Source: Gammaproteobacteria bacterium (lineage in GTDB: Bacteria > Pseudomonadota > Gammaproteobacteria > UBA6429 > Thiohalophilaceae). From it: a stretch of DNA of 64,000 nucleotides. Below, piece by piece: positions 1 through 64,000 of this stretch. A model generated the notes under the pieces. The model was not told the DNA's origin and ran no database searches. It saw only the letters and a list, made by a program, of their open reading frames with translations. Each line of letters opens with the position of its first letter. The stretch's first letter is position 1. The position numbers were made by a program, and so were the translations under genes. The DNA lies in NCBI GenBank assembly GCA_024641475.1, contig JAHECZ010000003.1, forward strand, positions 44,770-108,769. Reading direction: 5' to 3'.

Positions 1-198
1 ACATTGTGGGGGCTCTGACTCTACAGACCGTGACAATTCTCCGGTTGAAGCATCCCAGCGGCTAACGATACGGGTTACAACGATGGATTGCTCACAATGT
101 GGCACAGTATAATAGGTATTATACGTCGCAGACGGATTGGCAGCGCATCCTGTCAACATCAGAAGAATCGCGCTAACTGTAAACAATCGCAGTGACAT
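1..198 (-). CDS. Putative lipoprotein, partial (3' end beyond window start)
   Basis: Manual minus-strand translation from ATG at 196-198, open to base 1: MSLRLFTVSAILLMLTGCAANPSATYNTYYTVPHCEQSIVV...; lipobox LTGC. Not in the ORF track because it runs off the edge. Confidence 0.7.
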   Translation of the reverse strand, partial: MSLRLFTVSAILLMLTGCAANPSATYNTYYTVPHCEQSIVVTRIVSRWDASTGELSRSVESEPPQC

Positions 199-273
199 GA
201 CGCGCACCTGCATTCAGAAAGATGCCCTCAGACTAGTTCGCGCGGCTTAACCGCACATGAACTGCGTGGTGAT

Positions 274-2907
274 TTACTGAGCCTCGGCGAGACTCTTGGT
301 GGCACCATAGGCGCGCGCACCGAGCAGCGACATGGTGATGGCAGTCAAATACGGGATCGTCTGGATACACAGCACGACGATCCAGAATAAAAGATCCGGT
401 GAATTCGCATTACTGCGCGACAGCACGGTACTTTGATCCGGCGTCTGACCAACTCCCTGACTGATCACAATGCCATAAATAACCATAATAAAGGCAATTG
501 CCAGCAGGCTTTCCTCATAGACCATTTTAATTGCCGAGGTAAATGACAAACGGGCAGCCAATTTTGGTGTACGGAAGAAAGGATTATCTTTCTTAACCAG
601 CCCGGTAAGAATGGCGCGGGAAATTGTATGCGATAAAGCCAGACCAGCGATACTTGCCATTATCGTTTGCCAGACACTGGTATTGACATGAGTCTGATAT
701 AAATAAAATTGCTTGGCGGTTTTAAATGCGAATAAGGATAACGGCAACAGGGAAAAGATAATCCACGGCGGATCAAATGTGTGCGGAAAGAAAATAATAC
801 CCAATGACCAGAAAAGTGCAGCAATGCTAAAAATCAGATTCAAGCCATCCGCCAGCCAGGGTAACCATCCGGCCACAAAATGATAGCGCTGCCCCCAGGT
901 CAACTTCGTCGGGACACGACCAAGTAACTGTCTGGCATGACCGCGCAGAATCTGCACTGCGCCAAACGCCCAGCGGAAACGTTGTTTTTTGAAATCAATA
1001 AACGTATCCGGCATCAACCCTTTACCGTAACTTTTGGGAATATAAACCGCTTCATAGCCATGTTCAAACACCCGCAGACCCAGCTCGGCGTCTTCGGTAA
1101 TACACCATTGCGCCCAGCCACCAACATCTTGCAAGACATGCCGACGGATCATCGTCATCGTGCCGTGTTGAATGATCGCATTACGCTCATTGCGGGTGAT
1201 CATACCGATTTGGAAAAAGCCCGCGTATTCACTGTAACACATCTTTTTAAACATACTTTCCTGGCCGTCGCTGTAATCCTGCGGCGCCTGCACGATAGCA
1301 ATGTTCGGATTAACAAATTGCGGCGCCAAATCGCGCAACCAGTTTGCTGCGACACAATAGTCACTGTCGATCACCGCAATGACATCGGCAAGTTCAGCGG
1401 TCCTGGTTAACGCGTAATTCAGTGCCCCCGCCTTGAAACCCGGCAGTGGATCTTCGTGATAAAAATGAAACCGTTCACCCAGCGCCGCACAATGCGCCTG
1501 GACTGGCTGCCATACCATGGTGTCTTTGGTATTATTATCGATGACGATCACTTCGAAGCGTGGATAATCGAGTTTGGCCAATGCGTTAAGCGTAGCGATC
1601 ATCATCTGTGGTGGTTCGTTGTAACACGGCACATGAATTGACACGAAGGGCAACTCTGCTTCGGGAACAATTAACGGTTTGAATTCACGCCGGCGAAAAC
1701 TACTCCAGCGTAACTCGGCCCACTCGTGTGCTTCGGCCAACAACACCACGATCACACCGATCATACCGATTACCAGTAACAATCCGACGAGGATACTCAA
1801 CGTAGAAAGATATTGATTGGTGTAATCGTACACCACCCAGACAATGGCGGTCGCGACCAGATAGGCAATGATTGCCAGGAAGCTGCGGCCATGCATACCA
1901 AGATGCTGGCTATCGGCTAATAAAGTACTAAACACCACGACTGCCAGAATTGCCGATAAGCCTGCCAACCATGACCAGTGCGGAATACCAACAATCGGTT
2001 CGGTCAGTGAAAATTTCGGCACGCGGTTGACATCGTAAACGCCCCAATAGGCACCCACCGCACCTTCGGATTGATCTTTCCACGGTTGATCAAATGCTTC
2101 CATGACATAATAGATATAATTCTTTTCTTGTGCGACCTTGAGAAATTCGCGGAGAAAATGCGCCTGATTCGCCTGCGATGCCACTGCCCCGCCATGAGTG
2201 CGGCCATTGCTCGGCCAACCGACTTCACCGATGATAACTGGTGTGTCGGGATAAAGTATTTTGACATCTTCATATTGTTGTATTGAATGCGCCACGGCCA
2301 AATCAATGGGTTGATTCTCCCAATAAGGGAGTAAATGCACCGCGATATAATCAACATGCGAAACCAGTTCCGGATGCGCCGCCCAAATATAGGGTGGTTC
2401 AGCCGTACTCACTGGCACTTTAACCGCTTTGCGTACGCGATCAATGTAGCCAATTAATTTTGCAAGCGGGATTTTCGGATCGGCGCGCAGGATGACTTCG
2501 TTGCCGATAAACACCCGTACCACATTCGAATTACTGTTGGCGACTTCAATAAGTTTATTGATCTCTTGTTCATTACGTACATCATCGGCATCTATCCACG
2601 CCCCCAACGCGACATTGATGCCGTGTCGCTTCGCCAATTTCGGTATCTCTGCCAACGTGCCTTCGGTTGAATAGGTGCGTACCGAGTGGGTTGTCCCAGC
2701 CAGCAATTGCAGATCCGAATCAATCTCCTCAACGGTGGGTAAGATATGTTTAATCGCATCTTCATTAGCCTGGTACGGCGAGAATGAAAATCCCTGGATG
2801 GTATGTGGCCAGGGCGGATGATCCTTCGGCTGATTGACATAGGCCCATAAGCTAAACGTCACGACCGCAACGGCGATGACAATCAGCAGATTGATACGAT
2901 TCAGCAT
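274..2907 (-). CDS. GH17-GT2 fusion membrane glycosyltransferase (NdvB-like beta-glucan synthase/transglycosylase)
   Basis: N-terminal GH17-like motifs (FIGNEV, IIGEVGWPSNG) followed by TM segments and GT2 motifs (VIDSDYC, ITEDAELG, QRFRW). Confidence 0.85.
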   Translation of the reverse strand: MLNRINLLIVIAVAVVTFSLWAYVNQPKDHPPWPHTIQGFSFSPYQANEDAIKHILPTVEEIDSDLQLLAGTTHSVRTYSTEGTLAEIPKLAKRHGINVALGAWIDADDVRNEQEINKLIEVANSNSNVVRVFIGNEVILRADPKIPLAKLIGYIDRVRKAVKVPVSTAEPPYIWAAHPELVSHVDYIAVHLLPYWENQPIDLAVAHSIQQYEDVKILYPDTPVIIGEVGWPSNGRTHGGAVASQANQAHFLREFLKVAQEKNYIYYVMEAFDQPWKDQSEGAVGAYWGVYDVNRVPKFSLTEPIVGIPHWSWLAGLSAILAVVVFSTLLADSQHLGMHGRSFLAIIAYLVATAIVWVVYDYTNQYLSTLSILVGLLLVIGMIGVIVVLLAEAHEWAELRWSSFRRREFKPLIVPEAELPFVSIHVPCYNEPPQMMIATLNALAKLDYPRFEVIVIDNNTKDTMVWQPVQAHCAALGERFHFYHEDPLPGFKAGALNYALTRTAELADVIAVIDSDYCVAANWLRDLAPQFVNPNIAIVQAPQDYSDGQESMFKKMCYSEYAGFFQIGMITRNERNAIIQHGTMTMIRRHVLQDVGGWAQWCITEDAELGLRVFEHGYEAVYIPKSYGKGLMPDTFIDFKKQRFRWAFGAVQILRGHARQLLGRVPTKLTWGQRYHFVAGWLPWLADGLNLIFSIAALFWSLGIIFFPHTFDPPWIIFSLLPLSLFAFKTAKQFYLYQTHVNTSVWQTIMASIAGLALSHTISRAILTGLVKKDNPFFRTPKLAARLSFTSAIKMVYEESLLAIAFIMVIYGIVISQGVGQTPDQSTVLSRSNANSPDLLFWIVVLCIQTIPYLTAITMSLLGARAYGATKSLAEAQ

Positions 2908-3050
2908 AAGTACATGGGGGCCTTGGCCCTATATATAAGGTGAACGATTCGTTACGAATACCCTTCGTGGGCGCGCATTGTAACGGATAGCGGCAATGCC
3001 CATATAGTCTTTGAGTGCTAAGCGGGTCACTTTCCCACTACAATTACCCA

Positions 3051-6000
3051 ATGACAGAAGCAAACGCCTTGCAGGGCTTCCACCCGGTGATCGCGCGCTG
3101 GTTCAGCCAGCACGTCGGGATCCCATCAGCGGTGCAATGCGCGGCCTGGCCACGGATTGCGGCAGGTGAACCGACCTTGATTGCCGCGCCGACCGGTTCG
3201 GGTAAAACCCTCGCCGCGTTTCTGTCCGCAATCAATGAGTTACTGCAACAGGGCCTGCACGGCGAGCTGCCGCAAACCACCCAGGTATTATATATTTCAC
3301 CGTTAAAGGCCTTGTCGAACGACATTCAGAAAAATCTGCAATTGCCGTTAAACGGCATCCGCGATCGATTACTCGAATCCGGCCTGGCCGATGTGCCGAT
3401 TCAAGCCGCGGTACGCACCGGTGACACCACCGCCAGCGAACGGCAACGCATGATCCGCCAGCCGCCGCACATATTAGTGACCACACCTGAATCGTTATAC
3501 GTGTTGCTCACCTCGGCATCGGGTCGCGACATGTTACAGACGGTGCGCAGCGTGATCATCGATGAAATTCATGCGCTGGCCGGTAACAAACGCGGTGCAC
3601 ATCTGATGTTATCGCTGGAACGGCTCAGCCGTTTATGTGTGGCACAACAACACCGCGAACCGACACGCATCGGCATCTCCGCCACGCAAAAACCCATTGA
3701 GACCATGGCCCACTATTTAATGGGGGCGCGCAGTACGCCATGCAGCATCGTCGATGTCGGTCATCGTCGCGAACGGGACCTCGCATTGGAATTAACCTCA
3801 TCACCGTTAAGCGCAGTGATGGCCAACGAAGTCTGGGAAGAAATCTATACGCGCTTAACCGATTTGATCGCACAGCATCGCACCACGTTGATCTTCGTCA
3901 ATACCCGTCGTCTTGCCGAACGCGTCGCGCATCACCTGGCGGAACGTATCGGTGAAGACGCCGTCACCGCGCATCACGGCTCGCTATCGCGCAAGCACCG
4001 CTTGAATGCCGAGCAGCGTTTGAAAGATGGACAGTTACGCGCACTGGTCGCGACTGCGTCACTGGAACTGGGTATCGACATCGGTGAAGTGGATCTGGTG
4101 TGCCAACTGGGTTCGCCGCGCGGCATCGCCACGTTATTGCAACGCGTCGGTCGCTCCGGTCACCGCCTCAATGCCACGCCGAAAGGCCGTTTGTTGCCAT
4201 TATCGCGCGAGGAACTGCTCGAATGTGTGGCGTTGCTCGATGCGATTCAGCGCGACGAACTCGACACGCTGATCATTCCGGCACAACCGCTGGATGTGCT
4301 GGCACAACAACTGGTTGCCGAAGTCGCCGCGGCGGAATGGAACGCGACACAGTTATATGATTGTTATCGTCAGGCATGGCCGTACCGGGATTTATCCCGT
4401 AACGACTTTGATGCGGTGGTGCAAATGCTCGCCGAGGGTTACAGCACACGCCGTGGCCGCCGCGGCGCCTATCTGTTTCACGATCGCGTCCACGATCAAC
4501 TCCGCGCACGGCGTGGTGCACGTCTGACCGCACTGACCAATGGCGGCGCCATTCCGGATCAATTTGATTACGATGTGATCCTGCAACCCGAAGGCAGCTT
4601 TATCGGTTCGCTGAATGAAGATTTTGCTTTTGAAAGTCTGCCCGGTGATATCTTTCAACTTGGCAATACCTCGTATCGAATTCAGAAAATCGAACAAGGG
4701 CGCGTGTATGTCGAAGACGCGCACGGCCAGCCACCGAATATTCCCTTCTGGTTTGGTGAGGCCCCGGGCCGCACTGTCGAATTATCCGCGGCGGTGTCAC
4801 AATTGTTGGCGCGCATGAATCAACAGTTACCGTTGGGCCGCGATGCGGCGCAACAACATTTAATCGCGGAACTCGATATCAGTCCTTCCGCCGCAGCGCA
4901 ACTCGGTGAATACCTGGAAAGCAGCCGCCTTGCGCTCGGTGTATTGCCAACCCATGACGATATTGTGCTGGAACGGTTTTTTGATGACACCGGCGATATG
5001 CATTTGATCATCCACTCGACCTATGGCACGCGCGTCAATCGTGCCTGGGGACTGGCGTTGCGCAAACGCTTCTGCCGCAAATTTAATTTTGAATTACAGG
5101 CCGCGGCGACCGACAACCATATTATTTTATCGCTCGGCCCGACCCACAGTTTCCCGTTGGACGAGGTCGTCAATTATTTGCATCCCAACAGTTTACGCGA
5201 AGTCTTGATCCAGGCGTTGCTGGCCGCGCCGATGTTCAACACCCGCTGGCGCTGGAACTGCAATGTCAGTCTGGCGGTATTGCGCCAGCGCAACGGCAAA
5301 CGCGTACCGGCGCAATTCCAGCGCAGCGACGCCGAGGATCTGGTCGCACTGGTATTCCCGGATCAACTCGCCTGCCTGGAAAACATTGCCGGGGATCGGC
5401 AAGTACCGGAACATCCGTTGGTACAACAAACCCTGCGCGATTGTTTACACGATACGATGGATATCGACGGTTTAGAAGCCTTGTATCGACGTCTGCACAG
5501 TGGTGAGGTGCGGGTGCATTGCTGTGACTTAACCGCACCCTCACCCTTCGCCAGCGAGATCATCAACGCGCGTCCCTATGCGTTCCTCGATGATGGCGCC
5601 GCCGAGGAACGCCGCACCCTCAACATTCGTCAGCCGCAGTTGGACATGGAAACCTCCAGCCAATTGCGCCATCTGGATCCGGCGATCATTGCGCAAGAAT
5701 TACAGGATCGTTGGCCACAGGCCAGCAGCATGGATGAATTGCACGACGTGTTGGTGACATTGGGATTTCTCACCGAAAATGAACTTCAGAAAAATTACGG
5801 CTGGGGAGTACTGTTTGACTCTTTGCAACAGCAACAACGCGCCACTGCGGTGACATTAAATAATGACAATGTGATCCATGTTGCGGTTGAGCGTTTGGCG
5901 GAAGCCACTGCGGTGACACAACAAGCTCCACCCGATGAAGCTGCATTACAGGCGCTGTTACGCAGCCGCCTGGAAACCATCGGCCCGATCACGGCACAAC

Positions 6001-7316
6001 AACTCGCCGAATCGCTCGCCCTGACGGAAACCAACGTGCAAATGGCGTTACTTGCTCTCGAACAACAAGGTTTTGTATTTCGCGGTCAATTTATCGATAC
6101 GACCGCTGCGACCCAATGGTGCGAACGCCATTTATTGGCGCGCTTGCATCGCCAACACTTGCAGCACAAACGCCAACGGGTCACCACCGTCAGTCCGCAA
6201 CACTTCATGCGGTTTTTATTCGACTGGCAACATCTAACGCAACCGCGTCAGGGTGTCGAAGCCCTGCAAGCCACCCTGGAACAACTCGAAGGTTTTGCCC
6301 TGCCGGCCAAAGTGTGGGAAGAAGATATCTTGCCCACACGCGTGCAACCCTATCTGCCATTTGAACTGGATCAACTTTGCAACAGCGGCCGCTTGCACTG
6401 GCAACGGATTCCCGCCGGGAATGGCACGACCCGCAAGCGCAGCATCCTGCGCACCACGCCGATTGCCTTTTTCCAACGCCGTCACATCGCCCCGTGGCAA
6501 CATTTATTTGCGGCCAACACAGCTGAACTGGGTGGTGCCGCACAAAGCGTCTTGTCACTGTTACAACAACACGGCGCCTTATTTTTTGATGAACTATTGC
6601 AAGACAGTGGTTTGCTGCGCACCCAACTCGAAGATGCACTGGCCGAACTGGTCGCCAATGCGCGCATCACTGCCGACAACCTGATTGGACTGCGCGCATT
6701 GATGACACGCAATCATCCGCGCTGGCGTCGACTCGCCAGCACACAGCGACCGCGGCTGGGCATCGGTTTAATGGAAGACGCCGGGCGCTGGTCGCCACTG
6801 CATACACGCGCCACATCGGATACCAACAGTACCGCCCATGTCGCACGGGTATTACTGAAACGTTATGGCGTGGTGTTTCGCAAACTTCTTGAGCGTGAAA
6901 CATTGTTACCGTCGTGGCGCGAATTGTTATATGAATTACGACGCATGGAAGCCCGCGAAGAGATCCTGGGTGGACGCTTTGTCAGTGGCTTCAGTGGTGA
7001 ACAATTCGCGCTACCCGCAGCGACGCTTGCGTTACGTGCACTACGTAATCGCAGCGACGATCATGTCATCCACCATCTCAACGCCACCGACCCGTTGAAT
7101 CTCAGTGGCATCATCACCCCGGGCGAACGCATCAGCGCCAGGGCCGGTACGCATATCCTGTATCGCAATGGCTTGCCCATCGCAAGCAGCGAACATGGCG
7201 AACTGACGCCGTTAGCACCACTGAGCGAACAGGAACTCTGGGAAGCGCGCAATCAACTTATACGCCAGCATAAACGTGCAAATTATCATCCAATCGATCC
7301 TGGCCAACCGATGTAA
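3051..7316 (+). CDS. lhr: ATP-dependent helicase Lhr (large helicase-related)
   Basis: Walker A APTGSGKT, DEIH box, SF2 helicase motifs (QRVGRSGHR), ~1420 aa; start probably the internal ATG at 3051 (MTEANALQGFHP). Confidence 0.93.
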   Translation: MTEANALQGFHPVIARWFSQHVGIPSAVQCAAWPRIAAGEPTLIAAPTGSGKTLAAFLSAINELLQQGLHGELPQTTQVLYISPLKALSNDIQKNLQLPLNGIRDRLLESGLADVPIQAAVRTGDTTASERQRMIRQPPHILVTTPESLYVLLTSASGRDMLQTVRSVIIDEIHALAGNKRGAHLMLSLERLSRLCVAQQHREPTRIGISATQKPIETMAHYLMGARSTPCSIVDVGHRRERDLALELTSSPLSAVMANEVWEEIYTRLTDLIAQHRTTLIFVNTRRLAERVAHHLAERIGEDAVTAHHGSLSRKHRLNAEQRLKDGQLRALVATASLELGIDIGEVDLVCQLGSPRGIATLLQRVGRSGHRLNATPKGRLLPLSREELLECVALLDAIQRDELDTLIIPAQPLDVLAQQLVAEVAAAEWNATQLYDCYRQAWPYRDLSRNDFDAVVQMLAEGYSTRRGRRGAYLFHDRVHDQLRARRGARLTALTNGGAIPDQFDYDVILQPEGSFIGSLNEDFAFESLPGDIFQLGNTSYRIQKIEQGRVYVEDAHGQPPNIPFWFGEAPGRTVELSAAVSQLLARMNQQLPLGRDAAQQHLIAELDISPSAAAQLGEYLESSRLALGVLPTHDDIVLERFFDDTGDMHLIIHSTYGTRVNRAWGLALRKRFCRKFNFELQAAATDNHIILSLGPTHSFPLDEVVNYLHPNSLREVLIQALLAAPMFNTRWRWNCNVSLAVLRQRNGKRVPAQFQRSDAEDLVALVFPDQLACLENIAGDRQVPEHPLVQQTLRDCLHDTMDIDGLEALYRRLHSGEVRVHCCDLTAPSPFASEIINARPYAFLDDGAAEERRTLNIRQPQLDMETSSQLRHLDPAIIAQELQDRWPQASSMDELHDVLVTLGFLTENELQKNYGWGVLFDSLQQQQRATAVTLNNDNVIHVAVERLAEATAVTQQAPPDEAALQALLRSRLETIGPITAQQLAESLALTETNVQMALLALEQQGFVFRGQFIDTTAATQWCERHLLARLHRQHLQHKRQRVTTVSPQHFMRFLFDWQHLTQPRQGVEALQATLEQLEGFALPAKVWEEDILPTRVQPYLPFELDQLCNSGRLHWQRIPAGNGTTRKRSILRTTPIAFFQRRHIAPWQHLFAANTAELGGAAQSVLSLLQQHGALFFDELLQDSGLLRTQLEDALAELVANARITADNLIGLRALMTRNHPRWRRLASTQRPRLGIGLMEDAGRWSPLHTRATSDTNSTAHVARVLLKRYGVVFRKLLERETLLPSWRELLYELRRMEAREEILGGRFVSGFSGEQFALPAATLALRALRNRSDDHVIHHLNATDPLNLSGIITPGERISARAGTHILYRNGLPIASSEHGELTPLAPLSEQELWEARNQLIRQHKRANYHPIDPGQPM

Positions 7317-7336
7317 CCATGTTATAACCGGGTTGG

Positions 7337-7404
7337 TTCAGTTTTCATTCAGGCAAATGCACACGTGGTTAATTCACACATAAACTGGTTCAGTTCGGAT
7401 TCAG
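7337..7404. promoter_or_regulatory. Candidate response-regulator binding region: two TTCAG-N6-TTCAG direct repeats
   Basis: TTCAG at 7337, 7348, 7389 and 7400: two pairs each phased by 11 bp, pair-to-pair distance 52 bp, upstream of the gene starting at 7457. Confidence 0.55.
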
Positions 7405-7456
7405 TGCGAGCGGCTGACAATGGCACCGTCACAAATCAACACCCTGGAGGTGCCAC

Positions 7457-7843
7457 ATGAACAAGACTTTTATCGCTTTATTGGGAATTGCTGGTCTGAG
7501 TATGCTGACTCCCGCCATGGCGCTGGCTGATGGACTGAGCATCAGTTTCAGCACCGGTTATCCGCTCTATGCCGCACCGGTGACAAATTATCACTATGTC
7601 GAAACCCGGCCAGCACCGCAGGTCATCGTAATACGCGATAATGATCGCCATGGCTCACATGAACGTGGACATCATTTTGGCCACGACCGTGATCGCCATG
7701 TTGGTCATCGCGCCTGGCATCAAGACCGTGAGGAATATCACCATAATGATTATCGCCGTGCAGGCTATGCGTATTCCGGTTACGGCTATCAACCCGCACC
7801 GGTCATCAAGCGAATCGATACCGATACGCGCTTGCATCGCTAA
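7457..7843 (+). CDS. His-rich secreted protein of unknown function
   Basis: Signal peptide (MNKTFIALLGIAGLSMLTPAMALA), RBS-like ggagg at the start, His/Arg/Asp-rich middle. Confidence 0.8.
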   Translation: MNKTFIALLGIAGLSMLTPAMALADGLSISFSTGYPLYAAPVTNYHYVETRPAPQVIVIRDNDRHGSHERGHHFGHDRDRHVGHRAWHQDREEYHHNDYRRAGYAYSGYGYQPAPVIKRIDTDTRLHR

Positions 7844-7870
7844 TTGAATCCCCACAATAAAGCGTAAAAA

Positions 7871-7893
7871 GACGGGCGCCCACGGCGCCCGTC
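7871..7893 (+). terminator. GC-rich stem-loop, possible terminator or attenuator
   Basis: gacgggcgcc-cac-ggcgcccgtc perfect 10-bp stem; no strong T tract follows. Confidence 0.5.
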
Positions 7894-7954
7894 AATTTAC
7901 CTGGTCAAGGCGAACGTGTATGCTACGGACAGTGATTCATCTACAAGTATATCT

Positions 7955-8215
7955 ATGAAACAGTTACCTATCGTGCTTGTCTTGCTTGCCTGTCTGTCCA
8001 TTTCGACGTCAGTCAGCGCTGCCACCGCCTACACCATAGAAAAGCAAACCGCCGCCAACCTTGCCATGCAACGCTTTGCCGGTAAGCTGGTCTCCGTCGA
8101 TCCGGAGCAACGCAAGGATATTCCCGTATACCGCGTGAAAATCCTCGATACCCATGGCGGTCTGCATACTGTCATTATTCACGGCCAGACCGGCGACATT
8201 ATTTCAGCACACTAG
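7955..8215 (+). CDS. PepSY domain-containing secreted protein
   Basis: Signal peptide MKQLPIVLVLLACLSISTSVSA, then a PepSY-like sequence (YRVKILDTHGGLHTVIIHGQTGDII). Confidence 0.8.
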   Translation: MKQLPIVLVLLACLSISTSVSAATAYTIEKQTAANLAMQRFAGKLVSVDPEQRKDIPVYRVKILDTHGGLHTVIIHGQTGDIISAH

Positions 8216-8222
8216 GGTCAGT

Positions 8223-8906
8223 ATGCGTATTCTCATCATCGAAGACGAAACCGAAATCCGCGCGCAAATCCGTCGCCAGTTGGAAGCACAGAAATACATG
8301 GTGGATGAAACCGGCGAAGGTCAGGAAGGTCTGTTCTTTGCCAGTGAATATCCAATTGATGTTGCAATTGTCGATTTGGGTTTGCCCGGCATGTCGGGTA
8401 TCGAAGTGATCAAGAAACTGCGTGCCGACAGCCGCAGTTTTCCGATTTTGATACTCACTGCGCGTGATCGCTGGCAGGATAAGGTAGCCGGTCTGGAAGC
8501 CGGTGCCGATGACTATCTCGTCAAACCCTTTCAAATGGAAGAATTGCTGGCACGTATCAAGGCACTGTTACGCCGTGCCAGTGGCCCGAGCCGACAAACC
8601 ATTTCGCATGGCCCGATTGAATTGGATGTGGACGGTCAGCTGGTGCGCCTGAATGGTCAGGCACTGGAATTCACCACCTTTGAATATCGTTTGCTTGAAT
8701 ACCTCATGCGCCATGCGAATCAGGTGGTTTCAAAACATACTCTCAATGATTATTTATATCCACACGACGAAGATCGTGATAGTAATGTGATCGAAGTGAT
8801 CCTGGGTCGCATCCGTCGTAAACTCGATCCGGAAGGCACGCTCAAACCAATCGAGACCTTGCGTGGTCGCGGTTATCGTTTCAATCTCCCCGCTCAGCAA
8901 GCATGA
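8223..8906 (+). CDS. OmpR/PhoB-family response regulator (PhoP-like)
   Basis: Receiver domain (MRILIIEDETEIRAQ, DLGLPGMSG, VKPF) and winged helix (RGRGYRF); start at 8223 rather than 8154. Confidence 0.92.
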   Translation: MRILIIEDETEIRAQIRRQLEAQKYMVDETGEGQEGLFFASEYPIDVAIVDLGLPGMSGIEVIKKLRADSRSFPILILTARDRWQDKVAGLEAGADDYLVKPFQMEELLARIKALLRRASGPSRQTISHGPIELDVDGQLVRLNGQALEFTTFEYRLLEYLMRHANQVVSKHTLNDYLYPHDEDRDSNVIEVILGRIRRKLDPEGTLKPIETLRGRGYRFNLPAQQA

Positions 8907-10243
8907 TTTCACTGCGTGCGCGTTTAATTCTCGCCGCCAGTGTTGTGTTGTCCATATTTATCATTGTTGCCGGCCTGGCGCTGGAAAATGCCTTCTATAA
9001 AAGTGCTGAACAGAACCTGCGTGAAAATTTACGTACCCAGCTGAATTTATTAATGGCCAGTGCCGAACTTGATGCACAGGGTGATATCGACATGCCAGCG
9101 CGGTTACTGGATACCAAATTTGGCCTGCCAAGTTCCGGCATGTACGGAATTATTCTTGACGCGAAGCATAAAGCTGTGTGGAAATCTCTTTCAACAGTTG
9201 GCATCAAAACTCCGGAGGCGCAATTTCTTGCTGCCGGTGAAACAGACATCCAACAACGCAGTTTTTCCGGCGAAGATTATCTTACCTTGAGTTATGGCGT
9301 CGACTGGTACACCGAAACCGGCAAACGTCCGTTGACGTTTAACATCATCACCGAGTTGCGCCCCTTCCATGCACAGATACGTGCCTACCGGCGTACGCTT
9401 GGCAGTTGGTTAATCGGGTTGGCGCTGGCATTGCTAATCACACAGTTGCTAATCCTGATGTGGGTATTACACCCGTTACGTACGGTACGGCATGAATTAC
9501 GTGCCATTGATCGCGGCAATCAATCCCGTATCACCGGCCGATACCCCAGTGAGTTGCGGCTATTGACAGAAAATATCAATGAACTAATCGAGCATGAGCA
9601 CGCTCAACAAAGTCGCTATCGCAATGCGTTGGCCGATCTGGCACATAGTTTAAAAACGCCGTTAGCCGTTTTACGCGGCGCAATAGCCGAATTACCCGCC
9701 TCCATGGGCAACAAAGTGACACTGGATGAACAAATTCAGCGCATGGATCACATTGTCGCGCATCAATTACAGCGTGCGGCCACAGCGGGTCAGGCCAACG
9801 TACGGCAGAATCTGGATATGGCGCCACTGGTGCAACAAATTCTCAACGCTCTGACCAAGGTCTATCGCGACAAGGATATTCAATATATCAATCAACTGCC
9901 TTCCCCCTGCACGGCGCGTATCGACGCTGGTGATGCCATGGAAGTGCTTGGCAATCTGTTGGACAATGCCAGCAAGTGGTGTCGCCAACAGGTCAGGGTC
10001 AGCGCGGAATTACACGCGAAAGAACTCATTGTATTTATTGAAGACGATGGTCCGGGAATTCCGGATGATAAAATCACGCATATTCTGCAGCGTGGTGGAC
10101 GCATTGATGAAGCCGTGCCCGGACAAGGCATTGGTTTGAGTGTCGCTCACGATATCATTGAACGCTATGCGGGCAGGTTACATGTCGAGACCAGCTCACT
10201 GGGCGGTGCCAGGTTCTATTTTTCGATACCTGCGTCAGGATAA
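8903..10243 (+). CDS. Sensor histidine kinase (PhoQ-like)
   Basis: Two TM segments, HAMP-like linker, H box DLAHSLKTPLAVLRG, GQGIGLSVA; 4-nt overlap with the upstream regulator. Confidence 0.9.
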   Translation: MISLRARLILAASVVLSIFIIVAGLALENAFYKSAEQNLRENLRTQLNLLMASAELDAQGDIDMPARLLDTKFGLPSSGMYGIILDAKHKAVWKSLSTVGIKTPEAQFLAAGETDIQQRSFSGEDYLTLSYGVDWYTETGKRPLTFNIITELRPFHAQIRAYRRTLGSWLIGLALALLITQLLILMWVLHPLRTVRHELRAIDRGNQSRITGRYPSELRLLTENINELIEHEHAQQSRYRNALADLAHSLKTPLAVLRGAIAELPASMGNKVTLDEQIQRMDHIVAHQLQRAATAGQANVRQNLDMAPLVQQILNALTKVYRDKDIQYINQLPSPCTARIDAGDAMEVLGNLLDNASKWCRQQVRVSAELHAKELIVFIEDDGPGIPDDKITHILQRGGRIDEAVPGQGIGLSVAHDIIERYAGRLHVETSSLGGARFYFSIPASG

Positions 10244-10257
10244 TTACCTAACAATTT

Positions 10258-11214
10258 TTAACTGCAATGATTAATTTCGATTGTACTGTGCACGATCTCG
10301 GCATGCTGCGCGAGTTGCGCGCGTACCGCGTTTGGGCTTAAGTCCTTATCATGCGTTACCAGACTCAATGCACAGGAATAAACACCTTTGCCCACGCGCC
10401 AGACATGCAAATCGGTGACACGGGTATTACCTGCGGATTGATCAGTCTCCACCGCCGCACGGATCTCGGCAACAACCCCATGATCCATTTCCCGATCAAG
10501 TAATACTTTGCCCGTGGCAATGATCAGATTTTTTGCCCACAACGCCACCAATACCGCTCCAACGATACCCATCAGCGGGTCCAGCCACGACCAACCATAA
10601 ACCCAGCCACCTGCCAGGGCGATGATTGCCAACACGGAAGTCGCAGCATCTGCGATGACATGGACATAAGCCGATTTAAGGTTGAGATCGTGGCTATGTT
10701 CGTGCGCGTGATCGTGATGATGTCCGGCGGAATCATGATGATCATGGTGGTGATGATCATGCGCGCCTGCCAGGATTACCGCGCAGACAATGTTCACCAC
10801 CAGACCCAGCGCGGCGACAATCATCGCCTCCTGATAGTGAATCGGTTGCGGTGTGACAATGCGCTCAACCGAAGCCGTTACCATCATCGCCACTATCCCC
10901 AGTAAAAAAATTGCGCTGGCAAATCCGGCAAGTATTTCGATCTTCCAGGTGCCGAAAGCAAAACGCGGATCACGCGCGTAACGGCGTGCGGCGGCATAGG
11001 CAAAGGCGCTCAAACCGATCGCCACTGCATGCGAGCTCATGTGCCAGCCATCCGCCAGCAAGGCCATGGAATTAAACCACCAGCCTGCCAGTATTTCGAT
11101 CACCATCATCACGGCAGTAATCCACATGACCAATCGGGTACCACGTTCAGCGGCATGATTGCCGGAGTCGAAAATATGATCATGGGTCCAGTCGGAGAGA
11201 TTTTGTGTATGCAC
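10258..11214 (-). CDS. dmeF: CDF-family divalent cation efflux transporter, DmeF-like (Co/Ni)
   Basis: CDF signature (LLADGWHMSSHAVAIG), His-rich cytosolic loop HDHHHHDHHDSAGHHHDHAHEHSHD, N-terminus typical of DmeF. Confidence 0.8.
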   Translation of the reverse strand: MHTQNLSDWTHDHIFDSGNHAAERGTRLVMWITAVMMVIEILAGWWFNSMALLADGWHMSSHAVAIGLSAFAYAAARRYARDPRFAFGTWKIEILAGFASAIFLLGIVAMMVTASVERIVTPQPIHYQEAMIVAALGLVVNIVCAVILAGAHDHHHHDHHDSAGHHHDHAHEHSHDLNLKSAYVHVIADAATSVLAIIALAGGWVYGWSWLDPLMGIVGAVLVALWAKNLIIATGKVLLDREMDHGVVAEIRAAVETDQSAGNTRVTDLHVWRVGKGVYSCALSLVTHDKDLSPNAVRAQLAQHAEIVHSTIEINHCS

Positions 11215-11254
11215 GCTATTGTCCTGCCAATTAATCTGATGTAAGTCGCGGTAA

Positions 11255-11277
11255 AACGTTAAGATATGATTAACGTT
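11255..11277. promoter_or_regulatory. Inverted repeat, candidate operator upstream of dmeF-like gene
   Basis: AACGTTAA-gatatga-TTAACGTT perfect 8-bp arms, ~40 bp upstream of the start codon at 11214. Confidence 0.45.
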
Positions 11278-11412
11278 GCCTGAAGTACTTGTTTCGATGC
11301 AAATACAATTTTACAGTGTGCAAATCCTATCCTCCCAATGCAGAATGCGCAACCATTCACATCGCCACTGCCTGCTTATAATGCTGGCATGAAATTATGC
11401 TAATGTAGGCGT

Positions 11413-13221
11413 ATGTCTATCACGGTTAACACAGCCGCCCGCTTGCACCCAACTGGCCCGGGCCTGCGCGAGTTATTTCGTCCGGTACTGGTGCATAAGC
11501 GCAGCCTGATCCTGGCCAACATTTTTGCTTTCATCGCGGTGATGGCCAGTGTGCCGGTGCCACTGTTAATGCCCTTGCTGGTGGACGAGGTTTTACTCAA
11601 CAAACCCGGCAAACTTATCGCATCGATTCAAGCGTTTTTCCCCGCTGCGTGGTGGGGCCCTGTCTTATATATATGCAGCCTGTTGGTGGTCACGATGCTG
11701 TTACGCATCATCACCATCAGCTTTGGCGTATTACAGACACGCCAGTTCACGCTGATTGCCAAGGACATTACCTATCGTTTGCGCGTGGCCCTGCTTACAC
11801 GACTACAAACGATCTCCCTGTCGGAATATGAAACCCTGGGTAGTGGCAAAGTGGCCAGTCATCTGGTGACTGACATGAATACCATCGATGAATTTATTGG
11901 ATCAGCGATCAGCAAATTCCTGATCGCGCTATTGAGCGTCATCGGGATTAGTGGCGTGCTGTTATGGCTGCATTGGCAACTGGCTTTATTTATTCTGCTC
12001 CTGAATCCGCTGGTGATCTTTTTCACCCTGAGCCTGGGTAATAAAGTCAAACAACTGAAGCGGCAGGAAAATCGCGCGGTTGAAGTATTTCAACAAGCCT
12101 TGATTGAAACCCTCGATGGCATACGCCAAATCCGCGCCAGTCATCGTGAGCAGTATTATATAAAGAGTGTCATCGATCGCGCCCGTGGTATCCGTAGCAA
12201 CGCCGCAGAATTTGCCTGGCGTTCGGATGCCGCCTCACGCTTTTCCTTCGGTGTATTCCTGATGGGCTTCGACAGTTTCCGCGCCATCAGCATGTTAATG
12301 GTGGTGTTCTCCAATCTCACGATTGGCGAAATGATGGCGGTATTCGGTTATTTGTGGTTCATGATGGGTCCGGTACAGGAGTTGCTCAGCATTCAATATC
12401 ATTTTTTCAGTGCGCGTGCCGCGCAACAACGCATCAATAATCTACAACAGCTACGCTCCGAACCGATCTATCCACATACGCATAATCCCTTCGTGGCAAA
12501 AACCACCGTTGGCATTCGGCTGGAACATTTAGTCTTCGCCTATGGCGAGCGCGAGCCGGTATTACAGGATATTTCCTTAACAATAAAACCCGGCGAAAAG
12601 ATCGCACTGGTGGGTGCCAGCGGTGGTGGCAAATCGACATTGGCGCAAGTGTTGTTGGGATTATATCCATTGCAATCCGGCATGGTGTATTTCGATGAGA
12701 TTCCGGTTACCGAAATTGGTTTGGATGTGGTGCGCCAGCATGTAGCCATCGTGTTGCAACAACCCGCCTTGTTCAACGATACGCTGCGCAATAATCTCAC
12801 CATGGGCATTCCCGCTTCGGATGAGCAATTGTGGCAGGCCTTAACCATTGCACAACTCACGGACACTGTGCGGGATTTGCCACAAGGCCTGGACACATTG
12901 ATCGGTCAGGATGGTGTACGCCTCTCCGGCGGGCAACAACAACGCCTGGCGATAGCACGAATGATCCTCGCCAAACCAAAAGTAGTGATCCTCGATGAAG
13001 CCACCTCAGCGCTGGATACGCATACTGAATCACAGCTCCACACCGCGCTACACAATTTTTTGCAGGATCGCACCACGCTCATCATTGCTCACCGCTTAAG
13101 CGCCGTGAAACAGGCCGATCATGTTTATGTATTCGATGCCGGGCAGATCATCGAACAAGGCCATCACGATGAATTGATCCAGAGCGGTGGTATTTATCAA
13201 CGGCTTTACGGCAATCAATAA
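11413..13221 (+). CDS. ABC transporter, fused permease and ATP-binding protein (exporter type)
   Basis: Walker A GASGGGKST, signature LSGGQQQR, Walker B VVILDEATSALD, N-terminal TM domain. Confidence 0.93.
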   Translation: MSITVNTAARLHPTGPGLRELFRPVLVHKRSLILANIFAFIAVMASVPVPLLMPLLVDEVLLNKPGKLIASIQAFFPAAWWGPVLYICSLLVVTMLLRIITISFGVLQTRQFTLIAKDITYRLRVALLTRLQTISLSEYETLGSGKVASHLVTDMNTIDEFIGSAISKFLIALLSVIGISGVLLWLHWQLALFILLLNPLVIFFTLSLGNKVKQLKRQENRAVEVFQQALIETLDGIRQIRASHREQYYIKSVIDRARGIRSNAAEFAWRSDAASRFSFGVFLMGFDSFRAISMLMVVFSNLTIGEMMAVFGYLWFMMGPVQELLSIQYHFFSARAAQQRINNLQQLRSEPIYPHTHNPFVAKTTVGIRLEHLVFAYGEREPVLQDISLTIKPGEKIALVGASGGGKSTLAQVLLGLYPLQSGMVYFDEIPVTEIGLDVVRQHVAIVLQQPALFNDTLRNNLTMGIPASDEQLWQALTIAQLTDTVRDLPQGLDTLIGQDGVRLSGGQQQRLAIARMILAKPKVVILDEATSALDTHTESQLHTALHNFLQDRTTLIIAHRLSAVKQADHVYVFDAGQIIEQGHHDELIQSGGIYQRLYGNQ

Positions 13222-13234
13222 TCACGAGGTTGAC

Positions 13235-13930
13235 ATGAAACCCATCCGTATCTTTCGACATTTGGCCTGCGAAGGCCCGGGCATCCTTCTCGATCTGATC
13301 CAGCAACAACAGATTCCCTATGATTTGATCACGATCGATTCGGGCATGGCCATACCGCCACAAGTCGATGATGTCTGTGGTTTGATCTTCATGGGTGGAC
13401 CGATGAGTGTGAATGATCCCCTGCCGTGGATCGACGATGAATTAACCTTAATTCGACTTGCCATCAAAAATAATGTCCCCGTGTTGGGTATTTGCCTGGG
13501 TAGTCAGCTAATGGCAAAAGCCTTGGGCAAACGTGTTAGCTCCGGACCCTGCATGGAACTCGGCTGGGCGCCGGTGCATAAAACCCGCGAGTCTTTATGG
13601 AGCGATGGCTTGCCTGACAGTTTCGATGTGATTCACTGGCACGGTGAAACGTTTGAAATACCGGATGGCGCGCAACTGCTTTTTGCCAGTGACAAGTATG
13701 CGCATCAGGGCTTTGCGCTGGGCCCGCATCTGGCCCTGCAATTTCATGTGGAGTTGACCTCCGCCATGGTTGAGGAATGGCTGCATCTCAATCCGTCCGA
13801 CCTGGAACGACGTTGTCATGCCGAACATGACGCTGCGGCGATACGCGCTGCCACGCCTGCAAAAATTCAGGATCTGCATTTCACTGCCGCGCTGTTACTG
13901 GGACATTGGCTGGATGGTTGCCAGCATTGA
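13235..13930 (+). CDS. Class I glutamine amidotransferase-like protein (GMP synthase GATase type)
   Basis: GICLGSQLMAKALG nucleophile motif, FMGGPMSV, HWHGETFEIP; start at 13235 preceded by acgaggt. Confidence 0.88.
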   Translation: MKPIRIFRHLACEGPGILLDLIQQQQIPYDLITIDSGMAIPPQVDDVCGLIFMGGPMSVNDPLPWIDDELTLIRLAIKNNVPVLGICLGSQLMAKALGKRVSSGPCMELGWAPVHKTRESLWSDGLPDSFDVIHWHGETFEIPDGAQLLFASDKYAHQGFALGPHLALQFHVELTSAMVEEWLHLNPSDLERRCHAEHDAAAIRAATPAKIQDLHFTAALLLGHWLDGCQH

Positions 13931-13949
13931 ATAGTTGCTTCACAGAAAT

Positions 13950-14483
13950 TCAGAAATCAACCTGTTTGTTACGATACAGATCCAGCAGCATCACTCCAAC
14001 GATCGTTTTAGCATCATAAATTGTACCTGTTGCGATCCAGTCGTGGATGGTAGTCAAATCAATCCAGTGTACTTCGATCAGTTCACCCGGTTCATGTTGC
14101 TGCGCTACCTGTTGCAAACCCGTGGCAAAATACAGATGCACCATCTCGGTAAAAATTCCGGGTGAGCTGATGGTCTTGCCTAAATAGATGAATTCCGTTG
14201 CGGTTAATCCTGCCTCTTCACGCAATTCCCGTTGTGCGGTTTGCAAGGTCGGTTCCTGATTATCAATTTTGCCGGCCGGGATCTCCCACACCCAGCCCCC
14301 GGTCAAATGTCGGTATTGACGCAGCAGGCACACGCGCTGATCCTCATCCACGACAAGCACACCCACCCCACCGGGGTGATGCACAATCTCCATATCCAAC
14401 TGATGTCCATTAGGCAAGATTACCTGCTCCTGGGTCAGACGAATAATCCGGCCTTGAAATATCTCACGTGACTTGTCAGTCAT
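13950..14483 (-). CDS. NUDIX hydrolase (ADP-ribose pyrophosphatase type)
   Basis: Nudix box-like GKIDNQEPTLQTAQRELREEAGL. Confidence 0.9.
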   Translation of the reverse strand: MTDKSREIFQGRIIRLTQEQVILPNGHQLDMEIVHHPGGVGVLVVDEDQRVCLLRQYRHLTGGWVWEIPAGKIDNQEPTLQTAQRELREEAGLTATEFIYLGKTISSPGIFTEMVHLYFATGLQQVAQQHEPGELIEVHWIDLTTIHDWIATGTIYDAKTIVGVMLLDLYRNKQVDF

Positions 14484-14566
14484 TGTGTTGATCCTGTGCT
14501 GATCGCGCACTTGCCAAAGGTGACCTAGCGCTTTCTGTTAACCACTTCAAATTTGATATTTCTTCC

Positions 14567-14818
14567 ATGGCTAAGATACTGTATTTCGGCCCACTTGCCG
14601 ATATGTTACATAAAGAAGCGGAACAACCGGCGCTCTCTGCAGAATTATCCACGGTGAGTGCCTTATTGGCGCATTTGCGCAAACGCGGGAATGATTGGTC
14701 CCTGTATCTCGCACACAAGAAGGCGCAGGTAACAATCAACCGTCAGTTTGGAGCCGTGACCAGCGCCATTCGCGATAGTGACGAAATCGCATTAATTCCC
14801 ATTTCGCGGCGAGCCTAG
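14567..14818 (+). CDS. MoaD/ThiS-family ubiquitin-like protein lacking the C-terminal GG
   Basis: MoaD-like start (MAKILYFGPLADMLHKEAE), DSDEIALIPI; ends ISRRA rather than GG. Confidence 0.7.
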   Translation: MAKILYFGPLADMLHKEAEQPALSAELSTVSALLAHLRKRGNDWSLYLAHKKAQVTINRQFGAVTSAIRDSDEIALIPISRRA

Positions 14819-14909
14819 AGCCGATATAGACCAAACCAAGCCGTTCTTAGCTGCAAAATACGCGAACAACTCCATAGTTGTACTACGCCGATTGCGTTAC
14901 CATTTCACC

Positions 14910-17345
14910 ATGGATAGTCATATACAGTCAGCCGTTACTTCCCCGTTGCGTAGCCTGCGGACGACGGCCTATGCCCTGATGGAACATGCTCCGGAACCGA
15001 CACTATTGCTGGATGGCCATGGCCAAATACTGTTATCGAATCCGGCCATGGCGGCATTGATCGGTGCCGCATCCATGCAAACCCGGCTGAGTGATTATTT
15101 GAACCCGACAGATAAATTACTCTTGCAGAAAAATTTTGAGAATTTACGTCTAACCCGTCAGCCACAACAATTTATTGCAAGTTATCCAGAACCGGGTCGT
15201 GAGCCACAATATTTTCAGCACCTGCTGATACCGGTTATACATGAACAGCAGTTACTCGCTGTATTGGTGCAATTGCATGCAACCCTGGCAGAACAAGAAT
15301 TACAGCAACAAGTGCAACAGTTACAAACTTTGCTATCCCTGATATTTAATCATTCGCCAATCGTATTGTGGATGACCGATACAGCAGGTGTCTTCACCTT
15401 CTCTGAAGGTGCCGGCCTGGTTGACATCGGTCTACGCCCGAAAGAACTAATTGGTCAATCTGTCTTCGAGTTATATCAGGATTATCCAAATATTATCGCC
15501 TCGACTCGCAAGGCCCTGCAAGGACAACCGGTCACCACGGTCATAGCAGCGCATAATCGCATTTTCCACGTGCACTATCAGCCCATGCTAAATGCGCAGC
15601 AACAGATCATTGGCTGCGTTGGCGTTGCTTCGGATATCACCGATGTACAAAACACCCTGACGCAAATGCAGACCTTATCGAGCGCACTGGAACAAACAGC
15701 CGACATGGTCATGATCACGGACTGTGATGGTAATATTGAGTACGTCAATCCCGCTTTTGAACAAATTACCGGGTATTCCCGCGATGAAGTGATGCATAAG
15801 AAACCCGCCCTGTTCAACTCTGGCAAACAGGAACGGAGTTTTTACAAGAATTTGTGGGATACCATTCTCGGCGGCGATCCGTTTAGCGAAGTTTTTATTA
15901 ACAAGCGTAAAGACAACACCATTTATTACGAAGAAAAAACCATCACGCCCATTCGTAATGCCAAAGGTGAAATCGCCCACTTCGTCGCCACCGGCCGCGA
16001 TGTATCAGACCGCATGCGTACGCAGGAACGCATGCAATTCATGGCGCATCATGATGCACTGACCAAATTACCCAATCGAACCTTGTTCATGGACCGGCTG
16101 CGGCAGGCCATGGCACGTAGCCATTGGCACAAACGTATGGCTGCGGTGGTCATTCTCGATCTCGACAATTTCAATCAACTCAATGTTCAGCTGGGACAGG
16201 CGAATTGTGATCAGATTTTACAACAGCTTGCCAGGAGACTGGCCGGCAGCGTACGTACTGGTGATACGGTAGCACGTTTTGGCAGCGATGAATTTGCAAT
16301 CTTATTGGAAGATATGGCCGCAGAAAAAGACGTGTTGCAACTTACCAAAAAATTACTTGATACGCTCATATCGCCTTTTGTAATCGACACGCAGGAATAT
16401 ACGACAACCGCCAGCCTCGGCGTAAGTATTTTTCCCAATGATGGTGATGATGCCGAGATATTGTTACGCAATGCCGACACCGCCATGTATCGCGCCAAGA
16501 ATCTTGGTCGCAACACCTATCAATTTTATTCCAGCGATCTTAGCGCCCGTGTCTTTGAACGCCTTAGTATGGAGACATCGCTGCGTCAAGCACTGGTGCG
16601 TGAAGAATTTTTCCTGCTCTATCAACCTCAATTTGATGTATTGCAACAGCGCGTTATCGGTGCTGAAGCGCTACTTCGCTGGCGTCATCCGGAAATGGGC
16701 GTTATTTCCCCATATGACTTTATCCCGGCACTGGAAGAAACCGGTCTAATTGCGCCAGTAGGTGAATGGGTTACACGTCAGGCGTGTCGGCAATCTCGTC
16801 AGTGGGAACACGCAGGCATCACGGATGTCGTTATGTCAATCAATCTTTCCGGGCGACAGTTCAACAATCCGGATTTTTTCAAAAACATCCATGCCATCAT
16901 CGATTCCACCCAGGTCAATCCGGCCTTGCTGGAATTGGAATTAACTGAAAGCATGTTGATGCGCAATGACAGCAAAACGATCAGTGCATTGAACTCGCTA
17001 CACCATCTGGGCGTAAGCATTGCAATTGACGATTTCGGCACGGGTTATTCTTCATTAAACTACTTGCGCCGCTTTCCAATCAGTACCCTGAAAATCGATC
17101 GTTCTTTCATTCGCGATATTGTTGAGGATGCTGATGACGCCGCTATTGCCAGCGCCATTGTTGTGATGGGGCAAAGCCTGAATCTGAGGGTTATCGCTGA
17201 AGGGGTGGAAAACCCACAACAGCTGGAATTACTCCAACGCCACGGCTGTCATCTTATTCAAGGTAACCTGTCAGGTATGGCGATACCCGCAGATGAATTA
17301 GAGCGGTTATTGATGCGCCAGCTTCAAGTAACAAGTAACGAGTAA
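14910..17345 (+). CDS. PAS-PAS-GGDEF-EAL cyclic-di-GMP signalling protein
   Basis: PAS domains, degenerate GSDEF with I-site-like RTGD, EAL motif GAEALLRW, DDFGTGYSSL. Confidence 0.92.
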   Translation: MDSHIQSAVTSPLRSLRTTAYALMEHAPEPTLLLDGHGQILLSNPAMAALIGAASMQTRLSDYLNPTDKLLLQKNFENLRLTRQPQQFIASYPEPGREPQYFQHLLIPVIHEQQLLAVLVQLHATLAEQELQQQVQQLQTLLSLIFNHSPIVLWMTDTAGVFTFSEGAGLVDIGLRPKELIGQSVFELYQDYPNIIASTRKALQGQPVTTVIAAHNRIFHVHYQPMLNAQQQIIGCVGVASDITDVQNTLTQMQTLSSALEQTADMVMITDCDGNIEYVNPAFEQITGYSRDEVMHKKPALFNSGKQERSFYKNLWDTILGGDPFSEVFINKRKDNTIYYEEKTITPIRNAKGEIAHFVATGRDVSDRMRTQERMQFMAHHDALTKLPNRTLFMDRLRQAMARSHWHKRMAAVVILDLDNFNQLNVQLGQANCDQILQQLARRLAGSVRTGDTVARFGSDEFAILLEDMAAEKDVLQLTKKLLDTLISPFVIDTQEYTTTASLGVSIFPNDGDDAEILLRNADTAMYRAKNLGRNTYQFYSSDLSARVFERLSMETSLRQALVREEFFLLYQPQFDVLQQRVIGAEALLRWRHPEMGVISPYDFIPALEETGLIAPVGEWVTRQACRQSRQWEHAGITDVVMSINLSGRQFNNPDFFKNIHAIIDSTQVNPALLELELTESMLMRNDSKTISALNSLHHLGVSIAIDDFGTGYSSLNYLRRFPISTLKIDRSFIRDIVEDADDAAIASAIVVMGQSLNLRVIAEGVENPQQLELLQRHGCHLIQGNLSGMAIPADELERLLMRQLQVTSNE

Positions 17346-17349
17346 CGAG
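17326..17349. repeat. 7-bp tandem repeat spanning a stop codon
   Basis: AAGTAAC AAGTAAC GAGTAAC GAG, about 3.4 units. Confidence 0.7.
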
Positions 17350-17392
17350 GGAAGGCACACACGCGTTGTGTCTACCTTGCCCGCGCTACTCA

Positions 17393-17767
17393 TCACTCTT
17401 GTTGATATTCCGTATATTTTTTCGCACTCCCGCGCACTTTATCCGCTGGATATTTTTTTTCGTTCAATGCGATTTTATTCAGTACGGTAGTCGGCAAGTC
17501 CACTTGCAGGCGATCCGCCAGCCGTAAGGTATAGATAAAAATATCGGCCAATTCGTACGCAACCTGCTGGAGTTTTTCCGCAGGCAGACTGGCACTTTGC
17601 GGTTCGGTGAGCCACTGGAAATGCTCAAGCAATTCCCCCGCCTCGACGATTAACGCCATGGCCAGATTCTTCGGAGAATGAAACTGCTCCCAATCGCGTT
17701 CCTGGGCAAATTTCCGCAAGCGCAACTGTAAATCTCGCATTTCCTGGAATGACTCATCCGTACTCAT
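17393..17767 (-). CDS. MazG-like nucleotide pyrophosphohydrolase
   Basis: EAGELLEHFQW and ELADIFIYTLRLAD motifs. Confidence 0.88.
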   Translation of the reverse strand: MSTDESFQEMRDLQLRLRKFAQERDWEQFHSPKNLAMALIVEAGELLEHFQWLTEPQSASLPAEKLQQVAYELADIFIYTLRLADRLQVDLPTTVLNKIALNEKKYPADKVRGSAKKYTEYQQE

Positions 17768-17904
17768 AAAGGCTCCAATTTCAATATTTTCATATAGTTA
17801 CGTTAAATATCATGACGGTTTTCAGACTGCCGGCAAATCCCCTCTAAACTCAAGGACTTCTTGTACCGATAAGGGAATAGATATTCCTACCTTAGGCTAT
17901 AAAG

Positions 17905-20900
17905 TTGGACACCCACAAACAGCCGCATGCAACCTTAACGGGAGTCCCGGTCAAAACGCAATCCCAGGGTCTGCTGGACACCTTTGGTTTTAATACCATC
18001 CTCGGTCGTTTCCTGTTTACCGCTTTCGTACTCATTGCCGCGACGGTCACTTTTGCCTGGCTGTCACAACAGAAAGTCGACGGCACCAGCACACTCAACA
18101 CCCATAATCTCACCAGTCGGGTCGCCATGAGCCATTCTCTGCGTGAGTTGAGCAATTTACTCTGGCAGACCGAAATGGATTTTCAGCAAAATCTGTTAGT
18201 CCCCAGTGAAATCAGTAAACAACAGGTCTTACACGATGTCGAGGAGATACATTCGCGTATCAGTCTTCTCATGCATGAACAGTGGATATCCGAACATCCT
18301 GCAGTCCATAAACCAATTCAACAACTGTCTGTAACAGCCGACGCGATTCGCACACAGATAAAAAAAGTCCTGGAACTACGTGCGGATCCAACCAAGGTAT
18401 TCCCTTATATCAGCATAATGGTCAACGAGTTAAATCCACTCAATATCGAGTTCAATGGCAGTGTTACCGTAGCGATCAATGAAGTGGTCAGTGATGATGC
18501 GCCCACAACTCAGCAACTCCATAGTAAGGAACTGTTTAATGAACTGCGCTATCTCTGGTTACAGCGCATCAATATATTCCGGATATTCTCATCCAATCGC
18601 TTTGGTGTGTTTGTGCATTCATCCGAAATCAGCCTCAATGCGGCAATTGCAGACATGGCCACGTATGAAAATCGCATCAACACCGTTTTTGCACAATTGC
18701 AGGATCTGCAACATAGAAACCAGCTCGGTTTTGAACAAACCAGTGCCCTCGCTGATCTGCAGCGCATACATTCGCGTTGGAACCTGAGTTACGCCAAGGT
18801 TAAGGCCATACTGCTGTCTAACGATGGTTGGCGTACAGACATCCCTCTTCTGCGTGACAAAGTCAATCCACTGTTTATCGATTTATGGGGGCAATTTCGT
18901 GCGATACAACGCCAAGTGGAACAGCGTGCGGTTGAGGATATCAATAGTACAACCGCCGTAGCGGACAATGTATCAACGCAATTGTGGCTACTTACTTTGA
19001 TTGTAGTCGTTGTTGCCATGTTCGGCACACTGATCTTTGAAACGCAGATACGTCGGCCTATCACGCGTGTTATACGGGCCTTGCGCGCAGAGGCAGAAGG
19101 TGAAACCAATATTGTTCTTCCTGAATCAAATATCGCCGAAGCGCAGGAATTATCCCAGGCGTTCACCCAAATGCGCGAGCAAATCCACAATCGCCAGGAA
19201 CACCTGCAAGCCATCCTGACCTATTCCGCTGAGGCCATTCTCACTGTCAACAACCTTTTTTTTATTGAAAGCTTCAATCCGGCGGCGGAAAAACTGTTTG
19301 GCTATGCAGCAAGTGAAGTGCTTGGAAAAAATGTCAATGTTTTGGTGCCATCGCCGCATCAGGAAAATCACGACGAATACATCAATCGGGCAATTGATTC
19401 TGCTGACAAGATTTTATCCGGCAAAGTCCGCGAACTCACTGCCTTGCATCAGGACGGTACAGAACTGGAAATTACCCTGCAAATCACCGAGATGTATGTC
19501 GGCGGACGCAAGCTCTATCTGGCGCTGGCCGCGGATAACCGCGAACGTCGCAACATGCTGGAGGAAATCCGTGCCCGTGAACAACGCTTGCAATCCATAC
19601 TGGATAATACCGCGGAAGGAATTATCACCTTTAACTACAATGGCCACATCGAAACCTGGAATCGCGCCGCAGAAATATTATTTGGCTGGGATGTGGAAGA
19701 AGTAATTGGCACGCATCTGTCACGCTATCTGTCGTTTGATGAAATCGATAATCCGTATTGCCCAATTGGTGTTGCTCCCGAGTTTGATGTTCGCCGCTAT
19801 GTTGGTCAGGAAACCGAGGTATTCGGACAGGCAAGAAACGGCGGCGTGTTTCCTTTGTCACTCAAACTCAGTCGCATGATGCACGACGGCGCCTCCAAAT
19901 ATACGGCTGTCATCGCCAATATTGCCGAGCGCAAGGCAATGATGGAAAACCTGCGCAATATGGCGGAACACGACAGCCTGACCGGATTGTTTAATCGCGC
20001 TTATTTTCATGCTGTCCTGGATCGCACGGTGACTGAAGTTAAAGAAAATCTGCGACCACACTGCGCACTGTTTTATCTGGATCTCGATAACTTTAAATAT
20101 GTCAACGATACACTGGGCCATGCCGCCGGCGACAAGCTCATTGTGGAGGTATCGAAGTTACTCATTCAACGCACCCGCCGCAGTGATCTGGTGGCACGCC
20201 TGGGTGGTGATGAATTTGTGGTACTTGTGAATCAGGCCAATCTGGAACAAATCCCCAAAATAGCCGAGTCATTCCGGCTGCTGCTGGCAGAATACGCCTT
20301 CCATTTTAATGGCCGCACTGTCGACATTGGCTGCTCTATTGGAGTCGCCATCATCACGCAGGAAATGGGTTCATCCAGCGAAGTGATGTCGCAAGCCGAT
20401 CTGGCCTGCCATCTGGCAAAACGCGGTGGCCGCAACCGGGTACATATTTTCACCCGGGAAAATGATCAAGATGTCCATACCATGTCGATCGATATCGGCT
20501 GGTCGCGGCGGATCAAACAGGCACTGGAACACAATCGATTCGTCCTGGCAGCCCAACCGATTGTCGATACCCAACATCGCAATACTGTCTCGTTTGAAAT
20601 ACTGCTGCGCATGCTTGATGAGGATGGTACGGTGATCATGCCGGCAGGCTTTCTGCCAACAGCGGAACGCTTTGGCTTGTCCGCGGAGATTGATGCGTGG
20701 GTGATTCGTCATGCCATCCAACACCTGGCCTATGTGCGTTCCCAAGGTGCAAACATACGCTATGCACTGAATCTATCGGGACAATCCATTACCGCACCAT
20801 TAATTGCGGAATTAATCCCGGCTATGCTGCACCAAACCGGACTGGAACCTGCCGCACTAACCTTTGAAATTACCGAAACTGCCGCCATTGGCGATATGAC

Positions 20901-21270
20901 GATGGCCACTACCTTGCTCAGCCATTTGCGCAGCCTCGGTTGCCAAACCGCATTGGATGATTTTGGCAGCGGCATGTCCTCGTTCGCCTATTTACGTGAA
21001 CTGCCGGTAGATATAGTCAAAATCGATGGCAGGTTTGTGCGTAATCTGGCCGAAAATAATATTGATCAAGCCATGGTCAAAGCCATGAATGAAATTGCCC
21101 ACGCCATGGGTAAACAAACAGTGGCAGAATTTGTCGAAGCGGAAATCCACTTCCAGGTACTGCGTGAACTGGGCGTGGACTTTGGACAGGGGTATTATCT
21201 GGGTAAACCCGCCTTGCTCGATATCAGCATGATCCTGGCAAGTCAGACCAAACGAAAATTGGTCAGCTAA
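17905..21270 (+). CDS. HAMP-PAS-PAS-GGDEF-EAL membrane cyclic-di-GMP signalling protein
   Basis: N-terminal TM, periplasmic region, HAMP, RRSDLVARLGGDEF, EAL-like FEILLRMLD, DDFGSGMSSF; likely TTG start at 17905. Confidence 0.88.
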   Translation: MDTHKQPHATLTGVPVKTQSQGLLDTFGFNTILGRFLFTAFVLIAATVTFAWLSQQKVDGTSTLNTHNLTSRVAMSHSLRELSNLLWQTEMDFQQNLLVPSEISKQQVLHDVEEIHSRISLLMHEQWISEHPAVHKPIQQLSVTADAIRTQIKKVLELRADPTKVFPYISIMVNELNPLNIEFNGSVTVAINEVVSDDAPTTQQLHSKELFNELRYLWLQRINIFRIFSSNRFGVFVHSSEISLNAAIADMATYENRINTVFAQLQDLQHRNQLGFEQTSALADLQRIHSRWNLSYAKVKAILLSNDGWRTDIPLLRDKVNPLFIDLWGQFRAIQRQVEQRAVEDINSTTAVADNVSTQLWLLTLIVVVVAMFGTLIFETQIRRPITRVIRALRAEAEGETNIVLPESNIAEAQELSQAFTQMREQIHNRQEHLQAILTYSAEAILTVNNLFFIESFNPAAEKLFGYAASEVLGKNVNVLVPSPHQENHDEYINRAIDSADKILSGKVRELTALHQDGTELEITLQITEMYVGGRKLYLALAADNRERRNMLEEIRAREQRLQSILDNTAEGIITFNYNGHIETWNRAAEILFGWDVEEVIGTHLSRYLSFDEIDNPYCPIGVAPEFDVRRYVGQETEVFGQARNGGVFPLSLKLSRMMHDGASKYTAVIANIAERKAMMENLRNMAEHDSLTGLFNRAYFHAVLDRTVTEVKENLRPHCALFYLDLDNFKYVNDTLGHAAGDKLIVEVSKLLIQRTRRSDLVARLGGDEFVVLVNQANLEQIPKIAESFRLLLAEYAFHFNGRTVDIGCSIGVAIITQEMGSSSEVMSQADLACHLAKRGGRNRVHIFTRENDQDVHTMSIDIGWSRRIKQALEHNRFVLAAQPIVDTQHRNTVSFEILLRMLDEDGTVIMPAGFLPTAERFGLSAEIDAWVIRHAIQHLAYVRSQGANIRYALNLSGQSITAPLIAELIPAMLHQTGLEPAALTFEITETAAIGDMTMATTLLSHLRSLGCQTALDDFGSGMSSFAYLRELPVDIVKIDGRFVRNLAENNIDQAMVKAMNEIAHAMGKQTVAEFVEAEIHFQVLRELGVDFGQGYYLGKPALLDISMILASQTKRKLVS

Positions 21271-21318
21271 GAATTTTGAGAATGAAACACAACGCCAGCT
21301 GCTGGCTGGCAGTGAGAA

Positions 21319-21341
21319 CACGCGGTGGAATTAACCGCGTG
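21319..21341. terminator. Hairpin between convergent genes
   Basis: CACGCGGT-ggaatta-ACCGCGTG, perfect 8-bp stem in a convergent intergenic gap. Confidence 0.5.
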
Positions 21342-21343
21342 GC

Positions 21344-21562
21344 TTATTTCTGGAAACGCACATTCCCGCCACGGCTTAAATGGCGATTCAGTTCCAGACA
21401 AGACCAGGCTTCCATATCGATGATCTTGGTCGTGCCATCAAGATATTCGATCATGGCCTTGATCGGTGTGCCAGCAGCCAATTCCATCAGCTTTACTTTG
21501 ATCAGCTGACCGGTGCGGTTGACATACCAGTTACCCACGACAGGCGTATACTGCTTACTCAT
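21344..21562 (-). CDS. Small conserved-type hypothetical protein (72 aa)
   Basis: MSKQYTPVVGNWYVNRTGQLIKVKLMEL... start preceded by a ggagag-like RBS on the minus strand. Confidence 0.65.
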   Translation of the reverse strand: MSKQYTPVVGNWYVNRTGQLIKVKLMELAAGTPIKAMIEYLDGTTKIIDMEAWSCLELNRHLSRGGNVRFQK

Positions 21563-21761
21563 TGCTTTTCTCTCCCCGCATGTCACCCATGCAGATATTG
21601 CTGATTATTATGAGCCGATTCTAGCAGGGTAAATTCCGTCAATGCCAGCTATTCGTCTCGACGGCTACATATAACTCCCTAAGCCAGATCCGCAGCAATT
21701 AGTAAAAGACTGTATTTATATCTTACATTTCACCGGATTGATAAGCAGTTCGCATAATTCA

Positions 21762-23444
21762 CTATTCGTCGGTCACACAGCCCTGCGAAGCATCTTTCAC
21801 CAATTTGATGTATTTATACAATGTTCCACGCACCGCCTTATACGCCGGCATCTTCCAGACTGCTTTGCGTTTGGCGAGTTCGGCATCGGTCAGATCCACA
21901 TGTAAGAGGCGCTTTTCAGCATCGACGGTAATCACATCACCATTCTGAATCAATGCAATCGGTCCGCCTTCCTGCGCTTCGGGCACCACATGGCCAACAA
22001 TAAAACCGTGCGAGCCGCCAGAGAAACGCCCATCGGTGATTAGCGCCACGTCCTTGCCCAAACCCGCGCCCATAATGGCTGAGGTTGGCGTGAGCATTTC
22101 TGGCATCCCGGGTCCACCCTTGGGACCTTCGTAGCGAATCACGACGATATCACCCTTGTTGATTTTGCCTTGTTCCAAACCCTTGAGCATGTCCTCTTCA
22201 CAGTCGAATACCCGCGCCGGGCCGGTGAACTTCAGCCCTTCTTTACCGGTAATCTTCGCGACGGAGCCACCGGGGGCGAGATTACCCTTGAGGATCTGGA
22301 TATGTGCTGTGGTTTTAATGGGTCGTTCCAACGGCACAATGACTTCCTGACCGGGCGATAAGTCAGGTAAATCCTTAAGGTTCTCGGCCAAGGTCTTACC
22401 AGTTACTGTTAAACAATCGCCATGCATAAAGCCACGGCTGAGTAAGTACTTCATTACTGCCGGAACCCCACCCACCTTGTGCAAGTCCTCAAAAACATAA
22501 AGCCCGCTGGGTTTTAAATCGGCAATAAAGGGAATGCGGTCGGAAATAACCTGGAAGTCATCAATGGTCAGAGGCACATCCACGGCGCGGGCCATCGCAA
22601 TCAGATGCAGGACCGCATTGGTTGAACCCCCCAGAGCCATGACGATCACCATGGCGTTTTCAAAGGCCTTGCGCGTCATAATATCCCGCGGCTTGATATC
22701 ATTTTCCAATAAATAGCGGACTGCCTTGCCTGCTGCCAGACACTCCTGGATTTTGCCGGGATCGACTGCGGGTGTGGATGAACTGTATGGCAGACTCATA
22801 CCCAATGCTTCGATCGCTGACGCCATGGTATTGGCGGTATACATACCGCCGCAGGCACCTGCACCGGGACAGGAATGTGAGACGATCCCGGCACGCTCCT
22901 CGTCTGAAATCTTGCCCGTAATGAATTCGCCGTAACTCTGGAAGGCCGACACGACATCCACGGTTTTATTGTGCCAATGTCCAGGTTTGATGGTACCGCC
23001 GTAGACCATCAGTGATGGTCGATTGATGCGCCCCATCGCCATCACTACGCCTGGCATATTTTTGTCACAGCCGGGTATCGAAATATTGGCGTCATACCAT
23101 TGGGCATTCATCACGGTTTCGATGGAGTCGGCAATGATGTCGCGCGATTGCAGCGAATAACTCATGCCATCGGTACCCATCGAAATACCGTCAGAGACCC
23201 CGATGGTATTAAAACGCATCCCCACCAAACCTGCCGCTACCACACCTTCTTTGACTTTGGCCGCCAGATCATTCAGATGCATGTTACAGGTGTTGCCCTC
23301 CCACCAGACGCTGGAAATTCCCACCTGCGCCTTGCTCAAATCGGCCGGTTGCAACCCTGTCCCCAATAACATGGCTTGCGAAGCGCCTTGCGACTTGGGT
23401 TCGGTAATACGTGAGGAATAACGATTCAGCTTTTTATCCGCCAT
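21762..23444 (-). CDS. ilvD: Dihydroxy-acid dehydratase
   Basis: Full-length IlvD/Edd family: [42 protein letters not shown]. Confidence 0.96.
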
Positions 23445-23701
23445 GAAAACTCCAGCTCTACGTGGTGAGTGAAAATCAGAGTCGCAGTATAAAACATCTG
23501 TCGTTGCAAGGGTTTACCCACACCGGGTAAGGTGAATAACTGACTGGCCGATGCTTAACATCTGCTGTAATTGGTCGCTAACCCTGATATCGGCATAAGA
23601 ATAACACCGATTGTTAATAAACAAGGAGTTAGCTGGCATACTTCATGCTGCCTGTGTATAGTTGAGACGGAATTTTGAGGTGTTACCATGGTGTCGCAGT
23701 T

Positions 23702-25684
23702 ATGAAATTTTCTTTAAGCCCCCTTCTGTGTGTAGTACTTGCCGGTGCGATAGTTACACCTGCACTGGCCACCAGAGGTGATGATCTCACCACGCAACGA
23801 CAGTTATTCCTCGATGCCGAGCGCGCGCTTAAATCCGGCCAACATGCGAAGTATCGCCAACTCGAATCGCAGTTGCGCGATTATCCCCTGCATGCCTATC
23901 TCGAATTTCAGGAAATTCGCAAAGATCTGGCCCACGCTGATTACAAGAATATTTATATGTTCCTGGATAAATATGCCGGCTCGCCGCTGGCATTACGTTT
24001 ACAGGAAGAATGGCTCAAAACCCTGGCGCGTAAAAAACAATGGCGCTTGCTGGTAGAAAATTATTACTTCACTACCGATGTCGGATTGCAATGTGATTTT
24101 GCTACTGCGCTGTTTGAAATTAATGAACCGCAACGCGCTTATAGCGTGCTCGAAGGATTATGGCTGACCGGTAAACACCTTCCTTATCATTGCGCTGCGC
24201 CAATTGATCGCTGGTTTGCCGATGGGACGTTAAGCCAGGAGTTGGTCTGGGAACGAATTCGTTTGGCGATGCAAGCCGGACAAGTCAACCTGGGCATGAC
24301 CCTGGGAGACTATGTCGATGCAAAAGATCGTTATTGGGTACGCTTATGGGCCAAAGTCCGCCGTGATCCCGACTACATCAAACAAGTGCACGATCGATTC
24401 AAGGATCACGATTCTCAAATTCTGCGCTGGATTCTCAGTGATGGCATTTCCCGTCTTGGCATAAAAAGCGGTCCTGCTGCTGCAGAGCTCTGGAATAAAT
24501 GGCGCAATGAATTTGCCTTTGGCGATCAAGAACGCGACCGCACCGAGCGGCATCTCGCCCTGGCTTTAGCGCGCGATGATCCATTCAGCGGACGTGAGTG
24601 GCTCGCAAAATTCGATATCGATACCCGCGATCAACGCGCTCAGGAAATTTTTATTATTACTTCGTTGACCGATCAGGATTGGGAAACGGCACTGGAATGG
24701 ATGGATCGCCTGCCTGATGAACAAAAGCAAAGTGATCGCTGGCGTTACTGGCGTGGTCGTGCGCTCGAAGCCATGGGCCGCATGGATGAAGCCCGCTCAA
24801 TTTATTTGCTTAGCAGCGACACCCGGAGTTATTACGGATTCCTTGCCGCCGATCGTGCCGGCTTGGGGTATCAACTTGAACAACACCCGGTACGTTATCC
24901 GGCAAATGATTTGCAAACTTTGGCAAAGTTGCCCGCCATTGAACGCGCCCGTGAACTGTATGCCATTAATCGTGTCGTCGATGCACGCAGGGAATGGACC
25001 CATGCCATTCAGCGCATGGATAAAGCACAAATGCTGATGGCCGCACAACTCGCGCATGAATGGAACTGGCACGATCGCGCTATCGTAACGCTGATGCAAG
25101 CTGATTATTGGGATGATCTGGAAAAACGTTTTCCGCTGGCACATCGTGAAGTGATCATGACGCAGGCCAAACAACAACGTATCGAACCTGCCTGGACGTA
25201 TGCGATTATTCGCCAGGAAAGTGCCTTTACCGAAGACGCACGTTCTCACGCGGGTGCTCTGGGCCTGATGCAATTGATGCCGACAACCGCACGGCAAGTC
25301 GCGCGCTCGATGCGTTTGCGCTTCAATCGTAACGATCTGCTCGACGTTAACACTAATATAAAATTAGGCGTGAATTTCTTGCGCAAAGTTATCGATAAGT
25401 TCAATGGCAACAAAGTCCTCGCCACGGCCGCCTATAATGCCGGCGAACGCCGCGTGCTGAAATGGCTGCCCAAGGAAGGATCGATTCCGGCCGATATCTG
25501 GGTTGAACTGGTGCCCTTTAATGAGACCCGTGATTATTGCCAACGGGTTCTCACCTATACCGCAATTTATGAACAACGTCTTGGATTACACCCGGTGCCC
25601 TTGATGGAACGCATGGTACCGATTCCGGCTGATTTACATGAAGACACGATTCAATTGCCCGCAGCCGATGGCAATGACGCGTGA
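23702..25684 (+). CDS. slt: Soluble lytic murein transglycosylase
   Basis: Signal peptide, long helical N-terminal domain, C-terminal SLT motifs (IIRQESAFTEDARSHAGALGLMQLMPTTA, AAYNAGERRV). Confidence 0.9.
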   Translation: MKFSLSPLLCVVLAGAIVTPALATRGDDLTTQRQLFLDAERALKSGQHAKYRQLESQLRDYPLHAYLEFQEIRKDLAHADYKNIYMFLDKYAGSPLALRLQEEWLKTLARKKQWRLLVENYYFTTDVGLQCDFATALFEINEPQRAYSVLEGLWLTGKHLPYHCAAPIDRWFADGTLSQELVWERIRLAMQAGQVNLGMTLGDYVDAKDRYWVRLWAKVRRDPDYIKQVHDRFKDHDSQILRWILSDGISRLGIKSGPAAAELWNKWRNEFAFGDQERDRTERHLALALARDDPFSGREWLAKFDIDTRDQRAQEIFIITSLTDQDWETALEWMDRLPDEQKQSDRWRYWRGRALEAMGRMDEARSIYLLSSDTRSYYGFLAADRAGLGYQLEQHPVRYPANDLQTLAKLPAIERARELYAINRVVDARREWTHAIQRMDKAQMLMAAQLAHEWNWHDRAIVTLMQADYWDDLEKRFPLAHREVIMTQAKQQRIEPAWTYAIIRQESAFTEDARSHAGALGLMQLMPTTARQVARSMRLRFNRNDLLDVNTNIKLGVNFLRKVIDKFNGNKVLATAAYNAGERRVLKWLPKEGSIPADIWVELVPFNETRDYCQRVLTYTAIYEQRLGLHPVPLMERMVPIPADLHEDTIQLPAADGNDA

Positions 25685-25844
25685 TGGAATTCACATTTAC
25701 TCACCTTCAGCATCGATCACGAAAGTAAAATCGTGACCGGGCTCAATGTTTCCCACACTAATACCGTTTTTAATTTAACCCACGCACTACACTAACCGAT
25801 ACATTGATTATTCCGGTTGTCGTGCCTGAGGTTAAAACAAGATT

Positions 25845-25997
25845 ATGACTTTTATTATTATCGCTGCTGCTGCCTGCTCCGCCCTGTTCGTGCTCGGTTA
25901 TCACCTGGGCAATCAGCTGGGACGTACGGCTCATATCCGTGAAGATATCCGCAAGGCACGTGAAACTCGAATCGTCGCACGTATATCCAATCGATAA
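25845..25997 (+). CDS. Small putative membrane protein (50 aa), not in ORF track
   Basis: Manual translation MTFIIIAAAACSALFVLGYHLGNQLGRTAHIREDIRKARETRIVARISNR stop; one hydrophobic segment, basic C-terminus, terminator follows. Confidence 0.5.
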   Translation: MTFIIIAAAACSALFVLGYHLGNQLGRTAHIREDIRKARETRIVARISNR

Positions 25998-26051
25998 TTT
26001 TTTGGATGCGCAGCCAAGTCGCGCGCGCATGACTAAACGAATTTATTCCAT

Positions 26052-26080
26052 AAAAAAAGCGGCCACCCGGCCGCTTTTTT
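26052..26080. terminator. Bidirectional rho-independent terminator
   Basis: aaaaaaagcggcc-accc-ggccgctttttt. Confidence 0.9.
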
Positions 26081-26099
26081 GTTCCTGCGTTTTCCCGAA

Positions 26100-26834
26100 T
26101 TAGAAATACAGGAACAGATTCAAATACGGGCCCTTCACCTTGATATCCGCGTACAAATTATCCGAAGCTTTTTCCAGCTTCAGTTCCATCGAACGCGTAC
26201 CCAGTTCGACACCAAAGTGATAATCCGTTTGATAGCGCACCCGGAATAACAAATCAGAGATCTTGTTTTTGTTTACCGACAATGCACTCATGTCTGCGCC
26301 TATGGAAATCCCGGTAATCGGAATCGGTATATTCACCGAGCCGTAAAACATCGGCACCGTCGCGTCGATATTTTGCGTTGTCGTCGTGGCGCCACTGGTT
26401 AAAATCGCATGGCCTTTAAATTGTTTTAAATTGATGCCCAAATCGAAATCAAAGCCTGTGTCGATAATTTCATAATACAGTCCGATATCCGTATGACTTA
26501 AATCCAGGTCGGTTGTCGTTGCGGCACTAAAAGTTTGACCATTGAATGTCGCGCTAATGGTGCCAGTACCTTCCAGTTTCAAACTGGTCGTGCCCAAGCG
26601 AATATTTGGAATCACAGGAATAGGATGTTCGATGTAAAGAAATCCGCTGGATTCTCTTTTATCTTGCAGGCCCATACCGCTTTTAAGGTCGATCGTATCC
26701 GCAACGGATGCGCTATCCCGGATGGTTCCGGAGACGGCGTAATCAAACACACCACCACTGGCTCTTACGCCGACAAAATCCGCCCAAGCGCTGCTGGACG
26801 CCAGAAATAACATACTCACCAGAATCTTTTTCAT
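26100..26834 (-). CDS. Outer-membrane beta-barrel protein (TIGR04219-like)
   Basis: Signal peptide MKKILVSMLFLASSSAWA, alternating beta pattern, C-terminal aromatic ...LNLFLYF. Confidence 0.78.
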   Translation of the reverse strand: MKKILVSMLFLASSSAWADFVGVRASGGVFDYAVSGTIRDSASVADTIDLKSGMGLQDKRESSGFLYIEHPIPVIPNIRLGTTSLKLEGTGTISATFNGQTFSAATTTDLDLSHTDIGLYYEIIDTGFDFDLGINLKQFKGHAILTSGATTTTQNIDATVPMFYGSVNIPIPITGISIGADMSALSVNKNKISDLLFRVRYQTDYHFGVELGTRSMELKLEKASDNLYADIKVKGPYLNLFLYF

Positions 26835-27115
26835 GTGAACCACCCTCGTCGATAAATTTGAAATTACGCAAGATGCAGAAGCATGTGATAGACAGAAATC
26901 TGACACAGCCTCCATGCCTTAGCGAAAGTTATCGGTAACTCTCTGATAAAACTTTATTTATTTTTGGAAATATGCGGTTGTGTACCAGGGCGATCACTGT
27001 ATCATCTGCTAGTTTATGAGCAAATTTTAACCACTTGGAAACAGGATATGTTTGCAGCGATGGCATCTGAATGCCCCATTCCGCTTCGCAGGAGAGGAAT
27101 GGGACAGACAGGTAA

Positions 27116-27586
27116 TTAGCGTGAAACCGATAGGGCAGCGATAATTTGATCTTCCATCTGAATCCGATCGGCCAAGGCTTCACCAAGTTTGGAAAGATCA
27201 TCATCCAGAGACGAGAAATCCTTGCAACGATCTTCTGACTCGTATTTTTCATTAAAGTCCAGAATGAGCTGGGTGCTGTCGGAGATACGCGGATAAACCG
27301 AGGCGGAGAAATTCTTGATGTTGCCGCGCCGTTCACTGCCGTCTTCCAGAAAGCGATAGAGTTGAAAATGCGCGCTGGCTGTGTAATCCACCAGGGTTTC
27401 ACAGAATTCCTGCAGTAACAGGTGTAATTCCTGATCCGGATTAAATGGACGAATCCCCACTAGCTGACTGAACAGCGTCAGGGTTTCCGTACGTGTCTGC
27501 AATAAGGTGTTGAGCTTGCCTTGAGAACCACCGCGGCGCTCACGGGATGCCTCCTGTGTCTGCATACGCATCCTAAATACCTCCAT
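27116..27586 (-). CDS. rsd: Rsd/AlgQ-family anti-sigma70 regulator
   Basis: Pattern resembles Rsd: LVGIRPF...LLQEFCETLVDYTASAHFQLY..., GEALADRIQMEDQII. Confidence 0.78.
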   Translation of the reverse strand: MEVFRMRMQTQEASRERRGGSQGKLNTLLQTRTETLTLFSQLVGIRPFNPDQELHLLLQEFCETLVDYTASAHFQLYRFLEDGSERRGNIKNFSASVYPRISDSTQLILDFNEKYESEDRCKDFSSLDDDLSKLGEALADRIQMEDQIIAALSVSR

Positions 27587-27645
27587 CGTGATTAATTAAT
27601 TGAGCTTTTTTCTAGGCTAATCAGGCCTGAAATAACCCTACCCTG

Positions 27646-28497
27646 TCAAGCATCGTAACCATTTGTAACATTCCGATCGGGATCACGGATCCATTCGCTC
27701 CAGGAACCGGGGTAAAGCCGCGAACCACGTAAGCCAGCGATTTCCATGGCTAAAATATTGTGGCAGGCAGTAATTCCTGATCCGCACATATGTATAACAC
27801 TGCTGGCTGACCGTGCGTTAGTAAAAGCTGCAAAGCGCTCCCGTAATTGCCCGGCGGGAAGAAAGCGCCCCAGGGAATCGAGATTACCCTCAAATGGAAG
27901 GTTAATTGCACCGGGAATATGTCCGGCAACGGGATCGATAGGCTCGGTTTCGCCCGCGTAGCGTGCCGGGCTGCGAGCGTCGATCAGCGTAATCGACTGC
28001 TGCAACAGGCCTTGCTGAATGGCTTCAGCCGTCAGCGCCTGTTCGGCATGGACCTTGGGGACAAAGTGCCGGGCCGTCATGACCGGTATATTCTGCTCCT
28101 GAGGTAAGCCTGCTGCCGTCCAGGCCTGCCAGCCTCCTTCCAGGACCGCTACACCCTCATGTCCAAGCCAGCGCAGCAGCCACCATAACCGAGCTGCAAA
28201 TGCACCATTGCCAGAGTCATAGGCAACGACCTGATATTGCCGATCGATCCCCCACTGACCCAGCCTGGCCGCCAGAATGTCCGGGCTGGGCAATGGATGC
28301 CGCCCCGTTTTGCTGGTCACGGGTGCAGAGAGGTCTTTGTTCATATCCGCAAAACGTGCGCCGGGGATATGTGCCTGCACATAGGCAAGTCGTCCGGCTT
28401 TGGCATCGGCCAGATCAAAACGGCAATCCACCACAATCCATTGCGGATCTTTTATGGAGCGCTGCAATGTTGCGACGTCAATGAATGTGTTATGCAT
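27646..28497 (-). CDS. sseA: 3-mercaptopyruvate sulfurtransferase (two rhodanese domains)
   Basis: Active-site loop CGSGITAC, DARSPARYAGETEPIDPVAGHIPGAINLP. Confidence 0.92.
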   Translation of the reverse strand: MHNTFIDVATLQRSIKDPQWIVVDCRFDLADAKAGRLAYVQAHIPGARFADMNKDLSAPVTSKTGRHPLPSPDILAARLGQWGIDRQYQVVAYDSGNGAFAARLWWLLRWLGHEGVAVLEGGWQAWTAAGLPQEQNIPVMTARHFVPKVHAEQALTAEAIQQGLLQQSITLIDARSPARYAGETEPIDPVAGHIPGAINLPFEGNLDSLGRFLPAGQLRERFAAFTNARSASSVIHMCGSGITACHNILAMEIAGLRGSRLYPGSWSEWIRDPDRNVTNGYDA

Positions 28498-28590
28498 AGC
28501 AAGTGTATTTACACGTTTAAAAGCCGAACGGCAAGCCGAATACTTGCTACAATTCGTGCACTGCTATCGCACTGAAGCTGAAACCAATCC

Positions 28591-29940
28591 ATGCTACGTC
28601 CCGAATTACTCCTGCCTGCCGGCACACTGAAAAATATGCGCTATGCCCTGGCCTATGGTGCCGATGCGATCTATGCTGGTCAGCCGCGCTATAGCCTGCG
28701 GGTACGCAACAATGATTTTCAGTTGGAGAATCTCGCCATCGGTATCGCTGAAGCGCATGCGCAACATAAAAAATTCTTTGTCGCCAGCAATATCTCACCG
28801 CACAACGCCAAGATTAAAACCTATATGGCGGACATGGAACCGGTCATAGCATTACAACCCGATGCGTTGATCATGGCCGATCCCGGCTTGATCATGCTGG
28901 TACGGGAACGTTGGCCGGACACGGTCATCCATTTATCAGTACAGGCCAATACGGTGAATTATGCCAGCGTGAAATTCTGGCAACAGCTGGGACTCAAACG
29001 GGTCATTCTGTCACGCGAACTATCGTTCGATGAAATTGCTGAAATCCGTCAACTGTGTCCTGATATGGAACTGGAAGTATTCGTGCACGGCGCCTTGTGC
29101 ATCGCCTATTCCGGTCGGTGTTTGCTGTCCGGATATTTTAATCACCGCGATCCCAATCAAGGTTCCTGCACCAATGCCTGTCGCTGGGATTACAAGGTTC
29201 ATCAGGCCGGGGAAGACACCAGTGGTGACATTCAGAAGATTGAATTCGATGCCATGCAGGCAATACGAAATCCTGAACCGTTTGCAGCAACTGCTATACA
29301 GCGCCATCCGCTCGCCGATCAAGTGTATCTCATCGAAGAATCTGAACGTCCCGGTCAATATATGCCTATCCTGGAAGATGAGCATGGCACTTATATAATG
29401 AACTCCAAGGATCTGCGCGCCGTGCAACACATCGAACGCCTGGTGAAAATCGGAATTGATTCACTGAAGATTGAGGGCCGCACCAAATCCTATTACTATG
29501 TCGCGCGCACCGCGCAGATCTATCGTCAGGCCATTGATGATGCCATGGCAGGTCGGCCATTTGATGCAACGTTGTACGGCAAACTGGATAATCTCGCTAA
29601 CCGTGGCTATACCGATGGTTTTTATCTGCGCCATCCGGATCAAGCTTATCAAAATTACCTGCAATCCACTTCGATCCATCAGCAACAGCAATTCGTCGGT
29701 GAAATTACCGGCTTTGATCCTGCCAGCGGCATGGCGGATGTGCTGGTGAAAAACAAATTCCGCTGCGGCGACAAGCTGGAACTCATCTTGCCGCAGGGCA
29801 ATCACAACATCACACTGGAAAAAATCGAATCTTCCACCGGTGAAGCAATGCTGGAAGCGCCCGGCGGGGGCCATCAGGTGCGCATTGCCTTACCTCCCGC
29901 TAATTATGCTAAGGCTTTAATCGCGCGCTATTTAAATTAG
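28591..29940 (+). CDS. yegQ: U32 family peptidase / tRNA hydroxylation protein TrhP (YegQ-like)
   Basis: ELLLPAGTLKNMRYALAYGADAIYAG; VHGALCIAYSGRCLLSGYFNHRDPNQGSCTNACRW U32 signature. Confidence 0.93.
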   Translation: MLRPELLLPAGTLKNMRYALAYGADAIYAGQPRYSLRVRNNDFQLENLAIGIAEAHAQHKKFFVASNISPHNAKIKTYMADMEPVIALQPDALIMADPGLIMLVRERWPDTVIHLSVQANTVNYASVKFWQQLGLKRVILSRELSFDEIAEIRQLCPDMELEVFVHGALCIAYSGRCLLSGYFNHRDPNQGSCTNACRWDYKVHQAGEDTSGDIQKIEFDAMQAIRNPEPFAATAIQRHPLADQVYLIEESERPGQYMPILEDEHGTYIMNSKDLRAVQHIERLVKIGIDSLKIEGRTKSYYYVARTAQIYRQAIDDAMAGRPFDATLYGKLDNLANRGYTDGFYLRHPDQAYQNYLQSTSIHQQQQFVGEITGFDPASGMADVLVKNKFRCGDKLELILPQGNHNITLEKIESSTGEAMLEAPGGGHQVRIALPPANYAKALIARYLN

Positions 29941-30001
29941 CTATGGAATTACCCGTATCGATCATCTACAGTTGAACGAATAGCAACGATAAAAAGTCCC
30001 C

Positions 30002-31465
30002 GTGCTGAATTTCACTTCCAAAAGTTTGTTTCTCGCGATCGACCAGGGTGGCCATGCCAGTCGGGTAATGGTATTCGATATGGAAGGTGAACTGGTGGCG
30101 AGCGCACAACGTGCCATACACACCACCCATCCAGCGATTCATTATGTTGAGCAGGATGCCGCCGAAATTTTGGCTTCGATTCGCGAATGTCTGGATGAAA
30201 TTGCTGAGCAACTCGGTAGCCGCCTTAAACACGTCGAAGCCGCTGGCCTCGCGACACAGCGTTCCAATATTGTCTGTTGGGATAAACATTCTGGTGCGGC
30301 GCTGACGCCGATCATCAGTTGGCAGGATACACGCGCCTGGCGTTGGCTGGAAGAACAACATGTCGATCGCGAGGACATCCACAAGACCACCGGATTATTT
30401 CCTTCCGCCCATTACGGCGCCAGCAAGCTACGTTGGTGTCTGGATCATAACGACAGTGTCAAACAAGCCCGCGCCGAAAATCGCCTGCACATGGGGCCGA
30501 TGAGCAGTTATCTTGCGGCGCAGCTTACTGAGGAAAAAACGTTTGCGGCGGATCCTGTCAGCGCATCGCGCACCCTGCTGTGGCATATCCACCGTCAAGA
30601 CTGGGATGAATACCTGTTAAAACAATTCGGCATTCCACGCGATGTCTTACCTGATTGTGTACCAACCGCTTATCTCTTTGGTCATATCAACATTCGCGGT
30701 CAACGTATTCCCCTGAACATAGTGACGGGGGATCAATCTGCGGCGTTATTTGCCTATGGTGAACTGCAACCGGAAACGGTGTACGTCAATATCGGCACCG
30801 GCGCATTCATATCACGACCATCAGGGTATGCGATGTTATATGCGCGTCGTTTGTTGACCAGTGTCATCTATTCAAATGCGCACGACACACGCTATGTGCT
30901 CGAAGGCACCGTCAACGGCGCCGGCAGTGCGCTGGAGTGGTTGGCGGGACAGGAACCGGTGACCCAATTATGGGAACAACTGCCGGTATGGTTAACTGAA
31001 GTCACCAAGGTACCGTTATTTCTGAATGGCATTTCCGGTTTGGCCGCACCGTACTGGGTGCCGAATTTTGAATCGGAATTTCTGGATAACGGCGATACTG
31101 CCGCCAAGTACGTCGCGTTGATCGAAAGCATCGTGTTTCTGATTACCGCCAATGTGCAGGAAACCATGAAGTTCGCCTCGCATCCGGATCAATTGCAGGT
31201 AACCGGCGGTCTGGCCAAACTGGACGGCATGCTACAACGCATTGCCGATCTCACCCGCTTACCGATATACCGCCCCAGTGAATGTGAATCCACCGCCCGT
31301 GGCACGGCGTATCTTGCCGCCGGTATGCCCAACCATTGGCCTGAAAATAAACTTGGCGACTGGATCGAGCCCAAAGATAATCCGGTATTGGATCAACGTT
31401 ATTTGCTTTGGGAAAATGCCATGCTGGATCGCATGCGTCGCGCCAATGAGACCAGTAAAAAATAA
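30002..31465 (+). CDS. FGGY-family carbohydrate kinase (glycerol kinase-like)
   Basis: LAIDQGGHASRVMVFD phosphate-binding loop, GTGAFIS, LQVTGGLAKLDGMLQ. Confidence 0.88.
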   Translation: MLNFTSKSLFLAIDQGGHASRVMVFDMEGELVASAQRAIHTTHPAIHYVEQDAAEILASIRECLDEIAEQLGSRLKHVEAAGLATQRSNIVCWDKHSGAALTPIISWQDTRAWRWLEEQHVDREDIHKTTGLFPSAHYGASKLRWCLDHNDSVKQARAENRLHMGPMSSYLAAQLTEEKTFAADPVSASRTLLWHIHRQDWDEYLLKQFGIPRDVLPDCVPTAYLFGHINIRGQRIPLNIVTGDQSAALFAYGELQPETVYVNIGTGAFISRPSGYAMLYARRLLTSVIYSNAHDTRYVLEGTVNGAGSALEWLAGQEPVTQLWEQLPVWLTEVTKVPLFLNGISGLAAPYWVPNFESEFLDNGDTAAKYVALIESIVFLITANVQETMKFASHPDQLQVTGGLAKLDGMLQRIADLTRLPIYRPSECESTARGTAYLAAGMPNHWPENKLGDWIEPKDNPVLDQRYLLWENAMLDRMRRANETSKK

Positions 31466-31475
31466 GCTCCCCGCA

Positions 31476-32672
31476 CTACTTGATTGTCATTATCGCAGCG
31501 TCACCTTTGACAGGTTCCAGTTTCAGTTCTCGCGTATCGGCCACGGGCATACGGGTGCGTAAGCCGGGCTTCAACATTTGCAGTACTTTTTGCGCGGTAG
31601 CACGATAACCGGTGAGCTTGCCACCAATCAATGCGACGTAGCCAGGCAATGTCGGCATGATATGCACCACGGTATCACGTGGCCGATTAAATATACTTTG
31701 TTCCCCTTTAGGTAAAACCCGTAGTCCGGCAAACTGTTGCACCAGCGTATTATCCAGATGGGGAAAATAATGATGTGCGATACTGCGCAGATAATCGACC
31801 TCATGCTCAGTGGGTTGCACCTGGGCGGGATCGCCGTGATAAACCTGTTCCGTCGTGCCAATTAATGTTTGCCCATACCACGGCATCACAAACACCGCAC
31901 GGCGATCACTCGGTGACTCGACATAGTAGACGCCTTTGGGCGCCATCTGCCGTACCAGCAAATGTGTGCCTTGCACCAACTCTATTTTTGGAAATTCACA
32001 AGCGGGCTTGATCAGTGAGTGAACCTGATCAACCCAGGGCCCGGCGGCATTGATCAACATGACACAACGCGCAATGCCGGAGGTTCTGCCATGGGCATAA
32101 GCGACATAATATTCACCGCTTTGATAATCGATGCGTTCAACCGTGGCCGGACAGAGCAGTGACGCTCCCAGTTTTTGCGCGGACTGCATCACCGCCCGGG
32201 TTAATTTGGCGTCATCAGTTTGCGCATCCCAATACTGATATACCGCCTGTAAATCGCGCGTCTGCAAACCATCCAGATCAGCCCATTCCACTGGCGGCAC
32301 CCGTCGGAAACAGGCATGTGGTTTGAAATTTCCCAGCGCCGCATACAATGACAAACCAACAAACAGTTGCCAACGTCGCCGCGAGGTTTGCTTATATATA
32401 GGTATATAGAATGGGATATGCTGCACCAGCTGCGGCGCATTACGGATTAATAATTCGCGTTCATAGAGTGACTGACGTACCAGGCCGAGCTGGCCGCTCT
32501 CCAGATAGCGCAGCCCGCCATGAATGAGTTTGCTGGATTTGCTTGAGGTTCCCTGTGCCAGGGCTTCACGTTCAAACACCACGGTGCGATAACCTGCCGC
32601 TGCCGCCGCTTGCGCCAGACCACAACCCTGAATACCACCGCCGATGATGCCGATATCATAAAATTCACTCAT
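31476..32672 (-). CDS. glpD: FAD-dependent glycerol-3-phosphate dehydrogenase
   Basis: IGGGIQGCGLAQAAAAAGYRTVVFE Rossmann motif; SSKSSKLIHGGLRYLE typical of GlpD. Confidence 0.88.
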   Translation of the reverse strand: MSEFYDIGIIGGGIQGCGLAQAAAAAGYRTVVFEREALAQGTSSKSSKLIHGGLRYLESGQLGLVRQSLYERELLIRNAPQLVQHIPFYIPIYKQTSRRRWQLFVGLSLYAALGNFKPHACFRRVPPVEWADLDGLQTRDLQAVYQYWDAQTDDAKLTRAVMQSAQKLGASLLCPATVERIDYQSGEYYVAYAHGRTSGIARCVMLINAAGPWVDQVHSLIKPACEFPKIELVQGTHLLVRQMAPKGVYYVESPSDRRAVFVMPWYGQTLIGTTEQVYHGDPAQVQPTEHEVDYLRSIAHHYFPHLDNTLVQQFAGLRVLPKGEQSIFNRPRDTVVHIMPTLPGYVALIGGKLTGYRATAQKVLQMLKPGLRTRMPVADTRELKLEPVKGDAAIMTIK

Positions 32673-33424
32673 GTCGTACTTGCTCGCAAGTGCAGTTGCG
32701 TCAACATCGGTTCAATCGCAAAGGTCTCCACCAGATCCACGCCGCGACGATGCACCCGCAAGGCATGGTCAGGATCGGTACACTCATAAACCGCCAGCTT
32801 GCTGTTGCCAACCTGCAATTTGCCCCAACGCGGCAGTTGATCGATATCAGTGAAAACGTATTCAGGATGCATCTGACGAATCAGTTCTGAATTGCGCTCG
32901 CGCCAAAAATCAAAGACGGCACCAATCGGATAATCACTCTCGGCACGCACCACCTGCAAGGCATCCAGATTATACGAAATGATCACGCATTGTGATTTGA
33001 TGGGTGCAATCGCCGCAAATACACGTGCAATCACCGTAGCAATACCGAATTTTTGCAGACTATTACGTTTGAGTTCGACGAAGGCAGTCACCTGCGGTTG
33101 CGTCACGAGATACGCCGCTAATTCCGCTAATGTGGTTATCGGGTTACCGACATATTTATAGCCGAACGTACCGAACTGATGTACAGACAAATTATTGAGT
33201 TGTGCAAGGTCCAGATCCTGCACGCTGCCTGTCTGGCCACACATGCGCTGCATGTCGCGATCATGGAATAACACCGGCACCTGATCGGCAGTCAGCTGGA
33301 TATCAAATTCAACAAAACGTGCACCCGCTTCCACCGCAGCACGGATTGCCAGCAGCGTATTTTCCGGATAGTTTGCCGTGAAGCCGCGATGGGCTACCAG
33401 CTGTGGAATCGATACTGTGGTCAC
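32669..33424 (-). CDS. Glycerophosphodiester phosphodiesterase
   Basis: AHRGFTANYPENTLLAIRAAVEAGARFVEFDIQLTADQVPVLFHDRDMQR; overlaps glpD by 4 nt. Confidence 0.93.
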   Translation of the reverse strand: MTTVSIPQLVAHRGFTANYPENTLLAIRAAVEAGARFVEFDIQLTADQVPVLFHDRDMQRMCGQTGSVQDLDLAQLNNLSVHQFGTFGYKYVGNPITTLAELAAYLVTQPQVTAFVELKRNSLQKFGIATVIARVFAAIAPIKSQCVIISYNLDALQVVRAESDYPIGAVFDFWRERNSELIRQMHPEYVFTDIDQLPRWGKLQVGNSKLAVYECTDPDHALRVHRRGVDLVETFAIEPMLTQLHLRASTT

Positions 33425-33606
33425 AAGAGTTCACCCACCCTGACTTCCTGCCAGAACAATGAATTCGTCGGTTGCGGTAATGTCAACATATTCCAATCCT
33501 GGCCTGTTTTATTCCGACTCGTGGCATTCTAATGTTTTTCTCCCCAAAGCAAAACCAAAACCGGGTAAAATCAGCTTTCCTTAACCTTGATTGAAACAGG
33601 GAATCC

Positions 33607-34011
33607 ATGTCAGAAGCAATCATCCAGCAGCGGATAGCTGAAATCAGCCGCACCGTAGCGAAATGTGATCTGGTTGGGCACCTGAATTTGCTCTCCAAGC
33701 GAGTGCAACTCACCGGCGTACCCGACTTTGATCAAATCGGTTATGACGACCGGGCCAGGCAATGTCGTCATGAATTTACCCATGGCCTGATCGACTCTGT
33801 GACTTATCAGAGATTGAAACTGCGTGCGGCCACCGCGGATCGTCTGATGTTCAAAACCTGTGAAACCGTCATTGCCTGCGACGGCAGTCAGAATCGTCAA
33901 GGTATCGATGTGCTGATCGAAAAAGAAGCCGATGGAGTCTGGCGGGTGGTACAGGAACGAATTCTGCCGGAAGATGAAGCCCGTCACGATGGGCTACTGC
34001 CTGTATCGTGA
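33607..34011 (+). CDS. Hypothetical protein, possible NTF2/SnoaL-like fold
   Basis: 134-aa ORF, 4-nt overlap with the next gene; weak fold resemblance only. Confidence 0.6.
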   Translation: MSEAIIQQRIAEISRTVAKCDLVGHLNLLSKRVQLTGVPDFDQIGYDDRARQCRHEFTHGLIDSVTYQRLKLRAATADRLMFKTCETVIACDGSQNRQGIDVLIEKEADGVWRVVQERILPEDEARHDGLLPVS

Positions 34012-34763
34012 ATTCAACTTCACCAACACCCTGGGGGTTATGGCCGACGCTGCTGCTAACAGTGGTGCTAATCGCAGCTGCTTCAACAACAGAAATCATC
34101 ACCGCCATTATTTACACGCTGCACCAGTATCCAATTACCGAGGCTGGCACGGATGTGATGACCCACTTTAAAAAATCTTTTGCGCAAATCAATCCCAGCG
34201 GGGATCTCCTGTCGATCAGTTTAACCTTGCGCAGTGTACTCGGTCTAAGCCTGATCGCCTTGTTTTGCAAACTGCGCCGCGGCTTGCCGCTGACACACTA
34301 TTTGGCATTGCGACCAATTGCCACACGTACCGTGTTTATCAGTATCCTGGTGTTGCTCTCCTACATGTTACTGACCGAAACAATTTATTACATGGCCGGT
34401 CGTGACCCGATCGGGGATTTCATGCGTGACACTTATACCTCGACGCGCAATTTACCCTTTCTCTGGTTTACGATCATCCTGACTGCGCCGATATTCGAAG
34501 AAGTGTTATTCCGCGGTTTTGTCTATGCCGGGTTGCGACAATCCTGGTTAGGTCACAGCGGCACCATCCTGGTCACTGCCACGTGTTTTGCGATTGTGCA
34601 TCTGCAATACGCCATTCCGGAAATGTTTGTGGTATTCGGTCTGGGGCTTATCCTGGGGATTGCACGTTGGCGCAGCGGATCGGTACTGTTACCCATCGCC
34701 TTGCATAGCATGAATAATCTGGCGGCAACGCTGCAAATCGCACTAGTGAATTCATCCCCATGA
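34008..34763 (+). CDS. CPBP-family intramembrane protease
   Basis: Abi/CPBP motifs PIFEEVLFRGFVYAGLR, FAIVHLQYA, ALHSMNN. Confidence 0.9.
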   Translation: MNSTSPTPWGLWPTLLLTVVLIAAASTTEIITAIIYTLHQYPITEAGTDVMTHFKKSFAQINPSGDLLSISLTLRSVLGLSLIALFCKLRRGLPLTHYLALRPIATRTVFISILVLLSYMLLTETIYYMAGRDPIGDFMRDTYTSTRNLPFLWFTIILTAPIFEEVLFRGFVYAGLRQSWLGHSGTILVTATCFAIVHLQYAIPEMFVVFGLGLILGIARWRSGSVLLPIALHSMNNLAATLQIALVNSSP

Positions 34764-35551
34764 ACAATATTGCTTCAGTAACAAGCACCGTACTGGTATT
34801 CGCCGGTCACGACCCAAGTGGCGGCGCAGGCATTACCGCTGACACAATAGCGATTCACGCCAATGGCGCTCACGCCGCCACGCTGATCACCGCGCACACC
34901 GTACAAGACACAATACAAGTACAACGCTTTATCCCGGCTGACTCGTTGTTACTGGAAGATCAGGCACGTGTACTGTTAACGGACCTTGATGTGCGCGCCA
35001 TCAAGATCGGCATGATCGGTATTACCGCGATCGTCGAGAGTATATATAGTGTCTTGTGTGATTATCCGACTATCCCGGTGATCTTCGACCCGGTGATGGC
35101 CGGTGGCGGTGGTGGACATTTAATGGATAACGAAGTCCACGCAGCGATCACAGAATTATTGTTACCACGCTGTTTATTATTAACCCCCAATAGCATCGAA
35201 GCGCGCCGACTGGCACATGCAGAAGCATTGGATAGCTGCGGGCAACAATTATTGCAATGGGGCTGCCGCTATGTGTTGATCAAAGGGTCGCATGAAGCCG
35301 GCACGGATATCGTGCACCGTTTGTATCATGCTAACAATGTCCCGCAACAGTTCACCTCCCCGCGTCTGCCCCACGAATATCGCGGCACGGGGTGTACACT
35401 TGCCTCGAGTATTGCCGCGCACATTGCTCACGGTGAACCTGTTGTTAACGCGGTGCAACTGGCGCAACAGTACACCTATCGAACATTGCAACAGGCGTAT
35501 GCCGCCGGCAAGGGCCAGTTGCTTCCGCAACGTTTTGTTCAACCGGAATGA
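34760..35551 (+). CDS. thiD: Hydroxymethylpyrimidine/phosphomethylpyrimidine kinase
   Basis: FAGHDPSGGAGITADT, AIKIGMIG, DPVMAGGGG, GTGCTLASSIAAHIA. Confidence 0.94.
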   Translation: MNNIASVTSTVLVFAGHDPSGGAGITADTIAIHANGAHAATLITAHTVQDTIQVQRFIPADSLLLEDQARVLLTDLDVRAIKIGMIGITAIVESIYSVLCDYPTIPVIFDPVMAGGGGGHLMDNEVHAAITELLLPRCLLLTPNSIEARRLAHAEALDSCGQQLLQWGCRYVLIKGSHEAGTDIVHRLYHANNVPQQFTSPRLPHEYRGTGCTLASSIAAHIAHGEPVVNAVQLAQQYTYRTLQQAYAAGKGQLLPQRFVQPE

Positions 35552-35554
35552 TCC

Positions 35555-36202
35555 ATGCGTGATCCCCACCTGCTGCGTGGTCTATATGCCATCACCGATA
35601 CGCGTATTGCGGCACGGCGCAACCAGGCGCTGACGACGATGGTAACGGCAGCCTTGCGCGGAGGCGCACGACTGATTCAATATCGCGATAAAACTGCAGC
35701 AACAGAACAACGCTACGCCGCCGCATTACAGCTACGCGAACTCTGTGACCAATTCAATGCCACGTTTATAATCAATGATGATGTTGCACTGGCGCTTGCC
35801 TGTCATGCTCACGGGGTACATCTGGGGCAGAGTGACAGCGCACTCGTCGCGGCACGCGCGCAACTCGGAGCCGAGAAGATTATTGGAATCTCTTGTCATA
35901 GCGATCAGCGCCTGGCAGTGCAAGCTCAACAGCTGGGTGCAGACTATATCGCCCTGGGTAGATTCTTCCCTTCGCAAACCAAACCGGAAGCACCACCGGC
36001 AACATTAGCCACATTACGTGCCATACGTAAGGCAGTACATATTCCGATTGTTGCTATCGGAGGTGTCACACCGCAGAATGCCGCAACACTCATTGCCGCT
36101 GGCGCTGACATGATTGCTGCAATCGCCGGAGTCTTTGATAATAATGATATTGAAGCAGCGACAATGGAATATGTGCGTCTCTTTGGCTCTATGACTAGCT
36201 AA
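35555..36202 (+). CDS. thiE: Thiamine phosphate synthase
   Basis: GLYAITD, LIQYRDKTA, FIINDDVALALACHAHGVHLGQ, AIGGVTPQNA. Confidence 0.94.
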   Translation: MRDPHLLRGLYAITDTRIAARRNQALTTMVTAALRGGARLIQYRDKTAATEQRYAAALQLRELCDQFNATFIINDDVALALACHAHGVHLGQSDSALVAARAQLGAEKIIGISCHSDQRLAVQAQQLGADYIALGRFFPSQTKPEAPPATLATLRAIRKAVHIPIVAIGGVTPQNAATLIAAGADMIAAIAGVFDNNDIEAATMEYVRLFGSMTS

Positions 36203-36255
36203 AATTTTCTCTGGAATCTGGTGCACACCGGAATGACGAACTAATTCATCATTAC

Positions 36256-39200
36256 CTATTTAAGTGGTTCAAATAAGGCACTCAGATCAGCCTGCGTCAG
36301 CGCATTCGAACCCTTACCCGTATCACTGAATAAGTTATCTGCCAATTCCTGTTTACGCGCCTGCAGGGCGAGAATTTTTTCTTCCACCGTACCCATGGTA
36401 ATCAGCTTATACACGAACACCGGCTTATCCTGGCCGATGCGATGCGCCCGATCGGTCGCCTGATTCTCCACCGCCGGATTCCACCAGGGATCATAATGAA
36501 TCACCGTGTCAGCGGCAGTGAGGTTCAACCCCGTCCCACCCGCTTTCAGACTGATTAAAAATAAAGACACTTCGCCTTTTTGAAAACGTTGTATCGGTAC
36601 CGCGCGCGCTTTGGTCTCGCCGGTTAATTTTACGTAGTCAATTTTTTGTTTGTGCAACTCTGTTTCAATCAGGGCCAACATGCTGGTAAATTGTGAAAAT
36701 AACAATATCCGCCGGCCTTCTTCGATTTGCTCCGGCAGCATATCCATCAACAATTGGATCTTGGCCGAGTCTTTAACTTGTTTTGCACTCTCGAGTTTGA
36801 CAAGACGCGGATCACAACAGACCTGCCGCAGTTTCAGCAGCGCATCCAGAATAATAATATGGCTGCGCGCCATACCTTGCTGATCGATCAAAACACGTAT
36901 TTTATCGTACATCGCCACACGGATGCTTTCATACAAGTCGCGCTGACCACCGCTTAGTTCGACGTTTTGAACAATCACGGTTTTGGGCGGCAGTTCTTTT
37001 ATGACTTCCTGCTTGGTACGCCGCAATAAAAATGGCGCGATACGTGTATTTAAACTGTGCTGACGTTTCTGATCAGCGTTTTTCTCGATAGGCACCCGGA
37101 ACAGACGCCGGAATTGTTTATCATCCCCCAGTAACTTTGGCATCAGAAAATCAAACAAGGACCATATCTCGCCCAGGTGATTTTCCATCGGCGTACCGGT
37201 GAGACACAAACGATGACGGGCCTGTATCTGCCGAACCACTTTGCTGGCCTGTGCCTTGGGGTTTTTGATATTTTGCGCTTCATCGAGAATGACGTAATGA
37301 TATTCGTGCGCCAGCAAGACATGCATATCCCGCGGTAATAACGGATAGGTTGTCAGAATAATATCGTATTTGGACAATTCGGTGAAATGCTGTTTACGCT
37401 CGGCGCCATGCAATACCAGGACACGCAGACCAGGCGCAAACCGTTCTGCCTCCATACGCCAGTTAAACATCAAGCTCGTTGGTGCGATCACCAGGCAGGG
37501 TTTATCCAGTCGTCCTTGTTCCTGCTCAATTAACAGATGCGCCAGCGTTTGCACCGTCTTACCCAAACCCATATCATCGGCGAGGATTCCACCCAGGGAA
37601 TACTCGCGCAGAAATTGCAACCAGTTAACACCTTGCTGCTGATAGTCACGCAACTGCGCTTGCAGACCGGATGGCAATGCGACCGCCTGAATGCCGGCGA
37701 AGTTCTGCAAGCGTTTACCCATTTGCCGTAAATGCTCACCGCCGTACCAGGTGGTTGCGGTACCCATGGCGGATTCCAGTTCACTTAATTGTGCCGCGTG
37801 TAAATTATTTAAGCGTAACTGACCATCGGCTTGCAGATCACTGTCATACAATTCGACCAGGGTGTTGACAATACCGCGTACGCGTTCCAACGCCAAGGTT
37901 AACAACCGACCATCTGCCAGATGAATCACCAGCGGATTTTTTTCGGCCGGATTATTTAATTTTTTTACGTCGATCTTGTGGCTATTCAACATCTCGAGCA
38001 ACAGCGGCAACAGATTAACGTTCTCGCCGTCAACATTGACACCCACTTGCAAATCAAACCAGTTCTGTTGTGTCTTGGTGGCGACATTAACGTACCAGTC
38101 GTTGGTTTGTTGCGGCAGTCGGTACGCATAATCATCAGCAACTGTAATACGCCAGCCGGCTGCAGTTAACTCCGGTATGGCAATCAGACTGAAATTGGTT
38201 AATTGCAATGGATCCTGATCTGCCATCGTCAGGTCGGCGTAATTTTCCTCGGGAACGACAAAAGCACCTTCCATTTCAACCGGTTCCCAGTTCCAGTGAT
38301 CCAGTTCCCGCAAGGCACGTTGTTCGGTTTTAAAATCCCGATTAATCCGCAAGATCGTATCACCGTCAATTCGCGTCAATACCGGACGGGGATCGTTCAG
38401 TCCGACGATCAATCCATCGTAGTCAAAGTTCAACCGTGCTATTTCTATTTCTACCTGATTGGCATCGAATTCCCAACGGTATTCGCGTTGCACTGTCAGG
38501 GTTTGCATAAAAAGATCCAAACAAATAATCGGGGTCACGCGTTGTTCACTCACTTTGCTGAAGATACGTGGCAGTGGCAGAATATGCTCGACCGAATGTT
38601 CGGCGAGATCTTGCGCCACTGCCGGGGCTTGATCGGGACTAATCGCAGGCGCATTTACCAAAGCTGTTGCTAGCGCAGCCGGTAATTGCGTATCCAATGG
38701 ACCACATTGCTGCTGATTGAAATCGACATACCAGGGAGGCTCTACGGGCAAAATCGTGTCAACCCCTGCGCTTTCGCATAACAGTTTTTGCGAAGCATCT
38801 TCTTGCAGCGACCAATGTAATCTCGCCTTGCGCATTTCACCCAGACTCAACGCAGCAACCAGCGTATCTTGCCAATAACACCGACCGGTGGCGATCATGT
38901 CATGCAACAACTGTGCTCCGTCGGCACCATGCAATTCATAGTCTTGATTGGATACTATTTTGCGCATCTGTAACCGGGTCAAAATGGGGCGATCACTCTC
39001 GGTAACGTATTTTGTATTGGCTGAACCGGTAAATGGTCGAGGTTTACCATAGGCACCTGATTTCAAGCGACGCACCAGGGCCACTTGCACCGTTAATAAT
39101 GTCTGACGCTGTCGGATGACTGTCTGCAACAGATAGACGAGACATTCCATGGCGGAAGTCACCGCCTGTAATTTACCGGCACCAGGTAACGCCAGACTAT

Positions 39201-39573
39201 TCACCTGATTTAACCAGCGATGCACGACCGGATCGATATGCAATTTATTCTGAATCGATACTGGCTGCGACAGCAAAGTATCCGGCGAATCATCCAACGC
39301 GAGCAGCAACAACGCCGCCACGTGTTTGCAATTAAATTGCATCGGACAACTACAGCTACCATGGATAGAGATGTGCTTTTTATTTTTCGGCAGGATGCGC
39401 ACCTGTACTTTATAAGGGCGAGCCGCAGTACCTTTAACCAGACCGCCAAGCATTTGGCCATCGTGCGTCACCTCCAGCGCGACTACCCGCCCCGAACGCG
39501 CATAAGCCTGACCGCGCTCGAATGCGGCTGGCGTCATGCTGAGACGGATATCGTTCAGAGTAAATGATGACAT
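36256..39573 (-). CDS. SNF2-family DEAD/DEAH helicase with N-terminal SWIM zinc finger
   Basis: SWIM CxCx(n)CxH (GSCSCPMQFNCKHVAALLLL), DDMGLGKTVQTLA, DEAQNIKN, DRAHRIGQ; start at 39573. Confidence 0.93.
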   Translation of the reverse strand: MSSFTLNDIRLSMTPAAFERGQAYARSGRVVALEVTHDGQMLGGLVKGTAARPYKVQVRILPKNKKHISIHGSCSCPMQFNCKHVAALLLLALDDSPDTLLSQPVSIQNKLHIDPVVHRWLNQVNSLALPGAGKLQAVTSAMECLVYLLQTVIRQRQTLLTVQVALVRRLKSGAYGKPRPFTGSANTKYVTESDRPILTRLQMRKIVSNQDYELHGADGAQLLHDMIATGRCYWQDTLVAALSLGEMRKARLHWSLQEDASQKLLCESAGVDTILPVEPPWYVDFNQQQCGPLDTQLPAALATALVNAPAISPDQAPAVAQDLAEHSVEHILPLPRIFSKVSEQRVTPIICLDLFMQTLTVQREYRWEFDANQVEIEIARLNFDYDGLIVGLNDPRPVLTRIDGDTILRINRDFKTEQRALRELDHWNWEPVEMEGAFVVPEENYADLTMADQDPLQLTNFSLIAIPELTAAGWRITVADDYAYRLPQQTNDWYVNVATKTQQNWFDLQVGVNVDGENVNLLPLLLEMLNSHKIDVKKLNNPAEKNPLVIHLADGRLLTLALERVRGIVNTLVELYDSDLQADGQLRLNNLHAAQLSELESAMGTATTWYGGEHLRQMGKRLQNFAGIQAVALPSGLQAQLRDYQQQGVNWLQFLREYSLGGILADDMGLGKTVQTLAHLLIEQEQGRLDKPCLVIAPTSLMFNWRMEAERFAPGLRVLVLHGAERKQHFTELSKYDIILTTYPLLPRDMHVLLAHEYHYVILDEAQNIKNPKAQASKVVRQIQARHRLCLTGTPMENHLGEIWSLFDFLMPKLLGDDKQFRRLFRVPIEKNADQKRQHSLNTRIAPFLLRRTKQEVIKELPPKTVIVQNVELSGGQRDLYESIRVAMYDKIRVLIDQQGMARSHIIILDALLKLRQVCCDPRLVKLESAKQVKDSAKIQLLMDMLPEQIEEGRRILLFSQFTSMLALIETELHKQKIDYVKLTGETKARAVPIQRFQKGEVSLFLISLKAGGTGLNLTAADTVIHYDPWWNPAVENQATDRAHRIGQDKPVFVYKLITMGTVEEKILALQARKQELADNLFSDTGKGSNALTQADLSALFEPLK

Positions 39574-39759
39574 TGATCTTTTTTCAGGCAAATATTCTGA
39601 GACAATATCAGGTTTTACTGTTTTTTTGAATCAATCTATTTAATTGATTCAGGCGCGCGACCGCTTTCGTCTCAAAGAGGGAATACTTAAGAATGACAAA
39701 AATTAGGATAAAACCAAAATGTTTGGTGTCGCGAACCACCCTCAGCTAGGTGCAATTTA

Positions 39760-40083
39760 CTAGGCGGCATTTCTGGATTTCACATCCAGGCGAATATGTT
39801 CAGCATCCTGCAATGCTTTAATGATTGCGAACAAACTTTCTGCGGTCGGATTACCACGTGGCCCCAGCATACGTTGCAAACTTTTACTGGGTTTACCGGT
39901 AACTTTGGCCAGACCATCAAAGGTAAGCGTAGCGTTGACGTAATCACGCAACATCGCCTTACCGGTGAGCAGCTCACCGCCGAGTAATTCATTAATGGCA
40001 TCTGATAACATGGCGGTGCGAAATCGGCTGTCTTTTTGCACACGTTGCACAATGGTTTCACGGAATTTGCGTGTGATTGGCAT
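39760..40083 (-). CDS. HigA-like antitoxin / HTH DNA-binding protein
   Basis: 107-aa protein with HTH-like segment (LTFDGLAKVTGKPSKSLQRMLGPRGNPTAESLFAIIKAL) directly downstream of a RelE/HigB-like reading frame. Confidence 0.82.
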   Translation of the reverse strand: MPITRKFRETIVQRVQKDSRFRTAMLSDAINELLGGELLTGKAMLRDYVNATLTFDGLAKVTGKPSKSLQRMLGPRGNPTAESLFAIIKALQDAEHIRLDVKSRNAA

Positions 40084-40088
40084 ACTCT

Positions 40089-40418
40089 TTACCTTTTATT
40101 ACGTACTTTAAAATCGCGCCAGCGTTGTTGCGCCAGCTGAATATCTTTTTGCTGGCCTCTTTTTGTACCCCCGCCCAACAGTACGATTACAACATTACCG
40201 TGTTGACCAATATAGATCCGATACCCTGGTCCAAAATCGATACGGTACTCAGCGACGCCTTGTCCGACCGGCTTTAGATTGGAAATATTACCCTGCTCCA
40301 TACGGTATCAAGCCGTGGCAATTTTACTGGCAGCAATGGCATCCAGCGCAGCAATCCATCGTCCGAAGGGCGAGGCACCATCTGTGGTCAGATACTCAAC
40401 AACCTTCCGTGTCGTCAT
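40089..40418 (-). pseudogene. HigB/RelE-like toxin (Gp49-type) interrupted by an in-frame TGA
   Basis: Continuous frame from ATG 40416-40418: MTTRKVVEYLTTDGASPFGRWIAALDAIAASKIATA*YRMEQGNISNLKPVGQGVAEYRIDFGPGYRIYIGQHGNVVIVLLGGGTKRGQQKDIQLAQQRWRDFKVRNKR; TGA is complement of 40308-40310. Confidence 0.85.
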
Positions 40419-40425
40419 AAATCAT

Positions 40426-40447
40426 ATGGTAACTCATATGTTACCAT
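40426..40447. promoter_or_regulatory. Palindromic operator candidate of the toxin-antitoxin locus
   Basis: ATGGTAAC-tcatat-GTTACCAT, perfect 8-bp arms, 8 bp upstream of the toxin start codon; TCATATG is also directly repeated. Confidence 0.65.
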
Positions 40448-40533
40448 TGTCAAGTCAGGCTTTAAATGGATAATCCATTGCAGCTTAAGTACAATCGCAG
40501 CACGACATAACAATATGTATATGGAGTTCCACC

Positions 40534-41817
40534 ATGTCCCGTTCGCACGATTTATTCATTCAGGCCCAGCAACATATCCCCGGCGGGGTGAATTCACCGG
40601 TGCGTGCCTTTAAGGGGGTGGGCGGGGATCCGATATTCTTTAAGCGGGCGCAAGGCGCCTATGTGTACGATGCCGACGATAAAAAATACATCGATTACGT
40701 CGCTTCATGGGGACCGTGCATCGCCGGTCATGCCCATCCCGAGGTGCTTGCAGCAATTGACAAGACGATGCGCAATGGCTTGAGCTTTGGCGCGCCGACC
40801 GAACTGGAAATTCAGATGGCAGATTTAGTCTGCAAGCTGGTACCGTCGATGGACATGGTGCGCATGGTCAGTTCCGGCACCGAAGCGACCATGAGTGCGA
40901 TTCGCCTCGCACGTGGTTTTACCGGCCGCGACAAGATCATTAAATTCGAAGGCTGCTATCACGGCCATGCTGATTCTTTATTAGTTAAGGCTGGCTCGGG
41001 TGCACTGACATTAGGTATACCGACGTCGCCGGGCGTACCCAGCGATCTTGCCAAACATACGCTGACGTTGCACTACAACGATACACTGCAAGTACAGGAA
41101 ACGTTTGAACAACATGGCAAACAGATCGCCTGTATCATTGTTGAACCGGTAGCCGGTAATATGAATTGCATACCGCCCATCCCCGGATTTCTGCAAGGCC
41201 TGCGTGAGATATGTGATGATTACGGCAGTGTCTTGATCTTCGACGAAGTGATGACCGGTTTTCGCGTCGCCCTGGGTGGCGCGCAAGCGCATTACAATAT
41301 CAAACCGGATCTCACGACCCTGGGTAAAGTGATCGGCGGTGGTATGCCAGTCGGCGCCTTTGGTGGCAAGCGCGAGATCATGGAAAAAATCGCACCACTG
41401 GGTCCGGTCTATCAGGCGGGGACCTTATCCGGTAACCCGGTGGCAATGGCCGCCGGATTGAAAACGCTGGAACTGATCCAGCAACCCAACTTCTTTGAAA
41501 ATTTGACCGCCATGACAGAACGTTTGATGACCGGCATTCGTGATGTCGCCAAACAGAGCAATATTCCACTCACGACCAATCAGGTCGGTGGCATGTTTGG
41601 AATATTCTTTACTGAGTCACCACATGTCAGCACCTTTGCACAGGTGTCAGTGTGCAACGTGGATCGTTTCAAACATTTTTTCCACGGCATGCTGCATGAA
41701 GGTATTTACCTTGCCCCCTCCGCTTTCGAAGCCGGCTTCGTCTCCAGTGCGCACACGCATGCCGATATCGATCAAACTATCAGCGCGGTGCGGCGCGTGT
41801 TGCAACAGTTGACCTGA
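40534..41817 (+). CDS. hemL: Glutamate-1-semialdehyde 2,1-aminomutase
   Basis: Full-length Hem[55 protein letters not shown]. Confidence 0.97.
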
Positions 41818-41865
41818 CAGTTCGGGTTTTGAGTCAACCTGCAGGCGCGTTGTCATTAACTGGTC

Positions 41866-42333
41866 TTAACGAGACTTCACCACAAAAGTGCGCGGGATTC
41901 GGTCGTGCCAGCCCCTGCCTTCTGCTCCAAAGAAGGAAAAAGCCTCAAAGGGAATAAAGCGACACATCGTCCGCCACAAGATCTGCAAAAAGCTGGCTTT
42001 GCCACCGTTTTCGTTCACCACTCTGGTACCGGTGACCAACTTGCCAAGTGTGCGACTGAAAAGACTTTCTTGTGTCACGTAATAAACAATCAAAATACAA
42101 ACCCCCAACAGCAAATTGGGGATACGTTGCAAAAATACCGCCCCGGCGTTACCAAAGAGCAACACCGTTACCACCCCAATGAGAAAAGAAAACCCCAGAA
42201 AGCAAATGTAATCGATGACGTAGGTAACAAACCGCCGCCAGCGCTCTGCCGGCACGGGTGGCAATATTTCAGAGTCAACATCAGCCACCTGGCTTTTGGG
42301 TGGCTGATAGGGATTGTTATTGCTGTCCTGCAT
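41866..42333 (-). CDS. RDD family membrane protein
   Basis: RDD-like pattern ERWRRFVTYVIDYICFL..., SRTLGKLVTGTRVV. Confidence 0.85.
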   Translation of the reverse strand: MQDSNNNPYQPPKSQVADVDSEILPPVPAERWRRFVTYVIDYICFLGFSFLIGVVTVLLFGNAGAVFLQRIPNLLLGVCILIVYYVTQESLFSRTLGKLVTGTRVVNENGGKASFLQILWRTMCRFIPFEAFSFFGAEGRGWHDRIPRTFVVKSR

Positions 42334-42387
42334 AGTTATTTCCCCCTTCGTAATGTTTACCCGTCATCGTCACTATATTTATAGCAA

Positions 42388-43080
42388 TCAATCTCCCGTC
42401 GGAGAAATCTGAAACTCACGCACCAACACCATTTCCCGCAATGCGTTGGCTAACCTGCCATTATTATTTGGATCGGTGGTACGAATTACCATGCGGTATT
42501 CAAATTGCAGACCATCTTCGGTAACACGGTAACTCATATTGGCAATGGTGAAACCGTGCTCATTCAGCAACGTCCGCACCTGTGCCTCTGGCAAGGTACT
42601 GTTCCGATCAAAACGGATCAAATGATGTGCATACGATTGCGCCGGTAGCCGCGCTTCGATCCAGCGAAATACCGATAACGTACCCAGTGTTAAGATGGTG
42701 GCAATGATCGCCGGGGTATAAAAACCGATGCCGATTAAAATACCGATCGCCGCCGTCATCCAGATTGACGCAGCCGTGGTCAGGCCACGCACGCTTAGTC
42801 CTTCGCGGAAAATTACACCTGCCCCCAGAAAACCGATGCCCGTCATGATGCCTTGCGCCATGCGCGTTGGATCGGTACGCACTGTTTCCAGCGGTATTCC
42901 CGGCATCCACGTGGATTGAAATAAGGTCACCAACATCAATAAACTCGACGCCAGACACACCAGCGTGTGGGTACGAAACCCGGCAGGCCGACCATGAAAA
43001 CTGCGTTCCAACCCAATGATGCCACCTGCAAACAGCGCACCGAATAGATGGGCGGAGATAACCAGCAAATCACTATTCAT
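42388..43080 (-). CDS. MgtC/SapB family membrane protein
   Basis: GIIGLERSFHGRPAGFRTHTLV, GIGFLGAGVIFREGLSVRGLTTAASIW. Confidence 0.92.
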   Translation of the reverse strand: MNSDLLVISAHLFGALFAGGIIGLERSFHGRPAGFRTHTLVCLASSLLMLVTLFQSTWMPGIPLETVRTDPTRMAQGIMTGIGFLGAGVIFREGLSVRGLTTAASIWMTAAIGILIGIGFYTPAIIATILTLGTLSVFRWIEARLPAQSYAHHLIRFDRNSTLPEAQVRTLLNEHGFTIANMSYRVTEDGLQFEYRMVIRTTDPNNNGRLANALREMVLVREFQISPTGD

Positions 43081-43197
43081 ACAACTCCATTTTACTTGTT
43101 GTTATACATATAACTAAAGCATAAAACCACGCACTGTCACTGCCAGTGCAACTATTATAAAAAATATTCTTTTTGCCTATGCCAGGTTGCAGATGAA

Positions 43198-44490
43198 TTA
43201 TACAACGGCGGCTTGTAACACCTGATCCTCGCCTTCGGTACGCGCAATGATCACCGCGCCACAACTATCACTAAAGATATTTACGGCGGTGCGGCACATA
43301 TCCAGCAAACGATCCGTGGCGAACAATAATGCGATACCTTCCAGTGGCAAACCAATTGACGTCAGAATAATGGAAATCGCTACCAGGGAAGCCGCCGGAA
43401 TACCCGCAACACCGATGGAGGTCAGCAAGGCAATCAGCACGATGATGAATTGGGTGGTGAATGAGATATCGATGCCATAGGCCTGCGCGATAAACATTGC
43501 CGCTGCACATTCATAAAGCGCCGTGCCATCCATATTCACGGTGGCACCTAACGGCAACACAAACGAGGCGGTGCGTTCGGACACACCGGCATTTTTCTGT
43601 ACACATTCCATAGTAATTGGCAGTGTGGCGGAAGATGATGCAGTGGAAAATGCCGTTAATAGCGCCGGGGCCATCGCCTGATAATGTCGCCAGGGATTCA
43701 CCCGGCCGATCAGTGACATTAATAGTGGCAAAGTCACCAGCATATGCACCGCCAATCCAGCCAACACACTCACCGCAAACAAGCCAAGTGATTGCAAAAT
43801 AATGTCCCATTGATTGGCGGGAATACTCAGCAAAACTTTTGTAACCAGTGCGAACACACCAAGTGGTGCGACGCGCATGATGAGTTCGATGATTTTCATC
43901 ATGATTTCCTGCATACCATGCCAGAAATTATATTGTGCTTCGGCATAGGCCTCGCTGATGCGCGTCAGAAAGAACCCGTATAACAAACTAAAGACAATCA
44001 CGCCAAGCATCTGGCCGTTATTCGTAGCGGCGGCAATAATGTTGGGAGGAAACAAACTCAACAATACATCGATCAAACTACTGGCATCACGTCCACCAAG
44101 TTTGCTGTGCAGCTCTTGCACCTGGCTCGCGGTTGCGCCAACCAGTTCCTTCACGGAAACGCCGTGCACAATACCGGGCGTTAGCAGATTAACCAGTATC
44201 AAACCCACCAGTATCGCCAGCAGGCTGGTCACCATGTAATAGAATACGGTTTTGCCCGCTAATCTTCCCAGACCCTGTGTTCCCCCGGCAGCCGCGACAC
44301 CCACAATTAACGAAGAAACGATCAACGGTACGATGATCATTTTCAACGCATTCATGAACAGTTGGCCGATGACATCCAGCACGGCCAGCATTGGCTTGCC
44401 AACAGCACCACTCGGATCAACCAGCCAGCCAACAAGAACGGCAAGTCCCAAGGCGATCACTATTTGCCAATGTAATTCCAGGCGTAACAT
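43198..44490 (-). CDS. Dicarboxylate/amino acid:cation symporter (DAACS family)
   Basis: AFSTASSSATLPITMECVQKNAG, VLPLGATVNMDGTALYE. Confidence 0.94.
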   Translation of the reverse strand: MLRLELHWQIVIALGLAVLVGWLVDPSGAVGKPMLAVLDVIGQLFMNALKMIIVPLIVSSLIVGVAAAGGTQGLGRLAGKTVFYYMVTSLLAILVGLILVNLLTPGIVHGVSVKELVGATASQVQELHSKLGGRDASSLIDVLLSLFPPNIIAAATNNGQMLGVIVFSLLYGFFLTRISEAYAEAQYNFWHGMQEIMMKIIELIMRVAPLGVFALVTKVLLSIPANQWDIILQSLGLFAVSVLAGLAVHMLVTLPLLMSLIGRVNPWRHYQAMAPALLTAFSTASSSATLPITMECVQKNAGVSERTASFVLPLGATVNMDGTALYECAAAMFIAQAYGIDISFTTQFIIVLIALLTSIGVAGIPAASLVAISIILTSIGLPLEGIALLFATDRLLDMCRTAVNIFSDSCGAVIIARTEGEDQVLQAAVV

Positions 44491-44538
44491 GCAACTGCTC
44501 CAGTCAAGGACACGACAGGCGCAGTATAGCGCGGATAC

Positions 44539-45123
44539 TCAGGCGGTTTCGAGTTGATAAAGATGTTGATGCAACAGATCGAGTCGCAGCGGGGTATCGT
44601 CAAGTTGCAGCAATTGCTGTTTGAAGGAAAGTGGCAAGGGTAATAATTCGCAAATCCGTGCACTGATCCATTCCAGATCATCGAAATGCATCGGCATGGT
44701 CGTGTAAGGCGGTTCCAGCTGTGCAATAATTTTTTTGAGCAGCTCCGTCATTTTCAGATATTTGCCCTGCACCTGACACGGCACGGTATTCGGTAGCGCT
44801 TCGATCTCTGCCAGAATAGTTTGATTGTGCCGCACTTCGCTATTGCGGATTTTAAAACGTTGTGTACCGCGCAGCGTGACGCCCAGTACACCATCATTGC
44901 GCTTGTTAAAATAACAGACTTCGCCCAATGTGCCCACATCATAAGTCTGGGCAGCCGGTCCGGTTTCGTTGCCTTCACGGATTAACACCACACCAATCGC
45001 AATCTCATTGCGCAGGCAATCGCTCACCATATCGAGATAACGTGGCTCGAATACACGCAACGGTAATACCCCACCGGGAAAGAGTACGGTATTTAGCGGA
45101 AATAATGGGACGGTAACGGACAT
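44539..45123 (-). CDS. LON substrate-binding domain (Lon N-domain) protein
   Basis: PLFPLNTVLFPGGVLPLRVFEPRYLDMVSDCL; start at 45123. Confidence 0.9.
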   Translation of the reverse strand: MSVTVPLFPLNTVLFPGGVLPLRVFEPRYLDMVSDCLRNEIAIGVVLIREGNETGPAAQTYDVGTLGEVCYFNKRNDGVLGVTLRGTQRFKIRNSEVRHNQTILAEIEALPNTVPCQVQGKYLKMTELLKKIIAQLEPPYTTMPMHFDDLEWISARICELLPLPLSFKQQLLQLDDTPLRLDLLHQHLYQLETA

Positions 45124-45189
45124 GGACAGTTCAAACAACGTCAGCTGGTGTACTGATAGTTGTAGACTGCCGGAGCGCAGAATGCAAAC

Positions 45190-45822
45190 TTACCTTGGCG
45201 ATTCTTCGCCCCAGCGAGGTAATAATTGCTGCGGAATGTGTAAATGGTCTAGGATCCGTGCCACCACAAAATCCACTAAATCATCAATGGATTTAGGTTG
45301 CTGATAGAAGCCCGGATTGGGTGGCATGATGGTGACGCCCAAGCGCGCCAGCTTCAGCATATTTTCCAGCAGGATGGCCGAGAAGGGCATTTCCCGTGGT
45401 ACCAGTAATAGCTGACGATGTTCTTTCAACATGACATCGGCTGCGCGCTCAATAAGATTATCGCTCAACCCATTCGCAATCGCCGCCAACGTCCCGGATG
45501 TGCAAGGACAAACCACCATGGCACGAGCCGTATGCGAGCCGCTGGCGATCGGTGCCATCCAGTCATCCCTTCCATACACCACAACTTGATCCGGCCGCGC
45601 CTCATATCGTTCGGTGAAAAAAGCATGAATATCGGCGGGACGTGCTGGCAAATCGATTTTGGTTTCAGTTGCAAACACCATGTGGGCCGCTTTGGAGAAC
45701 ACTAAATAGACCCGTCGCTCCGCACGTAACAGACATTCCAGTAAACGTAACCCATATACCGCACCGGATGCGCCGGTAAACGCCAATATGATCGTGTCAT
45801 CGGTGCCGGGAAGTGCTTTCAT
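45190..45822 (-). CDS. ubiX: Flavin prenyltransferase UbiX
   Basis: [57 protein letters not shown]. Confidence 0.93.
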
Positions 45823-47192
45823 GCGGTTGATCTCTGTCGGGATTGTTGTAATGCACTCAGCAAGCGTACATGTAAATTTTCAAAGCCGCCATTACTCATG
45901 ATCACAATATGATCGCCTGCGTGCGCTTGCTGTTGCAGCGCAGTGATTATCGCCTCAGTCGTTGCCAACGCATGACCTCTGCCCTGTAACTGCTGCACAA
46001 TTGGCGTGGTATCCCAACCAAGATTCGCCGGCGCAAAAAACCAGACTTGATCCGCGCCCAATAGCGACGGCCCCAGAGTTTGTGCATGCACGCCCATACG
46101 CATCGTATTGGAACGCGCTTCCAATGCCACCAGAATACGCGCATTGCCAACACGCTTACGCAAACCATCCAGCGTCGTTTGTATCGCGGTGGGATGGTGT
46201 GCAAAATCATCGTACACCGTGATGCCATCGATCACGCCACGGACTTCCATGCGCCGTTTGACGCCGGCGAATTCCGCCAGGCTTTCGATCGACCTGGCAG
46301 CGGGTACGCCGGCATGGCGCGCCGCTGCAATTGCCGCTAACGCATTGGCAACATTATGCATGCCCAATTGATTCCACTGCATGGTACCTTGTGACTTGCC
46401 GCAATAGAGCACATCGAACTCACTGCCATCGGCGTTGCGTAACTGTGCCTGCCAATCACCCGCTGTGCCGAAAGTCTCCAGCGGTGTCCAGCAACCACGT
46501 TGCAATACAGTATCGACTGCCGCCTCCGCTGCGGGCGCAATGATCAAACCATTGCCGGGAACCGTGCGTACCAAATGATGGAATTGTGTTTGAATGGCGC
46601 CGAGGTCGGCAAAAATATCCGCGTGATCGAATTCAAGGTTATTGATGATCACCGTGCGCGGATGATAGTGAACAAACTTGGAGCGTTTATCGAAAAAGGC
46701 GGTATCGTATTCGTCGGCTTCGACAACAAAAAACGGGGCTTGCCCCAACCGCGCGGATTCATGGAAATTGGCCGGAATGCCGCCGATCAAAAATCCCGGT
46801 TGCAGATTATTGTGTTGGAGTAGCCACGCGAGAATACTCGACGTGGTGGTTTTACCATGCGTACCCGCCACGGCGAGCACCCAACGATCCTGCAACACAT
46901 GCTCAGCCAGCCATTGCGGGCCGGAAATATACCGCAAGCCGTTATTCAGCACATACTCTACTGCAGCATTGCCACGTGACATGGCGTTGCCGATCACGAC
47001 ATAATCCGGTGCCGGTGTTAAATGCGCCGGGTCATAACCTTCCATGACGGTAATGCCGGCCTCCGCCAATTGCGTGCTCATTGGCGGATAGACGTTCGCA
47101 TCCGAACCGCTGACCTGAATACCTTTGGCGCGCGCCAGCAAGGCAATACCCGCCATGAACGTACCGCAGATGCCTAGAATATGAATATGCAT
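45819..47192 (-). CDS. mpl: UDP-N-acetylmuramate:L-alanyl-gamma-D-glutamyl-meso-diaminopimelate ligase
   Basis: Mur ligase motifs ([17 protein letters not shown]), [21 protein letters not shown]; 4-nt overlap with ubiX. Confidence 0.94.
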
Positions 47193-47720
47193 TTAACTTC
47201 CCATGAAACCAAAATAACTTCGCAAGGCCAACTCAGCCAGAAAAAAACTATACGCCAGCAGCCCGGCGACAAGCAATGAAATTGACAGTGCCTGCCGCAA
47301 GATATACGCATCAATTATTAAACTCCAGACGATGATAAATATACCAACTACGGTTAACAAACCTGAATTTCCTCCTGTGGCAATAACTGCCACGTACAGC
47401 ATTTGGTGAATCAGGCTCAGAATCAGGGAGGCGCCTAGCATTGCGGTGAGGGTTTGTACAACGCGCGCCCCGAAATGAAACAAACGTAACAACACATAGA
47501 TGCCACCAACATTAACCAGCATGACGGCCAATACAAACAGAATACGATTCGCAGCGGGAATATGTGCAATATTTTCCGATGGCAGGAACATTGCCAATAA
47601 CCACAAACCCGTCACACAACCCAGCAACAGCAACAGCAAGAACGGCGAATAAGGCAAATCCTGCGGCCCTTTGCGCAACAGAATTATCTGCAGAAACAAT
47701 TTGAGGAGTGAGGTAAACAT
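47193..47720 (-). CDS. Hypothetical multi-TM membrane protein
   Basis: Hydrophobic 175-aa ORF from the ATG at 47720. Confidence 0.65.
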   Translation of the reverse strand: MFTSLLKLFLQIILLRKGPQDLPYSPFLLLLLLGCVTGLWLLAMFLPSENIAHIPAANRILFVLAVMLVNVGGIYVLLRLFHFGARVVQTLTAMLGASLILSLIHQMLYVAVIATGGNSGLLTVVGIFIIVWSLIIDAYILRQALSISLLVAGLLAYSFFLAELALRSYFGFMGS

Positions 47721-47772
47721 AGGGATTATACTTATATAATACACAAAACCACCGAGGGACGCTGCCGTCGTT

Positions 47773-48909
47773 ATGTCACAAAATGAATTTGTGTTTGTCA
47801 CCACCGCAGCGCAGCTCGCCGAGGTGTGCGCTGTTTTCACGCAGCATGATGCCATTGCCGTGGATACCGAGTTTACACGTGAAAAGACCTATTATCCGCA
47901 GCTCGGCCTGATACAAATTGCCAGCACTGATCTGGTCGCCTGCATTGATCCCATCGCGATTTCTGATCTGACACCGCTGCAGACACTTTTTACTGCACCC
48001 ACACTCACTAAAGTCCTGCACGCGGCACGACAGGATCTGGAAGTGGTGTGGCAACGGTTGCAAGTCATCCCTGCGCCCTTGTTTGACACACAGCTCGGCG
48101 CCGCCTTTCTTGGTCTGCACGAGCAAATGAGTTATGCCGCACTGATCACGCATTACCTGGGAATTAACCTGCCCAAGGCGCATACCCGCGCCGACTGGTG
48201 TCAACGACCTCTTAGTACCGAACAATTGCACTACGCTGCCGATGATGTGCGTTACCTGATCGCAGTGTATCCACAGTTGCTCACCGCATTACGTGATAAA
48301 GGTCGCCTGGTTTGGTGCCGGCATGAATGCGATCAACTGGGGGGCCTCGTTTGCACTGAACCCAATCCCGACGATCTCTGGCAAAACGTGGGCGGACAAC
48401 AGCGTCTCGAACCACAACAACTGGCCGTTTTGCGCACACTCACCCGTTGGCGTGAACAATTCGCGCGCCAATCCAATCGACCACGCCAATGGATTTTACG
48501 GGATGAGGTTTTACTGAGCCTCGCGCAACAGGCACCGCAGACCAGGGAACAATTGCAGGCGATTGAGGCATTACCTCCTGCCACACTGCAACGCCATGGC
48601 GAGATACTACTAAACCTGATCGCTGCAGCTTTGGCATTGCCACCGGAACAATGGCCTGTTGCCAATAACTATATACCGTTAACACCGGCACAAAAATCGC
48701 AGATCAGTTCACTCAGCGCGAAATTACGGCAACTAGCCGAACAACACCACATTGCTACACCGCTGCTGGCCACCCGCCGCGATCTGGAACACTTGTTGAT
48801 TCACCACCAGACGATCCCGTTATTACAAGACTGGCGCTATGAATTGGCGGGCAAAACCTTGCTGGAAAACGTGCCCGCCGAAATCCGCGTGGCATTAGCC
48901 CACGAGTAG
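47773..48909 (+). CDS. rnd: Ribonuclease D
   Basis: DEDD exonuclease (AVDTEFTREKTYYPQLGLIQIA, YAADDVRYL) and HRDC-like C-terminus. Confidence 0.94.
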   Translation: MSQNEFVFVTTAAQLAEVCAVFTQHDAIAVDTEFTREKTYYPQLGLIQIASTDLVACIDPIAISDLTPLQTLFTAPTLTKVLHAARQDLEVVWQRLQVIPAPLFDTQLGAAFLGLHEQMSYAALITHYLGINLPKAHTRADWCQRPLSTEQLHYAADDVRYLIAVYPQLLTALRDKGRLVWCRHECDQLGGLVCTEPNPDDLWQNVGGQQRLEPQQLAVLRTLTRWREQFARQSNRPRQWILRDEVLLSLAQQAPQTREQLQAIEALPPATLQRHGEILLNLIAAALALPPEQWPVANNYIPLTPAQKSQISSLSAKLRQLAEQHHIATPLLATRRDLEHLLIHHQTIPLLQDWRYELAGKTLLENVPAEIRVALAHE

Positions 48910-50081
48910 TGGCTCGCATCCCCATGCCACAATCCCGTTATCGTTTCCCCTGGCGTGAACAGAATAACTGCGAATTATTGATCGATGGCCGTGAATTTTA
49001 TCCTGCTATGCTGGCGCAGATTGAGTCAGCACAACACTGCATAATGCTGGAACAATATCTGTTGATTTCCGGTCAGATGGCACACCAGTTTATTGCCGCC
49101 CTGGAACAGGCCGCGCAACGCGGCGTTGCCGTATATCTATTACTGGATGATTATGGAGCGCGCGACTTGTCGCAGCCAGATCGCCAACGACTACAGCGCG
49201 CGCCATTGCACTGTCATTTCTTTAACCCATTCCGCTGGTCAGCTGTTTATCGCAGCCTGCAACGTGATCACCGCAAATTACTGATCGTAGATAATCAGAC
49301 TGCATTTATCGGCGGCGCAGGTATCGCGGATACTTTTATGTATGCACATGTGGGCCGCCCCGCATGGCATGATATCGCCGTCAAAATGCAGGGCAGCATT
49401 GTCCAGGATTGGAGTGCGTTATTCATCACTGCCTGGCAAGATGCCACTCGACAAGTTGTAACAAAGAATCTGCCTACATCGCCTTCAGGAGAACAATCCG
49501 CGCAGGTACAAATTGCTCACGGCATTTTTAAAAATGAGATCATGCGCGCTGCTATTCGGCAGATTAAAAAAGCGCAGCAACATGTCTGGATTGCCACGCC
49601 GTATTTTGTAACGACCCGGAAAATTCGCCGGGAACTACGCCGCGCTGCAAAAAATGGCATTGATGTGCGCCTGTTATTGCCTGGGCCGCTCAGTGATCAT
49701 CCCTGGGTATCCTATGCTGCACGCCGCCATTACCAACACTTGTTGCTCGATAAGGTACGCATCTTTGAATTTCAGCCGAGTTTCCTTCACGCCAAACTGA
49801 TCTTTTGTGATGACTGGGTGTCGATCGGGTCAAGCAATTTTGACCGCTGGAATCAGCGCTGGAACCTCGATGCCAATGTGGCTATCGCTCATCCCCAATT
49901 TACTGCGCAGGTTACGGCCTTCTTCGAGATGGATTTTTCTAATAGTCTGGAGATTACAGCAATAAGTTGGCAACAACGCCACTGGCGGCAGCGCTTGCGT
50001 GAATGGTGGTATGGCTACTGGATAGTTTTAATTCAGTGGATTGAATATTGGGTCATCCAATTTCACCGTAACCACAAATAA
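48909..50081 (+). CDS. Cardiolipin synthase / phospholipase D-like protein
   Basis: Two HKD motifs (HRKLLIVDNQTAFIGG, HAKLIFCDDWVSIGSSNFD); GTG start. Confidence 0.9.
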   Translation: MARIPMPQSRYRFPWREQNNCELLIDGREFYPAMLAQIESAQHCIMLEQYLLISGQMAHQFIAALEQAAQRGVAVYLLLDDYGARDLSQPDRQRLQRAPLHCHFFNPFRWSAVYRSLQRDHRKLLIVDNQTAFIGGAGIADTFMYAHVGRPAWHDIAVKMQGSIVQDWSALFITAWQDATRQVVTKNLPTSPSGEQSAQVQIAHGIFKNEIMRAAIRQIKKAQQHVWIATPYFVTTRKIRRELRRAAKNGIDVRLLLPGPLSDHPWVSYAARRHYQHLLLDKVRIFEFQPSFLHAKLIFCDDWVSIGSSNFDRWNQRWNLDANVAIAHPQFTAQVTAFFEMDFSNSLEITAISWQQRHWRQRLREWWYGYWIVLIQWIEYWVIQFHRNHK

Positions 50082-50109
50082 AAAAGGCGGGCTAATCGCC
50101 CGCCTTTTT
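50081..50109. terminator. Rho-independent terminator (bidirectional-type)
   Basis: aaaaaggcgggc-taatc-gcccgccttttt. Confidence 0.9.
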
Positions 50110-50128
50110 ATTACTGCCTCGACGTCGC

Positions 50129-51106
50129 TTAACGGCGCCGCGCTTTCTTGTTGGCTTTGGCTTTTTTCTTCGCGACTTTCTTCTTCGCTTTACCGCCCTT
50201 TTTGGCTTTTGCCTTGGCCTTCTTCACCACTTTCTTCGCTGATTTTTTCTTGCCAGCTTTTTTGGCGACTTTTTTCTTGGCGGCCTTTTTCTTGGCAACT
50301 TTCTTTTTCGCTACTTTCTTGGCGGCTTTTTTCTTACCGGCGGTCTTTTTACCGGCCTTTTTCGCCGCTTTCTTCTTGCCGGCTTTTTTCTTGGCTTTCG
50401 GTGCAGCTGCTTTCGCCTTCTTCTTGGCAGCAGGTTTGCCAGCTGCTTTACCTGCAGCCGGTGCACTTTCGAGGATCTTCACCAGGCTGGCAAAAATGGC
50501 CTTGATATCACCCATACCTGAGACGGTACGCAGTTTGCCCTGTTTGCGGTAGTAGTCGATGATGGGCGCAGTCTGATTTTCATAGACCTTGAGACGGTTA
50601 CCGATGGTTGCTTCGTTATCATCCGAACGCTGCATCAGTTTGCCGCCGCATTTGTCGCAGACGCCATCGATACGTGCCGGGCTGAAATGGACGTTATACA
50701 TCTGTCCGCAAGCGGTACAGGTACGCCGGCCGGTCAGACGCTTCATCAGAATATCCATATCGACGTCGATATGCAGCGCGGTTTGGATACTGCCACCAAT
50801 ATTCGCAAGCACCTTATCCAGCGCGTCAGCCTGTGCCAGATTGCGCGGGAAACCATCGAGGATAAAACCTTTCTTGGCATCTGGCTTGGCCAGACGTTCA
50901 CGGATCATGCCCAGTACGATGTCGTCTGACACCAGCTGACCGGCATCCATCGCCTGCTTGGCGCGAACGCCCAGCGCTGTGCCTGCAGCAACGGCCTCAC
51001 GTAACAGATCGCCGGTAGACACCTGTGGTATGCCGTATTTCTCGATGAGCATTTTGGCTTGCGTGCCTTTGCCCCCACCAGGGGCACCGATTAATACGAT
51101 TCTCAT
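50129..51106 (-). CDS. adk: Adenylate kinase with Lys/Ala-rich histone-H1-like C-terminal extension
   Basis: Complete Adk core (GAPGGGKGTQA, FILDGFPRNLAQA, Cys4 LID CTAC...CDKC) ending near KILES, followed by ~110 residues of K/A/G repeats; start at 51106. Confidence 0.93.
   Translation of the reverse strand: MRIVLIGAPGGGKGTQAKMLIEKYGIPQVSTGDLLREAVAAGTALGVRAKQAMDAGQLVSDDIVLGMIRERLAKPDAKKGFILDGFPRNLAQADALDKVLANIGGSIQTALHIDVDMDILMKRLTGRRTCTACGQMYNVHFSPARIDGVCDKCGGKLMQRSDDNEATIGNRLKVYENQTAPIIDYYRKQGKLRTVSGMGDIKAIFASLVKILESAPAAGKAAGKPAAKKKAKAAAPKAKKKAGKKKAAKKAGKKTAGKKKAAKKVAKKKVAKKKAAKKKVAKKAGKKKSAKKVVKKAKAKAKKGGKAKKKVAKKKAKANKKARRR
50132..50467 (-). repeat. Low-complexity AAK/KKA-encoding imperfect repeat tract
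   Basis: Reiterated aagaaa/gccaaga-type units on the minus strand encoding AGKKKAAKKAGKK... Confidence 0.85.
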
Positions 51107-51483
51107 ATTGTTCTTCTCGCTCCTTACAGAGTTTGCGATGTTGCCCACCGGAGGTGGACAACGCTTGAGGTATACGTGTTGCATGACAATGACACAAAAC
51201 CGCACGCACTACGTCATCCTGGAATGGTAAAACTAGACTACCCATGCAGTTCAAGTCAATGACATTTTGTGTGCAAAATCAAGAGTACAGACAATAAAGT
51301 GACAGCAGCTATCGATATGTTACACAGCATGCCAACATTGAGGGGACACATTATCATCTACCCCTAATGAGCTAGTCATCTTGCGCACACTATTCCCTCC
51401 CGTCGGATTCTGCTTTGCGCACAGGACTGGTAGAATATGCGGCCTTAACCGCTGCTTTCTTCCATTCCTGAAAGGTTCTCGCT

Positions 51484-52032
51484 ATGAATTTGGATCGTGT
51501 AGGTCCGGGCAAAAACATCCCGGATGACTTTAACGTCATTATTGAAATTCCCGCTCACAGCGACCCGGTGAAATATGAAGTTGATAAGGAAACCGGCGCC
51601 ATGTTTGTGGATCGTTTCATGAATACGGCAATGCACTATCCGTGCAATTACGGTTATATCCCCAAAACCCTCTCCGCAGACGGCGATCCGGTTGATGTGT
51701 TGGTCATCGCGCCAATCCCGCTCATTAGTGGTGCGGTGATGCGCTGCCGTGCGGTAGGCATGCTCAATATGGCTGACGAAAAAGGACAGGACACCAAAAT
51801 CCTGGCGGTTCCTATCGATAAGATTTGTACCTTATACCGCACCGTTAAATCCCCGCAGGATTTACCGCAGCAGTTGTTACGACAGATCCAGCACTTCTTC
51901 GAACATTACAAAGATCTCGAAGATGGCAAATGGGTCAAGGTACAAGGTTGGGAAGACGCCAAGGCGGCCGCCGCCGATATTCGCGCGGCGATTGTGCGTT
52001 TTGATCAATCACCGACCAAACCGTATTTCTAG
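51484..52032 (+). CDS. ppa: Soluble inorganic pyrophosphatase (family I)
   Basis: [55 protein letters not shown]. Confidence 0.96.
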
Positions 52033-52038
52033 GCCGGT

Positions 52039-52599
52039 ATGAAAATTTGCATCCTCTCTGATAGTCATGACAACCGCGCCCTGCTGGGCAAGGCGGTCGA
52101 TGACGCCAAGGCGCGTGGTGCCAGTGCCGTATTGCATTGCGGTGATGTGGTCGCCCCGACGACTCTGCGCATCCTGCTAAAAGTAGGCTTACCTGTGCAC
52201 GTAATCCACGGCAATAACACCGGCGATTTGGTGAACCTCTGCAAACTCAGCAAGGAACATCCCAATATCATTCTGTATCACGGCCAGGACGCCGATCTGA
52301 TGCTGGGTGGTTGCCGGGTATTCGTGGTGCACTATCCGCACTATGCCCATGCCCTCGCCTTGACCGGCGATTACGACATCGTCTGTTGCGGTCATGACCA
52401 CCGCACCAGTATCACGCCCTACCAAACCGTTAAGGGCACTACAGCGACTGTCATTAACCCAGGCACGGTTGGTGGCGTTGGCGCCGAACCAACCTATATT
52501 TTGGCGGATCTCGCCAGCCGCGAATTCACTATCCACACCGTGCCGATCGACCCCGACCAGGTGCTCAATCGCACCCCGGTCACACCGCATCATGCATAA
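52039..52599 (+). CDS. YfcE/MJ0936-type metallophosphodiesterase
   Basis: ILSDSHDN, LHCGDVV, VIHGNNTGD, CGHDH, INPGTVG. Confidence 0.93.
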   Translation: MKICILSDSHDNRALLGKAVDDAKARGASAVLHCGDVVAPTTLRILLKVGLPVHVIHGNNTGDLVNLCKLSKEHPNIILYHGQDADLMLGGCRVFVVHYPHYAHALALTGDYDIVCCGHDHRTSITPYQTVKGTTATVINPGTVGGVGAEPTYILADLASREFTIHTVPIDPDQVLNRTPVTPHHA

Positions 52600-52603
52600 A
52601 AAA

Positions 52604-52631
52604 AGCCGTGCTGGTTTTCACCAGCACGGCT
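52604..52631 (+). terminator. Stem-loop terminator
   Basis: AGCCGTGCTGG-ttttca-CCAGCACGGCT preceded by an A-run; bidirectional potential. Confidence 0.75.
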
Positions 52632-52641
52632 GTCTCGAACC

Positions 52642-52665
52642 GGGGACAGATTTAAATCTGTCCCC
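52642..52665. repeat. 24-bp perfect palindrome, REP-like
   Basis: GGGGACAGATTTAAATCTGTCCCC between convergent genes. Confidence 0.75.
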
Positions 52666-52671
52666 AGTCAT

Positions 52672-54705
52672 TTAGCCCATCAAAGGAATGATCAACAGTG
52701 CCACGATGTTGATGATCTTGATCAACGGATTGACAGCCGGGCCGGCCGTATCTTTGTACGGATCACCAACGGTGTCGCCGGTAACCGCCGCTTTATGTGC
52801 GTCAGAACCTTTGCCGCCGAAATTGCCCTGTTCGATATATTTCTTGGCGTTATCCCATGCACCACCACCGGTGGTCATCGAGATAGCCACGAACAAGCCT
52901 GTCACGATCGAACCCATCAGCACACCACCCAGCGCGCGGGTACCTGCACCAGGACCAAATGCCATGTTCATGACGATGACCACGACAATGGGTACCAATA
53001 CCGGTAACAGTGAAGGAATAATCATTTCCTTGATGGCCGCTTTGGTCAGCATGTCGACGCAGGTGCCGTATTCGGGCTTGCCCTTGCCTTCCATAATGCC
53101 AGCGATTTCTTTGAACTGACGGCGCACTTCGACAACCACTGCACCCGCCGCACGACCCACCGCTTCCATACCCATGGCACCGAACAGATACGGCACCAAA
53201 CCACCAATGAATAAGCCAATGATCACGGCTGGATCAGACAATGAGAAGCTGACTGCTTTGCCTGCCGCTTCCAAGGTGTGGGTGTAATCGGCAAACAATA
53301 CCAGCGCAGCAAGGCCGGCAGAACCAATTGCATAGCCTTTGGTCACTGCTTTAGTGGTGTTACCAACCGCATCCAGTGGATCGGTCACATTCCGCACCTT
53401 CTCAGGCAGCTCGGCCATTTCAGCAATACCACCGGCGTTATCGGTAATCGGGCCATAGGCATCCAGCGCAACGATAATACCGGTCATGCTCAGCATCGAA
53501 GTTGCTGCGATGGCGATGCCATACAAGCCTGCCAGATGATAGGCACCCCAGATACCGACACAGATAACCAGCACTGGCGCGGCGGTGGCTTTCATCGAAA
53601 CCGCCAAGCCCTGGATCACATTGGTACCATGACCAGTCGTCGATGACTTCGCGATACCCTGCACCGGCGCGTATTCGGTCGCCGTGTAGTATTCAGTAAT
53701 CATGACTAATGCCGCAGTGACGCCCAAGCCGATCAGCGCGGTATAATAGATCGACCGCACGCTGTACAGACCATTGCCGGCCATCAACCAATCAGTGACG
53801 AACCAGAAGGCTACAGCTGAAATCACGCCTGCCACGATCAGACCGCGATATAACGCGTTCATGATCTTGCCGCCTTCACGGGCACTGACGAAATAGGTTC
53901 CGATAATCGATCCAATGATCGACACACCACCGAGCACTAATGGATAAATGACTGCATTGCCGAAGCCTTTGAGCATCAACGAACCTAACAGCATCGTTGC
54001 AATGATGGTCACCGCATAGGTCTCGAACAAATCGGCTGCCATACCAGCGCAGTCGCCGACGTTGTCACCGACGTTATCAGCGATAACCGCAGGATTACGT
54101 GGATCATCTTCGGGAATACCGGCTTCTACTTTACCAACCAGATCAGCGCCAACATCGGCGCCCTTGGTAAAGATACCGCCGCCCAAACGCGCAAAGATGG
54201 AAATCAGTGAACCACCGAAGGCCAGGCCGACTAACGGCTTGACGGGATCCACATCGGGCATCGTTTTGAGGATGGCGTAATAACCGGCCACACCCAACAG
54301 ACCCAGCCCCACCACCAACATACCGGTGATGGCACCGCCGCGAAATGCGACTTGCAGCGCTGCATTCAGGCCATTGTTCGCCGCTTCAGCGGTACGCACA
54401 TTGGCTCGCACGGAAATGTTCATGCCGATGTAACCTGCCATGCCGGACAACACGGCACCGATAATAAAACCGTAAGCAGTGAGATGATCCAGCTTGACGA
54501 AGATAGCGATAAACAACACCACGCCCACCATAGCAATGGTGGTGTACTGACGTTTGAGATAAGCACTCGCGCCTTCCTGAATAGCGAGTGCAATGCTTTG
54601 CATTTTTTCATTGCCCTTGGACAACTTCAAAATACTAAAAATAGAAATGACACCGTAGACGATGGCGATGACTGCAGCCAATAGTGCGAAATTCAACCCC
54701 GACAT
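52672..54705 (-). CDS. hppA: Membrane-bound pyrophosphate-energized proton pump (H+-PPase)
   Basis: [61 protein letters not shown]; start at 54705. Confidence 0.95.
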
Positions 54706-54815
54706 GCTTCCTCCAGATTTCATTATTGTGTGGCGATGTTTTACGCCTAACACAGCAAGATTTCCAGTAAGAAAAAAGGTTTTTTAACTGATTTTTTTTG
54801 CTATTAAACGAATTT

Positions 54816-55253
54816 TTAACCCCATAACCGTGACCACCAGCGTCGCCGGGATTGTGTAACTTGAATTGCCGCTTGCAAATCCACCGGCGGGATGCGACTG
54901 AGAATCCAGCCAGGCAATGGCGGGTTATCACTGAACCCGCAGACCACGCCCAGATTATTCGGGTCGTAAATCTTTATATAAGTGGGTTCGGTTTTGCTAT
55001 CCACATAAACGATTCCGCAATAATCTTCATCGTGTTCGCGATGCAGTAACGCATCAATCTCAATAACGAAGTGTCGCAACTGAACTGCAGACACAACCTG
55101 TTGTGGTGGTGCTTCGCCGATGGCATACACATACCAGCCTTCTGCCTGCATATTCAGTACTTGCCAAAAATCGGCCAGATCCTGCCAACTGCGTAATCCA
55201 TAAAAGCTGCCGCGAAATGCCTGCATAAATTCATTCGGTGCTTCAGTCTGCAT
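54816..55253 (-). CDS. Hypothetical protein
   Basis: Start at MQTEAPNEFMQAFRG; overlaps the moaE end by a few nt, so probably co-transcribed. Confidence 0.7.
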   Translation of the reverse strand: MQTEAPNEFMQAFRGSFYGLRSWQDLADFWQVLNMQAEGWYVYAIGEAPPQQVVSAVQLRHFVIEIDALLHREHDEDYCGIVYVDSKTEPTYIKIYDPNNLGVVCGFSDNPPLPGWILSRIPPVDLQAAIQVTQSRRRWWSRLWG

Positions 55254-55701
55254 CGTGATGTCCCGGTGTATTTTGCTCAACCCAACGTGTTTGCTGATTA
55301 CTCAAGGTCTCTTTTTTCCATAGCGGTGCACGCGCTTTGAGTTCTTCCATTAAAAATCGATTGGCAGCATAAGCCTCTGCACGATGTGCTGACCACACTG
55401 CCACCAGCACAATCGGATCATTGGGTTTAAGCAAGCCAACGCGGTGTACGATCAACACATCGAGTAAATGCCATTTATCAACTGCCTGTTGTACCAGCTG
55501 CTTTAAGCAGGCTTCGGTCATTCCCGGATAATGCTCCAGCTCCATCTGGGTAACAGCAACATCCTCATTAATATCGCGCATCGTCCCGATAAAAATGGTG
55601 GTGGCACCCACCTGACCATACAGCGCAGTTTGTTGTTGTTGATAATTCTGCAATTCCTGCCAGGGCATTAAGGGTTTAGACGTAATACTCACCTGCATCA
55701 C
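55243..55701 (-). CDS. moaE: Molybdopterin synthase catalytic subunit
   Basis: FIGTMRDINEDVAVTQMELEHYPGMTEACL, HRVGLLKPNDPIVLVAVWSAHRAEAYAANRFLMEELKARAPLWKKE. Confidence 0.94.
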   Translation of the reverse strand: MMQVSITSKPLMPWQELQNYQQQQTALYGQVGATTIFIGTMRDINEDVAVTQMELEHYPGMTEACLKQLVQQAVDKWHLLDVLIVHRVGLLKPNDPIVLVAVWSAHRAEAYAANRFLMEELKARAPLWKKETLSNQQTRWVEQNTPGHHDAD

Positions 55702-55702
55702 A

Positions 55703-55936
55703 TCACCCCCCGGTTACCGGTGGAAAGAACGCAACTTCATCACCATCGTGCACGGCATGATCAGCGTGCACATATTGCATGTTGACGGCTGCCAGAATAT
55801 TCGTGGCGAGTTCCGGCTGTCGGGTGCTCTGCTGCCATACCTGCAATACGGTGGTCACAGCGGTTGCAGATAGATCCATTTCGCTTTGACCTAACTGTTC
55901 ACGTAAGCGGGCAAAAAATCGGACTTTGATACTCAT
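55703..55936 (-). CDS. moaD: Molybdopterin synthase sulfur carrier subunit
   Basis: MSIKVRFFARLREQLG..., GDEVAFFPPVTGG with C-terminal GG. Confidence 0.93.
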   Translation of the reverse strand: MSIKVRFFARLREQLGQSEMDLSATAVTTVLQVWQQSTRQPELATNILAAVNMQYVHADHAVHDGDEVAFFPPVTGG

Positions 55937-56011
55937 GGATTAAACCGGATGTTGTGCGTAAACTTTGCTGACATTCTCTGAACAAGTGTAACACTGGCGA
56001 GCGACTCCACC

Positions 56012-56485
56012 ATGAGCAAACTGACCCATTTCAACTCCCAGGGCGATGCCCATATGGTCGATGTCGCCGCAAAAACGGTGACCCACCGCCGTGCCGTGGC
56101 GCAAGGCCGTATTGTGATGCTGCCCACCACACTGGAATTAATCGAACAAGGCGGCCATAAAAAAGGCGATGTACTGGGTATTGCCCGTCTGGCCGGAATC
56201 ATGGCGGCAAAAAAAACCGGCGAGCTCATCCCTTTGTGTCACCCCCTGGCGCTAACCCATATCAGCGTGGACTTCAGGATTGACAGCCCGGCACAGAGTA
56301 TCTTCTGTCAGGCCATTGTGGAAACCGATGGCAAGACCGGGGTCGAAATGGAAGCCCTCACTGCCGTGCAAATCGCGTTATTAACCATCTATGACATGTG
56401 TAAGGCTGTCGACCGCGGCATGTCCATGCACGATATCTCACTATTGGAGAAGTCCGGAGGCAAATCAGGCACCTGGAAACGTTAA
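56012..56485 (+). CDS. moaC: Cyclic pyranopterin monophosphate synthase
   Basis: [64 protein letters not shown]. Confidence 0.95.
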
Positions 56486-56549
56486 GTCCCTCCAAACCAT
56501 GCCGATATATGGGGTTATCGCCCCTAGAACCGGTATGACCGGAGGTGTT

Positions 56550-57572
56550 ATGTTCGTTTGGAATCGCCTTTCCCTGAGCATCGGCCCACTAATTTTCGCG
56601 ACTTTGCTGGGATTATCCATACCAGCCAACGCCGATGACTGGGTATTAACCGATCGGTTTAAGTCACAGCTCAAAATTGCCAACTCAGGTGATGCCCTGG
56701 CCATGTATGAAGTCGGCCGTATGTATGAACGTGGCCGCGGCACCGATCAAAATGTCACCAAAGCAGCCGATTGGTATAAAAAAGCCTCTGATAAAGGCCA
56801 ACAAGAGGCCAAAGCCCGTCTGGGAATCCTGTTTCTGGAAGGCAATGGCGTAACACGCAACATCGCCAGTGCCGCCGATTTACTGACGTCTGCTGCCGGT
56901 GCAGGGGTAGCCACTGCCCAGTTTTATCTGGCTACGATGTATGAAAACGGTGAAGGCCTCGCCCAGGATCAACAAAAAGCCCTGCATTGGTATAAGGCCG
57001 CGGCCGAAGGTGGCTATTATCAGGCAAAGGCACGCATTGCTGCGCTCTCCACCAAATCAGTAACACCCCGACGTACCATTGCACGTAAACAGCCCGGCGC
57101 ACCGGCTGCCGCTAAGGATTCTCCCGCAACGGTTGCCGATGACAATACCGTTCGCGCACAGTCCGGTGAAGTCCTGATGCAAACCGTCATGGAAGGAAAA
57201 TGGATGAATAAAGATGCGCCTGCCGCCTACCTGCCATCACGCACGACCTTATGTGAGGCAGCGGGCGAGCAGGCAGTAAAATGCGTTTCCGGTGAACAAA
57301 CCCGTAGTACCGGCAGCGTCGTCATCAGTTATGTACTGGAATCCCAGCTAACCGGTTTCAATGCTTCGGATCAATTTACCATCGCCTACGTCAATAATGT
57401 TTTGGGTACGAAAACCCTGAAAAAGACTTCCGATGTGGCCGGCCCGGGGCTGGCCTTCAATGTTAAAACCGGCAAACAAGGCACCGTACACCAACTGAAT
57501 TGCGAGCTGGAAGAAGAAAACAAATTGGTCTGCGTTAAGGATCGTCTTACCACAATTACTTTTACCCGTTGA
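56550..57572 (+). CDS. Secreted Sel1-repeat (TPR-like) protein
   Basis: Signal peptide, Sel1 repeats (AMYEVGRMYERGRGTDQNVTKAADWYKKASDKG, AQFYLATMYENGEGLAQDQQKALHWYKAAAEGG); ggagg RBS before 56550. Confidence 0.85.
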   Translation: MFVWNRLSLSIGPLIFATLLGLSIPANADDWVLTDRFKSQLKIANSGDALAMYEVGRMYERGRGTDQNVTKAADWYKKASDKGQQEAKARLGILFLEGNGVTRNIASAADLLTSAAGAGVATAQFYLATMYENGEGLAQDQQKALHWYKAAAEGGYYQAKARIAALSTKSVTPRRTIARKQPGAPAAAKDSPATVADDNTVRAQSGEVLMQTVMEGKWMNKDAPAAYLPSRTTLCEAAGEQAVKCVSGEQTRSTGSVVISYVLESQLTGFNASDQFTIAYVNNVLGTKTLKKTSDVAGPGLAFNVKTGKQGTVHQLNCELEEENKLVCVKDRLTTITFTR

Positions 57573-57586
57573 TAAATTGCTAACAC

Positions 57587-57619
57587 GGTCTGCATGACGT
57601 TACCTACGTCGTGCAGACC
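57587..57619 (+). promoter_or_regulatory. 14-bp-stem hairpin between the Sel1 gene and mutH
   Basis: GGTCTGCATGACGT-tacct-ACGTCGTGCAGACC, one wobble pair, abutting the candidate mutH ATG at 57620. Confidence 0.55.
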
Positions 57620-58327
57620 ATGGCGACATTTGCTTACAATGTTGCCATGCACAAGCTCATCCCGCCGCCGCGTAATGAACAGGAATTACTGACCCGTGCC
57701 CATGCCCTGGCCGGCATGACCCTGGCGCAATTAGCCGAACAACAGCATGGTGAGGTACCGCAGAATTTACAGCGTGCCAAAGGCTGGTTAGGCCAACTCA
57801 TTGAGCAGCAGCTCGGTGCCGATGCTGGCAATCAATCTCAACCGGATTTTGTTGGTCTTGGCGTCGAACTCAAAACCTTGCCGGTACAACCTAACGGCGT
57901 CCCGAAAGAATCCACTTACGTGTGCACCGTGCCCCTGCAACAACCATTTGGAGAGAATTGGTCGCACTCCTGGCTATGCCGTAAACTGCGGCGGGTATTG
58001 TGGTTACCGATCCAGGCGGACCGCAGATTACCAATTGCACAACGTCGTATTGGTATGGCAATACTGTGGAGTCCTTCGCTACAAGACGATGCGATTCTGC
58101 GTCAGGACTGGGAAGACATCATGGAATTAATCAGCATCGGACGCATTGATGCGATCAGTGCGCGCATGGGTACATATGTACAAGTACGACCCAAAGCAGC
58201 GAATCGTCGTGCCTTGACTGCCACTACCGATGCAGATGGTCACAGCGTCATGACCTTACCGCGCGGCTTTTATTTGCGGAGTCGCTTTACCGCACAGATT
58301 CTGCACGAGTACTATGCCCAGCTATGA
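57620..58327 (+). CDS. mutH: DNA mismatch repair endonuclease MutH
   Basis: MutH/Sau3AI-like: GWLGQLIEQQLGADAGNQSQPDFVGLGVELKTLPV; start at 57620 or 57647. Confidence 0.93.
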   Translation: MATFAYNVAMHKLIPPPRNEQELLTRAHALAGMTLAQLAEQQHGEVPQNLQRAKGWLGQLIEQQLGADAGNQSQPDFVGLGVELKTLPVQPNGVPKESTYVCTVPLQQPFGENWSHSWLCRKLRRVLWLPIQADRRLPIAQRRIGMAILWSPSLQDDAILRQDWEDIMELISIGRIDAISARMGTYVQVRPKAANRRALTATTDADGHSVMTLPRGFYLRSRFTAQILHEYYAQL

Positions 58328-59154
58328 CAAGTGAAGCTGAACAAATCAAGCAACGTACCCGCGATATTTTTGATCTGGTCGCCAGCGGCTATGACAATCC
58401 GGCGCAACGCTTTTTTCCATTTTGCGCAGACCGCATGATCCAGTTAATCAATTTGCAGCCCGGCGAAAAAGTGCTGGATATCGCCACTGGCACAGGCATG
58501 GCCGCAATTGCCGCCGCGCAACGTGTGATACCCGATGGCCGCGTGCATGGCATCGATCTTTCCGAAAACATGTTAGCCAAAGCAAAATTTAATTGTGACA
58601 AACATGCGCTCGATAATGTCGATTTACATCTGATGGATGCTGAACAATTAATTTTTCGCAGTAACTATTTTGACGTGATTACCTGTGGCTTCGGCTTGTT
58701 TTTTCTACCTGATATGACTGCCGCTTTGCAACAGTGGTTACGTGTCTTGAAACCGGGCGGTCGTTTAATTTTTACCAGCTTTACCCAGAATGCCTTTATG
58801 CCTTATGCCCAACAGTTTCGCCAGGGCATCGAACAACTCGGCGTCGTCTTGCCTACTAACACCGCCTGGCAGCGTCTTGTTGAAACCGCCACCTGTCAGC
58901 AGCTGGTAACGAGCGCAGGCTTTGTCGATGTGCAGAGTCAGGTCGCGCAGATGGGTTACCATCTGGCGTCAGAAAATGACTGGTGGGAACTGATTAGTAA
59001 CAGTGGTTTTCGTCGCTTCCTCGATATGCTGAATACCGAACAGCAACTGCAATTTCGTGAACAACACCTCGCCGAGATTGCACAACAAAAGGGCAAAGAT
59101 GGTCTGTGGCTGGATGTCGAAGTTATTTTTACTCAGGCGCGCAAAGCCAATTGA
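58324..59154 (+). CDS. Class I SAM-dependent methyltransferase (UbiE-like)
   Basis: VLDIATGTGMAAIAAAQ, GLFFLPDMTAALQQWLRVLKPGGRLIF; 4-nt overlap with mutH. Confidence 0.9.
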   Translation: MTSEAEQIKQRTRDIFDLVASGYDNPAQRFFPFCADRMIQLINLQPGEKVLDIATGTGMAAIAAAQRVIPDGRVHGIDLSENMLAKAKFNCDKHALDNVDLHLMDAEQLIFRSNYFDVITCGFGLFFLPDMTAALQQWLRVLKPGGRLIFTSFTQNAFMPYAQQFRQGIEQLGVVLPTNTAWQRLVETATCQQLVTSAGFVDVQSQVAQMGYHLASENDWWELISNSGFRRFLDMLNTEQQLQFREQHLAEIAQQKGKDGLWLDVEVIFTQARKAN

Positions 59155-59245
59155 CGCGTAATTTAACGGGACTTTGCGCCTGTCATTGAACTGTGAATTG
59201 GCTTACAATGCGCCAAGCCAGTTTTGTATAACACGCAAATTCTCC

Positions 59246-59953
59246 ATGACAAAACAATCTGATTCAGCCTCTGTAGCTAACTTATCCGGTAGCGAAGCCC
59301 TTGGCATGCTGGATCGATCCAATCTTGAAGCGTTACTTGTTGAACATCAGCAACAGTTAGCCGCTTTACCTGCGACAACTGCTGCACTCCAGCGTGCACG
59401 CGTGCAACTGGATATCGCCAGTGATCTGCTGGCGTTGCAACGCCAAACCGAATCATGGCAATTAGCACGTCAATGTGCCGACATATTTCTGCAACAACAC
59501 GCCTGGCAAGAAGCCGTTGAAAGCTTTGATGTACTCTATCAATGTGAACAAGGTGACGCCGTGATGGCACTCGGACACGGCGTCTGGTTAGCCGTCACCT
59601 TTCCGATTTCGCCACAAACCAGCGTCGCCATGTTGCAACACATCATTGATGAAACACCGGGCAATGCTGATGGTGCCGCCGTTGCCGCTGCCACCGCACA
59701 TTATCTTGCCGATCTGCGCTGTGCGCCGGAGCAACGCGACAGCCTGATGTTTCTCACTACCCAAATGATCGCCGCCGTGGCTAAAAATCATAGCCAAATC
59801 TCTTCACAAGAGATGCTCGATTTCTGGATGGAACGTCTGCAATTAAACGACCCTGCGATATTCATTCCGCGTCTGGCCAAAGTCATTGAAGCAATGGTTG
59901 ATGGTCACTGGTGGTTCGATCGCGATCGTCTGCGCGAATTATTACCGGATTAG
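59246..59953 (+). CDS. Hypothetical protein
   Basis: Start at MTKQSDSASVANL; 235 aa, helix-rich appearance, upstream of the DUF502 gene. Confidence 0.7.
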   Translation: MTKQSDSASVANLSGSEALGMLDRSNLEALLVEHQQQLAALPATTAALQRARVQLDIASDLLALQRQTESWQLARQCADIFLQQHAWQEAVESFDVLYQCEQGDAVMALGHGVWLAVTFPISPQTSVAMLQHIIDETPGNADGAAVAAATAHYLADLRCAPEQRDSLMFLTTQMIAAVAKNHSQISSQEMLDFWMERLQLNDPAIFIPRLAKVIEAMVDGHWWFDRDRLRELLPD

Positions 59954-59956
59954 ATT

Positions 59957-60643
59957 ATGGAACCTCAGACGACACCTCGTAATCGTTTCACGCTGCGCGC
60001 CCAACGTTACATTCTTACCGGAATTATCACGATAATCCCGCTGTGGTTTACCTATATCGTGTTTGAATTTTTCCTTGTGCAATTGTCCGATGTTGGTCTG
60101 CCCTGGGCTGAAGCCATTGTCCTGGCATGGAAACAATATTCCCCCGACGCCGGCACCTGGCTGACTGAGCGCTGGTTTATGAACACCCTGGCGGTGATCA
60201 TGACGATCGTGGCGTTGTATGTATTGGGATTCATCGCCACCCGGGTAATTGGCCGACGCATTCTGGATCTGTTCGATCAACTCATGAGCTCTATTCCGCT
60301 GGTACAAAATATTTATGGTGCAGTGAAAAAACTTGTCGCCGTACTGCAAAAAAAACCCGATGGCACACGCCGAGTGGTATTGATCGAATTTCCGGCCAAG
60401 CACCTGATGACAGTCGGGTTCGTGACCCGCATTATGCATGACAAAGACACCGGTCAGGCACTGGCTGCCGTGTATGTACCGACCACGCCCAATCCGACTG
60501 GCGGATATTTACAGATCGTACCTTTGGATAGTTTAATTGAGACCGACTGGACGATGGATGAAGCGATGACCTTCGTGTTGTCCGGTGGCGCCGTTGCACC
60601 AGAGCAAATCAGCTTGCAAAAACGGCCAGCTGCAGAAAAATAA
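59957..60643 (+). CDS. DUF502 family membrane protein
   Basis: YILTGIITIIPLWFTYIVFEF, SSIPLVQNIYGAVKKLV, VYVPTTPNPTGGYLQIVP. Confidence 0.9.
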   Translation: MEPQTTPRNRFTLRAQRYILTGIITIIPLWFTYIVFEFFLVQLSDVGLPWAEAIVLAWKQYSPDAGTWLTERWFMNTLAVIMTIVALYVLGFIATRVIGRRILDLFDQLMSSIPLVQNIYGAVKKLVAVLQKKPDGTRRVVLIEFPAKHLMTVGFVTRIMHDKDTGQALAAVYVPTTPNPTGGYLQIVPLDSLIETDWTMDEAMTFVLSGGAVAPEQISLQKRPAAEK

Positions 60644-60648
60644 TCCGG

Positions 60649-61056
60649 CTACTTCTTGCCGTCTTTCTTTTTTGTCAAAAATACACCCGGTATCCAGGTC
60701 TTACGCAATTGCGTCGTCTCCTGCAGAGTATCACTGGCATCATGCTGGAATTGAAAATTGTTCATGCCAATACGAATGATATCGTTGTGTTTCAACTTGC
60801 TCATCGTGACAGCTTTATCATTGACATAGGTATGGTTGGTGCTGCCCTGATCCTGGATATAGAACTCCGATTGCGGCGGTTCATTTTTCTTGGCGGCCTC
60901 TTTCACCACCAGCTCGATGACCGCGTGTAATTTGCTGACAAGTTCGTCGTTGATGCACAAATCATTTTCCGGACCACGGCCGATGGAAAAACGTTGCTTG
61001 TTGATCCGGACCTTGACGCCGGACTCGCCTTCTTGCATCTGAATGAGGACTGCCAT
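60649..61056 (-). CDS. FHA domain protein
   Basis: FSIGRGPENDLCINDELVSKLHAVIE, DQGSTNHTYVND. Confidence 0.9.
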   Translation of the reverse strand: MAVLIQMQEGESGVKVRINKQRFSIGRGPENDLCINDELVSKLHAVIELVVKEAAKKNEPPQSEFYIQDQGSTNHTYVNDKAVTMSKLKHNDIIRIGMNNFQFQHDASDTLQETTQLRKTWIPGVFLTKKKDGKK

Positions 61057-61143
61057 AACTCGCTACGGGGTTGGGATAGGTATCCAATTATAGCTGCTAA
61101 AGCCCTGCCAACAATGGCAGGAATCGGCTATATACGGCGCGAC

Positions 61144-61566
61144 TTAGGCGTCAACGCCCAGGGTACGCAAACGGCGGCTAAAATTGAAGGTACTGGATTG
61201 GCTGGATGCTGCAGGCGCTTCGATTTGTATATGCATGGCTTCGAGGGCTTGTTGATCCAGCGTGCCATCGAATTTGAAATTGGTTTTGCCGATGCGGATA
61301 ATGTCACCACTACGTAATTTGACGCGTTGCACCAGTGCATCGTTCACATAAGTATGGTTGGTGCTACCCAGGTCTTCGAGATAAAAATCGAAGCCATCCC
61401 CCATGATGTTTTCCGTCGCTTCAATGATCGCATGGCGTTTGCTGACGAAAGCACAAGGCACACTGATATCGTTATCGGCGGTGTTACGCCCAATCGAAAA
61501 GATGCGTTTGTCCAACCGGTATTTAATGCCGGGGGCACCGCTGGCGAATTGAATTAACGCTGCCAT
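61144..61566 (-). CDS. FHA domain protein (paralog of adjacent gene)
   Basis: FSIGRNTADNDISVPCAFVSKRHAIIE, DLGSTNHTYVND; start at 61566. Confidence 0.9.
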   Translation of the reverse strand: MAALIQFASGAPGIKYRLDKRIFSIGRNTADNDISVPCAFVSKRHAIIEATENIMGDGFDFYLEDLGSTNHTYVNDALVQRVKLRSGDIIRIGKTNFKFDGTLDQQALEAMHIQIEAPAASSQSSTFNFSRRLRTLGVDA

Positions 61567-61719
61567 GTCATATTCCTCAATCCTGAAAAACACGCTGGCC
61601 ACAGTACTGTGGGGGTGGTGCATAGTAGACTGAGTTTTACTATTAAAAAAGTGTTAGGAATCACAAAATTACACGATGAAAATTAGCGATTACTAATATA
61701 CGGACTCGATTCTCGCCAA

Positions 61720-61753
61720 CACATGGGCAGTCATGATCATGACTACCCATGTG
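61720..61753. repeat. 34-bp near-perfect palindrome
   Basis: CACATGGGCAGTCATGATCATGACTACCCATGTG, one mismatched pair, GATC at the dyad centre. Confidence 0.7.
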
Positions 61754-61769
61754 CCGCGTGGAATTCATG

Positions 61770-62555
61770 TTATTTAAATACCTGCGTCAAAAACACCTGC
61801 ATTCGCTGCCATGAATCTATATCAGCCTGTTTGTCATAGGCGAGTGGTAAATTAAATTCCTTGGCAAACTTATCCGCCTCCGGGTTGGTAAAGGCATGCC
61901 TGGCCCCCTGATAACTGATAACGTCAAATTTGGCCCCTGCCGCCGCCATTTCCTGTTTGAATTGTGTAACCGCCGCATCATTCGCCATCGGATCGGCGGC
62001 GCCGGTCAGCACCAGGACAGATGCTTTAATCATGCCTTTGGCGGCGGGTGAATTCGTTCCCAAACTCCCATGAAAACTCACCACGCCCTTTAAATCTTCA
62101 CCCGCACGTGCCATTGCCAACACAATACCGCCACCAAAACAATAACCAATGGCTGCAACCCTGGATTTATCCGTTAAAGGATCTGCTTTTAACAGCTGCA
62201 TTGCCGCTTCAAAACGTTGTTTGGCGATGGGTAAATTACCTGCCACGGCTTTGGAAAATGCCCCCGCGTCTTTGGGATGATTGGCGGTCTTGCCATCGCC
62301 ATACATATCAACCGCTAACGCAACATAACCCAGTGCTGCTAACATCCGCGCACGTTGACGTGCATACTCATTGTGTCCCCACCATTCATGCACCACGAGC
62401 ACGCCGGGGCGTGGCTGGGTGGAAGTATCGTCAAAGGCCAGATAGCCTTTTAAGTGCGTATCACCTGCCTGATAGGTCACTGCTTTACCGACAACGGCTG
62501 CCTGAACCAGCGCCACACTGCAGAATAAAACCAAAGCGGTTAAGACTGTTTTCAT
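61770..62555 (-). CDS. Secreted dienelactone hydrolase family protein
   Basis: Signal peptide MKTVLTALVLFCSVALVQA; GYCFGGG nucleophile elbow; VLVVHEWWGHNEYARQRARMLA. Confidence 0.92.
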   Translation of the reverse strand: MKTVLTALVLFCSVALVQAAVVGKAVTYQAGDTHLKGYLAFDDTSTQPRPGVLVVHEWWGHNEYARQRARMLAALGYVALAVDMYGDGKTANHPKDAGAFSKAVAGNLPIAKQRFEAAMQLLKADPLTDKSRVAAIGYCFGGGIVLAMARAGEDLKGVVSFHGSLGTNSPAAKGMIKASVLVLTGAADPMANDAAVTQFKQEMAAAGAKFDVISYQGARHAFTNPEADKFAKEFNLPLAYDKQADIDSWQRMQVFLTQVFK

Positions 62556-62828
62556 ATCAACCTCCACTGTGATGAACATTGCGCAGAAGTTTTAATCCTT
62601 CACTGTAGCGAATGCAAGTAGAATCCATAGAAACGTTTCCCAATCGCGCTCCCAGCGCTCATATCGCAGAATGCAATCAGGTTGCAATCCGGCATCTGGT
62701 CCAGCTTTGCATCCGGATGACTTAAGCTTTATATTGTTTCGACAATTACGTCACGCCGGTTGAGTGGCATACTGCCTCATTCCATGTCAACCATACGAAT
62801 TTGATATCCATCATGCTATGCTGAACCG

Positions 62829-64000
62829 ATGATGATTCTCCCTTTGCGCATTCTCATGTTGAGTCTGGCGCTATGTTTTCCGATATTGTGCATACAGACA
62901 CATGCTGACGAACTGTCGCTACATACTGCCGACGGCACCGATCTCAACGTCCAGCGTTATTCAGCGCAAGGCGATTATGTATTGCTATGGATTGCGGCTG
63001 GCAACGGTTTGGATCAACGCGAGATCCAATTCGCCAAAGACCTCGCCGGAAAAAGTATCGAAGTATGGCAAATAGATTTTGCCGATGCATTGTTTCAGCC
63101 TCATGGTAATCAGCTGTTACGCGATCTCAATGCCGACTATGTAGCTGACTTGATCACGACTGCACATGCGCAAACCGGCAAACACGTTTTATTGGCAGCG
63201 CATGCCTATGGCGCGATACCCGTCATTAACGGAATCCATCGTTGGCAATCCCGCCGTCCGGTATCAGCCTATGTCACCGGTGCGCTATTATTTACCCCGG
63301 AACTGTATACCGGCCCACCGGAATTGGGCAAAGATCCGGAGTTTATCGCAGCTACGTATGCGACCCGCGTACCGCTGTTCATCTATCAAGACGCGAAGCA
63401 TCACACCAACTGGCAATTACCGCGACTGTTGCGCATTCTTGAATCAAACGCCGCGCCGGTCTACGTGAAATCACTACCGGGGGTAACGGGGTTATTTTAT
63501 GCCAGCGATGACTCCGCAGCGACCGCAGCGGCATTATTCAATTTGCCAACCGAGATTCACCGCCATATCAAACTACTGGCACATTACTCGACACCACTGG
63601 CAGCACTGCCGATTTCAAGGAATCCCGCCCACGCAAACACAAAACTGGATTCAAAATTGGTTGCATTTTCAGGTAATCCTGACCCTCCCAAACTGGCTTT
63701 ACACGACATTAACAACAAAGCGTATCTGCGCAATGATTATCGTGGCAAAGTAACGATAGTAAATTTCTGGGCGACCTGGTGTCCTCCCTGCGTGGAAGAA
63801 ATCCCATCGCTCAATCGCCTGCGCAGTCAAATGCACAGTGAGAAATTTGAACTGATCTCAATTAATTATTCCGAGGAGCCCGCGCGTATTCGTCATTTTT
63901 TGCAACAGGTCCATGTTGAATTTCCAGTGTTATTGGACCCGGGTGGTCATACTGCCACACAATGGCGCGTTTACGTATTTCCTTCCACGTTTGTAATTGG
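62829..64000 (+). CDS. Secreted fusion: alpha/beta-hydrolase-like domain plus TlpA-like thioredoxin domain, partial
   Basis: Manual translation from ATG 62829, open to window end; signal peptide, LLAAHAYGA elbow-like motif, then VTIVNFWATWCPPCVEEIPSLNRLRSQ. Absent from ORF track because it lacks an in-window stop. Confidence 0.82.
   Translation, partial: MMILPLRILMLSLALCFPILCIQTHADELSLHTADGTDLNVQRYSAQGDYVLLWIAAGNGLDQREIQFAKDLAGKSIEVWQIDFADALFQPHGNQLLRDLNADYVADLITTAHAQTGKHVLLAAHAYGAIPVINGIHRWQSRRPVSAYVTGALLFTPELYTGPPELGKDPEFIAATYATRVPLFIYQDAKHHTNWQLPRLLRILESNAAPVYVKSLPGVTGLFYASDDSAATAAALFNLPTEIHRHIKLLAHYSTPLAALPISRNPAHANTKLDSKLVAFSGNPDPPKLALHDINNKAYLRNDYRGKVTIVNFWATWCPPCVEEIPSLNRLRSQMHSEKFELISINYSEEPARIRHFLQQVHVEFPVLLDPGGHTATQWRVYVFPSTFVI

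Follow-up and report, generated by a model that had tools for sequence, protein, structure and literature searches.

NDRG proteins, neuroligins, and thyroglobulin have a hydrolase fold whose catalytic triad has been replaced and which is kept for interaction (PMC7022630). Neisseria PilB joins a TlpA-like domain to MsrA-MsrB in a system fed by DsbD (PMC6210582). Searches of the accessible literature for a fusion of a hydrolase with TlpA found nothing relevant. One such fusion is encoded at the end of the window, the whole 64,000-nucleotide stretch of gammaproteobacterial DNA analysed here, and it belongs to a real, conserved, and apparently undescribed pseudohydrolase-TlpA family.

The fusion gene is a single open reading frame that runs from an ATG at 62829 through 63998 on the forward strand and remains open to the window end, which is also the end of contig C32. 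The final 121 bases of the window recur exactly at the start of contig C109 of the same genome, which supplies 35 further residues in frame (GPDGKIHYGV...HKKQP). The ORF, which the first-pass annotation had proposed to complete from flanking sequence, thereby becomes a full fusion protein of 425 residues. The signal peptide, the hydrolase-like region, and the TlpA domain with WCPPC that were originally read in one frame are all present (Table 1).

Table 1. Features of the fusion gene and its divergent neighbour (window coordinates; residues of the fusion protein).
Feature	Coordinates	Strand	Evidence and remarks
Secreted dienelactone-hydrolase-like (DLH) enzyme, divergent neighbour, Cys147/Asp196/His228 intact	61770..62579	-	Pfam DLH E 3.9e-47
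Fusion gene	62829..64000	+	390/425 codons here (N-terminal), remainder on contig C109
Signal peptide, residues 1-26 (..IQTHA|DELS), without lipobox	62829..62906	+	Sequence reading; hydrophobic helix 3-15 in AlphaFold2 model; cleavage site after THA26 inferred
Predicted pseudo-alpha/beta-hydrolase domain, residues 27-256 (~230 aa)	62907..63596	+	AlphaFold2 pLDDT 95.7; Foldseek probability 1.00 to esterases
Degenerate nucleophile elbow A-A-H-A-Y-G	63195..63212	+	Nucleophile place = Ala126 (GCC, 63204-63206); Tyr127 invariant in subclade
Beta7 end: Gln187 conserved (77/86), Lys190 at the place of the catalytic acid	63387..63398	+	Family alignment, hhalign to DLH
Post-beta8 loop GVTGLF, Gly221 at the place of the catalytic His	63480..63497	+	Family alignment, hhalign to DLH
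Interdomain linker, residues 257-284	63597..63680	+	Without helix or strand; pLDDT down to about 80
TlpA/ResA-like thioredoxin domain	63681..63998	+	AhpC-TSA E 3.2e-19; top Foldseek match ResA; 35 aa more on C109
Redox active site C-P-P-C (C318, C321)	63780..63791	+	Within WCPPC 63777-63791; ResA-type Glu324 at 63798-63800

According to structure prediction, the N-terminal domain (N-domain) is an alpha/beta-hydrolase fold. AlphaFold2 models of the 390-residue protein (71 sequences; pLDDT 93.6, pTM 0.89) and of the N-domain alone (82 sequences; pLDDT 95.7) both follow the canonical alpha/beta-hydrolase element order, with beta5 spanning residues 119-125 and helix C beginning at 126. The modelled elbow turn between these two elements lies at residues 124-128, and the topology is the eight-stranded alpha/beta one. 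Foldseek searches of the PDB with the N-terminal part return HSL-type esterases, Thermogutta Est2, the esterase domain of Rmar_1206, lipases, and DLH (probability 1.00), with query TM-scores of about 0.60-0.76 among the best 50 matches. Both models and the structural search thus agree with the hydrolase resemblance proposed in the first-pass annotation.

Searches of Pfam, NCBIfam, and the PDB with N-domain sequences gave almost exclusively sub-threshold matches, and for the query N-domain even the best Pfam match, Ser_hydrolase (E 0.03-0.07), stays under the cut-off. A sister sequence, L186, exceeds the Pfam cut-off for Abhydrolase_6 (34.5 vs 26.3 bits; E 4.4e-8) and has the elbow SHSYG where the query has AHAYG. 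The hhalign comparison with the neighbouring DLH family is weak (E 9e-4, probability only 23%) and sets Ala126 on Cys147, Lys190 on Asp196, and Gly221 on His228 of DLH. Because the fold, the homologues, and this weak profile alignment agree, the elbow register is supported. Profile searches recognise these proteins only by their C-terminal third, as TlpA/redoxin-type, and Pfam holds no separate family for the conserved and widespread N-domain.

The loss of the triad covers all three positions in essentially the whole family. The query has A126 in place of the nucleophile, K190 in place of the acid, and G221 in place of the His. In the alignment of 86 relatives, the residues at the nucleophile position are G (33), S (21), D (15), A (5), E (4), and a few more; the entropy of this column, 2.44 bits (rank 109 among the 230 positions of the N-domain), is close to the domain mean of 2.40. 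Most members have K, L, R, or N where the acid would be. Across the N-domains of the 86 members, no conserved His was found anywhere, nor was a conserved Ser or Cys found across the N-domain of the family. In contrast, the neighbouring DLH family holds C147, D196, and H228 invariant (9 relatives). Within the query's subclade, Ser is kept at the elbow in 20 of 28 members, and all 28, the Ser-bearing ones included, have S, G, or A at the place of the His. Judged by these residues, the family appears dead as a hydrolase, even in the members that retain Ser. Ala occupies the elbow in three separate places of the subclade tree, namely in the query, in L183 and L195, and in L188 and L193. The change from Ser to Ala at the elbow, as originally described, is correct for A126 but too narrow, as the acid and the His are also lost, and family-wide. 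No other Ser takes over the place of the nucleophile; A126 aligns with the Ser of the sister sequences and, weakly, with Cys147 of DLH.

Despite this loss, the N-domain is maintained and not decaying, because dN/dS in seven close pairs is 0.10-0.27 for this domain, indicative of purifying selection; the corresponding range for the thioredoxin (Trx) domain is 0.06-0.16. Conserved N-domain residues are W54, G60, W80, D83, F89, W139, Q140, G151, P157, P164, G167, P182, Q187, and F223, and Tyr127, which adjoins the elbow, is found in 28/28 members of the query's subclade. Mean entropy is 2.40 bits in the N-domain versus 1.79 bits in the Trx domain. For loops, conservation is only slightly higher at the edge of the pseudo-active site than at the opposite edge (entropy 2.26 vs 2.52). 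Nearly all members have no Cys in the N-domain, and it is therefore not itself a thiol relay.

By analogy with the known families, the Trx domain is likely a dithiol reductase, because the Cys pair, the cis-Pro, and the ResA-type Glu are conserved: both Cys and the cis-Pro are present in 82/82 Trx domains and the Glu in 81/82. The domain scores 69.5 bits with Pfam AhpC-TSA (cut-off 26). It fails the NCBIfam cut-offs for ResA (78.7 vs 170), DsbE (53.6 vs 123), and TlpA (65 vs 230), scores that were taken on the 390-residue truncated copy and are hence slightly low. The genome encodes a full-length DsbD, a possible electron source for the Trx domain, and, besides the fusion protein, five or more TlpA/CcmG-like proteins that stand alone.

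The N-domain is present in 78 of 369 genomes in an even sample of the host's class and in 36 of 58 genomes of near relatives, commonly in two copies. A phylum-wide sample contained almost no N-domains outside the host's class, and a plasmid search for the family gave no match. The second copy of the host genome, on contig C69, is 30% identical to the query. The tree has three groups: the elbow reads x-(S/A)-Y-(G/A) in that of the query; A-S-G-R-G, GVRDRFYFRPDA in the second; and x-D-R-M in the third. Very long upstream open frames at L146 6376-9327 and L164 5910-8021 (983 and 703 aa, respectively) are probably start-site overcalls, not extra domains.

Since 86 homologous ORFs could be aligned and 82 of them carry the WCxxC fusion, the joining of the two domains is not due to chance. 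One of the four unfused ORFs is cut by its own contig end, and the other three (L197, L198, and L199) come from one family. In these three, a separate gene for a 173-aa secreted TlpA-like protein comes next, and its start, as called, lies 4-26 bp inside the end of the pseudohydrolase gene. In L216, from another family, the pseudohydrolase gene is followed by a secreted TlpA-like gene in a different frame. Fused copies cluster strongly in the Trx-domain tree (4 changes vs 31.9 in shuffles), a pattern compatible with one origin of the fusion as well as with several. The best evidence for a functional partnership of the halves is that they travel together, whether fused or adjacent, and the natural split pairs make this partnership directly testable.

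Clustering the neighbours of the 86 loci revealed no consistent operon partner except TlpA in the split lineages, and conservation of the neighbourhood across these loci is too low to name a pathway or a client. The secreted DLH-like gene adjacent to the fusion gene, already pointed out in the first-pass annotation, is confirmed by its Pfam match (Table 1), and a DLH gene recurs at 10 loci. Genes for rubredoxin reductase and for a UvrD/Rep-type helicase recur at 15 loci each, mostly beside the second paralogue, which is often divergent from the rubredoxin reductase (Rbx_binding) gene (e.g., L180 3547-4689; host contig C69). The gene that immediately follows the second paralogue of the host genome (L090 9029-10288) encodes a secreted protein that has an elbow-like GSSRG motif and matches Big_9 at its C-terminus, and this protein may be an active alpha/beta hydrolase; the first copy likewise adjoins a secreted hydrolase (DLH). 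Alongside the split pairs (L197 5687-6328, L198 7090-7725, and L199 7437-8117), a diheme cytochrome c gene is found in divergent orientation in 3/3 genomes.

In three sisters of the query (L183 5688-9193, L186 5698-11601, and L195 3387-7243), the fusion gene lies 14-54 bp after a PP2C phosphatase gene; a protein-kinase gene and DLH are nearby, and some of the three also have FHA genes there. In the window, two FHA genes (60649-61623) are located, with DLH, beside the fusion gene. The fusion gene may be linked to a Ser/Thr phospho-signalling cluster because PP2C, kinase, and FHA genes occur near the sisters and two FHA genes and DLH occur in the window. A 259-aa ORF without a Pfam match (59174-59953) and then a DUF502 gene (59957-60643) are also found in the window, and relatives of both are found near other fusion genes.

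On balance, the fusion protein is probably a TlpA/ResA-type thiol-disulfide oxidoreductase of the periplasm, with a dead hydrolase N-half that serves client docking or ligand binding. The protein would be exported to the periplasm via its signal peptide, where the DsbD of the genome would keep the Trx domain reduced. The Trx domain, in turn, would reduce a disulfide (or sulfenate) that a dedicated class of clients carries. As the docking or ligand-binding module, the pseudohydrolase would select or position the client for the Trx domain, probably via the former active-site rim. This proposal draws on PilB, in which a TlpA-fold domain that shares a chain with its partner is fed by DsbD, and on NDRG and neuroligins, in which a triad-less fold is used for interaction. 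The binding module suggested in the first-pass annotation is consistent with the conservation, the purifying selection, and the split adjacent pairs, but the binding role itself is something that we infer. Against docking by a dead hydrolase, Ser at the elbow in 20/28 subclade members could mean a residual role, and the conservation bias toward the pseudo-active-site edge is slight (2.26 vs 2.52). More tentatively, the former hydrolase pocket may now serve as a sensor or as a site of client recognition that steers the TlpA domain to a dedicated client, in an undescribed family found mainly in one class of Proteobacteria, with the paralogues of one genome serving different clients. The candidate recognition residues would then be the Tyr or Arg beside the dead elbow and the conserved Gln at the beta7 end.

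A passive N-domain is an unlikely alternative to a docking module, although non-enzymatic alpha/beta-hydrolase folds elsewhere are protein-interaction scaffolds (PMC7022630). It would be a mere structural scaffold or oligomerisation module, similar to neuroligins and NDRG, with no part in client choice, and its mean conservation, much lower than in the Trx domain (2.40 vs 1.79 bits), would fit such a role. However, two lineages secrete the halves separately from genes that lie side by side, which suggests interaction over passive scaffolding. The N-domain could also still be an enzyme that uses a rearranged site (e.g., the invariant Tyr127 or Asp83), possibly a non-hydrolytic one comparable to cofactor-free enzymes of the alpha/beta-hydrolase fold. 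The strong conservation of the pocket-side residues G60, D83, F89, P157, G167, and Q187, the presence of Tyr127 in 28/28 members of the subclade, and the Asp at the nucleophile place of 15 members all favor this explanation. Yet there is no conserved His, Ser, or Cys, and the nucleophile, acid, and His columns are free to vary, which makes retained catalysis quite unlikely.

A conventional reductase of cytochrome c maturation, that is, a CcmG/ResA orthologue with a dispensable N-domain, would agree with ResA as the best structural match and with the diheme cytochrome c gene that adjoins the split pairs. Such an assignment is very unlikely in view of scores far under the NCBIfam cut-offs for DsbE/CcmG, ResA, and TlpA, the five or more further stand-alone TlpA/CcmG-like proteins encoded in the genome, and the lack of enrichment of CxxCH genes near the family genes (8/355 near vs 9/524 far). 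The contig end that cuts the ORF could raise the suspicion of a pseudogene, a frameshift join, or an assembly artefact. This is scarcely credible, as the exact 121-bp overlap restores the frame, 82 relatives are fused, and dN/dS is low.

Compared with known systems, the fusion family is a variant among TlpA-like reductases. With ResA, TlpA, and CcmG (DsbE), it shares a Trx-like domain with WCxxC, the cis-Pro, the ResA-type Glu after CxxC, and an export signal. It differs from them by an extra pseudohydrolase of ~230 residues, by scores under every NCBIfam cut-off of those families, and by a signal peptide that is apparently cleavable instead of a membrane anchor. The N-domain shares its predicted fold and strand order with DLH and HSL-type esterases, whereas it is without their catalytic nucleophile, acid, or His. 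NDRG, neuroligins, and thyroglobulin are likened to it by fold; unlike the fusion proteins, these named cases come from eukaryotes and carry no fused thioredoxin domain. PilB likewise has a TlpA-fold domain and a partner in one chain, but its partner domains are active enzymes reduced by the TlpA-like domain, whereas the partner domain of the fusion is Cys-free and apparently dead as a hydrolase. Because it is Cys-free, the pseudohydrolase cannot itself be the reduced client. The family offers a defined example, from bacteria, of an apparently dead hydrolase retained together with a redox enzyme.
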